From the NCBI GenBank assembly GCA_025356815.1, contig JANXQL010000026.1, forward strand, positions 1-64,000: a stretch of DNA of 64,000 nucleotides. Direction: 5' to 3'. Both the position numbers and the translations under genes were made by a program. Shown here one piece after another: positions 1-64,000 of the stretch. The notes beneath the pieces are model-generated. The model was not told the DNA's origin. It ran no database searches and worked only from the letters and a program-made list of their open reading frames with translations. This stretch comes from Pseudomonadota bacterium. GTDB taxonomy: Bacteria; Pseudomonadota; Gammaproteobacteria; Steroidobacterales; Steroidobacteraceae. How positions within the stretch are numbered: position 1 is the stretch's first letter; each line of letters opens with the position of its first letter.

Positions 1-2
1 AT

Positions 3-539
3 CTCCCTGCCGTCAACTACGGCGCGATCGGCGCCGTCATCGGCCACGAGATGGGGCACGGCTTCGACGACCAAGGCTCGAAATCCGACGCTCATGGCGT
101 GTTGCGCGCGTGGTGGAAGGACGCCGATGTCGCCGCGTTCAAGGTGCTCGGCGACCGGCTCGCCGCGCAGTACGACGCTTACGAGCCGCTGCCCGGCATC
201 AGGGTGAACGGCCGCCTGACATTGGGCGAAAACATCGGCGACCTGGGAGGCCTGTCGGTGGCACTCGAGGCCTACCACCTCGCCCTGCATGGCAGGCCGG
301 CCCCGCTGCTCGCAAACCTGAGCGGCGATCAGCGCTTCTTCCTCGGCTGGGCGCAGGCCTGGCGCACGCTGTACCGCGACCAGAGCCTGAGAAACCTCGC
401 GATGTCAGACCCGCACAGCCCGGCCATGTACCGGGTCAATGGCGTGTTTCGCAATATCGACGCCTGGTACGAGGCGTTCGGCGTCAAGCCTGGCGACAAG
501 CTGTACCTGCCGCCACCGGAGCGCGTGCACATCTGGTGA
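3..539 (+). CDS. M13 family metallopeptidase (neprilysin/PepO-like), C-terminal part
   Basis: The gene is cut by the left window edge; the frame is open from base 3 and ends at TGA 537-539. The first visible residues carry the gluzincin zinc motif HEMGH (bases 45-59), and about 60 residues later comes GENIGDLGG, whose Glu is the third zinc ligand in the ENxxD motif of M13 peptidases. The protein ends in VHIW; M13 enzymes usually end in a short conserved tail with a terminal Trp. The family consists of secreted or periplasmic zinc endopeptidases that cleave oligopeptides. Only the catalytic C-terminus is present, so signal peptide and N-terminal lobe cannot be judged. A strong inverted repeat follows at 566-595. 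Confidence 0.93.
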   Translation, partial: LPAVNYGAIGAVIGHEMGHGFDDQGSKSDAHGVLRAWWKDADVAAFKVLGDRLAAQYDAYEPLPGIRVNGRLTLGENIGDLGGLSVALEAYHLALHGRPAPLLANLSGDQRFFLGWAQAWRTLYRDQSLRNLAMSDPHSPAMYRVNGVFRNIDAWYEAFGVKPGDKLYLPPPERVHIW

Positions 540-565
540 CGGGCCGGCTCCCGCGAACAGCAAGA

Positions 566-603
566 GGGCCCCGGGGGTACTCACCCCCGGGGCCCTTGGC
601 TTT
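566..603 (+). terminator. Strong stem-loop downstream of the M13 peptidase gene
   Basis: A perfect 13-bp inverted repeat (566-578 paired with 583-595) with a 4-base loop, followed by TTGGCTTTT on the plus strand. It lies between two converging genes and probably ends transcription from the left. The T tract is short and interrupted, so efficiency is uncertain. Confidence 0.7.
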
Positions 604-624
604 TCAGTCCGTCAGGACCGAGGC

Positions 625-810
625 TTACTTGGCAGCCTCTTCCTTCTTCTCGGTGGCCTTCTTGTGGCTCTTGTGGTGATGCTTCTTGGCGGGCTTGGCA
701 TCGCTGGTGGCGGCCGGAGTCGAGGCCGACGGGGTCGAGGCCGAGCTCTGCGCGAAGGCGGGAACGGTGAGCGTCAGGGCGGCGGCGAGCAGGGCGATCT
801 TCTTGATCAT
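625..810 (-). CDS. Small secreted Ala/Ser/Thr-, Lys- and His-rich protein
   Basis: This 61-residue product starts at MIKKIALLAAALTLTVPAFA, a textbook Sec signal peptide with cleavage likely after AFA. The mature part is about 40 residues: an Ala/Ser/Thr/Pro stretch and then a strongly basic His/Lys tail (KKHHHKSHKK, then KKEEAAK). The start at 810 is preferred over an upstream in-frame ATG at 840 because GGAGG lies just upstream and the signal peptide then begins at residue 1. No family is recognised. The cluster of His and Lys could bind metal, nucleic acid or acidic polymers, but this is inference. Confidence 0.7.
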   Translation of the reverse strand: MIKKIALLAAALTLTVPAFAQSSASTPSASTPAATSDAKPAKKHHHKSHKKATEKKEEAAK

Positions 811-1031
811 GAAACGTAACCTCCAGGGTTCTTCAGGCATCGCGCCCCGGTGGGGCGTCGCAGTTCAATGGTGCGACCTGCGCGGCCAAACATGGCGAGT
901 ATGAAGCACACTTAATTCACCCTCCCGGCACCTTACGGCGCGCTGCCGGATGCGGGGCCCGCATGCGGCTTTCGCGGATAGCCGGTCCCGCCAGCGGTTG
1001 CGACCCTCGGTCTCCATTGTCCGGAGACCGC

Positions 1032-1862
1032 ATGGCGCGAGCGCATCTCGAGTACCTGCAGACCCAGAGCCTGGCCTGGCAATCGAGCCCGTGGCCGCAC
1101 CTGGCGGGCTGCCACATCAAGGTCCTGTCGCGCGACGCGACGAACGGCGCGGCGAGCCTGCTGGTGCGCTTCCCGGCCGGCTGGCAGCCGACAACCCCGG
1201 GTTGTGTATCGACCCACGAGCAACTGTTTGTCCTCGAAGGTGCGCTGGAACTGGATGGCAGGCACTGCGGACAGGACTGCTTCGCCTGGTTCCCGCAAGG
1301 CTCGGCGAGCGCGAGCCGCAGCACGCCGGAGGGCGCGGTCGCACTGGTGTTCTACGATGCCGAACCCACGTGGCAGGCCGAGACATCGGGCACGGCGGCG
1401 GCGATCGTTGTCGATGCGTACGACATGCCGTGGGAGGCGGTGGAGACGATGCCGGCCGCGGACAGCTGGGGGCCGAAGCAGAAGATCCTGTGCGGCGACG
1501 CAAACGCCGGGGCGCTGACGATGCTGGTAGCATTCCCGCCCCACATGCATCCCGACCATTGGGCCGGGCCCCAGGAACTTCACGCGTGCACCGAAGAACT
1601 GTTCCTGCTGTCGGGCGACTGCCTGACCAACGTCGGCCAGATGTTCCCGGGCGCCTACTTCTGGCGGCCACCGGGCATCGCGCATGGCCCTTACGGCTCA
1701 CGCGGCGGCAACCTCGCGCTGCTGCGCATCCACGGCGCACCGCTGGCCACGACCCGGACTTCACACCAGGTCACCCTCGCCCGGACGCCGGAGTACCAAC
1801 CGGTGCTGCCGCGCGAGCTGGACTCACTGCGCACGCGGCCCTGGCGACCGCAGTCCTACTGA
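1032..1862 (+). CDS. Bicupin domain protein (DUF4437/ChrR-like cupin)
   Basis: A 276-residue protein with two cupin-like halves. The first has the pattern THEQLFVLEGALELDG around residue 60 and the second HACTEELFLLSGDCLTN with a late PPGIAHGPYG; these His/Glu positions match cupin metal-site motifs. No signal peptide is visible, so it is probably cytoplasmic. The start at 1032 is chosen because GGAG lies six bases upstream; a longer frame from 963 adds a low-complexity leader. Substrate is unknown; such proteins range from small-molecule sensors to dioxygenases or isomerases. It lies 61 bp upstream of the L,D-transpeptidase gene. Confidence 0.7.
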   Translation: MARAHLEYLQTQSLAWQSSPWPHLAGCHIKVLSRDATNGAASLLVRFPAGWQPTTPGCVSTHEQLFVLEGALELDGRHCGQDCFAWFPQGSASASRSTPEGAVALVFYDAEPTWQAETSGTAAAIVVDAYDMPWEAVETMPAADSWGPKQKILCGDANAGALTMLVAFPPHMHPDHWAGPQELHACTEELFLLSGDCLTNVGQMFPGAYFWRPPGIAHGPYGSRGGNLALLRIHGAPLATTRTSHQVTLARTPEYQPVLPRELDSLRTRPWRPQSY

Positions 1863-1923
1863 ATCCGCCCGCACCTCGGTCCGGCCTGCGACGCGCCGCT
1901 GCCGCACGCACGCACGCCTGCCG

Positions 1924-3585
1924 ATGAGCACCCGTCCTGTCAGGCGCGGGCGGCCTGCGCTCGCGGCGGTGCTTGCCACCAGCGCACTGCTCGCGGCGAT
2001 GGCGAGCGCCGCCCCGGCTTCCGCGCCCCTGCAGTCGCGCCTCGCCGCACTCGACGCCGGGGACGCGCGGCAGATGCACGGCGACGCGCTGCGGCTGCCC
2101 AGGAGCCTGCCATCGATCTATGCAGCCACGGGCGATCAGCTGCTTTGGCGCAGCGCAGCACGCCGCACGAGCCTGCTGGCGGCCATCCGCGCGGCCGCCG
2201 ACGATGGACTCGAGCCTCTCGACTACCACCTCGAGACCCTCGAACGCCTGCCGCCGACGGCGGAGATCGGCGTCGACGACGACCTGCTTGCGACCGACGC
2301 GTACCTGCTGCTGATCCGGCACCTCGCACTGGGCAAAGTCAATCCCGCACGCCTGGAGCCGGACTGGCGCCTGTCGACGACGAACGACCGCGAGCGGGCG
2401 GCACTGGCCGCGGTCATCGGCGCCCTACTCGATGGCACGATTGTCGAGACCGCAGCGCGCGCGCGGCCGCAGCACTACTTCTACGAACGCGGGCGGGCGG
2501 CGCTGGCACGCTACCGGCGGATGGCGGCGGCGGGCGGCTGGCCGGTGCTGGCACCGGGACCGAAGCTCGTCGTCGGCGCAACTGACGAGCGGGTGCCGGT
2601 ACTGCGTCGGCGGCTGGCCGCGAGCGACGACCTGCCCTCGGGCGGCGGCTCGTCGCCAACCTTCGACGCTGCGCTTGCCGACGCGGTGAAGGCATTCCAG
2701 ACCCGGCACCTGCTGCCGCCGGACGGCGTCGTCGGCGAGGCGACGCGGCAGGCGCTGAACGTCTCCGTGCAGGCCCGCATCGACACGCTGCGCCTTAACC
2801 TCGAGCGCGGCCGCTGGGTACTCGATGACGTCAGCGATGGCGACATCGTCGTCGTCGACATCGCCGGCTTCGGCGTACGCTACCTGCGCGAGGGCAGCGT
2901 CATCTGGCGCAGTCGCGCGATCGTCGGCCGCGCTGCCCGGCAGACCCCCGTGTTCCGGGCCCGCGTCGACCACATCGTGGTGAACCCGACGTGGACGGTG
3001 CCACCCGGCATCCTCGCCAAGGACGTGCTACCGGCGATCCAGCGCGGCGAGGATGCACTCGGCCACAAGCACCTGCAGGTCTACGACCACGACGGCAATC
3101 CGGTCGATCCCACCGTGGTCGACTGGTCGACGCAATCGGCGGCGACGTTCCCGTACGTGCTGCGCCAGGAGGCCGGCGAGGCGAACGCACTCGGCCGCAT
3201 CAAGATCGACTTCGAGAACCCGTACGCCGTCTACCTGCACGACACGCCGGCGCACGAACTGTTCGCGCGCAGCGAGCGGACCTTCAGTTCCGGCTGCATC
3301 CGCATCGACCGGCCGGTGGAGCTCGCGGAACTGGTACTGGCGGATCCCGAGCACTGGAGCCGGGCTGCACTTATGGAGGCCATCGACGCCGGCGCGACCC
3401 GCGCGATCCCAGTGCGCCGCCCGGTGCAGATCCTGGTCATGTATTGGACCGCGGAGGTCGACGGCGACGGCCACGTGATCTTCAAGCGCGACGTCTACCG
3501 GCGCGACGCCCGACTGCTGCGCGAGCTCGATCGCCGGCCGGCGCCGAGGGCTCAGCCCCCGCGCAGGCGCCCGCCGCCGGCGTAG
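1924..3585 (+). CDS. L,D-transpeptidase, YcbB/LdtD type
   Basis: A 553-residue periplasmic enzyme that makes 3-3 cross-links in peptidoglycan. The N-terminus has an Arg-rich start and a hydrophobic signal segment ending near ASAAPASA. A YcbB-type scaffold domain follows, then a peptidoglycan-binding domain (FDAALADAVKAFQTRHLLPPDGVVGEAT, roughly residues 245-275), and a YkuD catalytic domain. The active-site motif is HDTPAHELF followed by SSGCIRI, with catalytic Cys458. Length matches the family. The ATG at 1924 is preferred because longer frames put non-secretory sequence before the signal peptide. Its 3' end overlaps the convergent NlpC/P60 gene by 34 bp. Confidence 0.9.
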   Translation: MSTRPVRRGRPALAAVLATSALLAAMASAAPASAPLQSRLAALDAGDARQMHGDALRLPRSLPSIYAATGDQLLWRSAARRTSLLAAIRAAADDGLEPLDYHLETLERLPPTAEIGVDDDLLATDAYLLLIRHLALGKVNPARLEPDWRLSTTNDRERAALAAVIGALLDGTIVETAARARPQHYFYERGRAALARYRRMAAAGGWPVLAPGPKLVVGATDERVPVLRRRLAASDDLPSGGGSSPTFDAALADAVKAFQTRHLLPPDGVVGEATRQALNVSVQARIDTLRLNLERGRWVLDDVSDGDIVVVDIAGFGVRYLREGSVIWRSRAIVGRAARQTPVFRARVDHIVVNPTWTVPPGILAKDVLPAIQRGEDALGHKHLQVYDHDGNPVDPTVVDWSTQSAATFPYVLRQEAGEANALGRIKIDFENPYAVYLHDTPAHELFARSERTFSSGCIRIDRPVELAELVLADPEHWSRAALMEAIDAGATRAIPVRRPVQILVMYWTAEVDGDGHVIFKRDVYRRDARLLRELDRRPAPRAQPPRRRPPPA

Positions 3586-4022
3586 CCGAGGATGAAATAC
3601 GGCGTGTCGAGCCGTGCGCGCTCGACCCGCTTGCCGTTGGAGGGCGCGTGCACGAACTCGCCCCCGCCGAGGTAGAGGCCGACGTGGTCGGCCGGCGTGC
3701 GGAAGAACACAAGGTCGCCCGGGCGCAAAGCGTCCGCATCGACATGCGCGGCGACCGCGTGCTGCTCTTGGGCGGTGCGCGGCACGGCGATGCCGACCTG
3801 ACGATAGACGTACCAGACGAGGCCACTGCAGTCGAAGCCAGAGGGTGAGGCGCCTCCGTACCGGTACGGCGCACCGACCAGCTGCGCCGCGATCGCAGCG
3901 GCACGCTCGCCAACGTCGCTGGCCCGCACGACGACGGTCGTCGCGGACGACACCTGCACAGGCGGAGAGGCGGCACAGCCCGCCAGCAGCAGCCCAAGGC
4001 AGGAGACGAGCAGGCGACGCAT
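3552..4022 (-). CDS. NlpC/P60 family lipoprotein endopeptidase
   Basis: A 156-residue protein with a lipoprotein signal peptide (lipobox LLAGC, lipidated Cys16), so it is anchored in the envelope. The NlpC/P60 domain has the catalytic Cys65 in GFDCSGLVWY and His113 in ADHVGLYLGGGEFVHAP, the usual Cys-His pair. The family cleaves peptide bonds in peptidoglycan stems, usually between D-Glu and diaminopimelate, as MepS does. It converges on and overlaps the L,D-transpeptidase gene by 34 bp, so two enzymes acting on the same polymer share one 3' junction. Confidence 0.88.
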   Translation of the reverse strand: MRRLLVSCLGLLLAGCAASPPVQVSSATTVVVRASDVGERAAAIAAQLVGAPYRYGGASPSGFDCSGLVWYVYRQVGIAVPRTAQEQHAVAAHVDADALRPGDLVFFRTPADHVGLYLGGGEFVHAPSNGKRVERARLDTPYFILGYAGGGRLRGG

Positions 4023-4063
4023 CGGCCGAGTGTAGCCGAGCCGGCGGCGCGCTCGCCCGGTCT

Positions 4064-6451
<2,388 letters not shown>

Positions 6452-6485
6452 GGGTGGCTGCCTGACCGTTCTGTGTCAAGGCAAG

Positions 6486-6513
6486 CAATGGGGCCGGCCG
6501 GCCCGGTTTCAAC
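6486..6513 (-). promoter_or_regulatory. Candidate sigma32 (heat-shock) promoter of lon
   Basis: Read on the minus strand, GTTGAAA (6513-6507) is followed by a 13-base spacer and CCCCATTG (6493-6486). The known RpoH consensus is roughly CTTGAAA, 13-15 bases, CCCCATNT, and lon is a classic RpoH target. The predicted transcript start lies about 25-30 bases upstream of the lon ATG. Confidence 0.72.
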
Positions 6514-6525
6514 GGGGGCGCCCCC

Positions 6526-6547
6526 CCCGGGGCGAGCTCGCCCCGGG
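6526..6547. repeat. 22-bp perfect palindrome in the lon/racemase intergenic region
   Basis: The segment reads CCCGGGGCGAG and then its exact reverse complement, with no spacer. It lies just upstream of the lon heat-shock promoter and about 90 bp before the divergent racemase gene. It could be an operator or simply a GC-rich hairpin. A second, 14-bp GC palindrome (6491-6504) lies inside the lon promoter spacer. Confidence 0.55.
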
Positions 6548-6634
6548 CACTCCCTGGCGACTCCGCCCCTTGGCAGCCACGGCCGCGATGGCGCACGATC
6601 GCGGACGGCCACGGGAGGCCTTGGGACACCTGCG

Positions 6635-7576
6635 ATGCAACGATTGCGCACCATCGACTCGCACACCGGCGGCGAGCCGACGCGGGTGGTCATCGAGGGC
6701 GGACCCGCCCTCAGCGGCAGCCTTGCCGAGCAGCTCGTGACACTGCGCACACGCCACGACGAGCTGCGCGCGGCGGTCTGCAACGAGCCGCGCGGCTCCG
6801 ACGTGCTGGTCGGCGCGCTGCTGACGCCGCCGGCCGATCCTGCAAACGCCGCCGGCGTCATCTTCTTCAACAACGTCGGCTACCTCGGCATGTGCGGCCA
6901 CGGCACGATCGGCCTCGTGACGACACTGGCCTGGCTCGGCCGGCTGCAGCCCGGCGTGCATCGCATCGAGACGCCGGTCGGCGTCGTGACGACCGAGCTC
7001 AAGGCCTCCGGACAGGTGTCGGTGCGCAACGTACCCGCCTACCGGCACACGCAGGCGGTCGCAGTCGACGTCATCGGCCACGGCCGCGTGCACGGCGACA
7101 TTGCCTGGGGCGGCAACTGGTTCTACCTGTGCGAGGACCACGGCCAGACACTTGAGTTCACTCAGGTCGACGCGCTGGTTGAGTTTGGCTGGCGCGTGCG
7201 CCAGGCGCTCGAGGCCGCCGGCATCACCGGCGCCGGCGGTGCGCTGATCGATCACATCGAGCTGGTGGGACCCTCGCCCACCGCGGGCGTCGACAGCCGC
7301 AATTTCGTGCTGTGCCCCGGCAAGGCCTATGACCGCTCGCCCTGTGGCACGGGCACCAGCGCGAAGCTTGCGTGCCTGGTGGCCGACGGCAAGCTCGCTC
7401 CCGGCCGCCGCTGGCGGCAGGAGAGCATCATCGGCAGCACTTTCGAGGGGGAGGTGGACCTCGTCGACGGCGTGGTGATCCCGACCATCACGGGACGGGC
7501 ATGGATCACAGGCGATGCCACGCTGCTGCTCGACCCGACCGACCCGTATTGCCACGGCATCGGGAGGCCGGCGTGA
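6635..7576 (+). CDS. Proline racemase family protein, probably 4-hydroxyproline 2-epimerase
   Basis: A 313-residue cytoplasmic enzyme. Both catalytic cysteines of cofactor-independent racemases are present: Cys87 in [10 protein letters not shown] and Cys237 in [10 protein letters not shown]. Members with Thr at the first position are trans-3-hydroxyproline dehydratases, so the Cys/Cys pair indicates a racemase or epimerase. The N-terminal [11 protein letters not shown] is typical of 4-hydroxyproline 2-epimerases. Such enzymes convert trans-4-hydroxy-L-proline to the cis-D form for catabolism. No other hydroxyproline-degradation gene is adjacent. The stop overlaps the GTG start of the MATE gene (GTGA), indicating translational coupling. 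Confidence 0.85.
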
Positions 7577-8916
7577 AGGACCTGACCCGAGGCTCGATCA
7601 CGGGCCACCTGCTGGCGATGGCGGCGCCCATGGCCATCGGCATGCTGGTGCAGACGCTGTACTTCATGGTGGACCTGTACTTCGTCTCGCGCCTCGGCGC
7701 GACCTCGCTTGCCGGCGTCAGTGCCGCCGGCAACTTCAATCTTGCCGTGCTGGCGCTGACTCAGATGCTCGGCGTCGGCACGGTCGCGCTGATCGCGCAT
7801 GCGGTTGGCGCCAAGGACCAGCAGGCGGCCAACCTGATCTTCAATCAGTCGCTGGTGCTGGCCGCGGCGTGCGGCGTCCTCGCCCTCGTCGGCGGCCTGG
7901 CTCTCGCGCGGCCCTACATGAGCTCCCTCGGCGCCGATGCCGCGACCGTGGCTGCCGGCACCACCTATCTGTATTGGTACGTGCCGGGACTCGCGCTGCA
8001 GTTCGCGATGATCGCGATGGGCTCGGCGCTGCGCGGCACGGGCATCGTCAAGCCAACGATGCTGGTACAGCTGGCGACCGTGCTGGTGAACATCGTGCTT
8101 GCGCCGATCCTGATCGCGGGCGTCGGCACCGGTCATCCGATGGGCGTCGCCGGTGCCGGCCTCGCAAGCACGCTTGCCGTGGTGTTCGGCACGGCGCTGC
8201 TCGCCTACTACTACACGCGCCTGGAGAAGTACGTCAGCTTCCATCCGGACCAATGGCGCCCGCGGCTGCGCACGTGGCGGCAGATCCTCGACATCGGCCT
8301 GCCGGCCGGCGGCGAGTTCATGCTGATGTTTGCCTACATGGCGGTGATCTACCTGATCATCCGCGGCTTCGGCTCCTCGGCACAGGCGGGCTTCGGCGTA
8401 GGCCAGCGTGTGATGCAGGCGGTGTTCCTGCCAGCGATGGCGATTGGCTTTGCGATCGCGCCGGTGGCCGGCCAGAACTTCGGCGCGAAGAATGCCGAGC
8501 GCGTGCGCGGCACGTTCCGAGCGGGCGCGCTGCTCGGCAGCGCCGTGATGGCGACACTGACGCTGTTGTGCCAGTGGAAGGGTGATCGCTTCATCGGCGC
8601 GTTCACCTCCGACCCCGAGGCACTCGCGGTCGGTACGGGCTTCCTCGCGGTGATCTCCTGGAACTTCGTCTGCTCGGGCCTGGTGTTCACCTGCTCGGGC
8701 ATGTTCCAGGCGCTGGGCAACACCTGGCCTGCAATATGGTCGAGCGCGACCCGGCTCGTCACCTTCGTGGTACCGGCTCTGTGGCTGGCGCGCCAGCCGG
8801 GCTTTCGCATCGAGCAGGTCTGGTACCTGTCGTTCACGACCGTGACGCTGCAGGCGCTGGTCAGCCTGTGGCTGGTGCAGCGGCAGATGCGCAGCCGGCT
8901 CGCGTTTGCCGCCTGA
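7573..8916 (+). CDS. MATE family efflux transporter
   Basis: A 447-residue, 12-helix membrane protein with MATE features: [21 protein letters not shown] early, the internal repeat near [18 protein letters not shown], and [15 protein letters not shown] in the second half. MATE proteins expel organic cations or metabolites using Na+ or H+ gradients. The GTG start at 7573 overlaps the racemase stop by four bases, and a start here places the first conserved MATE segment at the N-terminus. Co-transcription with an epimerase suggests export of an amino-acid-like compound, but this is only contextual. Confidence 0.88.
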
Positions 8917-8925
8917 CCGCCCGTC

Positions 8926-11436
8926 GTGACCCTGCCCGTGCTTCCCCCGCTGCCGATCCTCGCGGCGCTGCCGGCGCTGCGCGACGCGCTCGCCGGCCAT
9001 AGCGCGGCCGTGCTCGAGGCGCCGCCAGGCGCCGGCAAGAGCACGGTCGTGCCGCTCGCGCTGCTCGATGAGGCGTGGCTCGCCGGTCGGCGCATCGTCA
9101 TGCTGGAGCCCAGGCGGATCGCAGCCCGCGCCGTCGCCGCCCGGCTCGCGGCAACCCTTGGTGAGCCGGTCGGACGTCGCGCCGGCTACCGGATGCGACT
9201 CGACACCAAGGTCAGTCGCGAAACCCGCATCGAAGTCATCACCGAGGGCATCCTGACGCGCAAGCTCGAGGCGGACCCCGCGCTCGAGGACACGGGACTT
9301 GTCATCTTCGACGAGTTCCACGAGCGCAGCCTCGCGGCGGACCTGGGTCTCGCACTGTGCCTGGACGTGCAGCGCAACCTGCGGCCGGACCTGCGCCTGC
9401 TGGTGATGTCGGCGACGCTGGACGGCGCTGCGATCGCGCGCCTGCTCTGCGACGCGCCACGCATCACCAGCAGCGGGCGCATGTATCCGGTCGAGGTACG
9501 ACATGCGCGCCGGGCGCCCGACCACCTCGAGCGCGAGGTCGCAGCCACCGTGCGGCGCGCGCTCGCCGCGGAGCCCGGCGATGCGCTGGTGTTCCTGCCG
9601 GGTGCGCCCGAGATCCGCAGGCTTGAGCGCGCGCTCAGCGACGGTGCGCTGCCGGCGGGGACGCGCGTGCTGCCGCTGCACGGCGAACTGCCACCGGAGG
9701 TGCAGGACGCGGCGCTGCTGCCCGCCGTCGCCGGCGCGCGCAAGGTCGTGCTCGCCACCAGCATCGCAGAGACTTCGCTGACGATCGACGGCGTGCGCAT
9801 CGTCGTCGACTCGGGCCAGGCGCGGCGCACGCGCTTCGACCCGGGCAGCGGCATGAGCCGCCTGGAGACGCTGCCGGTGTCGCTCGCCGCCGCCGAACAG
9901 CGCCGCGGCCGCGCGGGACGCCTGTCGCCCGGCGTCTGCTACCGCGTGTACACGCAGGCGGACGAGCGGCGACTGCCGGAGGCGACCGCCGCGGAAGTGC
10001 TGGAGGCAGACCTCGCGCCATTGGCGCTGGATCTTGCCCGCTGGGGGACCGAGGCCGAAGCGCTGTCGTGGCTCGACCCGCCGCCCGCGGCACACCTGGC
10101 GCAGGCACGCGATCTGCTGGCGATGCTCGGCGCCGTGGATGCGGCGGGACGCATCACACCGCTCGGTCGTCACATGAGCGGTCTGGGCCTGCATCCGAGG
10201 CTTGCACGCATGCTGCTGGCCGCGCGCGGCTCGGCAGCGGTCGCGACCGCCGCGCGACTCGCCGCGCTGCTGAGCGAGCGCGACCTCGCCCGCAGCCGGC
10301 CCGGCGAGCGCGACGCGAGCCTCGAGCAGCGCCTGGAGCTGCTCGACGGTCGCCAGGTCGCGGGACTGGAGGCGGATCGCGGTGCGCTCGCGCGCGTGCG
10401 CAGGCTCGCAAGCCTGTGGACGCGCGAACTGCCGGCGGCGCCAGGCGCGCGCATCGACAGCGCCGACGCGGGCCTGCTGCTGGCGGCGGCCTATCCAGAC
10501 CGGATAGCGCGCCGACGCGGCGACAGCACGCGCTACCTGCTCGCGAACGGCCGTGGCGCCGCGTTCCCGGGACCCGATGCGCTGACCCGGCACGAGTGGC
10601 TGGTGATCGCAGATCTCGACGGCGGTGATCGCGAGGCGCGCATCCACCTCGCGGCCCCGGTCGCCCACGGCTCGCTGCTTGCGCAGCTGGGTGAGGCGGT
10701 GACGTCGACCGAGCGCGTCGAGTGGGACCGGCGGGAAGGCGCGGTGGTCGCGCGGCGCGAGCGCCGCTACGCAGCACTGGTGGTCGAGGAAGGACCGCTG
10801 TCGCGGCCCGATCCGGGCGCGCAGCTCGCCGCGATGCTGGCCGGCGTGCGCGAGCTCGGACTCGCGGCGCTGCCGTGGACACGGCCGGCACGCACGCTGC
10901 AGACACGGATCGGGTTCCTGCGCACCGTGCTGCCAAAGGCAGAGGCGGAGGCCTGGCCGGACCTATCGGAGGCGGCGCTGGAGGCCACGCTTGAGTCCTG
11001 GCTCGGACCTTACCTCGACGGCATCGTGCGCCGCGACCATCTGGGGCGCCTCGATCTCGCCTCGATCCTCGGCGCACGGCTCGACTATGCCCAACAGCAG
11101 GCGCTCGAGCGACTCGCGCCGACGCACATCACCGTGCCGAGCGGCTCGCACCTGCCGATCGACTACGACTCAGATCCACCACGGATCGCGGTGCGACTGC
11201 AGGAGGTGTTCGGGATGGCAGCGACGCCGCGCGTCGCGGGCGGCCGGGTGGCGCTGGCGCTGGAGCTGCTGTCGCCTGCGCGGCGGCCGGTGCAGGTGAC
11301 GCGCGACCTGGAGAGCTTCTGGGCGCGCGGCTACGCCGAGGTGCGCAAGGAGCTCAAGGGCCGCTATCCGAAGCACTACTGGCCGGACGACCCGATGCAG
11401 GCGGAGCCGACCGCGCGGGTCAGGCCGAGGCGCTGA
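8926..11436 (+). CDS. hrpB: ATP-dependent RNA helicase HrpB
   Basis: An 836-residue DEAH-type helicase. Walker A is APPGAGKST near residues 32-40; motif II reads DEFHER, the variant characteristic of HrpB; motif III is SATLDG; motif V TSIAETSLTIDGV; motif VI AEQRRGRAGRLSPG. The HA2 region and the HrpB C-terminal domain (ending near KGRYPKHYWPDDP) follow. Length fits E. coli HrpB. Its cellular role is not well defined. The gene starts with GTG nine bases after the MATE stop, so it is probably in the same transcript. Confidence 0.95.
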   Translation: MTLPVLPPLPILAALPALRDALAGHSAAVLEAPPGAGKSTVVPLALLDEAWLAGRRIVMLEPRRIAARAVAARLAATLGEPVGRRAGYRMRLDTKVSRETRIEVITEGILTRKLEADPALEDTGLVIFDEFHERSLAADLGLALCLDVQRNLRPDLRLLVMSATLDGAAIARLLCDAPRITSSGRMYPVEVRHARRAPDHLEREVAATVRRALAAEPGDALVFLPGAPEIRRLERALSDGALPAGTRVLPLHGELPPEVQDAALLPAVAGARKVVLATSIAETSLTIDGVRIVVDSGQARRTRFDPGSGMSRLETLPVSLAAAEQRRGRAGRLSPGVCYRVYTQADERRLPEATAAEVLEADLAPLALDLARWGTEAEALSWLDPPPAAHLAQARDLLAMLGAVDAAGRITPLGRHMSGLGLHPRLARMLLAARGSAAVATAARLAALLSERDLARSRPGERDASLEQRLELLDGRQVAGLEADRGALARVRRLASLWTRELPAAPGARIDSADAGLLLAAAYPDRIARRRGDSTRYLLANGRGAAFPGPDALTRHEWLVIADLDGGDREARIHLAAPVAHGSLLAQLGEAVTSTERVEWDRREGAVVARRERRYAALVVEEGPLSRPDPGAQLAAMLAGVRELGLAALPWTRPARTLQTRIGFLRTVLPKAEAEAWPDLSEAALEATLESWLGPYLDGIVRRDHLGRLDLASILGARLDYAQQQALERLAPTHITVPSGSHLPIDYDSDPPRIAVRLQEVFGMAATPRVAGGRVALALELLSPARRPVQVTRDLESFWARGYAEVRKELKGRYPKHYWPDDPMQAEPTARVRPRR

Positions 11437-11442
11437 AGCCCG

Positions 11443-12054
11443 TCAGCGGCGACGCATGAACCGGTACACCAGCAGCCAGTACAACACGCCGAGCACGGCC
11501 ACGCCGCCCGCCAGCCACAGCGTGACGCGGTGCATGTCGCCCGCGACCAGAGCCGCGTCCCGGCCGGCCACGACCCCGACCGCGCACAGCACGGCGGTCC
11601 AGAAGGCGGCACCGATCAGCGTGACCAGGCTGTACCAGCCGAAGTGCATGCGCACGATGCCGGCCGGCACGCCGATCAGGTGGCGTATCACCGGCAGCAG
11701 CCGCGCCGCGAACACGCCATACGGCCCGAAGCTCGCCGACCAGCGCTCGGCGGCGGCTATTTTGTCCGGCGTCACGAACAGGTAACGTCCGAACCTGAGC
11801 ACGAGCGGCCGGCCCAGCAGGCGGGCAAGCCAGTACATCGCGCTGGCCCCGACCCAGGAGCCGATGGCGCCGGCGATGACGATGCCGGTGAGGCTCATTC
11901 GGCCGGTGGTGACCGCCAGGTGCGCGGCCGGCGGGACAACCAGTTCGGACGGCAGCGGCACGATCGAGCTTTCCACGGCCATCAGCAGAGCGACCAGCCA
12001 ATAGCCCCCGGCATCCAGCGCCCCGAGATACCAGTCGATGAACATCTTCAGCAC
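11443..12054 (-). CDS. DedA family membrane protein
   Basis: A 203-residue integral membrane protein with the DedA/SNARE-associated (VTT) signature: VESSIVPLPSELVVPPAAHLAV early, and FGPYGVFAARLLPVIRHLIGVPAGIVRM in the centre, containing the conserved F/Y-G and R-P/R-H residues. DedA proteins are implicated in lipid (undecaprenyl-phosphate or phosphatidylethanolamine) flipping and membrane homeostasis. It converges with hrpB six bases away and overlaps the possible 5' end of the divergent nucleotidase gene. Confidence 0.88.
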   Translation of the reverse strand: MLKMFIDWYLGALDAGGYWLVALLMAVESSIVPLPSELVVPPAAHLAVTTGRMSLTGIVIAGAIGSWVGASAMYWLARLLGRPLVLRFGRYLFVTPDKIAAAERWSASFGPYGVFAARLLPVIRHLIGVPAGIVRMHFGWYSLVTLIGAAFWTAVLCAVGVVAGRDAALVAGDMHRVTLWLAGGVAVLGVLYWLLVYRFMRRR

Positions 12055-13924
12055 ACCAGACCTCCCGCCCTGCGGATCGCAATCGCCCTGGGCGCTGCGC
12101 GCGGGGAAGCATAGCGCGGCCGCCGGGGGACGGCGGCGGCGATTGGCCCTCGGCCTGGCGGCGATGCTGGCCGCGCTCGCCGCCGCCGGCGGCGCGCGCG
12201 CCTACGAGGACGGCGAGGTCCTGCAACGACGGCTCGGCGAGGCGGCGGTCGGCTGGCACGCGGGTGGCGCGGTGGCGGATCCGGTGCACGTGCGCCTGCT
12301 TGGCGTGAACGACCTGCACGGCCAGCTCGAGACCCGCATCCGCGCCGGCAGCACCGACGGCAGCCGTCCGCTGGGCGGCGCGGCGGTGCTGGCAAGCTAC
12401 CTTGACGCCGAGCGCGAGCAGGACCCGCTGCACACTCTGACGCTGATCGCGGGTGACTCGACCGGCGCGAGCAGCCTGCTGTCGGGACTGCTTCACGACG
12501 AGCCGACGCTTGCGATCCTCAATGCCATCGCCGGTCGCGACTGCCCGCCACTGCGGCGCGAGGACGCCGCGGCGGCGCCGGCCGTGACCCGCTGCCGCAC
12601 GATCGCGGCGATCGGCAACCACGAGTTCGACCACGGGCCCGAGGAGCTCGAGCGGCAGCTGTACGGCGGACAACATGCAGACGGCATGGGCCTGGGTCGA
12701 CACTGGGCCGGCAGCCACGTACCGACGCTCGCCAGCAACGTGCTGTGGCGCGACGGCGAGCAGCCGTTCCTGCCGGCGGCCGCCATCGTCGAGATCGACC
12801 GCGTCCGCATCGGCATCATCGGCGCCGTGACCGCGGACACGCCATCGCTGCTGTCGGCCGCGCGCGTGTCCGCGCTGCGCTTCGACGCGGAGGCGCCGCA
12901 CATCAACGCCGCCGTGAAGCAGCTGCGCGCGCTGGGCGCGCACACCATCGTGCTGCTGATCCACGAGGGCCTGCTCGCTCCAATCACGCCGGTTCCTGCG
13001 CCTCTCGCCCCGGGCCAGGCACAGGGGCGACTTGCGCAGGTCCTCGCGGAGCTCGACGGCGGCGTGGACGTGGTCGTCGCGGGCCACACGCACCAGTTGA
13101 ACAACGTGCTGGTGCCCCTGCGCGCGGGACCACCAGCGCTGGTGGTGCAGGCGCGCTCCTATGCGACCGCCTACAGCGTGATCGACATCGACATCGACCG
13201 GCGCACGGGCGCGGTCACCGACAAGTCCGCGCGGATCATGAGCACCTGGGCCGACGAGGGCCCGGGCCGCTCGCCGGATCGCGCCACCGCGCGCATCGTC
13301 GCGACCGCCGCGCGCGCCACGCGTACTGTGCGCGAGCAGCCGTTCGGCGTCGCCGCAAGCGCCATCCGCCGCGGCGCGGCGAGCGATGCCGAGACCGCGC
13401 TCGGCAACCTGGTGGCCGACGCCCACCGCGCCGCGAGCGGTGCACAGATCGCGTTCATGAACGCCGCCGGCATCCGCAACGACCTCGAGGCGGGACCGCT
13501 GACCCATGGCGTGCTGTACGACGCGCTGCCGTTCGGCAACCAACTCATCCGCATGTCGATGACCGGCGCCGAGGTGCTCGCGGTACTGGAGCAGCAGTTC
13601 GAGGCCGGACGTGCGGCGCTGCCGGCATTCCTTCGCGTCTCCGGACTTCGCTACGTCTACGACCTGTCGCGCCCGTCGGGCAGCCGGATCATCGCGGTGG
13701 ACGTGGCCGATGGCAGCGCGCTCGATCCCGCGCGACGCTATACCGTCGTCGCCAACGACTACATCGTCGGTGGCGGCGATCACTACACGAGCTTCGCCGC
13801 CGGCCACGACCCGACCGCGCTGATGACGGATCTCGAGGCGCTGGAGACTTACATCGCTCAGGCGCCGCAGCCGCTGGCGCCGCGCGTGGACGGGCGCGTG
13901 CGCGCGTTTTCGACCTCGCGCTAG
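12038..13924 (+). CDS. Secreted 5'-nucleotidase/UshA-type metallophosphoesterase
   Basis: About 628 residues. Metallophosphatase motifs are LGVNDLHGQLE, GNHEFDHG and VAGHTHQLN; a C-terminal 5'-nucleotidase domain follows (AETALGNLVADA, NAAGIRNDL, YVVG-type GGGDHYTSF near the end). Such proteins hydrolyse nucleotides or cyclic phosphoesters in the periplasm. A hydrophobic export segment preceded by four Arg lies at residues 34-55. The start is uncertain: ATG 12038 overlaps the divergent dedA start and leaves a long leader, while TTG 12142 would remove the Arg residues. I keep 12038 with that caveat. Confidence 0.85.
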   Translation: MNIFSTPDLPPCGSQSPWALRAGKHSAAAGGRRRRLALGLAAMLAALAAAGGARAYEDGEVLQRRLGEAAVGWHAGGAVADPVHVRLLGVNDLHGQLETRIRAGSTDGSRPLGGAAVLASYLDAEREQDPLHTLTLIAGDSTGASSLLSGLLHDEPTLAILNAIAGRDCPPLRREDAAAAPAVTRCRTIAAIGNHEFDHGPEELERQLYGGQHADGMGLGRHWAGSHVPTLASNVLWRDGEQPFLPAAAIVEIDRVRIGIIGAVTADTPSLLSAARVSALRFDAEAPHINAAVKQLRALGAHTIVLLIHEGLLAPITPVPAPLAPGQAQGRLAQVLAELDGGVDVVVAGHTHQLNNVLVPLRAGPPALVVQARSYATAYSVIDIDIDRRTGAVTDKSARIMSTWADEGPGRSPDRATARIVATAARATRTVREQPFGVAASAIRRGAASDAETALGNLVADAHRAASGAQIAFMNAAGIRNDLEAGPLTHGVLYDALPFGNQLIRMSMTGAEVLAVLEQQFEAGRAALPAFLRVSGLRYVYDLSRPSGSRIIAVDVADGSALDPARRYTVVANDYIVGGGDHYTSFAAGHDPTALMTDLEALETYIAQAPQPLAPRVDGRVRAFSTSR

Positions 13925-14049
13925 GAGCCGCCGGCGGCGGCAGCCGCAGTGGCCGGCCCGCCTGCCCGCGGAGCCGGGCAGCCCGCCGTCCGCCGAGGCT
14001 GTTAGGCTGCCGGTTCCGCCCCCGCCGCGGGGCTGCCCCGGATGCCGGC

Positions 14050-14847
14050 ATGACCACACCCGCCCTGCTGCTCGTCGCAGCGCTCACCGTGATCGCCAGC
14101 ATGACCGGGCTGTGGCTGCTCGGCATCCGGCGGCGCAACTTCAGCTACGTCGACATCGGCTGGTCCGCGAACTTCGCGCTGATTGCGCTGCTGTGCATGC
14201 TGTGGGGCGGCGGCGACGCCGGCCGCCGACTGCTGATCGGCGCGATGTACGGTCTGTGGGGCCTGCGCCTGGCCTGGCACCTGGGCCGACGCATCGTCGG
14301 CGAGCCGGAAGAGGGCCGCTACGTGGAGCTGCGCCGCAAGTGGGGCGAGGCCGGCGAGGCGGCGCTGAACAGGCGCATGTACCGCTTCTACCTGCTGCAG
14401 GCAGTGCTGGATGTGGTGCTGTCCCTGCCGCTGTTCGTGGTCGCCCAGAACCCGGCGCCCGGGATCGCGCCGCTGGAATGGACCGCGCTGGGACTTTGGA
14501 TCGTCGCGTTCGTCGGCGAAACGATCGCGGACGCCCAGCTCGCCGCGTTCAAGCACAGCGGCGCGGGACACGCCGCCGTGTGCGATCGCGGCCTGTGGCG
14601 CTACTCGCGCCATCCGAACTACTTCTGCGAGTGGCTGGTCTGGGTCGCCTACGCGCTTGCGGCACTGGCCTCGCCGCCGTGGGGCTGGCTCGGTCTGACG
14701 ATGCCGGCGCTGATGCTGTACTTCCTGCTGCGCGTCACCGGCATCCCCGCCACCGAAGCGCAGGCGCTGCGCTCGAAGGGCGACGCGTACCGCGCCTACC
14801 AGCGCCGAACCAGCGCCTTCATACCGCTGCCGCCGCGCCGCGCCTGA
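14050..14847 (+). CDS. DUF1295 (steroid 5-alpha-reductase-like) membrane protein
   Basis: A 265-residue protein with about six hydrophobic segments. The C-terminal half has the signature CDRGLWRYSRHPNYFCEWLVWVAYAL, typical of DUF1295 and related isoprenylcysteine methyltransferase/5-alpha-reductase folds, then a late TEAQALRSKGDAYRAYQRRTSAFIPLPP. The substrate is unknown; relatives act on lipid double bonds or methylate lipids. The ATG at 14050 begins a normal N-terminal helix. The 125-bp gap before it holds only GC-rich hairpins without T tracts. Confidence 0.85.
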   Translation: MTTPALLLVAALTVIASMTGLWLLGIRRRNFSYVDIGWSANFALIALLCMLWGGGDAGRRLLIGAMYGLWGLRLAWHLGRRIVGEPEEGRYVELRRKWGEAGEAALNRRMYRFYLLQAVLDVVLSLPLFVVAQNPAPGIAPLEWTALGLWIVAFVGETIADAQLAAFKHSGAGHAAVCDRGLWRYSRHPNYFCEWLVWVAYALAALASPPWGWLGLTMPALMLYFLLRVTGIPATEAQALRSKGDAYRAYQRRTSAFIPLPPRRA

Positions 14848-14962
14848 TGGCGCAGAAGCGGCCCTTCCGCGCCGTCCGGGGTGTCGGCTGGCATACCTTG
14901 TGTGGCAGACTCCACGCGCCTCCCCGGCGCCGGAACCGCTTGTATTAGTACCGTCCCACAGC

Positions 14963-16690
14963 ATGCCGCACACCCCCACCGCCTGGAGCACAGCGAGCCG
15001 CGGCGCGCCGTCGCGCTTTGATCTCATTGCTCTGCTGCTGGTGGTCGGGCTGCTGGCATTCTTCGCCGAGGGCAGCCGGGGAGTCCTCGCCCCGCTGACG
15101 ACGCTCGACGTGAGCCCGGTCTCGCTCGACCCCCATCACTTGCCCTTGTACGTCGCGCGCACGACGCTGCGCATGCTCGCGGCGCTCGCCCTGTCGCTGC
15201 TGTTCACGTTCACCTACGCGACCTGGGCTGCCAAGAGTCACCGCGCCGGCCGGATCCTCGTGCCGCTGTTGGACATCCTGCAGTCGGTGCCGATCCTCGG
15301 TTTCATCTCCGTGACGGTGGTGTTCTTCCTGTCGCTGGCGCCGGGCCGGGTGCTCGGTGCGGAGTTCGCCGCGGTGTTCGCAATCTTCACGAGCCAGGCC
15401 TGGAACATGGCCTTCAGCTTCTACCAGAGCCTGCGCACGGTGCCAGTGGAACTGACCGAGGCCGCGCGCAGCTTCCGGCTGTCGGCCTGGGCACGCTTCT
15501 GGCGGCTGGAGGTACCGTTCGGCATGCCGCCGCTGATCTGGAACATGATGATGTCGATGTCCGGTGGCTGGTTCTTCGTAGTGGCCTCGGAGGCGATCAG
15601 CGTCGGCTCCACGACCGTCACGCTCCCGGGCGTGGGTTCCTACATCGCGCTTGCCATCGCCCACAAGAACCTGCATGCCGTCGGCTGGGCGATCGGCGCG
15701 ATGCTTGCGGTGATCCTGTTGTACGACCAGCTGCTGTTCCGACCACTGGTCGCCTGGGCCGATCGCTTCCGCTTCGAGCAGGACCCCGGCGACCTGCCAC
15801 CACGGTCATGGGTGCTGGAGGCGCTGGCCGGATCGCGTCTGGTCGCACGCTTCCTGCGCCAGCTGCGCCACGCCGGCCGCGCGGTCGGTGCTGCGATCCG
15901 CACCACGACGCCGTCCGTCATGCGCCTCGAGACGCCGCAGACCGCGCGCCGCCTGGATCGCATCGCGACCGGCATCGTCGCGACGCTGCTACTGCTGGCC
16001 CTGTGGCAGGCGGTCAAGTTCCTCGCCCCGGAGCTCGGCTGGTCCGACCTCGGCCGCACGGTCGGCCTCGGCGCGATCACGGCACTGCGCGTGTTCCTGC
16101 TGATCGCGCTCGCAAGCGCCGTGTGGGTGCCCATCGGCGTCTATGTCGGGTTGCGTCCCGGCGTCGCCCGCATCGTGCAGCCGGTCGCGCAGTTCATGGC
16201 GGCTTTCCCCGCCAACCTGCTCTTCCCGGTCGCGGTGTTCGGCATCATCACCTGGAAGCTGAACCCGGACGTCTGGCTCAGCCCGCTGATGATCCTCGGA
16301 ACCCAGTGGTACATCCTGTTCAACGTGATCGCGGGCGCGACCTCGATCCCCAGCGAGATGCGCCACGTCGGCAACAACTTCCACGTGACCGGCTGGCTGT
16401 GGTGGAAGCGGATCGCGCTGCCGGCGGTGTTCCCGTTCTATGTCACTGGGGCACTGACCGCATCAGGTGGCTCGTGGAACGCGGCCATCGTCGCCGAGGT
16501 CGCCAGCTGGGGCGACGAACACGTGACCGCGACCGGGCTCGGCGCCTACATCGCCAACGCCACCACCGCTGGCGACTTCCACCGCATCGTGCTGGGCGTC
16601 GTGACGATGAGCCTGTACGTCCTGCTGATCAACCGGCTGCTGTGGCGGCCGCTCTACTACTACGCGGAACGCAAGTTCCGACTGTCGTGA
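14963..16690 (+). CDS. ABC transporter permease with two fused membrane domains (NitT/TauT-like)
   Basis: About 575 residues containing two binding-protein-dependent permease domains in one chain (roughly residues 60-275 and 335-570). The first has the EAA loop as TEAARSFRLSAWARFWRLEVPFGMPPL; the second has an equivalent around FHVTGWLWWKRIALPAVFPFY. Fused permeases of this sort pair with the ATPase type found immediately downstream, four bases away. Uptake of a small anion, sulfonate or similar solute is typical of the superfamily. No substrate-binding protein gene lies nearby. ATG 14963 lacks a clear ribosome site; a GTG at 14900 is the alternative. Confidence 0.85.
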   Translation: MPHTPTAWSTASRGAPSRFDLIALLLVVGLLAFFAEGSRGVLAPLTTLDVSPVSLDPHHLPLYVARTTLRMLAALALSLLFTFTYATWAAKSHRAGRILVPLLDILQSVPILGFISVTVVFFLSLAPGRVLGAEFAAVFAIFTSQAWNMAFSFYQSLRTVPVELTEAARSFRLSAWARFWRLEVPFGMPPLIWNMMMSMSGGWFFVVASEAISVGSTTVTLPGVGSYIALAIAHKNLHAVGWAIGAMLAVILLYDQLLFRPLVAWADRFRFEQDPGDLPPRSWVLEALAGSRLVARFLRQLRHAGRAVGAAIRTTTPSVMRLETPQTARRLDRIATGIVATLLLLALWQAVKFLAPELGWSDLGRTVGLGAITALRVFLLIALASAVWVPIGVYVGLRPGVARIVQPVAQFMAAFPANLLFPVAVFGIITWKLNPDVWLSPLMILGTQWYILFNVIAGATSIPSEMRHVGNNFHVTGWLWWKRIALPAVFPFYVTGALTASGGSWNAAIVAEVASWGDEHVTATGLGAYIANATTAGDFHRIVLGVVTMSLYVLLINRLLWRPLYYYAERKFRLS

Positions 16691-16694
16691 CCTC

Positions 16695-18020
16695 ATGAAC
16701 GCTAACCTCAAGCCCTCCGCTGATGGCGTGCCGCTGCTGGACGTGGTCCACGCACGCAAGTCGTTTCCGCGCGGCGACGGCGCCGAGCTGCTGGTCCTTG
16801 AGGACGTCAGCCTCACCGTGCAGCCCGGCGAGATCGTCGGCCTGCTGGGCCGCTCGGGCTCCGGCAAGTCAACGTTGCTCAGGCTGATCGCCGGGCTGTC
16901 CAAGCCCGCCGGCGGCGAGGTGCGCTACCTCGGCACCCCGGTGCGCGGCCCCGCCGAGGGCATCGCGATGGTGTTCCAGAGCTTCGCGCTGTTCCCGTGG
17001 CTGACCGTCTACGAGAACGTGGCGCTCGGACTCGAGGCGCTGAAGGTGCCGCGCGACGAGATCCGCCGCCGTTCGCTTGCCGCGATCGACCTGATCGGCC
17101 TCGACGGCTTCGAGTCCGCCTATCCGCGCGAGCTGTCCGGCGGCATGCGCCAGCGGGTCGGCTTCGCGAGGGCGCTGGTCGTGCAACCGAACCTGCTGCT
17201 GATGGACGAGCCTTTCTCGGCGCTTGACGTGCTTACCGCCGAGACGCTGCGCACCGACTTCCTCGACCTGTGGTCGGACGGCCGGATGCCGATCAAGGGC
17301 GTGATTCTGGTGACCCACAACATCGAGGAGGCGGTACAGATGTGCGACCGCGTGCTCGTGTTCGCGACGAATCCCGGCCGGATCGTCTCGACGATCGAGG
17401 TGACCCTCCCGCGGCCGCGCAACCGCCTCGACCCCGCCTTCGCAGCGCTGGTCGAGCGAATCTACGTCGAGATGACGGCGAAGCCCGGCCGCGGCGCGGC
17501 GCCGCGGGTCGAGCGCGCGGCCGGGGCCGGCATCGACATGATCCTGGCACGGGTCTCGTCGAACCTGATCTCGGGCCTGATCGAGACGGTTGCGGCGCCG
17601 CCGTTCTCCGGCAAGGCCGACCTGCCGGAAATCGCCTCCGAGCTGCAGCTGGAGATCGACGACCTGTTCCCGGTCGCGGAAACCCTGCAGATGCTGCGCC
17701 TGGCCGACGTCGAGGGTGGCGACCTGCGGCTCACGCCGGAGGCCATCTTGTTCGCAGACTCGACCGTCGACGAGCGCAAGCGGCTGTTCGCGCGGCATCT
17801 GCTGGCCTACGTGCCGCTCGCGGCTCATATCCGCCGGGTGCTGGACGAGCGCGCCAGCCACGCGGCGCCGAAGAGCCGATTCCTCGATGAACTCGAGGAC
17901 CACATGTCGCCGGAGTCCGCCGAGCAGTCGCTGCGCGCGCTGGTGAGCTGGGCGCGCTACGCCGAGATATTCGCCTACGACGACGAGACCGGCTCGTTCA
18001 GCCTCGAGAACCCGACCTGA
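16695..18020 (+). CDS. ABC transporter ATP-binding protein with AAA-associated C-terminal domain
   Basis: A 441-residue protein. The ABC domain has Walker A GRSGSGKST, Q-loop VFQSFALFPW, signature LSGGMRQR and Walker B LLLMDEPFSALD followed by the switch His in VTHNIEEA. After about residue 270 comes an extra domain (MILARVSSNLISGLIE through WARYAEIFAYDD) matching the AAA-associated C-terminal domain of nitrate/sulfonate/bicarbonate-type ATPases. Starting five bases after the permease stop, it clearly forms one transporter with it. The accessory domain probably regulates transport. Confidence 0.9.
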   Translation: MNANLKPSADGVPLLDVVHARKSFPRGDGAELLVLEDVSLTVQPGEIVGLLGRSGSGKSTLLRLIAGLSKPAGGEVRYLGTPVRGPAEGIAMVFQSFALFPWLTVYENVALGLEALKVPRDEIRRRSLAAIDLIGLDGFESAYPRELSGGMRQRVGFARALVVQPNLLLMDEPFSALDVLTAETLRTDFLDLWSDGRMPIKGVILVTHNIEEAVQMCDRVLVFATNPGRIVSTIEVTLPRPRNRLDPAFAALVERIYVEMTAKPGRGAAPRVERAAGAGIDMILARVSSNLISGLIETVAAPPFSGKADLPEIASELQLEIDDLFPVAETLQMLRLADVEGGDLRLTPEAILFADSTVDERKRLFARHLLAYVPLAAHIRRVLDERASHAAPKSRFLDELEDHMSPESAEQSLRALVSWARYAEIFAYDDETGSFSLENPT

Positions 18021-18023
18021 GTC

Positions 18024-19097
18024 TCACCACAGCGTGAGCTGGCCGGCCGTGGACGGCGCGCGGAACTGCGTGCAGTCCAGCGGCGGCCCCTCGCCGGTGG
18101 CGAGCCCGAGGCGCCGCGCGGCTCGCTCAAAGCGCGCCCCGATCAGCGCGGCATACGCGCCCTGGCCGCGCATGCGGCTGTGGAATCGGCTGTCGTCGTC
18201 CTGCCCGCCGCGGCTGGCGCGCAGCAGGCTCATCACATGTGCGGCGGCGAGCGGCCGGTGCGCCTGCAGCCAGTCCCGCATCAACTGCTGCAGCTCCCGC
18301 GGCAGGCGCAGCAGGATCCAGCCGGCGTGGCCCGCCCCCGCTGCTGCTGCCGCCTCCAGGATCGCCTCGAGCTCGTGGTCATTCACGCGCGGGATCACCG
18401 GCGCGACCATCACCGCGGTCGGCACGCCGGCCGCCGTCAGGGTACGGATCGCCCGAAGGCGCGCCTGCGGCGAGGCCGCGCGCGGCTCCAGGGTCCGTTT
18501 CAGGGCCGGATCGAGCGTCGTGATGCTGATCGCCGCGCGGGCGAGCCCGCGTCGCGCCATTGCCGCGAGCAGGTCCGCGTCGCGCTCGATCAGCGCCCCC
18601 TTGGTGAGCACCGTGACCGGGTGACCGGCGTCATGCAGCGTCTGCAGGATCGCCCGCGTGATCCCCGTGTCGCGCTCGACGGGCTGGTAGGGGTCGGTGT
18701 TGGCGCCGAGGTGGATGGGCTCGGGCCGATAGCCGGGCCGGCCTAGCTCCTCGGCCAACAGCCGCGCCGCGTCCGGCTTCATGTAGATCTGCGTCTCGAA
18801 GTCCAGGCCCGGCGACAGGTCCAGCCACGCGTGCGAGGGTCGCGCGAAGCAGTACACGCAACCATGCTCGCAGCCCCGATAGGGGTTGATGGAGCGGTTG
18901 AACGGCACGTCCGGCGAGCGGTTGGTGGCAATGACGCTGCGGCTCGCGTCGACATGCAGGCGGGTCGCCGGGTGGCGCGGGGGCTCCTCGTCGCCGGCGA
19001 CGGCGTCGATGTATTCGGGCGCCGCGTCGAGCCGGTGGGCCCGATAGCGGGAGGCGTGGTTGGAGGTCACGCCACGTCCCTTGGGGGGAAGCTGCAT
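18024..19097 (-). CDS. PA0069-family radical SAM protein (spore photoproduct lyase-like)
   Basis: A 357-residue protein. The radical SAM cluster motif is YRGCEHGCVYCFAR with Cys76, Cys80 and Cys83. The family hallmark MQLPPKGRG opens the protein, which fixes the start at 19097 despite a longer open frame. Relatives include spore photoproduct lyase, and my recollection is that P. aeruginosa PA0069 belongs to the LexA regulon. A near-perfect LexA box (19098-19115) abuts the start codon, so this gene is very likely SOS-induced and DNA-damage related. No ribosome site fits between box and ATG, suggesting leaderless translation or a different start. Confidence 0.88.
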   Translation of the reverse strand: MQLPPKGRGVTSNHASRYRAHRLDAAPEYIDAVAGDEEPPRHPATRLHVDASRSVIATNRSPDVPFNRSINPYRGCEHGCVYCFARPSHAWLDLSPGLDFETQIYMKPDAARLLAEELGRPGYRPEPIHLGANTDPYQPVERDTGITRAILQTLHDAGHPVTVLTKGALIERDADLLAAMARRGLARAAISITTLDPALKRTLEPRAASPQARLRAIRTLTAAGVPTAVMVAPVIPRVNDHELEAILEAAAAAGAGHAGWILLRLPRELQQLMRDWLQAHRPLAAAHVMSLLRASRGGQDDDSRFHSRMRGQGAYAALIGARFERAARRLGLATGEGPPLDCTQFRAPSTAGQLTLW

Positions 19098-19115
19098 ACT
19101 GTATAAATATACAGT
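19098..19115 (-). promoter_or_regulatory. LexA (SOS) box upstream of the radical SAM gene
   Basis: The sequence ACTGTATAAATATACAGT is an 8-bp inverted repeat with a 2-base centre and fits CTGT-N8-ACAG, the gammaproteobacterial LexA consensus, with the usual flanking T at 19097. It touches the ATG of the radical SAM gene. A -10-like TATATT lies inside the box on the minus strand, so LexA would block the promoter directly. Confidence 0.85.
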
Positions 19116-19128
19116 CCCGTCTCGCTGG

Positions 19129-20373
19129 TCAAGTCTCGCGAAAGCGGTCCATGCCGGCCAGTTCCGGGAACCAGCGCGTCCACGCCCAGGCCACCGCCAG
19201 CGTCGCGAGCCCGCCGACCAGCACCGCCGGGGCAAGCCCCCACCAGGCCGCCGTCAGGCCCGACTCGAACTCGCCGAGCTCGTTTGAGGCACCGATGAAC
19301 ATCGAATTGACCGCCCCGACCCGGCCGCGCATCGCGTCCGGGGTTTCCAGCTGCACCAGCAGGTGGCGCACGAACACGCTGACCATGTCCGCGGCGCCGA
19401 GCACCGCGAGCGCCGCCACCGACAGCAGGTAGCTGCGGCTGAGCGCAAACACGACCGTCGCGAGGCCGAAGACGAAGACGCCGCCGAACATCGCCCGGCC
19501 CACGCTGCGGCTGATGGGCCGCAGCGTCAGCCAGGCGCCCATCAGCGCCGCGCCGATGCCCGGCGCAGCGCGCAGCCAGCCGTAGCCGGTGGGACCGGTG
19601 TGCAGCACGTCGGTCGCGAACGCAGGCAGCAGCGCGGTCGCGCCCCCGAACAGCACCGCGAACAGGTCGAGCGAGATCGCGCCGAGGATCCGGTGGCGCT
19701 GCCAGACAAACCGCAGGCCCTCGACAACCGCGTGCCAGGTCGGCCGCTAGGTGGCCGGCACCTGCGGCGGCGCGGCCATGATCCCCGTCGCGACGACCGC
19801 GATGGCGAACAGCGCGGCGACAACCTCGTAGACCACCACCGGGCCGAGGTGGGCGTACAGCGCGCCACCGATCGCGGGACCGGCGATCGCGGTGACCTGC
19901 CACATCGAGGAATTGAGGCCAATCGCGTTGCTGAACAGCCGCTGCGGAACGAGGTTCGGCAGGATCGCCTGGCTCGCGGGCGCCATCAGCGCGCGCGCGA
20001 TGCCAAACGGAACCATCACCGCGAACACCGGCACGGCGCTCGCGAGCCCGCGCGCGGTCAGCATCACCAACGCCACCGAGCACACCAGCTCGAGCACGAA
20101 GCAGCCGAGCACGATCGCCTTGCGGCTCCAGCGGTCGGCCGCGTGTCCGGCCGGCAGCACGAACAGCAGAAACGGCAGGAACTGCGACAGCCCGATCAGG
20201 CCCAGATCGAGCGGTCGATGCGTAAGCTCGTAGACCTGCAGACCCACGGCGACCGTCTGGATCTGCGCCGCAAGTGACGCTGCGGTGCGTGCCAAGAGGT
20301 AGCGCACGAACGGCGTCTCGGCGAGCACCTCGCGCAGCGAACCGCTCTGGACCGGGCCGCTCGTGTCGCTCAC
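19129..20373 (-). pseudogene. MFS transporter interrupted by an in-frame amber codon
   Basis: The reading frame runs from GTG 20373 to a stop at 19129 and would encode about 413 residues of an MFS_3/enterobactin-exporter-like carrier (VRYLLARTAASLAAQIQTVAVGLQVYELT at the start, SLDLFAVLFGGATALLPAF in the middle). A single TAG at 19749-19747 interrupts it after 208 residues. The frame is unchanged on both sides, and the sequence after TAG (RPTWHAVVEGLRFVWQRHRILG) continues the family normally. So this is a point nonsense mutation or sequencing error, not a frameshift. A GTG in frame at 19656 could restart translation of the second half. The start overlaps the upstream hydrolase stop (GTGA). 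Confidence 0.85.
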
Positions 20374-21257
20374 GCGGCCGTGCCGTCGAGGAAATCCTCG
20401 ATCAGTGCCGCGACAGCCTCCGGCTCGTCGTGATGCAGCATGTGCCCGGCGGCGGGCACACTCGCCAGCCGCAGGCGCGGATGATGCGCGCGCAGGTAGG
20501 CCTCGCTCGCATCCTCGCCGAGCTGGCCGACGAGCTCCGACAGGCCACCGAGCACCATCAGCACCGGCGCGGTCGTGGCGGCCCAGCAAGCCTCGGCCTC
20601 CTCGCGCCGGTAGAGCATGGGGTTGATCAGCTTGTGGGCAGGGTCCGAGCAGGCCGTGTAGCCGCCTTCCGGCAGCGCCTGGGACCAGCTCGCGGCGATG
20701 AATGCCGCGCGCGCCTCCGTCAGGCGCGGGTTGCGACGGCGCAGTACGTCGGCGAAGTGTGCCAGCGACTCGTAGCGGGCGAACGTCGGCGGCGCCCTCA
20801 ACTCGTCGAGCCAGCGCCGGTAGCGGGCGGGCGCCTCGGCAGGTCGGGTGCGGCGCATGCCCAGCCCCTCGAGGTTGACGACGCAACCGACCCGCTCCGG
20901 GCGGATGCCGGCGTACAGGCAGGCGACGTTGCCGCCCATGCTGTGACCCACCAGCGCAACGGGCCCGGACGGGCTCAGGTGGTCGAGCAGTGCGTCGAGA
21001 TCGGCAACATAGTCGGCGAACCAGTAGGGGCCGCCCTGCCACTGGCTGCGGCCGAAGCCGCGCCAGTCGGGCGCGATGATGCTGCGCTCGCGACCGAATG
21101 CATCGACGACAAACTGGAACGTGTCGCTGGTGTCAGCCCAGCCGTGAAGCATTAGCCATGGGTTGTCCGAGGGCGGACCCCAGCAGGTGATGTGGTGATC
21201 GAGGCCCCGCAGGGTGAGCCGTTCGTGCCGGGGCACGCGACGCGGCTGATAGACCAT
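20370..21257 (-). CDS. Alpha/beta hydrolase
   Basis: A 295-residue soluble hydrolase. It has the oxyanion segment MLHGWADTSDTF, the strand motif PDWRGFGRSQW, the nucleophile elbow GHSMGG, and a late acid/His pair in GHMLHHDEP. It resembles epoxide hydrolase/esterase-type members; the substrate cannot be read from sequence. Its TGA overlaps the GTG of the downstream MFS pseudogene, so the two were a coupled unit. Confidence 0.87.
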   Translation of the reverse strand: MVYQPRRVPRHERLTLRGLDHHITCWGPPSDNPWLMLHGWADTSDTFQFVVDAFGRERSIIAPDWRGFGRSQWQGGPYWFADYVADLDALLDHLSPSGPVALVGHSMGGNVACLYAGIRPERVGCVVNLEGLGMRRTRPAEAPARYRRWLDELRAPPTFARYESLAHFADVLRRRNPRLTEARAAFIAASWSQALPEGGYTACSDPAHKLINPMLYRREEAEACWAATTAPVLMVLGGLSELVGQLGEDASEAYLRAHHPRLRLASVPAAGHMLHHDEPEAVAALIEDFLDGTAA

Positions 21258-21300
21258 CTTGGAACGGACCTCAGCAGTGGCGCGCGTCGGGTACGCCGGA

Positions 21301-21318
21301 CCGGCCCATCAGGGCCGG
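21301..21318. terminator. Stem-loop after the H1-like gene
   Basis: CCGGCCC, loop ATCA, GGGCCGG (21301-21307 with 21312-21318) follows the H1-like gene on the minus strand and precedes the hydrolase. There is no T tract, so a role in termination is only possible. Confidence 0.4.
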
Positions 21319-21340
21319 CCCGGCGTGCTCGTCACATCGG

Positions 21341-21652
21341 TCAGACGCCCGTCGGCTCCGCCACGGTCGGGGCGGCGGGAGCCGCCTCGACGGGTGCCGG
21401 CGCAGGCGCCGGCGCCGCGGCCGGCTTGCGCGCCTTCGCCTTCTTCTTCGGTGCCGCCTTGCGTGCCGGTGCGGACTTCTTGGCCGCAGCCTTTTTCTTG
21501 GGTGCGGCCTTGCGCTTGGCCGGCTTCTTGGCCGCCTTCTTGGCCGACTTCTTCAGGGGTCGCTTCGCGGCCTTGCGGGCGACGGCCTTCGCGCCTTTCT
21601 TCTTGGCCTTCACCGGCTTCGCCTTCGCCTTGCTCTTCTTCCGCTTCGCCAT
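21341..21652 (-). CDS. Histone H1-like Lys/Ala-rich protein (AlgP/HctB-like repeats)
   Basis: A 103-residue, extremely basic protein made almost entirely of Lys, Ala, Arg and Pro. Degenerate KKAAKKPA- and RKAAPKKKA-type repeats fill residues 1-75, and an Ala/Pro/Val tail with acidic residues follows. Such proteins resemble the C-terminal tail of eukaryotic H1 and P. aeruginosa AlgP, and bind DNA non-specifically. The low-complexity coding sequence is not a DNA repeat array. An inverted repeat lies just downstream (21301-21318). Confidence 0.8.
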   Translation of the reverse strand: MAKRKKSKAKAKPVKAKKKGAKAVARKAAKRPLKKSAKKAAKKPAKRKAAPKKKAAAKKSAPARKAAPKKKAKARKPAAAPAPAPAPVEAAPAAPTVAEPTGV

Positions 21653-21772
21653 GGCAGCTCCTATGGAAGGAATCGAGTCGTGCAGATCCGCCGCGCAACC
21701 GCGCCGGCGGGGGAACGCTACGTTCTCCCGAATGGGTACTCATGCGCAAGAGGCACGCGCGAGGAATCGCGC

Positions 21773-23290
21773 TCAGGCACCAAGGAACATCCGGCAGGCC
21801 GGGTTCATCGTCTCCTCGACGAAGTTGAAGCCGAGCTCACCGATGTGGCGCAGGAAATCGGCCTCGGTGGCCGGCGGCACCTGGATGCCGGCGAGCACCC
21901 GGCCGTAGTCCGAGCCGTGGTTGCGGTAGTGGAAAAGGCTGATGTTCCAGCGCTCGCCGATCGCGGTCAGGAAGAGCAGCAGCGCGCCGGGTCGTTCCGG
22001 GAACTCGAACCGGTACAACCGCTCGTCGGTCAGCCCGTGACCGTGGCCTCCCACCATGTAGCGCACGTGCAGCTTGGCGACCTCGTTGTCGCTCATGTCA
22101 ACCACCGGGAAGCCGGCGGCGGCGATCGCCTCGCGGACCCGGTTCTTCTCGGCGACGCCGCCGGCGAGGGCGAGTCCGACGAAGATCTGCGCGGCACTCG
22201 CATCGGTGTAGCGGTAGTTGAACTCGGTGACGTTGCGCGTGCCGATGATCTCGCAGAAATGGCGAAAACTGCCCGGCTTCTCGGGGATCTCCACCGCGAA
22301 CAGCGCCTCGCGCTGCTGGCCCAGGTCGGCCCGCTCGGCCACGTGCCGCAGCCGATCGAAATTCATGTTGGCGCCGCAGTTGAGCGTCACGAAGGTCTTG
22401 CCCTCGACGCCCTCGCGAGCGACCCACTTCTTCAGGCCCGCGACGGCCAGGGCGCCGGCGGGCTCCACGATCGATCGGGTGTCCTCGAAGATGTCCTGGA
22501 TGGCCGCGCACGTCTCGTCGGTGTTCACGAGGATCACCTCGTCGACGTACTGCTGCGCGAGCCTGAACGTCTCCTCGCCGACACGCCGCACGGCGACGCC
22601 GTCGGCAAAGATGCCGACCCGCGCGAGGGTCACTCGGTGCCCGGCGCGCAGCGAATCGTGCATGCTCGCCGCGTCCTCGGGCTCCACGCCGACGATGCGG
22701 ATCGACGGATACAGGGCCTTGACGTAGCAGGCGATGCCGGCGATCAGCCCCCCGCCGCCGATCGGCACGAAGATGGCGTCGATCGGGCCGTCGTGCTGGC
22801 GCAGGATCTCCATCGCGATGGTGCCCTGGCCTGCGATCACCTCGGGGTCGTCGAACGGGTGGATGAAGGTCATGCCGCGCTCGCGGGCAAGCTTGACCGC
22901 GTGTTCGTAGGCCGCGTCGTAGTCGCCACCGACCAGCTCGATCTCGCCGCCCAGGTCCAGCACCGCCTGCACCTTGATCTGCGGGGTCGAGCGCGGCATC
23001 ACGATCAGTGCCGGAATGCCGCGGCGACGCGCGCACAGCGCGACGCCCTGCGCGTGGTTGCCTGCGGAGGCGCAGATGACCCCGCGGGCGGCCTCCTCCT
23101 CGGTCAGGTGCGCCATGCGGTTGCTGGCGCCGCGCAGCTTGAACGAGAACACCGGCTGCAGGTCCTCGCGCTTGAACAGCACGCGGTTCGCCAGCCGCTT
23201 GGACAGCCGGGCGGCCGGCTCCAGCGGGGTTTCGATCGCCACGTCGTAGACGCGTGCCTTGAGGATGCGTTCGAGGTATTCGGATTTCAC
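21773..23290 (-). CDS. ilvA: Threonine ammonia-lyase, biosynthetic
   Basis: A 505-residue PLP enzyme making 2-oxobutanoate from threonine, the first step of isoleucine synthesis. The PLP lysine is Lys51 in PVFSFKLRGASN; the glycine-rich phosphate loop is PIGGGGLIAG. Residues about 325-505 form two ACT-like regulatory domains (ALFAVEIPEKPGSF and LYRFEFPERPGAL), as in E. coli IlvA (514 residues), so isoleucine feedback is expected. Acetolactate synthase genes for the next step lie 11-14 kb away. Confidence 0.96.
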   Translation of the reverse strand: MKSEYLERILKARVYDVAIETPLEPAARLSKRLANRVLFKREDLQPVFSFKLRGASNRMAHLTEEEAARGVICASAGNHAQGVALCARRRGIPALIVMPRSTPQIKVQAVLDLGGEIELVGGDYDAAYEHAVKLARERGMTFIHPFDDPEVIAGQGTIAMEILRQHDGPIDAIFVPIGGGGLIAGIACYVKALYPSIRIVGVEPEDAASMHDSLRAGHRVTLARVGIFADGVAVRRVGEETFRLAQQYVDEVILVNTDETCAAIQDIFEDTRSIVEPAGALAVAGLKKWVAREGVEGKTFVTLNCGANMNFDRLRHVAERADLGQQREALFAVEIPEKPGSFRHFCEIIGTRNVTEFNYRYTDASAAQIFVGLALAGGVAEKNRVREAIAAAGFPVVDMSDNEVAKLHVRYMVGGHGHGLTDERLYRFEFPERPGALLLFLTAIGERWNISLFHYRNHGSDYGRVLAGIQVPPATEADFLRHIGELGFNFVEETMNPACRMFLGA

Positions 23291-23362
23291 GGGTCCGATC
23301 TTGCGGGCAAATTGTGCGCCGCCGCAACCGTGGCGATCACCGTGCCGGCCGCAGGCAGGGCC

Positions 23363-24172
23363 TCAGCGGTCGAGGAATGCCCGAACGCGGGCCGCCAGCG
23401 TATCGGCCGCGAGGTCGAACAGCCCGGCGGCCGGCAGCGGCAAGTCCTCCTGCAGGGCCTTCGGCAGCAGCGGACGGGCGTCCCCTGCGCGGTCCGCCGC
23501 GGTGGGGTGCAGCAGCAGCAGCGGCTGGCGCAGCTGCGCCAGGCGTTCCTGCGCCGGCCATGCCCGCGCCGCTGCCGCGCCCCAGACGCCGCGCACGCCA
23601 TGGCTCAGCTCCTCAGCAAAGCCCGCCGCGAAGTGTTCGAGCGGCTCACCGACCCCGCGCTCGGCACGACTCTGGCGCCAGCAGCCTGCAAGGTGGCCGC
23701 CGTCCTCGGACGGCGGCGGCAGTGGCCTCACGGCGCTGCTGGCGGTCGCCAGCGGCAGCGCGGCGAGCACCAGCCGGCGCACGCCCTGCGGGCGCGCGAG
23801 CGCGACCTCCGCGGCGATCGCGGCCCCCGTGCCGACTCCGACGAGATCGACTTCGCGCAGCCGCAGGCCATCGAGGAAGTCGCCGATCGAGGCGGCGTAG
23901 TCGGCCACCGTCGGAGCCTCTGCCGGCGGATCGGACTCGCCGTAGCCGGGTGTGTCGCAGGCGTAGACCGAGCGGTCAGCGGCCATGGCCGGCAGGAAGG
24001 CGCCGAACGCGGCGCTGGAGCGGGGGGTGTCGTGCAGACAGATCAGCGGCGTGAGTTCGTCGAAGCCGCCGGTCGACGGGAAGGCGGTACGTACGTGCAG
24101 CTGCCCGTAGCGACACTCGAAGTAGGCGCGGCGCTGGTTGACGACTGGCCGGCGCGAGGAGGATTTCTTCAT
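23363..24172 (-). CDS. Alpha/beta-fold protein lacking the nucleophile Ser
   Basis: About 269 residues with an alpha/beta-hydrolase layout: LICLHDTPRSSAAFGAF, the strand motif CDTPGYGESDPP, and a C-terminal LLLLHPTAADRAG. The nucleophile elbow, normally GxSxG, reads VGVGTGAA: the position that should be Ser is Gly. Translation is otherwise intact, so the protein is either non-hydrolytic or uses another residue. The start at 24172 (MKKSSSRRPVV) is preferred over 24226, which adds an Arg-rich leader. No partner gene is adjacent. Confidence 0.75.
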   Translation of the reverse strand: MKKSSSRRPVVNQRRAYFECRYGQLHVRTAFPSTGGFDELTPLICLHDTPRSSAAFGAFLPAMAADRSVYACDTPGYGESDPPAEAPTVADYAASIGDFLDGLRLREVDLVGVGTGAAIAAEVALARPQGVRRLVLAALPLATASSAVRPLPPPSEDGGHLAGCWRQSRAERGVGEPLEHFAAGFAEELSHGVRGVWGAAAARAWPAQERLAQLRQPLLLLHPTAADRAGDARPLLPKALQEDLPLPAAGLFDLAADTLAARVRAFLDR

Positions 24173-24336
24173 GGGTGGAAGCCTACGGCTTCGGCCGCGC
24201 CTGGGAAAGTGGCGGGTGTCCGGCATGTCCTGCGGTGAAATGCTCGGGCGCCGCGACCAGGCGCCGCAACCTTTGGGCGTCTGGATGCATCCTAACTACC
24301 GCAGCAAGCACAACCCCACACCCAAGGAAGCCCGCC

Positions 24337-24678
24337 ATGTCCGCCAAGATCCTCGTCATCCTCACCGCTGGCCTTGCCAGTTCGCTCTTCGGTGCCAGCG
24401 TCTGGGCCACCGACACGACCGACGCCTCCGTGCGCGTGACCTATGCCGATCTCGACCTGTCGCGTGATGCGGGCGTTGAACACCTGTACTCGCGACTGCG
24501 CCAGGCCGCGACAACCGCCTGCGGCAGCGCCGACCTGCGCGACCTGCGCGGGAGCGCCGCGCAGCGCAAGTGCGTAACCCAGGCACTCGATCAGGCGGTC
24601 GCGAAGATCAACAGCAGCCGACTGTCCTCGCGCCACGCCCTCGGCGCCGTCGCGTCGAGCGTGGCGATGCGAGACTGA
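24337..24678 (+). CDS. UrrA-like small secreted protein
   Basis: A 113-residue protein with a signal peptide (MSAKILVILTAGLASSLFGASVWA) and a mature domain starting TDASVRVTYADLDLSRDAGVEHLYSRLRQAATTACG, followed by a second Cys in QRKCVTQAL; the two cysteines probably form a disulfide. The pattern (YxDLDLS, RLRxAAxxACG) matches the small UrrA family found in xanthomonads and relatives; its function is unknown. An AAGGAAG ribosome site precedes the ATG, and a clear intrinsic terminator follows. Confidence 0.8.
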   Translation: MSAKILVILTAGLASSLFGASVWATDTTDASVRVTYADLDLSRDAGVEHLYSRLRQAATTACGSADLRDLRGSAAQRKCVTQALDQAVAKINSSRLSSRHALGAVASSVAMRD

Positions 24679-24709
24679 TTACTCCCTGAGTCGTCCCGTG
24701 ACTCATTGA

Positions 24710-24739
24710 GCGCGCGGCTTCCACCGCGCGCCTTTTTTT
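24710..24739 (+). terminator. Intrinsic terminator of the UrrA-like gene
   Basis: An 8-bp stem GCGCGCGG/CCGCGCGC (24710-24717 with 24724-24731), 6-base loop, then a run of seven T. This is the cleanest rho-independent terminator in the window. It sits between two converging genes. Confidence 0.92.
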
Positions 24740-25281
24740 CAGCGCGACCCGGCGGCGTGGTCGTCGATCATCAGCCGACCATCACGCACCGGGATGCGCT
24801 CGCCCGGGCGCTGCTTCATGCGCACGACATCGACGTTGTCGCCGAGCCGATAGCGGACGTCGTAGCCGACGACCTCGTGCTGGACGTCCTGCACGGTGTG
24901 GCAGCGACGGGCGGTGGAGGCCACCGTGTCGTGCTCCTGCAGGTGCTGCTGCGCGCGGTTGCCCGCATAGCCGCCCGCGGCGGCGCCTGCGACCGTGGCG
25001 AGCGCACGCCCGTTGCCGTTGCCGACCTGGTGGCCGAGCACGCCGCCGACCAGCGCGCCGAGCGCGGTGCCGGCGACGCGGTGCTGGTCCTGGACCGGAC
25101 GCTGCTGCTGCACCGTCTCCTCGCCACACACCTGGCGCGGCAGCCGGACCTCCTGACTGACCGGTTGTACGTCGAGTACTTCGGCGTCGTGGCTGTCACG
25201 ACTGGCGAAGCCCGCCACCACCGCGCCACTGGTGGCCAGTGTCACGCCGATCAGCACGCCACCAATCATTGCCTTGTTCAT
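24739..25281 (-). CDS. Glycine-zipper 2TM domain outer-membrane-type protein
   Basis: A 180-residue protein with an N-terminal export/anchor segment (MNKAMIGGVLIGVTLATSGAV) and, around residues 85-120, a glycine zipper pair: TALGALVGGVLGHQVGNGNGR and VAGAAAGGYAGNRAQQ. This is the Rickettsia 17-kDa/SlyB-like 2TM module common in envelope proteins. The C-terminal half is soluble with two Cys. GGAG eight bases upstream supports the ATG at 25281. It converges on the UrrA-like gene and shares its terminator region. Confidence 0.82.
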   Translation of the reverse strand: MNKAMIGGVLIGVTLATSGAVVAGFASRDSHDAEVLDVQPVSQEVRLPRQVCGEETVQQQRPVQDQHRVAGTALGALVGGVLGHQVGNGNGRALATVAGAAAGGYAGNRAQQHLQEHDTVASTARRCHTVQDVQHEVVGYDVRYRLGDNVDVVRMKQRPGERIPVRDGRLMIDDHAAGSR

Positions 25282-25554
25282 CTGTCGCACTCCAAATTTC
25301 CGGGGTCATGGCCCGCGGCCGGATTGTAGGCAGCCCGGTGAGCGCGGTCGCCGCTATGCCTGTCGTGAATTGGCGACTTGGGAGACGGTTCGCATTTTCG
25401 CGCCCGCCGGGGCGGCCCGTGGCAACTACGAATGGCGGCTGCGGGATACCGCGACCCCGGGGCCTGCGGTTGCGCGCAAATGCGAATACTCCTGCCGCTT
25501 TGCAGCAATCAGACTGGCTGGGTCTTGAAACCCCCACAGAGCTGAGGTCTCGCC

Positions 25555-26238
25555 GTGCCCCACTTGATCCGTATTGCCATTGCCACCGCCATCGCGTCCG
25601 CCGCGCTGCTGAGCGTCCCGGCGCAGGCCGAGGAAAGTCCGTTCGTCGTGCGCCTGCGGGCGCTGCACCTCGGGCCTGCCAACAAGTCCGACGCCGTCAG
25701 CGTCCCGGCCCTCGCCGAAGGTGGCTCGGCACTGAACCTGCCGGCCGACTACATCGAGGTCTCCTCGAAGTGGATTCCGGACATCGACCTCGAGTACTTC
25801 TTCACGCCGAACTGGTCGGCCGAACTTCTGCTGACCATTCCGCAGAAGCACGACGTGTCGGTGAAGGGCGTGGCGACCATCGGTTCCTTCAAGCACCTGC
25901 CGCCGACGCTGACCGCGAAGTACAACTTCAATCCGACCGGCACCGTCCGCCCGTACATCGGCGTAGGCGTGAACCTCACGCTAATCATGAACGTCGACAT
26001 CACCGTGCCCGCGGCACTCAGCCCGACCGGTGCCGACCTGCCGCTCAGTCTCGACAACCACAGCATCGGCGCTGCCGCGCAGGCGGGCATGGACATCAAG
26101 CTCGCCGAGCACTGGTTCGCGAGCATCGACGCGAAGTACGTGCAGTTGAAGACCGATGTGAAGGCCGGCAGCCTGAAGGTCACGACCGTCAAGGTGGACC
26201 CGTGGCTGCTGGGCGTCGGCGTCGCGTACCGCTTCTGA
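25555..26238 (+). CDS. ompW: OmpW family outer membrane protein
   Basis: A 227-residue protein starting with GTG; a signal peptide ends near SVPAQA. The mature part is an eight-stranded barrel: opening ESPFVVRLRALHLGPAN, central NLPADYIEVSSKWIPDIDLEYFFTPNWSAELLLTIPQKHDV, and a terminal PWLLGVGVAYRF with the C-terminal Phe used by the Bam machine. OmpW forms a small hydrophobic channel. The 273-bp region upstream (25282-25554) should hold its promoter, but I see no clear operator. A good terminator follows. Confidence 0.92.
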   Translation: MPHLIRIAIATAIASAALLSVPAQAEESPFVVRLRALHLGPANKSDAVSVPALAEGGSALNLPADYIEVSSKWIPDIDLEYFFTPNWSAELLLTIPQKHDVSVKGVATIGSFKHLPPTLTAKYNFNPTGTVRPYIGVGVNLTLIMNVDITVPAALSPTGADLPLSLDNHSIGAAAQAGMDIKLAEHWFASIDAKYVQLKTDVKAGSLKVTTVKVDPWLLGVGVAYRF

Positions 26239-26294
26239 TCGTCGATTCGAAGACAACGACAGCCCCGATCCCCCTTGAGACTGTCGTTTCGCTC

Positions 26295-26324
26295 CAGGCC
26301 GGGCTCTGCCCGGCCTGATTTTAT
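26295..26324 (+). terminator. Intrinsic terminator of ompW
   Basis: Perfect 10-bp stem CAGGCCGGGC/GCCCGGCCTG (26295-26304, 26308-26317), loop TCT, followed by ATTTTATT. Confidence 0.88.
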
Positions 26325-26408
26325 TCCAGGCTGGCGCAGCCGGAATTGCTTGGTAGGCATCCCCGCGACCCCGCAGAATCCGGCACATCCCGCCCGCCGG
26401 AGTAGCCG

Positions 26409-28469
26409 ATGCCCCCGCCCGCCCCACGGCCCCTCGCGTGCCTCGCGCCGGTCCTGCTGGCCGCCATGGCCATGGCCGCGAGCGTCGCCGCGACGCCCGA
26501 TCCCGATGCCCAGCCGCTGTCCGCTGCCGCGATGTGGAAACTCGCCCGTGTTGGCGAGCCGCGCCTGTCGCCCGATGGCTCGCGTGCGGTCTTCACCATC
26601 ACGCGCTACGACGTCGAAGCGAACCGCGGCTACACGCAGATCGTGCTGCTGCCGACCGGCGCCGGCGCGGCGGGGCGGCTGCTGACGTCGGGTCCTGCGC
26701 CAAGCGCAGAGCCTGCGTGGAGCCCGGATGGGCGAGCCCTGGTGTTCGTCTCGCGGCGCGACGGGGAGCCCGAGCCGCAGGTCTACCTGCTGCCCGGTGA
26801 CGGCGGCGAGGCCCGGCGCCTGACGCACCTGCCGACCGGCGCCGCGATGCCGCGCTGGTTCCCGGACGGGCGGCGGATCTCGTTCGTCTCGCGGGTCTGG
26901 CCCGACGCGCGCGATGAGCCGGCCGCCCGCAAGCGCCTGCGCGAGCGGGCAGAGCCTGCCATGACGGCGCGCACGTGGGAGCACGCGCCGTTCAGCCGCG
27001 GCGATCACTTCCTCGACGACCGCGAGGCCCACCTGTTCGTCACCGACGTGGACGGCGCGGAGCCCTTCTCGCCCACGCTCGACAGCGGCCAGCACCTCGA
27101 CCTCGCCGACAACGACGTCGCCTCCTACGACATCTCCCCGGACGGCCGCGAGATCGCCTTCGTCGCCGACGCCGATACCACCCATGTCCGCGCCAACCGC
27201 GATGTGTACGTCGTGGCCGCGAGCGGCGGCCCGGCGCGCGATGTAACGGCCGACAACGAGGCGGACGACCTCGAGCCCCGCTACAGCCCCGATGGCCGCT
27301 GGCTGGCGTGGCTTGCGCAGGCCAAGCCACGCTTCTACGCCGACACCCGCCAAGTGCGACTGCTGGAACGCACCAGCGGCGCGAGGCGCGCGCTAGCCGC
27401 CGGCTTCGACCGCTCGCCGGAGGGGATCACCTGGTCGCCGGACTCGCGTGGTCTGTACGCGATCGCCGAGGATCGCGCGACGCGGCGGATCTTCCACTTT
27501 CCGTTGAGCGGCCGCGAGCCACGCCCGCTCACTCAGGCCGGCGATTACGCCGGCATCGCGATCGCGGGCGCTCCGGCGGTCATGGTCGCGCTGCGCCAGA
27601 GCCTCGCCGAGCCACCGAACCTGGTGAGGGTCGCGCTGCACGGTGGCGCGGCCACACCCTTGTCAGGCATCAACCGTTCACCGCTCACGCACGTGCGCAT
27701 GGGCACGGTGGAGAGCGTGACGTACCCTGGAGCCGGCGGAACACCGATCCAGATGTGGGTGGTGAAGCCGCCCGACTTCGATTCGGCACGGCGCTATCCG
27801 CTGCTGCTGTTACTGCACGGCGGACCGCACAATGCGATCACCGACCAATGGCAGTGGCATTGGAACGCGCAGGTGTTCGCCGCGTGGGGCTACGTCGTCG
27901 CGTGGCACAACTTCCACGGCTCCAGTGGTTTCGGCGAGGCGTTCACCGATTCGATCACTCGCGACTGGGCGCAGCTGCCGTACGAAGACACGATCCGTGC
28001 CGCCGACTGGTTCCGCGGCCAGCCGTGGATCGACCCCGAGCGGATGGTCGCTGGCGGCGCAAGCTACGGCGGCTATCTTGCGACCCTGCTGCTCGGCCGC
28101 CCGCACCCGTTCAAGGCACTGATCGCACACGCCGCGGTGTTCGACCTCTACACGCAGCAGGCGTCGGACTTCGGCGCTCAGCGCCAGCGTTTCGGCGAGT
28201 ATTGGGAACGCGGGCCTGAGTACACCGCGCAGTCGCCGCACCTGTACGCCGCGAACTTCAACACGCCGACGCTGGTGATCCACAACGCGCTCGACATGCG
28301 CGTGCCGGTGGACCAGGGGCTGGAGCTGTTCAACGTGCTGCAGAACCGCGGCGTTCCGTCCAAGCTGGTCATGTTCCCGGACGAAGGCCACTGGGTGCTC
28401 AAGCCACAGAACTCGCTCTACTGGTACCAGACCGTGCGCGAGTGGCTGGCGCGTTTCGCGCCGCCCTGA
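26409..28469 (+). CDS. S9 family prolyl oligopeptidase (acylaminoacyl-peptidase/DPP-like)
   Basis: A 686-residue secreted serine peptidase. The signal peptide covers the first about 28 residues (to VAATPD). A seven-bladed beta-propeller follows with repeated SPDGR-type blades (for example LSPDGSRAVFTIT, WSPDGRALVFVSRRDG, ISPDGREIAFVAD). The C-terminal alpha/beta-hydrolase domain has nucleophile GGASYGGYLATL, acid in HNALDMRVPVDQ and His in DEGHWVLKPQNS. The family trims N-terminal dipeptides or acylated residues from peptides. It converges with msrB 16 bp away. Confidence 0.93.
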   Translation: MPPPAPRPLACLAPVLLAAMAMAASVAATPDPDAQPLSAAAMWKLARVGEPRLSPDGSRAVFTITRYDVEANRGYTQIVLLPTGAGAAGRLLTSGPAPSAEPAWSPDGRALVFVSRRDGEPEPQVYLLPGDGGEARRLTHLPTGAAMPRWFPDGRRISFVSRVWPDARDEPAARKRLRERAEPAMTARTWEHAPFSRGDHFLDDREAHLFVTDVDGAEPFSPTLDSGQHLDLADNDVASYDISPDGREIAFVADADTTHVRANRDVYVVAASGGPARDVTADNEADDLEPRYSPDGRWLAWLAQAKPRFYADTRQVRLLERTSGARRALAAGFDRSPEGITWSPDSRGLYAIAEDRATRRIFHFPLSGREPRPLTQAGDYAGIAIAGAPAVMVALRQSLAEPPNLVRVALHGGAATPLSGINRSPLTHVRMGTVESVTYPGAGGTPIQMWVVKPPDFDSARRYPLLLLLHGGPHNAITDQWQWHWNAQVFAAWGYVVAWHNFHGSSGFGEAFTDSITRDWAQLPYEDTIRAADWFRGQPWIDPERMVAGGASYGGYLATLLLGRPHPFKALIAHAAVFDLYTQQASDFGAQRQRFGEYWERGPEYTAQSPHLYAANFNTPTLVIHNALDMRVPVDQGLELFNVLQNRGVPSKLVMFPDEGHWVLKPQNSLYWYQTVREWLARFAPP

Positions 28470-28485
28470 GCCCGGGCCTCGGGCA

Positions 28486-28887
28486 TCAGCCGTCTGGCTC
28501 GAAGCGCAGCACGACACCATTGATGCAGTAGCGCAAGCCGGTCGGTGCGGGCCCGTCCGGAAACACGTGCCCGAGGTGTCCCTGACAGCGGCCGCAGTTC
28601 ACCTCGGTGCGGATCATGCCGTGGCTCTTGTCGACCGTCGTTGCCACTGCGTTTGGCAGCGGCGAAAAGAAGCTTGGCCAGCCGGTGCCGCTGTTGAATT
28701 TGGTGGTCGACTCGAACACGGCATTGCCACAGCCGACGCAGTAATAGCGACCGGTGCGGTACTCCTTGTCGAGCGGACTCGAGCGCGGGGGTTCGGTACC
28801 GTGCTCGCGCAGCACCCGCTGCTGCTCGGGCGTGAGCGTCACGCAGTGCGCGGCGACCAGGTCGTCGGCGTCGTGCTGGTCGGTCAT
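28486..28887 (-). CDS. msrB: Peptide-methionine (R)-S-oxide reductase
   Basis: A 133-residue cytoplasmic enzyme repairing methionine-R-sulfoxide with thioredoxin. The structural zinc is bound by two CxxC pairs (Cys50/53 and Cys98/101). The active site is [11 protein letters not shown] with Cys121; GTGWPSFF and [10 protein letters not shown] are family hallmarks. It is a stand-alone MsrB without fused MsrA. Length and motifs are complete. Confidence 0.96.
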
Positions 28888-29009
28888 CCGGGGTCTCCGC
28901 GGCGAGGTTTGCAGGGCCCTATTGGATCACGACCCGGCCCGCCCGGCACGGGGCGACTGCACTGGACAGTGTTCAGCAGGATCGGCGCGTCCGGGCTAGG
29001 ATCCCCCCC

Positions 29010-29864
29010 ATGCCACGCCCCCGTCTTCCGCCGGCCTGCGTCGCGCTTGGCGCCGCCCTCGCACTGTGCGCGCTCGCGCTACCCCCCGCCGCTCGGGCGG
29101 GCCGGCTGCCCATCGCGCTTGCGGTGCCCGGCGGCGTCGCGCTGCTCGACCTCGGTCCCGCGACGGACCGCGCCCCGACGGTCCTGAGCGCCACGCACCG
29201 GGTGCTCGTGCTCGAGGACGCAGGCCGCTGGATCGCGGTCGTCGGCATCGCGCTGGCCACGCCGCCGGGCCGCGCGGCCGTCAGCGTGCGGACCGGCGAC
29301 GGCGAGCACACAGTCGGCTACGAGGTCGGCGCCCGTGACTACCCGACGCAGGCCCTGAAGGTCGCGCCCAAGCACGTCGACCTCGCGCCACGCGACCTCG
29401 CCCGCTACGAGAAGGAAAAGCCGCGGCTGGCCGCGGCGCTGGCGACCTGGTCCGAGGTGCCGCCGATGACGCTCGAGCTGCGTGCGCCCGCGCAGGGCCC
29501 GCGCTCGAGTTCGTTCGGCTCGCGGCGGGTGTTCAACGGTCAGGGTCGCAATCCGCATACCGGCATGGACATCGCCGCCGCCGAGGGCGAGCAGGTCAGT
29601 GCCGCCGCCGCCGGTCGCGTCGTCGACACCGGCGACTATTTCTTCAACGGCAGGACGGTCATCGTCGACCACGGCGAGGGCTACCTGACGCTGTACTGCC
29701 ATCTGAGCCGAATCGACGTGAAGCCGGGCCAAGTGGTCACCGCCGCGACGCGACTCGGGCTCGTGGGGGCCACGGGACGCGCGACCGGGCCGCACCTGCA
29801 CTTCAGCGTGATGCTCAACCACGCCTGGGTGGACCCGGACTTGTTCCTGGCTGGCGGACGCTAG
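29010..29864 (+). CDS. M23 family metallopeptidase (peptidoglycan endopeptidase)
   Basis: A 284-residue secreted protein with a signal peptide ending near ARAGR. An all-beta N-terminal domain (to about residue 160) precedes the LytM/M23 domain, which has zinc ligands in NPHTGMDIA and HLHFSVM and the family segment VDHGEGYLTLYCHLS. It cleaves peptidoglycan cross-bridges. No LysM repeats are visible. It converges with the SDR gene 16 bp away. Confidence 0.92.
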   Translation: MPRPRLPPACVALGAALALCALALPPAARAGRLPIALAVPGGVALLDLGPATDRAPTVLSATHRVLVLEDAGRWIAVVGIALATPPGRAAVSVRTGDGEHTVGYEVGARDYPTQALKVAPKHVDLAPRDLARYEKEKPRLAAALATWSEVPPMTLELRAPAQGPRSSSFGSRRVFNGQGRNPHTGMDIAAAEGEQVSAAAAGRVVDTGDYFFNGRTVIVDHGEGYLTLYCHLSRIDVKPGQVVTAATRLGLVGATGRATGPHLHFSVMLNHAWVDPDLFLAGGR

Positions 29865-29880
29865 CGCGCGCGCTGCGCGC

Positions 29881-30600
29881 TCACCACGGCAGTTCCCTGC
29901 CGTCCCACTGCCAGAACCGGCCTGACTTCTCGCGCGTCAGTCCCGCGATCACGTGGCGCAGCCCCGCGACGCTGTGCTGGGGCCGCATCGGCGCGTCCGG
30001 TCCGCCGATGTCGGTGGCGGCCCAGCCCGGGTGCAGCGGCGCGACGATGATGCCGCGCCGCGCGAGGTCGAGCGCCATCGACTTCAGAATCGCGTTCAGC
30101 GCGGCCTTCGAGCTGCGATAGGCGTACAGACCACCGAGATTGTTGCTGCCGATCGAGGCGACGACGCTGGAGAGCGCGACGATCTTCTTCTGCTGACTGG
30201 CCGCGACGTGATCGGCGAATGACTCGGCCATCTTCATCGGGCCGAGCGCGTTGATCGCAAAGGTCTGCAGCCAGTCCTCGTAGTTGGAGTGGCCGAAGCG
30301 CTGCGCCTGCATGCCCTGGCCGGCATAGCCTTCTGCTCCCATGGTGCCTGCGTTGTTGATCAGCACGTCGATGGCCATGCCCGCGAGCGTCGTCGCCAGT
30401 GCGTCGATCGCGGCACGATCGGCGACGTCCAGCGAGTGCACCTGGATGCGTCCGGCCGCCGCGGCGACCAGCGTCTGCAGTTCGGCATGGCGGGCCGGAT
30501 CGCGCACGGTGGCGATGACCGTCCAGCCGTCGGCCGCGTATTGGCGAACGAACTCGAGCCCGAGTCCGCGCCCGGCTCCGGTGATCAGCACTGTCGGCAT
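29881..30600 (-). CDS. SDR family oxidoreductase (C-factor/CsgA-like)
   Basis: A 239-residue Rossmann enzyme. The nucleotide site is TGAGRGLG, followed by NNAG in the centre, catalytic Ser in ALSSVVASIG and YRSSKAAL as the YxxxK pair. The short length and the closing QWDGRELPW match the CsgA/C-factor group of SDR proteins. The substrate is unknown. The ATG at 30600 has an AGGAG-like site upstream. Confidence 0.9.
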   Translation of the reverse strand: MPTVLITGAGRGLGLEFVRQYAADGWTVIATVRDPARHAELQTLVAAAAGRIQVHSLDVADRAAIDALATTLAGMAIDVLINNAGTMGAEGYAGQGMQAQRFGHSNYEDWLQTFAINALGPMKMAESFADHVAASQQKKIVALSSVVASIGSNNLGGLYAYRSSKAALNAILKSMALDLARRGIIVAPLHPGWAATDIGGPDAPMRPQHSVAGLRHVIAGLTREKSGRFWQWDGRELPW

Positions 30601-30660
30601 GCGGCACTCCTCGGCGTTGAACCGCAGGAAAGTGCGGCGACGCTGCGATGGTAGCAGCCG

Positions 30661-31506
30661 CTAGAGCGTCGCGCGCAGGACCGCGGCGAGGCGGATGCCC
30701 GCCCGTGCCAACCGGTCCTCGACGATGTGCCGGGCGCCGGCGGCGTACTGCGGCGACAGCCACACCGGACCCGCCTGCGCCGTCGCGCAGCTGAACCCGG
30801 GCAGGCGCCCGTAGCTGTAGTCATGCGCGATCAGGTACGACTCGCCGAGCCAGCTGTCGATGTCGCCGCGCTCCAGCGCGGCGCGGTCGCCTCGATGCTC
30901 GTTCACCAGCCGCGCGGCGAACGACTCCTCCGACGAGCCGCGCAGCAGCTGCTTGACGAAGTCGACGTCCCACGCCGTGTGCAGCGGCGTCGGGCGCTTG
31001 CGACGCCCGATCAGCACGGGCACGTCGTTGCCGCCGCGGTCGTCGTGGTCAGCCGCGTGCAGCGGCTGGTGCGCATCGCCGAGCAGGTGCACCACGACCC
31101 GTAGCGCGAACAGGCGCTCTTCGCGCGACGCGCCGTGATCGCCGAGACGGGCGAGGTAGCGGGTATAGGCGCGCGAGGCGCACTGGCCGTCGGTGCAGTA
31201 GCGTTCGGGGCCGACCGCCGCCTCGCACAATGGCCGATTGTCGTAGTGCCAGCGAGGCGAGCCGCGCAGCGTCGAACGCAGGTGCAGCCGCTCGCGGTCG
31301 AGCCAGGTGGCGAGGTCCTCCAGGCTCTCGTCGCCTGCAATCTCGCGCAGCGCCGCCCGCGTGCGGGCGTCGAGCAGCTCGTCCGCCACCCGCGCGACCC
31401 CGCGGTGGCCGGCGGCGCCCCAGGCACGGGCGGGCGCCGGCAGCAGGAGGGCGAGCGCCAGCGCCATAGCCCACAGGAGGAGGGCCGGTGAGCGGTCATG
31501 GGGCAT
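30661..31506 (-). CDS. S1/P1 family nuclease, secreted
   Basis: A 281-residue protein with signal peptide MPHDRSPALLLWAMALALALLLPAPARA. The mature N-terminus is WGAAGHRGVA; the N-terminal Trp and following His are zinc ligands in S1/P1 nucleases. Further ligands are visible in LATWLDRE, WHYDNRP and HLLGDAHQPLHAADHDDRGGND. The family degrades single-stranded nucleic acid and 3'-nucleotides in the periplasm or outside. The inner ATG at 31506 is chosen because it starts the signal peptide directly and has GGAG upstream. Confidence 0.93.
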   Translation of the reverse strand: MPHDRSPALLLWAMALALALLLPAPARAWGAAGHRGVARVADELLDARTRAALREIAGDESLEDLATWLDRERLHLRSTLRGSPRWHYDNRPLCEAAVGPERYCTDGQCASRAYTRYLARLGDHGASREERLFALRVVVHLLGDAHQPLHAADHDDRGGNDVPVLIGRRKRPTPLHTAWDVDFVKQLLRGSSEESFAARLVNEHRGDRAALERGDIDSWLGESYLIAHDYSYGRLPGFSCATAQAGPVWLSPQYAAGARHIVEDRLARAGIRLAAVLRATL

Positions 31507-31663
31507 GGGGACTCCAGCGCGCGGGACGAGGCGGTAGACTCTAGCGTACGGCCGTCCTGCCGGTCGCGGCGGGATTCGGTTTCCGCTGTTGTGCCGACCG
31601 ATCGCGAAGGCGTTCCATAGCAGGCATCGGCACCGTTTACACATCCGCGTCAGGAGTCCCGCC

Positions 31664-32074
31664 ATGAAGACCGTCAGCCTGCTTACCGCCGCCCTCAGTC
31701 TGTGGGCGTTCACGGCCGCCGCCGATCCGGCCCCCGGAGATGCCGTCCGCGGCGCCGCCGTATTCAAGGCGCAATGTGCCGCCTGCCACTTCGCCAAGGA
31801 GACCGACAAGTCGCCGCCAATCGGGCCACAGCTGCTCGGGGTCGTCGGCCGCAAGGCCGGCAGCTGGGACCACTTCGCGTACACGCCGGCGATGAAGAAG
31901 GCCGGCCACGTCTGGGACGCGAAGCTGCTGGACCGCTACCTGGAGAACCCGTATTCGGTCGTGCCGGGAGCGGCGATGGGGCTGCTGGTGCCGTCGCCGT
32001 CGCATCGCGCCGACCTGATCGCCTACCTGTCGAGCAATCCGGCCGAGCTCAAGCAGCCCGAGCGCGCCCAGTAG
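31664..32074 (+). CDS. Class I c-type cytochrome (c2/c550-like)
   Basis: A 136-residue periplasmic electron carrier. The signal peptide ends near TAAA. One heme-binding motif CAACH (Cys38, Cys41, His42) follows GAAVFKAQ; the sixth ligand is probably the Met in GAAMGLLV. KSPPIGPQLLGVVGRKAGS is typical of the cytochrome c2 class. No oxidase or reductase gene lies nearby. CAGGAGT precedes the ATG. Confidence 0.92.
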   Translation: MKTVSLLTAALSLWAFTAAADPAPGDAVRGAAVFKAQCAACHFAKETDKSPPIGPQLLGVVGRKAGSWDHFAYTPAMKKAGHVWDAKLLDRYLENPYSVVPGAAMGLLVPSPSHRADLIAYLSSNPAELKQPERAQ

Positions 32075-32084
32075 GATCAGCCCT

Positions 32085-32109
32085 GCGGGAGCGCGCGGCG
32101 CGCTCCCGC
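32085..32109. terminator. Perfect 11-bp stem-loop between convergent genes
   Basis: GCGGGAGCGCG (32085-32095), loop CGG, CGCGCTCCCGC (32099-32109). It lies just after the cytochrome gene and before the end of gloA on the other strand. No T tract follows on either strand, so rho-independent termination would be weak. Confidence 0.55.
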
Positions 32110-32119
32110 CGTGCGGCCA

Positions 32120-32539
32120 CTACCACTGGCCGGTGTTGGGCATCGACTTCCAGGGTTCGCGCACCGGTAGTGCACCGCCCTTCTGCAGGAGCTCGACTGA
32201 GACGCCGTCCGGCGAACGCACGAACGCCATCCGCCCGTCGCGCGGCGGCCGGTTGATCGCGACGCCGGCCGCCATCAGCCGCGCGCAGATCCCGTAGATG
32301 TCGTCGACCTCGTAGGCGAGGTGACCGAAGGCGCGTCCCATCGTGTACGCCTCCGGATCCCAGTTGTAGGTCAGTTCCACCTGCGCGGCGTGATCGCCCG
32401 GCGCCGCGAGATAGACCAGCGTGAACCGGCCGGCCTCGTAGTCCTTGCGACCGACGAGCTCCAGTCCGAGTTTGTCGCGGTAAAAATCCAGCGATGCGTC
32501 CAGGTCAGTGACGCGGACCATCGTGTGCAGGTATTTCAT
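32120..32539 (-). CDS. gloA: Lactoylglutathione lyase (glyoxalase I)
   Basis: A 139-residue VOC-fold enzyme detoxifying methylglyoxal as its glutathione hemithioacetal. Metal ligands are visible as His5 in KYLHTMVRV, Glu in VELTYNWD, His in GHLAYEVDD and Glu in VELLQK. FYRDKLGLELVGRKDY is a family hallmark. The protein has the short, Ni2+-type form common in proteobacteria; a nickel uptake gene and NikR occur elsewhere in the window. GAGG precedes the ATG. Confidence 0.94.
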   Translation of the reverse strand: MKYLHTMVRVTDLDASLDFYRDKLGLELVGRKDYEAGRFTLVYLAAPGDHAAQVELTYNWDPEAYTMGRAFGHLAYEVDDIYGICARLMAAGVAINRPPRDGRMAFVRSPDGVSVELLQKGGALPVREPWKSMPNTGQW

Positions 32540-32636
32540 CTCGGCCTCCTAGGTCCGTACATGATGCAGCCCCGTGAGGGCGCTGTGCTAGTCTGCGGCC
32601 GGCGGTCACCCGCTGCCGCCGCCTGAGACATTCACC

Positions 32637-33416
32637 ATGAAGATCCTGCCGCTGCTCGCCGTCGTTGCCGGGGCGGTCCTCGTGATGTCGAGCGTGCACG
32701 CGAGCGACGCCGGGCTCAGTGCCGCCCAGGGGGAACAGATCCTCACCGAGCTGCGCCAGATCCACCAGCTGCTGCTCGAACAGAAGGCGGCCCCGGCGCA
32801 GGCGGCGGCCCGGCCGCCGGTGCCGGCGGCAACGGCCGTCGCGGCGCCCACCATGCCGCTGGTCTCGCTCGACGCCTCGCCGCACGATTCGATCGGCTCC
32901 AGCAGTGCGCCGCTCGTGCTGGTCGAGTACACGGACTATCAGTGCCCGTTCTGCCGTCGCTTTCACGAGCGCAGCTGGCCGGAGATCAAGCGCCGCTACG
33001 TCGACACCGGCAAGGTGCGCCTGGAGGTGCGCGACATGCCGCTGCAGTTCCACGACCAGGCGCTGCCCGCAGCGACCGCGGCGCGCTGCGCGGGCCGGCA
33101 GGGGAAGTTCTGGGCAGTATTCAACGCACTGCTAGACAAGCCGGAGGCGCTTACCGCCGACGGACCGCGGCAGGCCGCGACCGCGGCAGGTGTCTCGCTG
33201 CCCGAGTTCGAGCAGTGCCTGAAGAGCCCGGCCGTGCGCCGCGCGATCGAGGCGGACATCGAGGATGCCGAGCGCATTGGCGTCGACGGCACGCCGGGAT
33301 TCGTGATTGCACGGCGCAAGGGCGAGCGGCTCGAGGGCACGCTGCTGCTCGGTGCACAGCCGGCCAGCGTCTTCGCCAGCCGCTTCGACGCATTGCTCGG
33401 CAGCCCTACGCCCTAG
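32637..33416 (+). CDS. DsbA family protein (thioredoxin fold, CPFC)
   Basis: A 259-residue periplasmic protein with a signal peptide ending at VHA and a short helical leader (ILTELRQIHQLLLEQ), then an Ala/Pro linker to residue 75. The DsbA-like domain carries CPFC (Cys103, Cys106) in EYTDYQCPFCRRFHERSWPEI, and the cis-Pro segment is GVDGTPGFVIA. It resembles the DsbA/BdbD group that oxidises or reshuffles disulfides. It converges with chrA four bases away. Confidence 0.9.
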   Translation: MKILPLLAVVAGAVLVMSSVHASDAGLSAAQGEQILTELRQIHQLLLEQKAAPAQAAARPPVPAATAVAAPTMPLVSLDASPHDSIGSSSAPLVLVEYTDYQCPFCRRFHERSWPEIKRRYVDTGKVRLEVRDMPLQFHDQALPAATAARCAGRQGKFWAVFNALLDKPEALTADGPRQAATAAGVSLPEFEQCLKSPAVRRAIEADIEDAERIGVDGTPGFVIARRKGERLEGTLLLGAQPASVFASRFDALLGSPTP

Positions 33417-33420
33417 GCCA

Positions 33421-34671
33421 TCAGCCGCTCGCTAGCGCCGCCAGCAGCGAGGCGCCGGCACCGCACGCCAGCACCCACGGCAGGGCGAGCCGGGTGCGCG
33501 CCAGCAGGGCCCAGGCGCCGAGCGCTATCGCCATCGACAGCCAGCGTGGCGCGCCAGTACCGGCCGCGAACAGGACCGACCTCGCCACCGTCAGCGCGAA
33601 CGCGCCGATCACGCCGACGACCGCTGCAGTGACGCCGGCAAGCGCGGCGGCGAGAGATCGGCTCGCGAGCAGACGGCCTACCCACGGCGCCAGCGCGATC
33701 ACCAGCACGAACGACGGCAGAAACGTCGCCCAGCTGGCAAGCAGCGCCGAGACAAGCGCGGCGCCCGCCTGTGACAGTCCGCCCGGCGCATGCCAGCCGG
33801 CGACGAAGCCGTAGAACTGCAGCACGATCACCAGTGGCCCGGGCGTCGTCTCCGACAGCGCGAGCCCCGCCAGCAGGTCCTGCCGGTCGAGCCAGCCGAG
33901 CGTGCCGACCAGTTCCTGGTTGACGTAGGCGAGGACTGCGTAGGCCCCGCCGAAACCACCGAGCGCGACCTTGGTGAAATAGAGATACAGGCGCTCGGGC
34001 CGCGAGCCCGGCACGGTCGCGAGCAGTGCAAGCCATGGCAGCAGCCAGGCCACGAGGCCGGCGAAGAGGTGCGTGAGCGTGCGCCGCCATGGCGGCGGTG
34101 AACTCGGGACCGGCACCGTTGCGGGCGCGAGCGCGAGAAGGCCGAACGCGCCGCCAAGCGCGAGCACGGCGAGGAACGGCGCGTGGACGAGGGCGAGAGC
34201 CGCGAATGAGGCCAGCGCGATCAGACGCTGGCGCACGCCACTCAGTGCGCGCAGCGCGAGCCGATGCAGGGCCTGCACGAGCAGCGCGACCACCACGCAC
34301 TGCAGGCCCGTCACGGCGGCCGCGACCGGCGCGAACGTGCCGTACAGCACCCAGACGAACGACAGCGCTGTCAGCAGCACAGACGCCGGCAACAGGAAGC
34401 AGAGCCCGGCAGCGATCCCGCCCGGCGCGCCGTACCAGCGCCAGCCGAGGTAGATCACCAGTTGCAGCGCCTCGGGTCCTGGCAGCAGCATGCACAGGTT
34501 GAGCGCACGCGCGAACTCGGCATCAGACAGCCACCCGCGCTCGTCGACCACCTCGCGGTGCAGGATGCCTATCTGACCGCCAGGCCCACCGAACGAGATG
34601 CAACCGAGCCGCAGCCCGTAGCAAAGCGCCTCGCCCCGACCGGGGTCACGCACCGGCGCTGGCGCCGTCAC
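33421..34671 (-). CDS. chrA: Chromate transporter ChrA (long, two-domain form)
   Basis: A 416-residue membrane protein with two tandem CHR domains. The first opens with LGCISFGGPGGQIGILHREVVDERGWLSDAEFARALNLCMLLPGPEA, the ChrA signature; the second has the shorter equivalent FTKVALGGFGGAYAVLAYVNQELVGTLGW. ChrA exports chromate and confers resistance. GTG 34671 (VTAPAPVRDPGRGEAL) is the likely start; an upstream GTG at 34755 adds 28 residues of unlikely sequence. No chrB regulator is adjacent. Confidence 0.9.
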   Translation of the reverse strand: MTAPAPVRDPGRGEALCYGLRLGCISFGGPGGQIGILHREVVDERGWLSDAEFARALNLCMLLPGPEALQLVIYLGWRWYGAPGGIAAGLCFLLPASVLLTALSFVWVLYGTFAPVAAAVTGLQCVVVALLVQALHRLALRALSGVRQRLIALASFAALALVHAPFLAVLALGGAFGLLALAPATVPVPSSPPPWRRTLTHLFAGLVAWLLPWLALLATVPGSRPERLYLYFTKVALGGFGGAYAVLAYVNQELVGTLGWLDRQDLLAGLALSETTPGPLVIVLQFYGFVAGWHAPGGLSQAGAALVSALLASWATFLPSFVLVIALAPWVGRLLASRSLAAALAGVTAAVVGVIGAFALTVARSVLFAAGTGAPRWLSMAIALGAWALLARTRLALPWVLACGAGASLLAALASG

Positions 34672-34806
34672 GGGCGCACAGCCGGCGAGTGCGGCACGGC
34701 CAGCCCCCCGGCCGAGCACGTCGAGCGGTTGCTGGCGGACGGGTTCGCCGCACACATCACCCGCGAGGACACCGCGATCCGCCAGTTCATCCTGACCGCG
34801 GGCGGG

Positions 34807-36645
34807 TCAGAACATCTCCGACGCGCCGGGCGGGGCCGAGGGCCCCTTGCCGCGGGAGGGAATCCAGTCCCCGGTAATCATGTCCTCGTAGGCCTGGCCG
34901 GGGCCGACCATCGGATAGACGCCCGCATCCGGGTCGATCAACACCTCGAGGAATGCCGGTCCCTTGAAGGCGATGAAGTCGGCGACCACGCGCGCGACGT
35001 CCGCCTTGCGCTCGAGCCGCTGCGCCCACGGGAAACCGTCGGCCTGCGCGGCCTTGATGAAATCCTTCTTGTGCAGCGACTTGTCGCTGGCCGACAGGCG
35101 GCCCTTGAAGAACAACTTCTGCCACTGCTTGACCATGCCGTCGCCGAAGTTGTTCAGCACGACGACCTTGATCGGCAGGTCGTAGGTCGTCACGGTTTCC
35201 AGTTCGCCGAGATTCATGCGAATGCTCGCGTCGCCGTCAATGTCGATGACCAGCCGCTTCGGGTTCGCGAACTGCGCACCGATCGCGGCCGGCAATCCGA
35301 AGCCCATCGTGCCCATGCTTCCGGAGGTCAGCCACAGCCGCGGCTCGCGGAAGTCGAAGTACTGTGCCGCCCACATCTGGTGCTGGCCCACGCCGGTGGA
35401 GATGATCGCCTCACCGCGGGTGAGCCGGTTGATCTCCTCGATCACGTAGTAGGGCTGGATCAGGGCACTTTCGCGGTCGTAGTTCATCGCATACACGCGC
35501 TTGAGTTCGGCGCAGTGCGCGTGCCAGGCGGACCGTTCGCTCACCAAGCCCTGCGCGCGGCCGTACTCGGTCAGGCGCGCGAGCGCCTCGCCGAGCACGC
35601 CGACATAGCTCCACTGCACGCGCTTGACCTTGTTGATCTCCGACGCGTCGATGTCCAGGTGCGCGATGTGCTTCGCGCCGCGCGCGAAGCGCTTGGGATC
35701 GCCGGCGACGCGGTCGTCGAAGCGCGCCCCGAGGGCGATCAGGAAGTCGCAATCGTCGACGGCGTAGTTGGCGAATGCGGCGCCGTGCATGCCGAGCATG
35801 TGCATGGAGCGCGCCTGGGTCGTGTCGACCGTGCCGATGCCCATGAGCGTCGTGACCACCGGGATGCCGAACGCGTCCGCGAACTCGCGCAGTGCTACAG
35901 CCGCCTCGCCATGGACCACGCCGCCGCCGGCGTAGATCAACGGCCGCTCCGACTGGGCCAGCATCGCGAAGAACGACGCGAGCTCGGCATCGCCAAGGCG
36001 GCGCGACTGCAGCTGCTTCAGGCGAGTGCGGTAGCCCGGCAGCGGCAGGCCGCCCTGACCTGCAAACGCTCCGCTCCAGTTCTGCACATCCTTCGGAATG
36101 TCGATGACGACCGGTCCGGGACGACCGGTGCGGGCGATCTCGAACGCGGTCCGCACCGTCGCCTCGAGGCGAGTCGGATCGGTGACCAGAAACACGTGCT
36201 TGGCGACCGAGCCCATCAGCGCCGACACCGGCGCCTCCTGAAAGGCGTCCGAACCGATGGCCGCGGTAGGCACCTGGCCGCAGATCACGACCATCGGCAC
36301 CGAGTCCGCCATCGAATCGCGCACGGGCGTGATCGTATTGGTGGCCCCTGGGCCGGAGGTGACGATGCAGACCCCCACCCGGCCGCTGGCGCGGGCGTAG
36401 CCGGCTGCCATGAACCCGGCGCCCTGCTCGTTGGCAGGCACGATCAGCGGGATCGGCTTCTTCTGCGGGTCCTTGTTGTGGACGAAGATCGCGTCATAGG
36501 TCGGCAGGATCGCCCCGCCCGAATAGCCGAAAACGACATCGACGCCCTCGTCGGCCATGACCTGAACGATGATCTCGGCACCGGACATAATTCGTCCGGC
36601 GTGCGGATGGGAAGGGGTCCCGGCGGTTTCGTGGCTCTGTCTCAC
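34807..36645 (-). CDS. ilvI: Acetolactate synthase, large (catalytic) subunit
   Basis: A 612-residue ThDP enzyme making acetolactate or acetohydroxybutyrate for branched-chain amino acids. GYSGGAILPTYDA, ANEQGAGFMAAGYARASG (catalytic Glu), the central FAD-binding domain, and the ThDP/Mg motif from GDASIRMNLGELETVTTY to VVLNN are all present. The start is GTG 36645; ATG 36588 is an alternative, but HPHAGRIMSGAE resembles the leader of related enzymes. The regulatory subunit gene lies on the opposite strand, divergent across 118 bp, instead of directly downstream as in most bacteria. Confidence 0.95.
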   Translation of the reverse strand: MRQSHETAGTPSHPHAGRIMSGAEIIVQVMADEGVDVVFGYSGGAILPTYDAIFVHNKDPQKKPIPLIVPANEQGAGFMAAGYARASGRVGVCIVTSGPGATNTITPVRDSMADSVPMVVICGQVPTAAIGSDAFQEAPVSALMGSVAKHVFLVTDPTRLEATVRTAFEIARTGRPGPVVIDIPKDVQNWSGAFAGQGGLPLPGYRTRLKQLQSRRLGDAELASFFAMLAQSERPLIYAGGGVVHGEAAVALREFADAFGIPVVTTLMGIGTVDTTQARSMHMLGMHGAAFANYAVDDCDFLIALGARFDDRVAGDPKRFARGAKHIAHLDIDASEINKVKRVQWSYVGVLGEALARLTEYGRAQGLVSERSAWHAHCAELKRVYAMNYDRESALIQPYYVIEEINRLTRGEAIISTGVGQHQMWAAQYFDFREPRLWLTSGSMGTMGFGLPAAIGAQFANPKRLVIDIDGDASIRMNLGELETVTTYDLPIKVVVLNNFGDGMVKQWQKLFFKGRLSASDKSLHKKDFIKAAQADGFPWAQRLERKADVARVVADFIAFKGPAFLEVLIDPDAGVYPMVGPGQAYEDMITGDWIPSRGKGPSAPPGASEMF

Positions 36646-36763
36646 GGCTCTATTTCCAGATCTTTCCGAGCCGAGAGTAGCAATGGCGGGACGCCCCGTC
36701 TATGCACTGCAAAAAGATCCGCGCTATGCTTGAAAAGTCCTGACCCAACACCCGGTTACCCGC

Positions 36764-37273
36764 ATGCGACACATCATTGCCGTGCTCCTGCAGAACGAGG
36801 CGGGCGCCCTCAGCCGGGTGGCCGGACTGTTCTCGACCCGGGCCTACAACATAGAGTCGTTGTCGGTCGCACCGACCGAGGACCCGACGGTGTCGCGCCT
36901 GACGCTGGTCACCACTGGCAACGACGCTGTGATGGCGCAGATCGTCAGCCAGCTGCGCAAGCTTGTCGACGTGGTGCTGGTCGAGGACCTGACCCGCGGC
37001 GATCACTTCGAGCGCGAGCTGCTGCTGATCAAGCTCAAGGTCGGCGCCAACCAGCTCGAACCGCTGACTCACCTAGTCACCGAGGCCGCCGGCCGGATTC
37101 TCGCAGGCTCGCTGTCCAGCTTCGTCGTCGAGTTGACCAGCGGCGAGGCGCAGGTGTCGCGCTTCATCGCGCAGGTCTCGCAGTACGCGGAGGTGCTCGA
37201 GGTCGTGCGCAGCGGTGCGCTGGGCATCCGTCACGGCACCTCGACCGTCTCGCTGCATCCCGCGCTGGCCTGA
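36764..37273 (+). CDS. ilvH: Acetolactate synthase, small (regulatory) subunit
   Basis: A 169-residue protein with an N-terminal ACT domain (RHIIAVLLQNEAGALSRVAGLFSTRAYNIESLSVAPTED), which carries valine feedback in this family, and the C-terminal IlvN/IlvH domain (RELLLIKLKV onward). Length is typical (E. coli IlvH 163). It is transcribed away from the large subunit gene and is followed four bases later by a GST gene. TGCACTGCAAAA and a TATGCT -10-like element lie upstream. Confidence 0.95.
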   Translation: MRHIIAVLLQNEAGALSRVAGLFSTRAYNIESLSVAPTEDPTVSRLTLVTTGNDAVMAQIVSQLRKLVDVVLVEDLTRGDHFERELLLIKLKVGANQLEPLTHLVTEAAGRILAGSLSSFVVELTSGEAQVSRFIAQVSQYAEVLEVVRSGALGIRHGTSTVSLHPALA

Positions 37274-37277
37274 GCCG

Positions 37278-37886
37278 ATGTATCGCCTTTACGACTATCT
37301 GCCATCTGGCAACGGCTACAAGGTGCGGTTGGTACTGAAGTTCCTGCGCCTGCCGTACGAGCTGGTGGAGATGGACATCAAGACCGGCGAAACCCGCACG
37401 CCGGAGTACCTTGCCAAGAACCCGAACGGCCGGATCCCGCTGCTGGAAGTGCCGGGCCGCGGCTACCTCGCCGAGAGCCACGCGATCATCCACTTCCTCG
37501 CGGCCGACTCGCTGCTGGTCCCCAACGACGCCTGGCAGCAGGCGCAGATGTGGCACTGGCTGTGTTTCGAGCAGTACAACCTCGAGCCGAACATCGGCAC
37601 AGCGCGGTTCTGGCGCGTGTCGCAGCGGCGGACACCGCAGGAGCTGGGTGACAAGCTCGTTGAGAAGCTAGCCAAGGGCGCCGAGGCGCTGGCGGTGCTC
37701 GAGCGCGGGCTCACCGACCGCAGCTGGCTGCTCGGCGAACAGCATTCGCTCGCCGACATCGCGCTGTACGCCTACACGCACGTGGCACCGGACGCCGGGC
37801 TGTCGCTGGTCCCGTATCCGCACATCCGCGCCTGGATCCGCCGCATCGAGGCGGAGCCCTACTGGGAGCCGATCACCGCCGCCTGA
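37278..37886 (+). CDS. Glutathione S-transferase family protein
   Basis: A 202-residue cytosolic protein. The thioredoxin-fold domain has YDYLPSGNGYKVRLVLKFL and KNPNGRIPLLEV with cis-Pro, then LAESHAIIHFLA, the ES glutathione-binding pair. The helical C-terminal domain ends with SLADIALYAYTHVAPDAG. The motif is of the Ser/Asn-type bacterial GST. The ATG at 37278 comes four bases after the ilvH stop, so the genes are probably co-transcribed; a metabolic reason is not obvious. Confidence 0.9.
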   Translation: MYRLYDYLPSGNGYKVRLVLKFLRLPYELVEMDIKTGETRTPEYLAKNPNGRIPLLEVPGRGYLAESHAIIHFLAADSLLVPNDAWQQAQMWHWLCFEQYNLEPNIGTARFWRVSQRRTPQELGDKLVEKLAKGAEALAVLERGLTDRSWLLGEQHSLADIALYAYTHVAPDAGLSLVPYPHIRAWIRRIEAEPYWEPITAA

Positions 37887-37905
37887 CCGCGCGCTCGGTG
37901 CCCGG

Positions 37906-39567
37906 TCAGAATCGCTCGCTCGTCTCGACCGACACCTGCAGCCGCTTCGTCCCGGGCGGCGCGTCGAACGCATACGACAGGTCGACGTGCAGCACGTTGC
38001 CGAGCCCGGACCGGTTATTGCCGAGGCGCAGGCCGAGGCCGGCGTCCTTCAGCGTCCCGATCGGCGCAGCGCCGGCGAAGTCACGGCCCCAGGTACGCCC
38101 CACGTCGAAGAACGCAGCGGCACCCACCGTGAACAGCCGGAACGGGAACCAGTTGGTGAACACGCGATGCTCGAGCGTGAGCAGCGCGCTCGAGGTGCCG
38201 CCCTGGAAGCGAATCGGATAGCCACGCAGGCCCGTGTCGCCGCCGAGCAGCAACTGCTGGTCGCCATCCAGCCGGCGCGTCGTGGTGGCGGCGAGCGCTG
38301 CGTAGAACACCTGGCTGTCGGTGACGGGGGCGAAGTAGCGTGCGCCGAGAGTCAGGCGCAGGTTGCGCAGCATGCCATCGTCCAGACGCCCGTCGAGCGC
38401 GACGTTCGCGTACAGCTGCTGGTCGCGGCCGGGTTGCCATGCGTCCAGACCGGTGAGGCGCAGCAGTACCGAGTGGCTGACCGCCGTGGTTGCGCCGCGT
38501 GAGTAGCCGAGTTCCGCATACAGCGAGCGGCCCAGGTACAGGTCCTCGGTGCGGCCGATCAGGTCGACGTTCTCGCTCTTGACGTAGCGATCCTCGAGCA
38601 TCTGCCAGCCGACCCACGGATAGACCAGGCGCCGGTCCTCGGGCAGCGCGTAGGCGGTCGGTGCGGCAGGCTGCGACGTAAACGTCACCAGGTCATAGCG
38701 CATGCCGGCGAACCAGCGCCGCGTGACGCCGTTGACGAGGCCGCCAGACCAGCCGTAGTAAAGCTGCCCGCTGCGGTGCTGCTCGTCGAACTGGTCGAGC
38801 GCCTGCCCGCCGGAATACCGCTCTACATGGCTGGTGCCGTCGTAACCACCAACAGCGTACGCGTGATGGGTGTCGAGCGAATAGAACGGACGGGTGAGCG
38901 CGAGCGACTGCACGCGGCCGTCGCTGTTGTCGGCGTACTCGGCCGACACCTGCCACCAGGTCCCGAACGCCGTCGGATCGAAGTAGCTCAGCGCGGTCGA
39001 GCTGCGATCGACGTCGTGCGAGCGCGCCAGCGTGATCTTGCTGCCGCGACCGAGTAGATTGTTCTCGTCGATCTGTACCTTCGTATGGTTCTGGCCGCCG
39101 GCGCGGCCGAGCGAAACACCGGGGTTGAGCGTCCAGACATCGCGCACCGTGACCGCGATGTCGACGACATTTGCCGCGTCATCGTAGGCGATCGGCACGA
39201 CCCAGGCGTCGAATAGGTAGCGCCGGCCGCGTAGGATCCGCTCGGTCTCCTCCAGCCGCTGCGCCCGGAACAACTCGCCACTGACGAACAGCAGCTGCGC
39301 GCGCACGATCGATTCGCGGGTCTGGTAATGCAGCCGATTGGCGGCACGGTACAGCAGCCGATCCTCGCGCGGATCGGTGGTGTCGAAGATGTTCTGCACA
39401 TGCAGCTCTACCCGCCCGATGCGGGCCTGGCGGCGCTCGAGTTCGACGGCGTCGGGAACCCCGGCCGCGGCCTGCGCGGTCGCCGGCCGCTCGGCGGCGG
39501 GCGCGCCGGCGGCAAGCAGCAGCAGACAGCCAAGGAGCGCCGCGCGCGTTGCCGCTGCTCCGTTCAG
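37906..39567 (-). CDS. BamA/TamA-like outer membrane barrel protein, CTG start inferred
   Basis: The clear part (from a GTG at 39399) begins inside a POTRA-like region (RLHYQTRESIVRAQLLFVSGELF, ETERILRGRRYLFDAWV) and continues as a barrel with LGRGSKITLA and LRGYPIRFQGG, the latter like the RGF/RGY motif of Omp85 proteins; it ends in ETSERF. That start lacks export signals. Extending the frame to CTG 39567 adds an ideal signal peptide (ALLGCLLLLAAGAPAAE) with no stop, and this CTG overlaps the TGA of the preceding oxidoreductase gene. No ATG or GTG occurs in the added 56 codons. Full length would be 553 residues. Confidence 0.82.
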   Translation of the reverse strand: MNGAAATRAALLGCLLLLAAGAPAAERPATAQAAAGVPDAVELERRQARIGRVELHVQNIFDTTDPREDRLLYRAANRLHYQTRESIVRAQLLFVSGELFRAQRLEETERILRGRRYLFDAWVVPIAYDDAANVVDIAVTVRDVWTLNPGVSLGRAGGQNHTKVQIDENNLLGRGSKITLARSHDVDRSSTALSYFDPTAFGTWWQVSAEYADNSDGRVQSLALTRPFYSLDTHHAYAVGGYDGTSHVERYSGGQALDQFDEQHRSGQLYYGWSGGLVNGVTRRWFAGMRYDLVTFTSQPAAPTAYALPEDRRLVYPWVGWQMLEDRYVKSENVDLIGRTEDLYLGRSLYAELGYSRGATTAVSHSVLLRLTGLDAWQPGRDQQLYANVALDGRLDDGMLRNLRLTLGARYFAPVTDSQVFYAALAATTTRRLDGDQQLLLGGDTGLRGYPIRFQGGTSSALLTLEHRVFTNWFPFRLFTVGAAAFFDVGRTWGRDFAGAAPIGTLKDAGLGLRLGNNRSGLGNVLHVDLSYAFDAPPGTKRLQVSVETSERF

Positions 39568-40538
39568 GGGACAAGCACCGTAGAGCCGGTCGTGCGTCGA
39601 CCCTCGAGGTCGGCATGCGCACGCGCGGCCTCGGCGAGCGAATAGCGCTGGCCGACGACGATCTCGACGACGCCGTTGGCAACGACGTCGAACAGCTCGC
39701 GCGCAGCGCGGCCGAGTTCAGCCTTGGTGGCAATGTAGTGGAACAGCGTCGGGCGGGTCAGCAACAACGAGCCGCGCTTGCTCAACTCCAGCACGCTGAA
39801 CGGCGCAACCGGGCCGGACGCGTTGCCGTAGGTCACCATCATGCCGAGCCTGCGCAGACAGTCCAGCGAGGCGAAGAACGTGTCCTTGCCGACCGAGTCG
39901 TACACGACCGGCACACCCTTGCCGCGGGTAATCTCGCGCACACGGGTGACCAGCTCGTCGCGCGGCGTGACCAGCACGTGGTGCGCACCGTAGCGGCGCA
40001 CCAGCGCCGCCTTCTCGTCGCTGCCGACCACTGCAATTACCTCAGCGCCCAGATGGCGGGCCCATTGCACCAGAATCAGGCCGACGCCACCTGCGGCGGC
40101 ATGCACGACGATCGGGTCGCCCTTCTTTACCTTGTAGGTGCGCCGCAGCAGGTAGTGCGCGGTCAGGCCCTTCAGCATCATCGCGGCCGCCTGCTCGTCG
40201 GTGATCGCGTCCGGCAGGCGCACGACCCGCTCCGCCGGCATGTTGCGCGCCTCGGCATAGGAGCCGGGCGACGTCGAGGTGTAGGCGACCCGGTCGCCGA
40301 CGGCAAGCGACTTCACACCGCTCCCGAGTTCCTCGACGACGCCTGCCGCTTCGCGGCCAAGCAGCGAGGGCAGCGCCATCGGATACAGGCCGGTTCGGTC
40401 GTAGACGTCGATGAAGTTCACGCCCACGGCCGTGTGTCGGATGCGCACTTCGTCGCGCTTCAGGCGCGGCAGTTCCACTTCTGACCACTCGAGCACTTCG
40501 GGTCCGCCGTGCGCGCGTACCAGGACGCCTCGGGTCAT
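39564..40538 (-). CDS. Quinone oxidoreductase (zinc-free MDR superfamily)
   Basis: A 324-residue NADPH-dependent enzyme. It has the QOR signature VGVNFIDVYDRTGLYP, a nucleotide site VHAAAGGVGLILVQWARHLGAEVI, and a closing YSLAEAARAHADLEGRRTTGSTVL. No structural or catalytic zinc Cys cluster is present. It resembles E. coli QorA. GAGGAG just upstream fixes ATG 40538. Its stop overlaps the inferred CTG of the outer membrane gene. Confidence 0.93.
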   Translation of the reverse strand: MTRGVLVRAHGGPEVLEWSEVELPRLKRDEVRIRHTAVGVNFIDVYDRTGLYPMALPSLLGREAAGVVEELGSGVKSLAVGDRVAYTSTSPGSYAEARNMPAERVVRLPDAITDEQAAAMMLKGLTAHYLLRRTYKVKKGDPIVVHAAAGGVGLILVQWARHLGAEVIAVVGSDEKAALVRRYGAHHVLVTPRDELVTRVREITRGKGVPVVYDSVGKDTFFASLDCLRRLGMMVTYGNASGPVAPFSVLELSKRGSLLLTRPTLFHYIATKAELGRAARELFDVVANGVVEIVVGQRYSLAEAARAHADLEGRRTTGSTVLVP

Positions 40539-40609
40539 GCCAACTCCTCGACAGGTTTGGGGGGGGGAACGGAGCATGCCAAGTCTAGCAGCCCGCGCGC
40601 AGGGGGCCG

Positions 40610-40978
40610 TCAGTGGCCGAGCGGGCCGGTGGCGAGCACAAGATCGACGACCGGTGCGCCGCCGAGCAGGTGCTGGTCGATGATGCGGTCCAGGTTGTCG
40701 GGCGTGCAGCGCCTGTACCACGTGCCGTCCGGATAGACGACGGCGATCGGGCCCTCACGACAGATGCGCAGGCAGCCGGCCTTGGTGCGCAGCACGCCGC
40801 CCTCGACGTCGACGAGGCGCCGCTCGCGCAGGCGCCGCTTCAGATGCTCCCAGGCCGCCTCGCTCTCGTCGACCGGCGCACACTTTCCTCCGCCCACGCA
40901 GAGAAAGATGTGTCGTCGGGCGCTATCCAGATGCCGCGCGGCGAGGATGCCTGCGAGTTCGTCAAGGGGTGCGCTCAT
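40610..40978 (-). CDS. Thioredoxin-like [2Fe-2S] ferredoxin domain protein
   Basis: A 122-residue protein with four Cys in two pairs: [13 protein letters not shown] and [23 protein letters not shown]. This is the spacing of the thioredoxin-like 2Fe-2S ferredoxin family (NuoE/shethna-like). It is probably a small electron carrier or sensor. The ATG at 40978 is preferred over 41068, whose leader overlaps glnK. It lies 38 bp downstream of glnK on the same strand. Confidence 0.88.
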
Positions 40979-41015
40979 GGCTGGAAGTGTATCCCAGCCA
41001 CGAGCGTTGATCGGG

Positions 41016-41408
<393 letters not shown>

Positions 41409-41411
41409 TCA

Positions 41412-41428
41412 TTGCAGCTTCCGTGCCG
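41412..41428 (-). promoter_or_regulatory. Candidate sigma54 (-24/-12) promoter of glnK
   Basis: On the minus strand the sequence reads CGGCACG-GAAG-CTGCA, with GG and GC ten bases apart as required by RpoN. The consensus is TGGCACG-N4-TTGCA, so two positions differ. It lies about 58-74 bases upstream of the glnK ATG. Confidence 0.5.
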
Positions 41429-41677
41429 ACGCCCGTGCGCCCGCAAATCATGGACTTAGTCGCCTGGCAGACCTGCTGACGCACCACCGTGGCGCAGTCG
41501 CGCCGAACGATGCGCGGCAATGGTGCGCGCGCCGGCGCCGAGCCATCGATACGGCGTCAGGGGACGGCGGTAAAGTCGTGGCTTACCACCGGCCGGTCTG
41601 CCGCACGAGGCGACGGCGGCACACGGCAAAGGCCGGCCGGAGTTGAACGGCCGCGACAGCGTGGCCCAGTTCGGCGA

Positions 41678-41709
41678 GTTTTGCTGCACTGCAAAATCAC
41701 CGCTATACT
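41678..41709 (+). promoter_or_regulatory. phaC promoter with overlapping inverted repeat
   Basis: TTGCTG (41681-41686), a 17-base spacer and TATACT (41704-41709) form a good sigma70 promoter 32 bp upstream of the phaC ATG. An inverted repeat TTTTGC-N6-GCAAAA (41680-41697 region) covers the -35. TGC/GCA-type repeats in PHA gene promoters are typical targets of the PhaR repressor in other proteobacteria; assignment here is inference. Confidence 0.62.
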
Positions 41710-41740
41710 CCCCGAGTCACGATCTGCAGGAGACAGGCCG

Positions 41741-43525
41741 ATGAGCGACCCGACGCTTCCCAAGCCCGATGCCGCTGCGACGGCGGCCGCCCATCCCCTG
41801 CTGCCGCGCGCACCGACCCCGGAGGCGATCGATCACGCGTTCCGTGCCGCCGTCGGCAAGCTCTCCGGGGGCCTGTCGCCGACGCCGTACGCGACCGCCT
41901 GGACTGATTGGGCCGTGCAGTTGGCCGCTTCGCCCGGTCGGCAGTTCGAGCTCGCCGCCAACGCGATGAAACGCGCTGCCGACACGATGCAGTTCGCAGC
42001 CCGCGCAGCCGGCGGCGAGAAGCTCGCGCCCGCGGACGGCAGCGCGGCCGACGCCGACAAGCGCTTTGTCGGCGATGCCTGGTCGCAGTATCCGTTCAAC
42101 GTGTACGCGCGGGCGTTCCAGAACAGCGCCGGCTGGCTGAAGGAGCTGCCCAAGGACATGGACGGCCTGGAGAAGTACCACGGCGACCTGATCGAGTTCA
42201 CGGTGCGGCAGTGGCTCGATGCGCTGTCACCCACGAACTTCCTGACGACGAACCCGGAGCTGCTGGAGCTGACGAGGGCCGAGGGCGGCCAGAACCTGAT
42301 GCGCGGCGCGCAGCACCTGGTGGAGGACCTGACGCGTACGATGCAGAAGAAGGGTCCGGTCGGCACCGAGGCATTTGAAGTCGGTAAGGGCGTCGCGCTC
42401 ACAGCCGGCAAGGTGGTGTTCCGCAACGCGCTGATCGAGCTGCTGCAGTACACGCCGACGACGCCGGACGTCTACGCGGAGCCGGTGCTCATCGTGCCGG
42501 CGTGGATCATGAAGTACTACATCCTCGACCTGAGCGCCCGCAACTCACTGGTCAAGTACCTAGTGGACCAGGGACACACGGTGTTCATGATCTCGTGGAA
42601 GAACCCAAGCCCCTCCGATCGCGACTTCGGCATGGACGACTACCTCGAGCTCGGCTTGAAGGCGGCCGTCGACGCTGTCAGCGCGATCGTCCCTGCGCGC
42701 GGCATCCACGCGACCGGCTATTGCATCGGCGGCACGTTGCTCGCGATCGGCGCAGCCTCCTTCGCGCTGCGAGGCGACACGCGGCTCGCGAGCGTGACGC
42801 TGTTGGCGGCGCAGACCGACTTCTCCGAGCCGGGCGAACTGTCGCTGTTCATCAACCCGAGCCAGCTGGCGATCCTCGAGTCGCAGATGCACCAGGAAGG
42901 CGTTCTCGACAGTCGCCAGATGGGTGGCGCGTTCCAGATGCTGCGACCGCGCGATCTGATCTGGCAGCCGATGGTGCAAAGCTACGTGAAGGGCCAGCGC
43001 GAGCCGATGATCGACCTGATGGCATGGAACGCCGACGGCACGCGCATGCCGTACAAGATGCACACCGAGTACCTGTACCGGCTGTACCTGGACAACGAGC
43101 TGGCGACCGGCCGCTTTCCGGTCCACGGCGAATCGGTGCGGCTCGGCGACGTGCACGCACCGATGTTCGTGGTCGGTACCGAGACCGACCACGTCGCGCC
43201 CTGGAAGAGTGTATTCAAGATCGGCGCGATGGTGCGCTCACCGGACTTCACCTTCCTGCTCACCAGCGGTGGCCACAACGCCGGCATCGTCAGCGGCCCG
43301 GTGCACCCGAAGCGCAAGCACCGCGTCCGTCGGCAGGAAGCGGGACACCGGCGCATCGAGGCCGACGAGTGGCTGGCAACGACCGCGCCGGCGCCGGGCT
43401 CCTGGTGGCCGACCTGGCAGCAGTGGCTGGTGGAGCACTCCGCTGCTCGCACGGCGCCGCCGTCGATGGGCGCCGAGGGCTACCCGGCACTCATGGACGC
43501 GCCGGGCGAGTACGTGCGCGGCTGA
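41741..43525 (+). CDS. phaC: Class I polyhydroxyalkanoate synthase
   Basis: A 594-residue enzyme polymerising 3-hydroxyacyl-CoA into PHA granules. The lipase-like box is GYCIGGTLLA with catalytic Cys328; the acid and base lie in GTETDHVAPW and SGGHNAGIVSGP. The N-terminal PhaC domain (NPFNVYARAF-like YPFNVYARAF, then LLEL) and about 590-residue length indicate class I, which needs no PhaE/PhaR subunit. No phaA/phaB is adjacent. AGGAGA precedes the ATG. Confidence 0.95.
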   Translation: MSDPTLPKPDAAATAAAHPLLPRAPTPEAIDHAFRAAVGKLSGGLSPTPYATAWTDWAVQLAASPGRQFELAANAMKRAADTMQFAARAAGGEKLAPADGSAADADKRFVGDAWSQYPFNVYARAFQNSAGWLKELPKDMDGLEKYHGDLIEFTVRQWLDALSPTNFLTTNPELLELTRAEGGQNLMRGAQHLVEDLTRTMQKKGPVGTEAFEVGKGVALTAGKVVFRNALIELLQYTPTTPDVYAEPVLIVPAWIMKYYILDLSARNSLVKYLVDQGHTVFMISWKNPSPSDRDFGMDDYLELGLKAAVDAVSAIVPARGIHATGYCIGGTLLAIGAASFALRGDTRLASVTLLAAQTDFSEPGELSLFINPSQLAILESQMHQEGVLDSRQMGGAFQMLRPRDLIWQPMVQSYVKGQREPMIDLMAWNADGTRMPYKMHTEYLYRLYLDNELATGRFPVHGESVRLGDVHAPMFVVGTETDHVAPWKSVFKIGAMVRSPDFTFLLTSGGHNAGIVSGPVHPKRKHRVRRQEAGHRRIEADEWLATTAPAPGSWWPTWQQWLVEHSAARTAPPSMGAEGYPALMDAPGEYVRG

Positions 43526-43532
43526 AAGCCCT

Positions 43533-44954
43533 TCAGCGCACGGCGGCGAGCGAGCGGATCAGCCGGTAGCTGAACTCGAGCGACTCGAAGAACTCGTTCA
43601 CGCCGACGCGCTCGTCGCGGCCGTGCGCGCGCAGGTCCGACTCCTCGACGAACGTGCCAGACACGCCGAAGGTCTGCAGTCCTGCGCGACGGAAGTACAC
43701 ACTGTCCGAAGCGCCCGACGACATCACCGGCACCAGCTTCAGACCCGGCCACATCTCGTCGGTGACCTTCTCCACCTTCGCGACCACCGCCCGATCTAAC
43801 GTCGCCGCCGGGCTCGGGACCGGCGCCCAGACCACGCCGATCTCCACCGTCGGGTCATCGATGACCCGCTTGAGCGTCGCGAGCACCTCGTCGGGCTTCT
43901 CGTCCGGCAGCAGCCGGCACTGGATGGTCGCCTTGGCCCGCATCGGGAGCGCGCTCTCGCTCTGGCCGCCCTGCAGCACGGTCACCGGGCAGGTGCTGTG
44001 GACCTGCGCGTTGATCACCGGCGCGTCACGCAGCTTGTCCAGCGCCACCGCATCGGTGGGGTTGGCGAGCAGCGAGCGCACGGCGACGGCAGTCTCGACA
44101 CCGACGCGGCCGGACACGGCCTCCAGGTACTGGCGCGTCGTGTCCGAGAAGCGCACCGGGAACTGGTACGCGTCGAGCTTCGCCAGCGCCCGCGCGAGCC
44201 GCGCGATCGCGTTGTCGCGCGGCGGCAGCGAGCTATGGCCGCCGGCACCGGCCGTCGTCAGCGAATAGGTCGCGTAGACCTTCTCGGCTGTCTGGATCGT
44301 GTTCCACAGCTTCTCGCCGTGCAGCGCCTGCGCCTTGCCGGCGTCATGGTTGATCACCAGGCCCGCCTCGATCAGCGGTCGATGCTCCTTGAGCATCCAC
44401 TCGACACCGTTGGCATCCCCGCCGGTTTCCTCGTCGGTGTTGAAGAACAGGATGATATCGCGCTCGGGCGTGTAGCCCTCCCGCTTAAGGCGGATCAGGT
44501 TGGCGGCCAGGATCGCCACCTCGTTCTTCACATCGACCGTGCCGCGGCCGTAGAAGAACCCGTCCTTTTCGGTCAGCGCGAACGGATCCATGCTCCAGGT
44601 CTCGCGGATCGCCTCGACGACGTCGAGGTGCGCGTTGTACAGCACCGGCGAGCCCTTGCCCTTGCCGTGCAGGCGCACGACGATGTTCATCTTGTCGGGG
44701 CGGGGTCCGCCGACGTAGACGTCGGTCGTCGGGAAGCCGGCGGCGAGAAAGCGCGCCGCGAGCGCATCGGCGGCCTTGGCCGAGCCGATCGCGTGCGTGG
44801 TGTTGAGACCGACGAGCTCGGCAAATATCTCGCGGGCGAGCGTCTCGGATGCGACCGGTGAACGGGGCGCCGATGCCGCAAGGGCGGGGGTCGCGACGAG
44901 CAGACTAAGCAGCGTGCCGAGGGCGGCGACGCGCAGGCGGTCGATCGGGGTCAT
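43533..44954 (-). CDS. M20 family metallopeptidase, exported
   Basis: A 473-residue protein with a signal peptide ending LVATPALAA. Zinc ligands and catalytic residues of the M20/ArgE/carboxypeptidase G2 family are visible: YNAHLDVVEA, GRGTVDVKNEVA, DEETGGDANG and the central dimerisation (lid) domain from about residue 205 to 320. M20 members release amino acids from small peptides or acyl-amino acids; this one would work in the periplasm. It converges with phaC eight bases away. Confidence 0.92.
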   Translation of the reverse strand: MTPIDRLRVAALGTLLSLLVATPALAASAPRSPVASETLAREIFAELVGLNTTHAIGSAKAADALAARFLAAGFPTTDVYVGGPRPDKMNIVVRLHGKGKGSPVLYNAHLDVVEAIRETWSMDPFALTEKDGFFYGRGTVDVKNEVAILAANLIRLKREGYTPERDIILFFNTDEETGGDANGVEWMLKEHRPLIEAGLVINHDAGKAQALHGEKLWNTIQTAEKVYATYSLTTAGAGGHSSLPPRDNAIARLARALAKLDAYQFPVRFSDTTRQYLEAVSGRVGVETAVAVRSLLANPTDAVALDKLRDAPVINAQVHSTCPVTVLQGGQSESALPMRAKATIQCRLLPDEKPDEVLATLKRVIDDPTVEIGVVWAPVPSPAATLDRAVVAKVEKVTDEMWPGLKLVPVMSSGASDSVYFRRAGLQTFGVSGTFVEESDLRAHGRDERVGVNEFFESLEFSYRLIRSLAAVR

Positions 44955-45054
44955 GGACGGGCTCCGGGCGTGGGCGCAGGAATCGCGCAGCCCGAGACTG
45001 TGCCCCCTCGCGCGCCGCTTCGCAAATCGCGCGCCCGCCGTTGCCCGCGTGGCA

Positions 45055-48000
45055 TCAACGCAGCGTCAGCATCAAGTCCTTGGCATCGACGTGCTGGCCA
45101 GGGCGCACCAGCACCTCGACCACCTCGGCGTCGCGCTCGGCGCGCACCGCGGCCTCCATCTTCATCGCCTCGAGCGTCACCAGCGTGTCGCCGGCGGCAA
45201 CCTTCTGGCCGGCCTTGACCGCGACCGTCACGACGTTGCCAGGCATCGGCGCGCCGATCTGGTTTGCGTCGCCAATCTCCGCCTTGCGGGCCGGCGGGCG
45301 CTTGGCGACCTTACTGCGGTCAGCGACGCGTACCGAGCGTGGCTGGCCGTTGAGCTCGAAGAAGACGGTGCGCGAGCCGTCCTCGTGCGCTTCACTCGCA
45401 GCCACGAAACGCACGATCAGCGTCTTGCCGCGCTCGAGGTCAATCGACAGCTCCTCGCCGACTTCCATGCCGTAGAAGAACGTCGGCGTCGGCAGCACCC
45501 CGACGTTGCCGTAGCGGGCGCGCTCCTTGGCGTAGTCGACAAACACCTTCGGGTACATCAGGTAGGAGGCGAACTCGCTGTCAATGATCGTACGGTCCAC
45601 CTTCTTCTCGGCGGCGGCACGCTCGGCTACCAGGTCCGCGGGGGGAAGCACCTCGCCCGGGCGGCGGGTGAGCGGTGCCCGGCCCTTCAGCACCTTCCGC
45701 TGCAGGTCCTGGGGGAAGCCGCCGTACGGCTGGCCGATGTCGCCGTGGAAGAACTGCACCACCGACTCGGGGAACGCGACCTCGTGCTCGGGATCCTCGA
45801 CCTGCGCGCGGGAGAGGCCCGAGGTCACCATCATGATCGCCATGTCACCGACGACCTTCGAGCTGGGTGTGACTTTCACGATGTCGCCGAACATCTGGTT
45901 CACGTCGGCGTAGGCCGACGCCACTTCCGGCCAGCGGTGCTCGTCGATGCCGAGCGAGCGCGCCTGCTCGCGCAGGTTGGTGTACTGGCCACCGGGCATG
46001 CCATGCAGGTAGACCTCGCTCGCGCCGGAACGGATGTCGCTCTCGAATGCACCGTAGCAGTGGCGTACCTGCTCCCAGTAGACTGACAGCAGTCGCAGGT
46101 GTCCGGCATCGAGGCCGGGGTCGCGTGGCGAGTGGCGCAGCGCCGCGGCGATCGAGCCTAGGTTGGGCTGCGAGGTCAGTCCGCTCATCGAATCGATGGC
46201 GGCGTCCACCGCATCGCAGCCGGCTTCCACCGCCGCCAGTACGCTTGCCGAGGCGACGCCGCTGGTGTCATGGGTGTGGAAGTGGATCGGGATAGAGATC
46301 TCCCCCTTCAGAGCAGTGACCAGCGCGCGCGCCGCCTGCGGCCTGCAAAGGCCTGCCATGTCCTTGATGCCCAGCACATGGGCGCCGGCCTTCTCCAGCT
46401 CCTTCGCCAAGCGTACGTAGTACTTGAGGTCGTACTTGGTCTCGCGCGGGTCGGACAGATTGCCGGTGTAGCAGATCGCGGCCTCCACGACCTTGCCGCT
46501 CGCGCCGACGGCGTCGATCGCGACACGCATGTTGTCGATCCAATTGAGCGAGTCGAAGATGCGGAACACATCCACGCCCGCGTTCGCCGCCTGCGCGACG
46601 AAATAGCGAACGACATTGTCCGGATAGTTCGTGTAGCCGACCGCATTGGCGGACCGCAGCAGCATCTGCAGCAGCAGGTTCGGCATGGCTGCACGAAATT
46701 CCACCAGCCGCTCCCACGGGTCTTCCTTGAGAAAGCGCATCGCGACGTCGAAGGTCGCGCCACCCCAGCACTCGACCGAGAACAGGTCCGGCAGCAGGCT
46801 GGCGTAGTACGGCGCGATCACGCTCATGTCGTGGGTGCGCATGCGCGTCGCCAGGAGCGACTGGTGGGCGTCGCGCATCGTCGTGTCGGTGATCAGCACG
46901 CGCTCTGAGGCAAGCATCCAGTCGGCGAGACCCTTCGGACCGCGTTCGTCCAGCAGCTGCTTGGTGCCCGGCCGCGGTGGCCCCAGGTCGAGCTTCGGCA
47001 CACGCGGTTGCGCGAGCCGCGTCGGCCGGCTGCGGTTCTTGACCTCGGGGTTGCCGTTGATGATGAGGTCACCGACGAAGTTCAATAGGCGGGTCGCGCG
47101 ATCCCGCCGGTGCGGGAAATTGAACAGCTCCGGCGTCTCGTCGATGAATTTGGTCGTGTAGGTGCCATCGACAAAGCGCGGGTGGTTGATGACCTGATCG
47201 AGGAAGCGCAGGTTGGTGGTCACGCCGCGGATGCGGAACTCCCACAGGCCGCGGTGCATGCGGCGGATCGTTTCCTCGGCGGTCGGCGCCCACGCCGTCA
47301 CCTTGACCAGCAGCGAGTCGTAGAACCGGCCGATGAATGCGCCGGAATATGCAGTGCCCGCATCGAGACGGATGCCGAACCCGGCGGGACTGCGATAGGC
47401 GGTGATCGTGCCGTAGTCGGGGATGAAGTTGTTTTCAGGATCCTCGGTCGTGATGCGGCCCTGCAGCGCATGGCCGAATACTCGGATCTCCGCCTGCGGT
47501 GGCACGCCCGAGGCGGGCGTGCCGATCACGGCACCCTCGGCGATGCGGATCTGCGCCTTGACGATGTCGATGCCGGTCACGACCTCCGTGACGGTGTGCT
47601 CGACCTGGATGCGCGGGTTCACCTCGATGAAGAACATCTTGCCGGTGTCGGCGTCCTGCAAGAACTCGACGGTGCCTGCATTCTTGTAGCGAACAGCGTT
47701 GCCGATCCTCAGCGCGAGCGCGCACAGCTCGGCGCGCTGGGCGTCGTCGAGAAACACCGCCGGGGCACGCTCGACAACCTTCTGGTTGCGACGCTGCACG
47801 GTGCAGTCCCGCTCCCACAGGTGGAAGAGGTTGCCGTGCTGGTCGCCCAGCAACTGCACCTCGATGTGCCGGGCACGGCGGATCAGCTTCTCGAGGTAGA
47901 CCTCATCATTGCCGAAGGCGGCCTTCGCCTCGCGGCGCGCGGCCGCGACGAGTTCCTCCAGCGTCGCTTCGCTCTCGATCACGCGCATGCCCCGTCCGCC

Positions 48001-48519
48001 GCCACCCCAGCTGGCCTTCAGCATCAGCGGGTAGCCGATTCCGGCCGCGAGCGCCGCCGCGGCCGCAGGGTCGGCCGGCAGCGGACCGGTGGCCGGCATC
48101 ACCGGCACGCCCGCGGAGATCGCGAGGTTGCGCGCCGCGACCTTGTTTCCCAACGTGCGCATCGTCTCGGGAGAAGGGCCGATGAAGATCAGGCCCGCTG
48201 CGGCGCAGGCGTCGGCGAACTCCGGGTTCTCGGCGAGGAACCCGTAGCCGGGATGCACGGCGTCCGCGTGGGCGTCGTGCGCGATGCGGATGATGTCCGG
48301 AATGTCGAGGTAGGCCTCGATCGGGCCCTTGCCGTCGCCGACCAGGTAGCTCTCGTCGGACTTGGTCCGGTGCAGCGAGAAGCGGTCCTCGCGCGAGTGA
48401 ATCGCGATGGTGCGGATGCCGAGCTCGTTGGCCGCGCGCATGACGCGGATCGCGATCTCGCCGCGGTTGGCGATCAGCAGCCGCTGGATACGGCCGCGCG
48501 CTGGATGGAGTGTCGACAT
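45055..48519 (-). CDS. pyc: Pyruvate carboxylase
   Basis: A single-chain 1154-residue biotin enzyme that converts pyruvate to oxaloacetate. Order: biotin carboxylase (RLLIANRGEIAIRVMRAANE to about residue 460, with GGGGRGMRV in the ATP loop and EVNPRIQVEHTVTE), carboxyltransferase (about 530-1000, with DTTMRDAHQSLLATRMRTHD and the metal-binding IHFHTHDTSG), and biotinyl domain with EAMKMEA near the C-terminus. Length is typical. It is the anaplerotic entry here and would help feed PHA and amino-acid synthesis. Confidence 0.97.
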   Translation of the reverse strand: MSTLHPARGRIQRLLIANRGEIAIRVMRAANELGIRTIAIHSREDRFSLHRTKSDESYLVGDGKGPIEAYLDIPDIIRIAHDAHADAVHPGYGFLAENPEFADACAAAGLIFIGPSPETMRTLGNKVAARNLAISAGVPVMPATGPLPADPAAAAALAAGIGYPLMLKASWGGGGRGMRVIESEATLEELVAAARREAKAAFGNDEVYLEKLIRRARHIEVQLLGDQHGNLFHLWERDCTVQRRNQKVVERAPAVFLDDAQRAELCALALRIGNAVRYKNAGTVEFLQDADTGKMFFIEVNPRIQVEHTVTEVVTGIDIVKAQIRIAEGAVIGTPASGVPPQAEIRVFGHALQGRITTEDPENNFIPDYGTITAYRSPAGFGIRLDAGTAYSGAFIGRFYDSLLVKVTAWAPTAEETIRRMHRGLWEFRIRGVTTNLRFLDQVINHPRFVDGTYTTKFIDETPELFNFPHRRDRATRLLNFVGDLIINGNPEVKNRSRPTRLAQPRVPKLDLGPPRPGTKQLLDERGPKGLADWMLASERVLITDTTMRDAHQSLLATRMRTHDMSVIAPYYASLLPDLFSVECWGGATFDVAMRFLKEDPWERLVEFRAAMPNLLLQMLLRSANAVGYTNYPDNVVRYFVAQAANAGVDVFRIFDSLNWIDNMRVAIDAVGASGKVVEAAICYTGNLSDPRETKYDLKYYVRLAKELEKAGAHVLGIKDMAGLCRPQAARALVTALKGEISIPIHFHTHDTSGVASASVLAAVEAGCDAVDAAIDSMSGLTSQPNLGSIAAALRHSPRDPGLDAGHLRLLSVYWEQVRHCYGAFESDIRSGASEVYLHGMPGGQYTNLREQARSLGIDEHRWPEVASAYADVNQMFGDIVKVTPSSKVVGDMAIMMVTSGLSRAQVEDPEHEVAFPESVVQFFHGDIGQPYGGFPQDLQRKVLKGRAPLTRRPGEVLPPADLVAERAAAEKKVDRTIIDSEFASYLMYPKVFVDYAKERARYGNVGVLPTPTFFYGMEVGEELSIDLERGKTLIVRFVAASEAHEDGSRTVFFELNGQPRSVRVADRSKVAKRPPARKAEIGDANQIGAPMPGNVVTVAVKAGQKVAAGDTLVTLEAMKMEAAVRAERDAEVVEVLVRPGQHVDAKDLMLTLR

Positions 48520-48716
48520 GGGCAGCTCTCGAAGTGGTTCCCGGCGTCCGCGGACAGCGGCCGGCGGTGCGCTGCATCATAACCGGCGAGGAGCGTCTGC
48601 CGCGACGGCAAACCGTCTGCTGGTCCCGGGCGCGGTGGCCTTTGCACCACGACCGGGCAGCGGCGCCGGACGCCGCCCTTCGGTGGCGCAGGGCGACGCC
48701 GCGGGGTCGCCGTCGG

Positions 48717-49499
48717 CTATGGCAATACGCTGAAGCCGTGCCGTTGGAAAGCCGCCCGGCCGGCGGCGCCACGCAGGTAGTCGACGAAGCCGGCCGCCGC
48801 CGCTGAGCTATCGCGGCTGAGGGCAATCGGATAAGTGATGGCTGGGTGCGACGTGGCGGGAAACGTGTCGACGATGCGCACTCTGCGGTCGGCTAGCGCG
48901 TCGGTCGAGTAGACGATGCCCAGCGGGGCCTCGCCACGGGCGACGAAGGCAAGCGCGGCGCGGACATTCTCGGCTCGAACCAGGCGGTCCGCGACTGCGT
49001 TCCAGACGCCGAGCGTGACGAGCGCCGCACGGGCGTAGCGACCCGCCGGCACCATGTCCGGGTCGCCGGTCGACAGGCGCTGCGTGCCGAGCGTCGCGCG
49101 CAATGGAAAGTTCGGCCCGATCCTTAGCACGACCCGGCTATCGGCCGGAGCCACCAGCACGAGCCGGTTGCCGAGCAGGTCGTGGCGCGAGCCTGTCCGC
49201 AGAAGCGCGCGCTGCTGCAGGTAGTCCATCCACTCGGGATCGGCGGAAATGAATACGTCGGCGCGGGCACCGGCCTCGATCTGCCGGGCGAGCGCGGAGC
49301 TCGCGGCGAAGGACGACCTGACGAGGACGCCTGTCGCCCGCGTGTATTGGTCGGCGAGCTGCTGCAGGACGTCGCCGAGCGAGGCGGCGGCAAACACCGT
49401 GACCTCCCCCGCGGCTTGTGCCACTGCGCATTGAGTCACGCACAGCAGTAGTGCGGCGAGGCCGGTGAGAAGGGCGCTGCGTCGGCTACTGGGTGTCAT
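48717..49499 (-). CDS. modA: Molybdate ABC transporter substrate-binding protein
   Basis: A 260-residue periplasmic protein with signal peptide (ending VAQAAG) and the ModA opening EVTVFAAASLGDVLQQLADQYTRATG, oxyanion-contact SSFAASSALARQIEAGARADVFISADPEWMDYL, and late GIVYSTDA. Molybdate or tungstate would be bound. No modB or modC lies in either direction, so it must use components encoded elsewhere. It lies 197 bp upstream of pyc on the same strand. Confidence 0.92.
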   Translation of the reverse strand: MTPSSRRSALLTGLAALLLCVTQCAVAQAAGEVTVFAAASLGDVLQQLADQYTRATGVLVRSSFAASSALARQIEAGARADVFISADPEWMDYLQQRALLRTGSRHDLLGNRLVLVAPADSRVVLRIGPNFPLRATLGTQRLSTGDPDMVPAGRYARAALVTLGVWNAVADRLVRAENVRAALAFVARGEAPLGIVYSTDALADRRVRIVDTFPATSHPAITYPIALSRDSSAAAAGFVDYLRGAAGRAAFQRHGFSVLP

Positions 49500-49599
49500 G
49501 CTCTGCCGTTGGATTCGCGTGGATAGAGCGTGACGCGTACCGGCGCTGCCTGCAAGCAGCGCATTCGACTGCTGCTGGATGCGCTGCGCCGCGCCGACG

Positions 49600-50820
49600 T
49601 CAGACCGCGGCACGCGGCTTGAACGAGCCCGTCTCCAGGTCGGCGTAGGCAGTCTCGCTGAACACCGAACGATTGCGGCCCTCGCCCTTGGCGCCGTAGA
49701 GCGCCTCGTCGGCCAGCTGCACGAAGCCGGCCGTGCTGCGCTCAAGCGTCGGTGCGACGTACGCCACGCCGATCGAAACCGTCACCGCCCGGGCGATGTC
49801 GGAGTCGCCGTGCGGAATGCCGAGTCCCGCGACGTTGGCGTGAATCTGGCTGGCGACGTCCTGCAGGTACTGCCGCGACGGGTCGTACAGGATCATTGCG
49901 AACTCCTCGCCGCCGTAACGCGCGGTGAAGTCCAGCGGGCGGCGCGCCGAGCGCGTGAGCGCCGCGGCGACAGCCTTGAGACACTCGTCGCCGGCCTGGT
50001 GGCCGTGCCGGTCGTTGAAGCGCTTGAAGAAATCGATGTCCACCAGCAGCAGGGCGAGGGTCACGCCCTCGCGCTGCGCCAGTTGCCAGACCGTCTCGAG
50101 GTGCTCGTCGAAGCGCCTGCGGTTGTACAGGCCCGTGAGGCCGTCACGCGCCGCAGTTTCGGCGAGCATGCGCTGCTCGAGGAAGTGGGTGCGAATCTCC
50201 AACTCGAACGAGTAGGCCACCGTCGCGCCAACGACGTTGGCGATCAGCAGCACGAGCGTGTTGTAGAGGACGGCCGCTTCCGGCAAGGCGCTCACGATGC
50301 CTACAGCCAGGTAGGAGCACCAGATGATCACGTTGGCGCGCAGCGCCTCGTAGAACAGCAGCCCGACCAGGTAGTAGACATAGACCGAGCACAGCAGGAC
50401 GCCGACGAACAGGATCTGCACGCCGGCCAGAGCGGCGCGCGACTCCACCAGCACCACGGCGACGCCTATGAACGCCACCGTGACAGGCGCATAACGCTGG
50501 TAGACCTTGTGGGCGGCGTGGTGTCGGGTCAGCGCGATCAAGAGCCCTATCGCCGGCAACACCAGGCCAAACTGCAGCCAGTAGATGGCACTGTGGATCG
50601 TCGCACCGATCACCAGTGTGTTCAGCAGCGCAAAGGCGACGACGATCACGCCGGCGAGATAGAGGTTGGAGCGGACCTGCGACAGGCGCGAGCGCATCTG
50701 CTCGCGGCGAAACTCCTGCTCCAGGTCCTTCTCGAAGCGCAGCCACGGGAATCCGGCCCGCAGCTGTCGCGCCGCGGCGGACTCGTCGATGATCAGCCTC
50801 TGGGTCTCGTCTGGGTTCAA
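49600..50820 (-). CDS. Membrane-bound GGDEF diguanylate cyclase
   Basis: A 406-residue protein: a cytosolic N-terminal stretch, about six transmembrane helices (residues 50-215) and a GGDEF domain (about 235-395). The active motif is RYGGEEF, so catalysis is expected; DGLTGLYNRRRFDEHL and DIDFFKRFNDRHGHQAGD are family hallmarks. No typical RxxD inhibitory site appears five residues before GGEEF. The membrane part resembles MASE-type sensors, but I cannot name the class. It makes c-di-GMP. Confidence 0.92.
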   Translation of the reverse strand: MNPDETQRLIIDESAAARQLRAGFPWLRFEKDLEQEFRREQMRSRLSQVRSNLYLAGVIVVAFALLNTLVIGATIHSAIYWLQFGLVLPAIGLLIALTRHHAAHKVYQRYAPVTVAFIGVAVVLVESRAALAGVQILFVGVLLCSVYVYYLVGLLFYEALRANVIIWCSYLAVGIVSALPEAAVLYNTLVLLIANVVGATVAYSFELEIRTHFLEQRMLAETAARDGLTGLYNRRRFDEHLETVWQLAQREGVTLALLLVDIDFFKRFNDRHGHQAGDECLKAVAAALTRSARRPLDFTARYGGEEFAMILYDPSRQYLQDVASQIHANVAGLGIPHGDSDIARAVTVSIGVAYVAPTLERSTAGFVQLADEALYGAKGEGRNRSVFSETAYADLETGSFKPRAAV

Positions 50821-51044
50821 AGCTGACGCCGTCCGGTCACGGCCCGCCCTCTTTCGCCATTAATATGTCCAGTAGACACCGTGGCAAACCTTCCAGACCG
50901 AGCCGTGCCGCACGAAAACGCATGCGCCGCGACACCGCGGGTCGGCCCGAAGCGCAAAACCGGTAATTCGTCACAACTGCGAGTCGATCTTAGGAGTGTG
51001 CGCGTGCGCGGACCGCTGTCAAGGGGACGGCTGCCGCGCGGCGA

Positions 51045-51866
51045 TCAGCTGGCCTGCAGCTCGGTCCCGCCCCGGCGCGCCAGCGCTCGACCGGCGATGA
51101 AGCTCGCGCAGACGATGCCGATGACGGCCCCGCCAAAAGCGAGCTCTCGTCCCTCGCTCCAGGCCGCGAACGCGGGCGCCACCAGGCGCGCCGTGCCGAC
51201 CAACGCGACCAGCAGGCTCACCCCACCGACCGCCAGTCCCATGACCCGCGAGGCGACCCGCGCCAGCGCGTCCGAGGTCTCGATCAGGCGGGCGATGAAC
51301 AGGCCGTTGCAGCCGTCCGTCAGCAGCATGCCGGCGAGAAACACCAGCCCGAGCATCAATGCATTGGCGAGTCCGCCGTACTGCACGCCGGCCACCGCGA
51401 ACAGGATCGCCTGGCTGACGGTGTCGAACGACAGCGCGAACAGTGCGCCTACCGCCATGACCATCCACGGCCGGTGCACGCGCATCAGTCGACCGAGGTA
51501 GCGTCCCTTCAATCCCACCGGCGCGACGACTTCGTCCGGCTGCGCGTTGAGCACCGCATGCAGGTTGATCACGCCGAGCAGGGTCAGGAACAGGATCGAC
51601 GTCCAAGCGCCGCTGGTCTCGAGCCAGCCTGGCGCCTGCCAGCGTGCGGTCGCTCCGCCGACAAGCAGTGCGATCGCGACGACCACCGCACCATGGCCGA
51701 GGGAGAACAGCGCGCCTGCATAGCGGGCATGGTCCACGCCTGCGCGACGACCGAAGCGGGTCAGCCCGTCGATGGTCGCAAGGTGATCGGCATCCAGCCC
51801 GTGGCGCATCCCGAGCAGGAACACGATGGCGGCGAGAGAGGTGAAATCCGCCGGTAGACTGACCAC
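51045..51866 (-). CDS. NiCoT-family nickel/cobalt permease
   Basis: A 273-residue membrane protein. Helix II contains RHGLDADHLATID (His22, Asp25, Asp27, His28), the HX4DH signature of nickel/cobalt transporters; LFSLGHG and LSFDTVSQA are the second and third signatures. It takes up Ni2+ (or Co2+) with high affinity. It starts with GTG at 51866, directly after a NikR operator, and follows nikR on the same strand, which makes nickel the likely substrate. Glyoxalase I is a possible local nickel user. Confidence 0.93.
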   Translation of the reverse strand: MVSLPADFTSLAAIVFLLGMRHGLDADHLATIDGLTRFGRRAGVDHARYAGALFSLGHGAVVVAIALLVGGATARWQAPGWLETSGAWTSILFLTLLGVINLHAVLNAQPDEVVAPVGLKGRYLGRLMRVHRPWMVMAVGALFALSFDTVSQAILFAVAGVQYGGLANALMLGLVFLAGMLLTDGCNGLFIARLIETSDALARVASRVMGLAVGGVSLLVALVGTARLVAPAFAAWSEGRELAFGGAVIGIVCASFIAGRALARRGGTELQAS

Positions 51867-51876
51867 GACGCCGTCC

Positions 51877-51903
51877 GTATGAGGATTTCGAGAACCTTCA
51901 TAC
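51877..51903. promoter_or_regulatory. NikR operator upstream of the nickel permease gene
   Basis: GTATGA (51877-51882) and TCATAC (51898-51903) form exact inverted half-sites. The E. coli NikR site is GTATGA-N16-TCATAC; here the spacer is 15. The repeat extends to GTATGA(A)GG on both sides. It ends 11 bp before the permease start. Confidence 0.88.
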
Positions 51904-51946
51904 TAGGCCGCCCACCGCCCCCGGCGATAGCGGTTTTCCGCAGCGT

Positions 51947-52417
51947 TCAGTAGCGCGGCTTGAGGTGCAGGTGGGGTTCGCGACCCGGCACGTAGGGGGC
52001 GTGGGTGTGGTGGTCGCCGCGGTCAACACTGACGAGATTGAGAGCACCATGGCGAACGCCCGGCTCCGCCGTCAGCTGCCCGGCCAGCGCCCGAACGGCG
52101 GCGACCCGCCCCTGCAGCACCACGCTCTCGAGGCAATTGTCGTGGTCGAGGTGGACGTGCAGGCTGGCGACCGTCAGGTCGTGGTGGGCGTGCTGGTGCC
52201 CCGCGAGCCGTTCGGCCAGCTCGCGCTCGTGGTGGTTGTAGACGAACGACAGGCTCGCGACGCAGTCGCCATCGCCTTGCTCCGAGGCGTCGCGCTCGAG
52301 GCGCGCCCGGATCAAATCACGCACCGCCTCGCTGCGGTTCCCGTAGCCGCAAGCGGCGATGAACGCGTCGAAGTCGCGAGCCAGGTCGTCGTCGAGCGAG
52401 ATCGTGAACCGTTCCAT
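51947..52417 (-). CDS. nikR: Nickel-responsive regulator NikR
   Basis: A 156-residue repressor. The N-terminal ribbon-helix-helix (MERFTISLDDDLARDFDAFI) binds DNA; the ACT-like C-terminal domain has the high-affinity nickel ligands at the same numbers as E. coli NikR: His76, His87, His89 and Cys95 (SLHVHLDHDNCLE). A GGGAGG site precedes ATG 52417. Gene order is gshA-nikR-nickel permease with gaps of 26 and 80 bp. It should repress the permease through the operator in the second gap. Confidence 0.96.
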   Translation of the reverse strand: MERFTISLDDDLARDFDAFIAACGYGNRSEAVRDLIRARLERDASEQGDGDCVASLSFVYNHHERELAERLAGHQHAHHDLTVASLHVHLDHDNCLESVVLQGRVAAVRALAGQLTAEPGVRHGALNLVSVDRGDHHTHAPYVPGREPHLHLKPRY

Positions 52418-52443
52418 GCTGCCTCCCGCCATCGCCGGCGCTG

Positions 52444-54030
52444 TCAGTCGCGGAAATAGTCGCCCAGGTACTCGCGGAACGGTTGCTGCGGTGCCGCCTC
52501 CAGGCGCGCCTGTGCCTCCAGCGACGCCTCCGCCTCGGCCGCGAACTCGGCGATCCGCGGCTCGTCCGGGGAGTGCAACTCGGTGAAGTAGGACTTGTAG
52601 GTCGACGACATGCGAAACGCCAGATCGAAGAACGACTCGCCCGTCTCGCGCAGTTCCTTGAGCAGCCTCGCCGACGGCGTGGTGCTCGGGTCCGCTACCT
52701 TCTGCGCCTGGATTGCCAGCGCCGCCGAATAGGGCTTCGCCGGGTCCCCCTGGTCCAGCAGCTCGCAGGTCCCCTGCATCGCGTCGAGGATCTCGCCGGC
52801 CCACGTGCGCAGGTCCGCCGGCCGCCCATCGAAGCTCAGCACAAGGCCCGGCTCGCGGCCACGGCGCGCGACGGTGACGTGGTTGCGGTCGAGCTCCAAC
52901 TGTGCGGCGAGGTCCAGCGGCGCGCTCGGCGCAAGCGCGCAGAACGCCGCGAATGCCTCGAGAAAGCGCAGCTTGTTCTGGTTCACGCCGACGGGATCCA
53001 GGGCGCTGACATCGAGCGAGCGCATCTCGACGTACTCGACACCGGCGCGCTTGAGCGCCTTCGTGGGGCGCTCGCCCGAGCGCGCGACGCGCTTCGGGCG
53101 GATGAACGCGTAGTACTCGTTCTCGATCTGCAGTCGGTTGGCGTTCAGCTGCCGCCACTGCCCGTCGACCTCGACGCCGAGGCGCTGGTACTCGGGGCTG
53201 GGCGTCGAGATCGCGACGCCAAGATCGCGCACGTACTCCTGCAGCGAGTTCACCGAGATCGCCAGTTCCGACTGGCTCTTGTTGCGGTAGCCGAGGTCGC
53301 TCATCCGCAGCGAGGTTGCGTACGGCGCGTACAGCGTGCCCTGGCCGAACTCCTCGAGGCCATGGTCGTCGTGACCTGCGACGAACGAGCGGCACACGGC
53401 CGGCGATACCCCGAACAGGTAGTGGACGATCCAGCCGTGGCGGCGATAGTTGCGCAGCAGGCCGAAGTAGGTCTCGGAGATGAAATCCTGACCCACGTCG
53501 CGGCGACCGAGCACCTCGCCGAGGACATGCCAGAACTGCGCCGGGAACGAGTAGTTGAAGTGCACCCCCGAGATCGCCTGCATGATACGGCCGTAGCGCA
53601 GGCCGAGGCCCTCGCGGTAGACGGTCTTCATGCGGCCGACGTTGGACGTACCGAACTGCGCGATCGGGATGCTCGCATCGCCGTTCAGCCGGCAGGGCAT
53701 GCTCGTGCCCCACAGCAGCTCGTCACCGAGGTGCCGGTAGACAAACTGGTGCAGGTCGGTCAGGTACTGCAGCAGTTCCCAGGTCGTGGTGAAGGTCGGC
53801 GTGACCAGCTCGATCAGCGCCTCGGAATAATCCGTCGTGACATGCGGATGGGTGAGCGGCGAGCCCAGCGCCGACGGATGCGCGCGCTGCGAGATGCGCC
53901 CGTCCGGGGTCACCCGCAGCGACTCCTTCTCGACGCCCTTCAGGCCGCCAAGCAGGACGCCGCGTTCGCCGGAATTGACCAGTCCGGCGAGGTGTCGTTC
54001 GTAGCGACGATCGATGCGCAGTGGGGGCAC
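52444..54030 (-). CDS. gshA: Glutamate-cysteine ligase (proteobacterial GshA)
   Basis: A 528-residue ATP-dependent ligase making gamma-glutamylcysteine for glutathione. The conserved opening GLKGVEKESLRVTPDG, the DYSEALIELVTP segment, DLGYRNKSQ and YVEMRSLDVSALDPVGV match the GshA family, and length is typical (E. coli 518). The start is uncertain: GTG 54030 fits best, as no ATG lies before the conserved region. Glutathione links it to the GST and glyoxalase I genes of the window. It is 26 bp upstream of nikR. Confidence 0.95.
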   Translation of the reverse strand: MPPLRIDRRYERHLAGLVNSGERGVLLGGLKGVEKESLRVTPDGRISQRAHPSALGSPLTHPHVTTDYSEALIELVTPTFTTTWELLQYLTDLHQFVYRHLGDELLWGTSMPCRLNGDASIPIAQFGTSNVGRMKTVYREGLGLRYGRIMQAISGVHFNYSFPAQFWHVLGEVLGRRDVGQDFISETYFGLLRNYRRHGWIVHYLFGVSPAVCRSFVAGHDDHGLEEFGQGTLYAPYATSLRMSDLGYRNKSQSELAISVNSLQEYVRDLGVAISTPSPEYQRLGVEVDGQWRQLNANRLQIENEYYAFIRPKRVARSGERPTKALKRAGVEYVEMRSLDVSALDPVGVNQNKLRFLEAFAAFCALAPSAPLDLAAQLELDRNHVTVARRGREPGLVLSFDGRPADLRTWAGEILDAMQGTCELLDQGDPAKPYSAALAIQAQKVADPSTTPSARLLKELRETGESFFDLAFRMSSTYKSYFTELHSPDEPRIAEFAAEAEASLEAQARLEAAPQQPFREYLGDYFRD

Positions 54031-54110
54031 GCGGAACTCATTCGGACGCAAAGGGCAGCCATTGTAATGGAACCCGTTGGCCGCCTCTGGCCGAACGGTC
54101 ACCGCGGGGC

Positions 54111-55490
54111 TCAGCTCCGGAACTCGACCCTGGCCCGGGTCCCCCTGCCGCCCGGCCCCGCCGTCAGGTCGAACCGCGCACCATGCAGGGCGACGATGTC
54201 GCTGACGATCGCGAGCCCCAACCCGCTGCCGTCTCCGGCCGTGCCCGGCACGCGGTGGAAACGCTGCACGACCAGCGGGCGCTGCTCCGGTGGAATCCCC
54301 GGCCCGTCGTCGTCCACCTCGAGAAATGCCCCGCCCGGGATCGTCCCGCAGCGCAGCGTCACCACGCCGCCGGCCGGCGTGTAGCGCAACGCGTTGTCCA
54401 GCAGGTTGCCCACCAGCTCGCGCAGCAGCCACTGCACGCCGCGCATACTGGCAGGTAACGCCTCCGCCCCGAGGTCGATGCCACTGTCGAGCGCGCGATC
54501 GAACTGCGCGCCGACCGCGGCCTCGACCAGCGCCGCCAGATCGACGGTGACGAAATCGCGGTCGAGCGTCGCCGAGCCCTCGGCGCGCGCCAGCGTCAAC
54601 AGCTGATGCGCCGTGTGCGCGAGGCGCCTGAGCCCCTCGCGGACGACGATGACCTGCGGCTGGACAGGCAGCGCGGCGGCATCGCGCTCCAGCAGCTCCA
54701 GCTGCGCCTGTACGCCGGCCAGCGGCGTGCGCAGCTGGTGCGCGGCATCGGCGACGAACTTCTGCTGCGCCTCCGCGGTCGCTCGCACCTGCTCGAGCAG
54801 CGCATTGAGCGACACGACCAGAGTTCGCACCTCGACCGGCACGCGTTCGGCATCCAGCGGCCGCAGATCGCGCGCGGAGCGCGCAGCGAGCTCGTCGCGA
54901 AATTCCAGCAGCGGCCGCAAGCCACGGCGCACGCCGATCAGCACCAGCGCCACGACCGCGACCAGCTGCAGCACGTCAAGCGTCAGCGTCGCCGTGACCA
55001 GCGGGCGGGCCGCGGCGTCGCGCACCTCGGTGCGCTGCGCGACCGCGAGCACGAGCGGCACGCTGGACGCGTTCCAGCGGTACCACGCGATCCGCGTCGG
55101 CCCCAGTCCCGCGAGCGGCAGCGTCGCATAGCTGATCGCGGTCGATGCCGCGACGGGCGGCGGCGGCAGGCGCACATCGCCCGCAAGCCAGCGCCCGTCG
55201 CTGGCGCGCAGAACGTAAAATGGCGCCGCGCCCTGCTCCTCGCTGAGCTGGCGTGCGAGCTCGGCCGGCAGGTCAATCGCAGCGCGGCCGTCGTCGCCGA
55301 GACGAACGCGCGCGGCGATGGTGCCTGCGGCGTTTGCAAGCTCGCGATCGAACGCCGCCCGCGACGGTCCGGCCACGACCAGATAGTCGAACAGCAGCGC
55401 CAGCAGCAGCAGGCCGCCAAGCGGCACCAGCAGCAGCGTCAGCAGCCGCCGGGCGATGGACGGCGGACGCGGGTCAGGCCCCGGGTTCAT
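54111..55490 (-). CDS. Two-component sensor histidine kinase (QseC/TctE-like)
   Basis: A 459-residue membrane kinase: TM1 near residues 18-40, a periplasmic sensor domain of about 130 residues, TM2 near 175-195, HAMP, then HisKA with phospho-His in DAAHQLRTPLAGV and HATPase with NLLDNALRYTP (N box), DDDGPGIPPE (G1) and GDGSGLGLAIV (G2). The ATG at 55490 overlaps the regulator gene by 17 bp, so they form an operon. The signal is unknown; tripartite tricarboxylate-type sensors share this layout. Confidence 0.92.
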   Translation of the reverse strand: MNPGPDPRPPSIARRLLTLLLVPLGGLLLLALLFDYLVVAGPSRAAFDRELANAAGTIAARVRLGDDGRAAIDLPAELARQLSEEQGAAPFYVLRASDGRWLAGDVRLPPPPVAASTAISYATLPLAGLGPTRIAWYRWNASSVPLVLAVAQRTEVRDAAARPLVTATLTLDVLQLVAVVALVLIGVRRGLRPLLEFRDELAARSARDLRPLDAERVPVEVRTLVVSLNALLEQVRATAEAQQKFVADAAHQLRTPLAGVQAQLELLERDAAALPVQPQVIVVREGLRRLAHTAHQLLTLARAEGSATLDRDFVTVDLAALVEAAVGAQFDRALDSGIDLGAEALPASMRGVQWLLRELVGNLLDNALRYTPAGGVVTLRCGTIPGGAFLEVDDDGPGIPPEQRPLVVQRFHRVPGTAGDGSGLGLAIVSDIVALHGARFDLTAGPGGRGTRARVEFRS

Positions 55491-56142
55491 CGAGCCGGTA
55501 TCCGAGACCGCGCACGGTGCGGATCGGCACCGCATCGCCGAGCTTGCCCCGCAGCCGCGAGACATACACCTCGACGGCGTTCGGCGTCAGCTCCTCGTCC
55601 CAGCCACCGATCGCGCGCAACAGGCGTTCCTTGCGCACGACGCGACCGGCGTCCAGCGCGAGACACTCGAGCAGCGCCCACTCGCGCCGCGTCACCTCGA
55701 GCGGGCTGCCGCCGAGAGCGGCGGTGTGGCTGGCGAGGTCCAGGCTCAGCGGGCCGACATGCAGCTCGGCACTCGTGGCCGAGCGGGTGCGCCGGATCAA
55801 CGCGCGGCAGCGAGCTGCCACCTCGGGCAACTCGAACGGCTTCACCAAGTAGTCGTCGGCGCCGAGATCCAGGGCATCGACACGATCGGCGAGACCGTCG
55901 CGCGCCGTCAGGATCAGCACCGGCGTCGCGTTGCCGGCGCGACGCAGGCGCCGGACCAGCGTCAGGCCGTCGACCTGCGGCAACCCGATGTCGACCACGG
56001 CGAGGTCGAACTCTCCGGCCGCGATAGCCGGCTCCGCCTGCTCGGCGCTACCGACCCGGTCGACGACGAAGCCCGCCTCGGTGAGCCCGCGCTTGAGCGC
56101 GTCGGCCACCAGTTCATCGTCCTCGACGATCAGGATTCGCAT
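55474..56142 (-). CDS. OmpR/QseB-type response regulator
   Basis: A 222-residue protein: receiver domain with acidic pocket Glu7/Asp8/Asp9, phospho-acceptor Asp51 in VVDIGLP and Lys in YLVKPFE, then a winged-helix OmpR DNA-binding domain ending VRGLGYRL. It is the partner of the overlapping kinase. The 176-bp gap upstream of its start is the likely promoter region; nothing else is seen there. Confidence 0.94.
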   Translation of the reverse strand: MRILIVEDDELVADALKRGLTEAGFVVDRVGSAEQAEPAIAAGEFDLAVVDIGLPQVDGLTLVRRLRRAGNATPVLILTARDGLADRVDALDLGADDYLVKPFELPEVAARCRALIRRTRSATSAELHVGPLSLDLASHTAALGGSPLEVTRREWALLECLALDAGRVVRKERLLRAIGGWDEELTPNAVEVYVSRLRGKLGDAVPIRTVRGLGYRLDEPGA

Positions 56143-56318
56143 CGTCGCAGCCTAACGCAATGCGTCATCACGGCGCAGCCCCCCGCGCGACGTCCGCCAA
56201 CGCATCACGAGCGTGGCGTCACGAACGGGGTGGCTGCTCACGAGGCTGTCGGTGAAGGCGCCATCGTCGTGGCGGTCTGCGCGCATCCAACCCCCCGACC
56301 GGGCGGGAACGGCAGGCC

Positions 56319-57713
56319 TCAGCCAGGCGCCGTGAGTCGTTTCGAGACGCTCAGGTAACGCAGGTTCAGCAGCGCCGCCGACACCGACAGGCCAACGATC
56401 AGGCCCCACCAGACGCTCACCGGCCCCCCGCCTTTCACGATTCCGCCCCAGAACGCGAGCGGAAAGCCGACCGCCCAGTAGGAGGTGATCGTGATCGCGA
56501 GCGGCCATCGAGCGTCCTTGAAGCCGCGCAGGGCGCCCATCGCGCCGACCTGCAGCCCGTCGGACACCTGGAAGACGCCGGCCAGCAGCAGCAGGCGCGC
56601 CGCGAGGCTGCGGACGTTCACGTCGTGCGTATACAACGCGGCGATCACCTCGTTCGCCAGCGACAGGACGAGCGCGGAGCCGATCATCAGCAGCGCGCAC
56701 AGGCCGATGCCGACGAAGCCGGCGCGCCGCGCGGCGGCGCCGGCGCCCCGCCCGAGCGCGTGGCCGACATGGATGGTCGTCGCCGAGTGCAGCGAGACCG
56801 GCGCCATGAACATGAACGCGGCGTAGTTGAGGGCGATCTGGTGGGCCGCGACGGTCGTCTCGCCGAGCGTCCCCATCATCAGTCCCGCCGCGGAGAAGAG
56901 CGCACACTCGGCGACCATGCTGCCGCCGATCGGGATCCCGAGGGCGAGGATCTCGCGGATTCGCCGGCGGTCGGGACGCTCACGCCGCGCGAACAGCCCG
57001 TAGGGCTGGTAGGCGCGGTGGTGGCGCGCATGCATGAACATGCAGCCGAACATGATCCACTGCACCAGCGCGGTCGCGACCCCGGTGCCGACTGCACCCA
57101 GCGCCGGCATGCCGAGCCGGCCGTACATAAACACCCAGTTACCGACGATGTTGGCCGCGAGGCCCACCAGCGCGACCACCATCATCGGGCGCGTGCGGCC
57201 CAGACCCTCACTGACCGCGCGCAGTGCCTGGAAACCCAGCAGTCCGGGGATCCCTGCCGAGATCGCGTGCACATAGCCGACGGCATCGGGAACCACGCGT
57301 GGATCGGTGCCGATCAGCGTCAGCACCCAACGCACGCCGGCAAGGCCAAGCAGCAGCAGTACCGCGAGGCCCGCCCCTATCCATGCGCCCTGGCGGGCGT
57401 AGCCGCCGACCAGATCGTATCGACCGGCACCGTACGCGTGCGCGACCAGGGGCGATAGCGCGGTCATCGTGCCCAGGCCAATCACCAGGAACACCGCGTA
57501 GTAGCTCGAGCCGACCGCAACCGCAGCCAGTGCCTCGGCCCCGAGTTGACCGGACATGACCGTATCTGCGAGCGACATCCCGGCAACCGCGAGGTTCGCA
57601 ACCAGCAACGGCAGGCCGAGCCGGAGGATGGCCCGCGCGTGGACGCGCAGGCCGACACCAGAGGGGTCGCCGGCAGGGGCAGGCAGGGAAATGGAAGGCT
57701 GCACGGCCGGCAT
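56319..57713 (-). CDS. MATE family efflux transporter (NorM-like)
   Basis: A 464-residue, 12-helix exporter. MATE hallmarks include ANLAVAGMSLADTVMSGQLGAEALAAVAVGSS and, in the second half, ILALGIPIGGSMVAEC and HVGHALGRGAGAAARRAG. This is the NorM/DinF branch and only distantly similar to the other MATE at 7573. It should expel cationic drugs or dyes. An internal Glu/Asp in SMVAEC is a likely cation site. Confidence 0.92.
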   Translation of the reverse strand: MPAVQPSISLPAPAGDPSGVGLRVHARAILRLGLPLLVANLAVAGMSLADTVMSGQLGAEALAAVAVGSSYYAVFLVIGLGTMTALSPLVAHAYGAGRYDLVGGYARQGAWIGAGLAVLLLLGLAGVRWVLTLIGTDPRVVPDAVGYVHAISAGIPGLLGFQALRAVSEGLGRTRPMMVVALVGLAANIVGNWVFMYGRLGMPALGAVGTGVATALVQWIMFGCMFMHARHHRAYQPYGLFARRERPDRRRIREILALGIPIGGSMVAECALFSAAGLMMGTLGETTVAAHQIALNYAAFMFMAPVSLHSATTIHVGHALGRGAGAAARRAGFVGIGLCALLMIGSALVLSLANEVIAALYTHDVNVRSLAARLLLLAGVFQVSDGLQVGAMGALRGFKDARWPLAITITSYWAVGFPLAFWGGIVKGGGPVSVWWGLIVGLSVSAALLNLRYLSVSKRLTAPG

Positions 57714-57782
57714 TCTAGGAGAACGGTCCCGCCGTGGCCGGACTAACGGCCCCGGCGGGGGCGCCCGTCGCCGACCGGCCGA

Positions 57783-58706
57783 TCAGGCGCCGAGGGCGAA
57801 GCGCGGCCGGAAGCCGTCCGCCGTCCGCTCCACACGCACCGTGTGCTCGCCGGCGAAATGCGCCGGCACAAGCCGGGCGCCGCTGTCGGCGGCACGCGCA
57901 AGCACCGCCCCGCGCGATGCCCTCGCCTGCTGTGCGTCCTCGCAAAAGATGCTGTTCCAGCCCGGGTTCAGGATCTGCAGCGGGTGGTGCACGACGTCGC
58001 CGCAGAAGATCGCGGCGTCGCCATCGCAGGACAGCGTGATCGTCGTCGAACCCGGTGTGTGGCCCGGCGCCGGGTCGAGTCGCAGACCGGGGCCGATCTC
58101 GACCGGCGCGTCGACGAGCCGCGCCCGGCCCGCCGCGAGGATGGGCCTGACGCTGTCCTCGAAGAATCCGGCGTTGACCGCCTCCCCGACGTGCGGTGGG
58201 TAGCGGTCGGCGTTGCGCGGATCCCAGTAGACGGCGTCGGCGGCCGGAAACACATACTCCGCGCGCGGGAACGTCGGTTGCCAGAGGCCCTTGATCAGGC
58301 GCGTGTTCCAGCCGACATGGTCGACATGCAGGTGGGTGCAGATGACCAGGTCGATATCCTCGACGCCGAAGCCGGCCGTGGCGAGCCGCTCCAGGAACGG
58401 CGTCTTCAGGCCACCGAACAGCGGCAGGCCAGGCCGCTCCTTGTCGTTACCGGCGCCGGTATCGATCAGCACCGTCTGGCGCTCGTGCTCGATGACCCAG
58501 CTCTGCAGGCGAGCATTGATCGCGTCAGTCGCCAGATCGAGGTACGGGGCACCGATCGCGTCCCGGGTGGCCGCGTAGGCGCCCGTGTCAAAGCCCGCGA
58601 ACAGGACCTGCGGCGTCAGGAACGCCCCGCGCCACTCCTCGACCCGGGTGACTCGCGCCCGGCCCACTAAGAAGGTGTCGATCTCCGGATCAGCCAGTGT
58701 CTGCAT
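57783..58706 (-). CDS. MBL-fold metallo-hydrolase
   Basis: A 307-residue soluble hydrolase with the metallo-beta-lactamase motif THLHVDHVGW (His, His, Asp, His), further ligands in APGHTPGST and FCGDVVHHPL and a late His in VPAHFAGEH. It resembles AHL lactonase/hydroxyacylglutathione-type members. No signal peptide. ATG 58706 is used; the 176-bp gap to the divergent TonB receptor may hold both promoters. A role with the receptor and acyl-CoA cluster is possible. Confidence 0.88.
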   Translation of the reverse strand: MQTLADPEIDTFLVGRARVTRVEEWRGAFLTPQVLFAGFDTGAYAATRDAIGAPYLDLATDAINARLQSWVIEHERQTVLIDTGAGNDKERPGLPLFGGLKTPFLERLATAGFGVEDIDLVICTHLHVDHVGWNTRLIKGLWQPTFPRAEYVFPAADAVYWDPRNADRYPPHVGEAVNAGFFEDSVRPILAAGRARLVDAPVEIGPGLRLDPAPGHTPGSTTITLSCDGDAAIFCGDVVHHPLQILNPGWNSIFCEDAQQARASRGAVLARAADSGARLVPAHFAGEHTVRVERTADGFRPRFALGA

Positions 58707-58776
58707 GGTGTCGCGACTCCCGTCGGGGGCCTGCAGGCCCGAAACCGGGCCCGTCGTTGCCCTGAAGCAACAAAAT

Positions 58777-58823
58777 ATTCCTGATATCGCCAAATGTTGA
58801 CTGCCAGTAAGAACCTATATACT
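58777..58823 (+). promoter_or_regulatory. Promoter region of the TonB receptor gene
   Basis: An AT-rich stretch in a GC-rich genome. It holds ATTCCTGATA (58777-58786), also found inside the mutase promoter palindrome at 62892-62901, then TTGACT (58797-58802) and TATACT (58818-58823) 15 bases apart. The short spacing suggests an activated or weak promoter. Confidence 0.45.
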
Positions 58824-58882
58824 ACTAGTACTGCCGGCGTTGAAGCAGGCGCGTTCCACGAAATTTTCAGGGGGTCGGACAC

Positions 58883-61114
58883 ATGAAGGTTGCTAGCCGG
58901 GCGACGGATCGTCGCTTTTCCATAGTTGCGCTCGCGGTCAGCGCCGCCCTGAGTTCGGGGGCCGCCTGGGCCGACACCGCCGCGAGTTCCAGCGCGCTCG
59001 AGGAAGTGGTCGTCACCGCCACCAAGCGCAGCGACAAGATTTCCGACACGCCCGCAGCGATCAGCGCGATCACCGCCGAGGGCCTCGGCGCCGGCGGTAT
59101 CAGCAATGTCTCCGACCTCTCCTCGGCGGTGCCCAACCTGTCGATCGGCAACCAGTTCGGCGTCAACCGGGCCTTCATCCGCGGCGTCGGCCTGACTTCG
59201 ATCGACCTTGGCGCCGATGGCGCGGTCGCGTTCCTGCAGAACGAGGCGCAGATCGCCCGTCCCGCGGAGCAGCTGACCGGCTTCTTCGACCTCGAGCGCG
59301 TCGAAGTGCTGCGCGGCCCGCAGGGAACCACCTACGGCCGTGGTGCGACCGCAGGCGTCGTCAACCTCGTCACGAAGAAGCCGACCGACAAGCTCGAGGG
59401 CTACGCCGACTTCACGCTGGGTGAATACTCCGCGAAGATCTTCGAGGGCGCCATCGGCGGCCCGCTCTCCGACCGCGTCTCGGCCCGCATCGCCGGCAAG
59501 AGCGAGAAGCACGACGGCTACGGCACCAACCTCTACACCGGCAATCCGGTGGATGATCGCAACGCTTACGCGGTGCGTGCCAGCCTGCGCATCAAGGCAA
59601 GCGACGACGTACTGGTCGACGTAGTCGCCGACCACTTCAAGGAAGACGACAACAACTACGCGTTCCACTACTTCGGTGGTACCGCCTTCCTGCCGCTGAC
59701 CCTGGCCGCCGTTTATGGCGGCACAACGATCTTCGACCACGGCGGCGACGTCCGTAACATCTGGTCGCGTGAGGACGCCATCAATCAGCGGCACGGCTCG
59801 AGCGCAACCGCGATCATCGACTGGAAGCCGGCGGGCTTCGAGCTGAAGTCGGTGTCCGCCTGGCGCGACTTCACGCGCTTCAATCGCGACGACCTGGCCG
59901 CGACCGATGCTCACTTGTATGGCCAGAACAACTACGACGAGTCGAGCACCTCCTGGAGCCAGGAGTTCACCCTCAGCACGACTGCCGTGACCGTGGACTG
60001 GCTGGCCGGTGCCATGTACTTCCACGAGAAGAACCCCGGCAGCGTGCTCGTGCCGCTGTACAACCTCGGGCCCTTCATCCTCGCCGGCAACTGCTCGCCG
60101 ATCACGCCGGATGCGACGACGCCGTGCAACGCCTTCGACAACACCAACTACCACCAGTCGGGCACGGTCACGACCGATGCCTACGGTGCCTACGTGCAGG
60201 GCACCAAGGAGATCGCGCCCCGCCTGAAGGTCACCCTCGGCGCGCGCTTCAACAACGAGAAGCGCAAGGGCGTGGGCTCCTTCGAATTCGGCGCGCTGGG
60301 CATCTTCCTGCCGACGGACAAGGAGAAGAGCTGGAACGCGGTCACGCCGAAGGCGCAGATCGAGTACCACACCGAAGGCGGTTCGCTGGTCTACGGCGGC
60401 ATCACCCGCGGCTTCAAGTCGGGCGTGATCAACATCGGCAGCCTCAACGCGGCGATCAACCCCGAATTCGTAACGTCCTACGAAGTCGGCTTCAAGACCA
60501 AGGTGAACGACAGCCGCACGTTCCTCGGCCTGACGGCGTTCTACTACGACTACAAGGACCTGCAGGTCGGGTTCGTCAACCAGAACAGCACCGTGGAGAC
60601 GAAGAACGCTGCAAAGGCCCGTAACTACGGCCTCGAGTTCGAATCGCAGTCGAAGCTGACCGAGCACCTGTCGGCAGACCTTGCGGTCACCTACCTGAAC
60701 GCGAAGTACAAGGACTTCGAGAACAGCTATTACCGTGATGGCTTCCAGCTGCATCAGCTGGCAGGCAACGCCCTGTCGAACGCGCCCGAATTTAGCGGCC
60801 ACATCGGTCTGTCGTATCGCCTGCCAGTGCTCGATGGCAACATGTCGCTGCACGGCGAGGCGGTCTACTCGGACAAGGTGTTCTTCACCGAGTGGAACAA
60901 CTCGGACGCGTTCCAGCCGGCCTATACGCTGGTGAACCTGAGCGCGACCTACGACCTGTCGAGCCACATGGCGGTGACCGGCTGGATCCGCAACGCCGGC
61001 GACAAGACGGTGTACGGCAACAACATCATCACCGCGCCGCTGTACCTGAGCTCGCGCGTCGGCACCCTGATGCCGCCGCGGACCTTCGGCATGACGGTCA
61101 GCGTGAGTTTCTAG
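58883..61114 (+). CDS. TonB-dependent outer membrane receptor
   Basis: A 743-residue receptor with signal peptide ending AAWA and TonB box EEVVVTATKR. The plug domain spans about residues 45-165 (DTPAAISAITAEGLGAGGISNVSDLSSAVPNLS, then VEVLRGPQGTTYGRGATAGVVNL), followed by a 22-strand barrel ending in VSVSF. It is of the sphingomonad/steroid-degrader type that takes up organic substrates or chelates; the ligand is not readable. It is adjacent to acyl-CoA enzyme genes and shares an upstream motif with the mutase gene, so it may import the substrate they break down. Confidence 0.93.
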   Translation: MKVASRATDRRFSIVALAVSAALSSGAAWADTAASSSALEEVVVTATKRSDKISDTPAAISAITAEGLGAGGISNVSDLSSAVPNLSIGNQFGVNRAFIRGVGLTSIDLGADGAVAFLQNEAQIARPAEQLTGFFDLERVEVLRGPQGTTYGRGATAGVVNLVTKKPTDKLEGYADFTLGEYSAKIFEGAIGGPLSDRVSARIAGKSEKHDGYGTNLYTGNPVDDRNAYAVRASLRIKASDDVLVDVVADHFKEDDNNYAFHYFGGTAFLPLTLAAVYGGTTIFDHGGDVRNIWSREDAINQRHGSSATAIIDWKPAGFELKSVSAWRDFTRFNRDDLAATDAHLYGQNNYDESSTSWSQEFTLSTTAVTVDWLAGAMYFHEKNPGSVLVPLYNLGPFILAGNCSPITPDATTPCNAFDNTNYHQSGTVTTDAYGAYVQGTKEIAPRLKVTLGARFNNEKRKGVGSFEFGALGIFLPTDKEKSWNAVTPKAQIEYHTEGGSLVYGGITRGFKSGVINIGSLNAAINPEFVTSYEVGFKTKVNDSRTFLGLTAFYYDYKDLQVGFVNQNSTVETKNAAKARNYGLEFESQSKLTEHLSADLAVTYLNAKYKDFENSYYRDGFQLHQLAGNALSNAPEFSGHIGLSYRLPVLDGNMSLHGEAVYSDKVFFTEWNNSDAFQPAYTLVNLSATYDLSSHMAVTGWIRNAGDKTVYGNNIITAPLYLSSRVGTLMPPRTFGMTVSVSF

Positions 61115-61128
61115 GCGACGATCAGGCA

Positions 61129-61150
61129 GCGGCGGACGTCGGTCCGCCGC
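61129..61150 (+). terminator. Stem-loop after the TonB receptor gene
   Basis: GCGGCGGAC, loop GTCG, GTCCGCCGC (61129-61137 with 61142-61150) lies shortly after the receptor stop. A C/T-rich stretch but no T run follows. Confidence 0.5.
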
Positions 61151-61216
61151 CGCTCCCCTTCTCGCACCGCCGGCGCGGTCCGCGGCCAGGACGGCGCAGC
61201 GAGACGACGGAGCGAA

Positions 61217-62008
61217 TCAGCGGCCGGCGATCTTTGCGAGAAAGGCCCGGATCCGGGCACGAAACTCCTCACCGACCGCAAGCATCGACTGCTGTCGGTC
61301 CTCGATTTCCACCGCATTTTCGAGGCTGCCCGCGTCCTGCGCGGCGGCCAGCCCCTGCTTGGTGAGCTCGAGCGCGAGGGGTCCTGCGCGCAGCAGATCC
61401 TCGACGAGCGTGCCGGCGGCGGCTTCGATCGCCTCGGGCGCGTGCAGTTCGGAGACGAGACCGAGTCCGTGCGCGCGCGCAGCGCTCAGGAACCGGCCCG
61501 TCATCAGAAGTTCTGCCGCCACGGAGCTGCCGACCAGACGCGGCAGGTGATAGCTCACGCCTACATCGCAGCCGGACAGCCCGACCTGGATGAACGCGGC
61601 ATTCATCCGCGCATCGGGGGTCGCAAGCCGGATGTCCGAGGCGAGCGCGAGCGCGAAGCCGCCGCCCGAGGCCGAGCCGTGCAGCAGGCAGACGATCGGC
61701 TGCGGGCAGCGCCGCATCGCGATGATCATCCGGCTCAGCGCGCGCTGAAAGGCCCACACGCCGCCGGCGTCCATCGCCTCGAGCCGCGGCCCGATCTCCT
61801 TCAGGTCGAGACCGGCGCAGAACGCACGACCACGACCGCGCAGCACCACCGCCCGCACCGAGCGATCCTGCGCAAGACCGGTGAAGTAGCGGTGCAGCTC
61901 GGCGATCATCGCCGCGTTCATCGCGTTTAGCGACTCGGGTCGGTTCAGGCTGACCCATTCCGCCGCCCCGCGGCGTTCGATTTCAAGCGTCGTGTATAGC
62001 GCGCTCAT
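61217..62008 (-). CDS. Enoyl-CoA hydratase/isomerase (crotonase) family protein
   Basis: A 263-residue crotonase-fold enzyme. The oxyanion holes are in RAFCAGLDLKEIG and HGSASGGGFALALASDI. The catalytic-Glu segments read AAFIQVGLSGCDVGVSYHLPRLVG, where neither usual hydratase Glu is obvious by eye, so hydratase chemistry is not assured; Asp in GCDVG may serve. GGAG fixes ATG 62008. It lies 10 bp downstream of the SDR gene and is in one operon with it. Confidence 0.9.
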   Translation of the reverse strand: MSALYTTLEIERRGAAEWVSLNRPESLNAMNAAMIAELHRYFTGLAQDRSVRAVVLRGRGRAFCAGLDLKEIGPRLEAMDAGGVWAFQRALSRMIIAMRRCPQPIVCLLHGSASGGGFALALASDIRLATPDARMNAAFIQVGLSGCDVGVSYHLPRLVGSSVAAELLMTGRFLSAARAHGLGLVSELHAPEAIEAAAGTLVEDLLRAGPLALELTKQGLAAAQDAGSLENAVEIEDRQQSMLAVGEEFRARIRAFLAKIAGR

Positions 62009-62018
62009 TGGCACTCCT

Positions 62019-62804
62019 TCAATGGGCGATCAGGATGCCGCCGTCGATCGGGATGATGGCGCCGGTGATGTAGCTGCCGGCGCGCGAGCACAGGAACATG
62101 GCGAGCCCTGCGATGTCATCCGGCGTCCCCGTGCGGCCCAACGGGATGGACTTCAGGAGCGCGTTGCGCGCAGCGGCGTCCTTGAGCACAAAGCCCGTCA
62201 TCTTCGACGGGAACAGGCCCGGGGCGATCGCATTGCACAGGATCCGGCGCGCGGCGAGGTCGTGCGCCATGACACGGGTCAGCTGGTGGATCGCGGCCTT
62301 GCTGGCGGTGTAGGAGTAGGCCTTCATGACCTCGGTCGTCTCGGCGTAGACGCTGCCGATGTTGATGATCCGGGCAGGGCTTTCGTCGCTGGCCGCGGCC
62401 TCCAGCAGCGGCAGCAGCCCCTGCGCCAGCATGAACGGCGCCTGCACGTTGACGGTCATGACCGGCGACCAGGCTCTGGCCGGAAACTCCTCCAGCGGCG
62501 CGCCCCAGGTCTGACCGGCGTTGTTCACCAGCACGTCGAGGCGTCTCTCGGCGGCGGTGAGTTCCGCGACGATGACGGCGACGCCCTCGGCCGTGCCGAG
62601 ATCTGCGACGATGCCCCGCACGAAGGCGCCACCGGCACCCAGCTGCGCGACGGCCTCTGCCAGGGCATCGGGCTTGCGGCCGGTGATCCAGACGCGGGCG
62701 CCGGCGGCGGCGAACCCTTCCGAGAGCATTCGGCCGATGCCGCCGACCCCTCCGGTGATCAGCACGGTCTTGCCGGCGACCGAGTACAGGCTGTTGAGGT
62801 CCAT
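62019..62804 (-). CDS. SDR family oxidoreductase
   Basis: A 261-residue NAD(P)-dependent enzyme with TGGVGGIG, NNAG, catalytic Ser in INIGSVYA and YTASKAA (YxxxK), and a closing GAIIPIDGGILIAH. It resembles FabG/3-hydroxyacyl-CoA dehydrogenase-type members. ATG 62804 follows GGGGAG; the frame is open to 62873 but that leader contains the divergent promoter region. It precedes the crotonase gene by 10 bp. Confidence 0.92.
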   Translation of the reverse strand: MDLNSLYSVAGKTVLITGGVGGIGRMLSEGFAAAGARVWITGRKPDALAEAVAQLGAGGAFVRGIVADLGTAEGVAVIVAELTAAERRLDVLVNNAGQTWGAPLEEFPARAWSPVMTVNVQAPFMLAQGLLPLLEAAASDESPARIINIGSVYAETTEVMKAYSYTASKAAIHQLTRVMAHDLAARRILCNAIAPGLFPSKMTGFVLKDAAARNALLKSIPLGRTGTPDDIAGLAMFLCSRAGSYITGAIIPIDGGILIAH

Positions 62805-62884
62805 CGCAGCGCTCCCCTGCAGTGCATGGTCAGTTCCGGCTGCTTTTTCCGCCGGAATTGACTCTATGTACAAAATTAAAACTC

Positions 62885-62914
62885 TTGGTAGATTCCTGAT
62901 ACCAACAGTATACT
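62885..62914 (+). promoter_or_regulatory. Promoter with internal inverted repeat upstream of the acyl-CoA mutase gene
   Basis: TTGGTA (62885-62890) and TACCAA (62900-62905) are exact inverted arms around a 9-base centre. TTGGTA also acts as a -35-like box, 18 bases before TATACT (62909-62914). A regulator bound here would cover the space between -35 and -10 and could also reach the divergent SDR operon. Family of regulator unknown (TetR/GntR-like size). Confidence 0.6.
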
Positions 62915-62960
62915 AACCATCAGGTCGCATCACGTCGATCGCACGGGACCGTCCCAGCTG

Positions 62961-64000
62961 ATGAGCCGTCCACCGCTACCGCCGACGTTCGCCACCCGCT
63001 CGGGCATCCCTCTGCGCGCATCCTACGGTCCCGAGGACGTACCCGAATCGCACCGCGCGGTGATGGGTACCCGTCCCGGTCAGCCGCCGTTCCATCGCGG
63101 CGGGTTCGCGCAAGGCTATCGCACCAAGCCCTGGCGCATCTTCCAGCTGTCGGGCTTCGGCAAGCCGGAAGACGAGAACGAGCGCATCAAGTTCCTGCTG
63201 GAACACGGCGAGACCGGCTTCCTGATGGAGCACGACCGCAACACCGCCGACCACATGTACAACGTCGACCACCCCGATGTGGTCGCCCGGCGGGAAGATG
63301 TCGGCCAGACCGGGGCGGTCATGCAGAGCGTGCGCGAGGTCGCCATCTGCCTGGACGGCATCCCGATCGAGTCGACCTATGGCCACGCCGGCGGCGCGGT
63401 CGTGCAGCACGCGCCGTTCGCGCTCGCCGCCTACTGGACCGTTGCCAAGCGCCGCGGCATTGCGCTGGACGCACTCGGCGGGACCGGCCAGAGCGACTTC
63501 TTCCTGACCTACCTCGGCTGCGTCACCAAGCAGCAGGTGCCGACCGCGGCCGGCCTGCGGCTCAACGCCGACATCATCGAGTTCTGCAGCGAGCACGTCC
63601 CCAAGTGGGTGCCGGTCTCGATAGCCGGCTACAACGGCGGCGACACGGGGCTGAACGCCTACCAGGAACTCGGCGCGGTGATCGCCAACGCCATCGAGTA
63701 CCTCGACGAGATCAAGCGCCGTGGCCGGCTCGACATGGCCACCGCCGCCTACCGCGTCGCGGGCGTCAATTTCCGCAGCACGATGGACATCTTCGAGGAC
63801 GCGGCCAAGCTGCGTGCCGCTCGCAAGATGTGGTGCACGCTGCTGCGGGACCGCTACGGCATCACCGACGAGCGCGCGCAACGGATGCGCATCCACATCG
63901 TCACGGCCGGGTCGATGATGACCTACCAGCAGCCGTTCAATAACATCGTGCGCGGCACGCTGATGGCCCTGTCCGCGGTGCTCGGCGGAACGCAGTCGCT
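62961..64000 (+). CDS. Acyl-CoA mutase large subunit (methylmalonyl-CoA mutase family), N-terminal part
   Basis: The gene runs off the right edge after 346 codons. It is a TIM-barrel substrate domain of the B12-dependent acyl-CoA mutases: TKPWRIFQLSGFG, HAGGAVVQHAPFALAAYW, ALGGTGQSDFF, IAGYNGGDTG, FRSTMDIFEDAAKLRAARKMW, and YQQPFNNIVRGTLMALSAVLGGTQSL. By eye, substrate residues of methylmalonyl-CoA mutase are changed: Tyr89 to Leu (FQLSGF), Arg207 to Cys, and His244 to Asn (GYNGG). The acyl group handled is therefore unlikely to be methylmalonyl. A B12-binding small subunit is expected just outside the window. ATG 62961 starts immediately before the conserved leader. Confidence 0.9.
   Translation, partial: MSRPPLPPTFATRSGIPLRASYGPEDVPESHRAVMGTRPGQPPFHRGGFAQGYRTKPWRIFQLSGFGKPEDENERIKFLLEHGETGFLMEHDRNTADHMYNVDHPDVVARREDVGQTGAVMQSVREVAICLDGIPIESTYGHAGGAVVQHAPFALAAYWTVAKRRGIALDALGGTGQSDFFLTYLGCVTKQQVPTAAGLRLNADIIEFCSEHVPKWVPVSIAGYNGGDTGLNAYQELGAVIANAIEYLDEIKRRGRLDMATAAYRVAGVNFRSTMDIFEDAAKLRAARKMWCTLLRDRYGITDERAQRMRIHIVTAGSMMTYQQPFNNIVRGTLMALSAVLGGTQS

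Follow-up and report, generated by a model that had tools for sequence, protein, structure and literature searches.

According to the available passages of PMC8565304, SplB (COG1533) is SOS regulated in several species, Bacteroidetes included, and Cirz et al. 2006 on the SOS response of P. aeruginosa is cited there among the earlier reports (reference 57). As far as the passages seen of the respective papers go, SplB-like enzymes have been linked to SOS gene neighbourhoods (PMC3765255), the Streptomyces radical SAM gene vnz_31145 is placed under 'General prediction' in a table of the LexA regulon (PMC9380542), and the RecA-dependent genes of M. tuberculosis include a DNA repair photolyase (PMC8151990). 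In the passages seen of PMC3323433, SOS control of splB was predicted in alpha- and betaproteobacteria and not observed in Gammaproteobacteria.

SOS control of PA0069-type genes is already in print, and the gene described here is a further example. We take both PA0069 and the protein family NF033668 to belong to COG1533. In the work of Cirz and colleagues from 2006 PA0069 is reportedly a member of the P. aeruginosa SOS regulon. To our knowledge the PA0069-type enzymes are SOS genes for which no reaction is known. The P. aeruginosa report had also been invoked in the first-pass annotation, and in substance it fits the passages of PMC8565304 (SplB/COG1533, Cirz 2006 cited); the name PA0069 was not found in the passages seen of P. 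aeruginosa SOS papers.

As with the SOS-regulated splB/COG1533 genes, a LexA box precedes a radical SAM gene of the same kind at this locus; the difference is that the box adjoins the start codon here. In contrast to what the available part of PMC3323433 states for Gammaproteobacteria, the box was found here before many gammaproteobacterial loci, including that of the window (the whole stretch of DNA analysed, 64 kb). The unusual part is the box adjoining the start codon in a probably leaderless arrangement. Coinciding starts of transcription and translation in an SOS transcript are also a feature of the leaderless lexA mRNA of M. tuberculosis, in the passages seen of PMC2897130; this is another gene in another organism, and the evidence there is experimental, whereas at the window it is a prediction. 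Among the matches listed in a literature search on leaderless mRNA, LexA box and start codon, none was about a PA0069-type gene by its title.

In the explanation that we infer for the window gene, the site would serve as operator in an SOS promoter that drives a PA0069-family radical SAM gene. The palindrome would span the -10 region, and it ends one base short of the start codon; LexA dimers bound to it would block the RNA polymerase. Upon DNA damage, RecA filaments would trigger self-cleavage of LexA and the gene would be switched on. In the genus of the window the transcript would most likely start with the A of the ATG or with one of the two bases before it, and this leaderless or near-leaderless mRNA would be translated without a Shine-Dalgarno site. 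The product would most likely be a DNA-acting radical SAM enzyme with a fold like that of spore photoproduct lyase that handles a damaged base. We hold this explanation, with LexA-operated promoter, (near-)leaderless mRNA and DNA-acting enzyme taken jointly, with high confidence.

The LexA box and its conservation before orthologues

The features at the start of the gene are as follows.

18024 to 19097, minus strand: PA0069-family radical SAM gene, 357 aa, with the ATG at 19097-19095 and the TGA stop at 18026-18024
19099 to 19114, minus strand: predicted LexA (SOS) box CTGTATAAATATACAG, coding strand CTGTATATTTATACAG, with an exact CTGT-N8-ACAG
19098 to 19115, no strand assigned: extended palindrome ACTGTATAAATATACAGT, read from the sequence, which contains the box

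The first-pass annotation had described a box that fits CTGT-N8-ACAG exactly and lies directly on the start codon. Both statements were confirmed: the core occupies 19099-19114, and the single base 19098 separates the box from the ATG, the minus strand reading CTGTATATTTATACAG-T-ATG. For scoring, a 20-base reference was used, TACTGTATATATATACAGTA, which we take to be the LexA consensus of E. coli. The site differs from it at 2 positions, and none of 100 shuffles of the window contained a place with 3 or fewer mismatches.

Of 369 genomes of the class, 133 gave matches to the PA0069 family (117 over the cut-off), and of 196 genomes of the order 100 did so (87 over the cut-off). In addition 80 named loci were taken from genome contigs; these are the best 80 of 546 and therefore lean to close relatives. 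In total 274 loci were examined, and the removal of 17 near-identical ones left 257. Some matches over the cut-off were left out (G355, G362, G062, G366, G314; G512, G521, G464), of which some begin beyond the gene start. An exact box within 250 nt upstream was present at 105 of the 274 loci and the backward pattern at 2. Within 130 nt upstream, 96 of the 257 orthologues had an exact box, compared with 1 of 6018 equally long control windows from the same loci; by sample these were 49/80 for the order, 12/110 for the class and 35/67 for the named loci. With one mismatch allowed the numbers rose to 118/257 against 122/6018 controls; boxes with one mismatch and fewer than 13 of the 20 consensus letters were dropped before counting. 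All 27 loci with Pseudomonas in the title, 4 of which are near-duplicates, were boxed (25 exactly, the others with one mismatch), and the 5 loci titled as betaproteobacterial gave no exact box and one with a mismatch.

At 7 of 8 alphaproteobacterial loci the motif GTTC-N7-GTTC or its complement was found, which is the repeat named for alphaproteobacterial LexA in the passages seen of PMC8565304; it occurred in 3 of 339 controls and at 1 of 249 other loci. The PA0069-type gene is thus tied to LexA by two unrelated motifs, the gamma-type box and the alpha repeat. By sequence evidence the site of the window is a conserved LexA operator. LexA control of PA0069-type genes, as judged from these boxes, is common and not universal, for 143 of the 257 orthologues are without a gamma-type box. 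Conservation of an SOS-linked box, as proposed in the first-pass annotation, therefore stands for many orthologues and not for the family as a whole. On a quickly built FastTree phylogeny with 254 of the 257 loci (252 with a state), presence and absence of the box changed at least 26 times, compared with 75-89 times in 10 shuffles; intein-bearing rows kept much of their insert in this tree, which may draw them together.

The counts do not support the idea that boxes were lost because LexA was, since 74 of 80 genomes having an orthologue, boxed or not, contain a LexA-family match (68 over the cut-off). The matches in these 80 genomes seem to fall into a high-scoring tier and a tier of about 130-190 bits, sometimes with both in one genome. 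Some genomes possibly have a second LexA with its own motif. The 143 box-less loci were also searched for an alternative motif by counting spaced palindromes and direct repeats against control windows. The top candidate, CCGC-N9-GCGG (15/143), was rejected as a coding signal, because in 13 of the 15 cases it overlaps the conserved GRG codons and in the others it ends 2 or 10 nt before or near them.

At one box-less locus (L023, G082:C1) a LexA-family match, a DNA polymerase IV gene and the PA0069-type gene lie in a row on one strand. Here the last gene may be served by an operon promoter, as it follows the other two. Among the 274 loci, most of which hold only about 0.8-3 kb of upstream sequence, the polymerase IV of this locus was matched nowhere else as a general upstream repair partner, and a search for the own LexA as upstream neighbour gave no match.

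Spacing of the box and the predicted start of the transcript

The distance from box to start codon was determined at 112 loci, after 2 of 114 boxed loci without a usable start codon behind the box had been dropped. It was 1 nt at 12 loci, 3 nt at 5, 7-8 nt at 19, 9-12 nt at 8, 14-16 nt at 36, 17-28 nt at 30 and 67-68 nt at 2. All five genomes of the window's genus that have the gene show the 1-nt gap between box and ATG; three further sampled genomes of the genus gave no match to the PA0069 family. Short and long spacings changed at least 11 times on the tree, compared with 26-34 times in 10 shuffles. A Shine-Dalgarno 4-mer at -16 to -4 was found at none of the 17 loci with 1-3 nt and at none of the 19 with 7-8 nt. 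The corresponding numbers for longer spacings were 1/8 (9-12 nt), 19/36 (13-16 nt) and 16/32 (17 nt or more).

To locate promoters, pairs of -35 and -10 elements were scored around each box in a search blind to the start codon. In the 7-8 nt class the predicted 5' end fell at position 0 (17 loci) or -1 (2 loci) in 19 of 19 cases, against a mean of 11.6 and a maximum of 17 in 300 shuffles. A TTGACA-like hexamer starts 12 nt before the box in this class, with on average 3.84 of 6 matching letters compared with at most 2.26 in 500 shuffles. In the 1-3 nt class the predicted 5' end lay between -2 and +1 at 13 of 17 loci (300 shuffles: mean 7.4, maximum 12), and the -35 signal taken alone was weak, being reached by 24 of 500 shuffles. 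The four loci of this class that were off the leaderless register are L062, L194, L251 and L269, of which the last three contain another ATG in frame further on. Related loci are not independent in these promoter counts, which give a predicted 5' end at -2 to +1 for 32 of 36 short-spaced loci (1-8 nt) and for 0 of 74 loci with a spacing of 9-28 nt. In the 13-16 nt class the -35 signal peaks at 25 nt before the box, and a leader of 20 nt is predicted most often (13/36). By this search the promoter is in register with the start codon in the 7-8 nt class and, less clearly, in the 1-3 nt class.

The upstream region of the window gene contains the following features.

19127 to 19132, minus strand: candidate -35 TTGACC, 17 nt from the candidate -10, part of the best promoter of the start-codon-blind search
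19104 to 19109, minus strand: putative -10 TATTTA of the same promoter, inside the LexA box
19106 to 19111, minus strand: alternative -10 TATATT, 15-nt spacer, read by eye
19129 to 20373, minus strand: upstream MFS transporter frame, with Pfam MFS families on both sides of an in-frame TAG at 19747-19749

With the -10 candidates of the window, transcription would begin at the A of the ATG or 2 nt upstream of it. As a -10, TATTTA is weak, and a strict sigma-70 scan of 18900-19400 gave no promoter. The TTGACC-type -35 spacing recurs in the genus at L166 and L186 and not at L173. When the five loci of the genus were aligned on the box together with L203, the best TTGACA register was 37 nt before the box (1/500 shuffles) and not at the predicted 18. 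The TGA stop of the upstream MFS frame falls within the candidate TTGACC, which may therefore be conserved for a reason other than promoter function. Taken together, the mRNA of the window gene is probably leaderless or nearly so, since the candidate promoter is placed in such a way that the predicted transcript begins at or near the ATG; the support is computed and consists of the missing Shine-Dalgarno 4-mers and the predicted 5' ends. The leaderless mRNA that the first-pass annotation had suggested is in this way backed by 0/36 Shine-Dalgarno 4-mers and 32/36 predicted 5' ends, but not by the strict scan.

The gene could also be controlled by LexA without being leaderless, if transcription comes from further upstream, reading through from the MFS gene or beginning at an unseen promoter, and if translation relies on coupling or on a leader. 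We regard this as possible, though rather unlikely. The MFS frame ends 31 nt before the radical SAM ATG on the same strand, its part after the TAG has matches near 12 other loci, and the negative result of the strict scan would also suit such a start. However, a box occupied by LexA should hinder read-through, a Shine-Dalgarno 4-mer is missing from all 36 short-spaced orthologues, and -35, box and ATG keep a constant register in the 7-8 nt group. The in-frame TAG of the MFS frame is either a real inactivation or an assembly error. On the other side of the radical SAM gene, the plus strand at 14900-18020 carries genes of an ABC transporter permease and ATPase, convergent with it; the ATPase has a C-terminal AAA-associated domain.

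The PA0069-type product

The protein scores 456.5 bits with NCBIfam NF033668 (PA0069 family radical SAM protein; cut-off 360) and belongs to this family, which NCBIfam labels as hypothetical equivalog. It is related in sequence to the Rv2578c family (NF038135 rSAM_Rv2578c), with 222.8 bits far below the cut-off of 430. A Pfam Radical_SAM match is present. An AlphaFold model computed with an alignment of 70 sequences reached a mean pLDDT of 90.2, and among solved structures spore photoproduct lyases match it best (Foldseek E 4.6e-9; Z 19.6 with an rmsd of 3.1 across 258 residues), followed by lipoyl synthase as the next family with Z 15.5. A sequence search of solved chains returned no spore photoproduct lyase at E up to 1; the best match there was the peptide maturase SkfB (7.8e-5). 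A solved member of the PA0069 family was sought and none was found.

Spore photoproduct lyase needs a fourth cysteine as H donor (C141 in Bs, C140 in Gt; PMC3742179, PMC5368176), and a clostridial enzyme uses a cysteine elsewhere (PMC5368176), according to the passages seen of these papers. In the 70 members of the PA0069 family, C76, C80 and C83 (CX3CX2C) are the only invariant cysteines. A fourth invariant cysteine was not found, as judged by column conservation; the best columns have cysteine in 52/70 and 44/70 sequences, and there the window protein has P125 and A327. The tyrosine pair of spore photoproduct lyase, Y96 and Y98 in Gt, flanks the third cluster cysteine. Matched by place in the motif only, Y82 is found in 70 of 70 members, and position 84 is Y in 44 and F in 26, the window protein having F. 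Fold, CX3CX2C motif and, by its place in the motif, the tyrosine before the third cysteine are common to both; clear sequence similarity and the invariant fourth cysteine are not. The resemblance to spore photoproduct lyase noted in the first-pass annotation accordingly holds for the fold alone. The family has a spore-photoproduct-lyase-like fold and cofactor motif but should not bear the name of that enzyme, because the invariant fourth cysteine is missing.

From the regulation, the fold and the single locus with a DNA polymerase IV gene in the same row we infer a role in DNA damage, with a DNA lesion as the presumed substrate. Most likely the product is a DNA-acting radical SAM enzyme which repairs or processes a damaged base by a somewhat different chemistry. 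An enzyme that modifies for example RNA, a protein or a small molecule during the SOS response is a less favoured candidate, to which we give a limited chance. It would suit SkfB as the best solved sequence match and the family being without a solved member among the structures searched, and PMC12924846 warns, in the passages seen, that the SplB label of a sister protein of the Rv2578c family is weak. The fold nearest to spore photoproduct lyase, the SOS control and the gene row with DNA polymerase IV at L023 speak against it and for the DNA-acting enzyme.

The repeated link to LexA by unrelated gamma and alpha motifs ties the job of the PA0069-type enzymes to DNA damage, and this tie makes a direct screen of lesions with these enzymes worthwhile. 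The box-on-start-codon promoters form a natural series from leadered to apparently leaderless, which allows one to ask whether leaderless SOS mRNAs gain under damage. As a tentative and rather doubtful extension, the LexA-controlled PA0069 gene may have turned leaderless in several lineages, with box and promoter moving up to the start codon, and its enzyme may reverse a DNA lesion by a radical chemistry other than that of spore photoproduct lyase. DNA damage would in that case give rise to a message independent of Shine-Dalgarno pairing, which might still be translated while normal initiation is hampered.

In five loci of the same family (L200, L201, L202, L203 and L208) the matches are split within one long frame. 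In L202, the only one read, the third cluster cysteine is immediately preceded by a long insert whose ends are intein-like; Pfam gives a weak LAGLIDADG_3 match below the cut-off.

SOS genes of the source genome

In three respects the source genome agrees with a gamma-type LexA/SOS regulon: the promoter region of the radical SAM gene holds the palindrome, a LexA is encoded whose gene is boxed too, and the site is conserved before orthologues. It encodes one LexA (242.5 bits), whose recognition helix resembles the one in E. coli LexA. The lexA gene has an exact box of its own, CTGTATGTCCATACAG, 9 nt before its ATG, with GGGAG in between.

Two further alternatives concern the start codon and the nature of the palindrome. 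Translation might begin downstream, for instance at the GTG of codon 10, and the box would then lie at a normal distance; we consider this very improbable, because the GRG motif, at least 90% conserved in the 70 orthologues, precedes this GTG and the ATG follows the box after 1 nt at 5 of 5 loci of the genus with the gene. The least probable reading, in which a different regulator binds the palindrome or the AT-rich palindrome is due to chance, would suit the frequency of the bare core (14 genomic matches, 13 for the backward control), but the site is the sole place in the genome of 4,001,791 bases that departs from the E. coli consensus at 3 or fewer positions (control 0), the box is conserved before orthologues, and the alpha LexA motif stands at 7 of 8 alphaproteobacterial loci. 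The bare core of 8 bases by itself proves nothing, given these genome-wide numbers and the 0.60 occurrences expected in the 64-kb window; at least one was present in 42 of 100 window shuffles.

The LexA operator in front of the radical SAM gene is accompanied in this genome by other exact cores. One of them, CTGTGTTTCCATACAG, precedes a YidB-like frame, after which pncC/cinA and, at a greater distance, recA lie on the same strand; a box of recA's own was not found at the threshold used. Another, CTGTTTACACATACAG, precedes a fragment of an integron integrase, scoring below the NCBIfam cut-off, at a contig end (L012 1501-1516, G000:C152). For the remaining CTGT-N8-ACAG cores of the genome no tie to SOS genes was made. 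The core of the YidB-like frame (L003 1501-1516, and L289, G000:C28) has an ATG of this frame inside the box. At L006 1501-1516 (G000:C94) a LexA-type core, CTGTATCTTTGTACAG, lies beside an inverted repeat seen by eye, and a GNAT acetyltransferase frame follows 191 nt downstream of the core.
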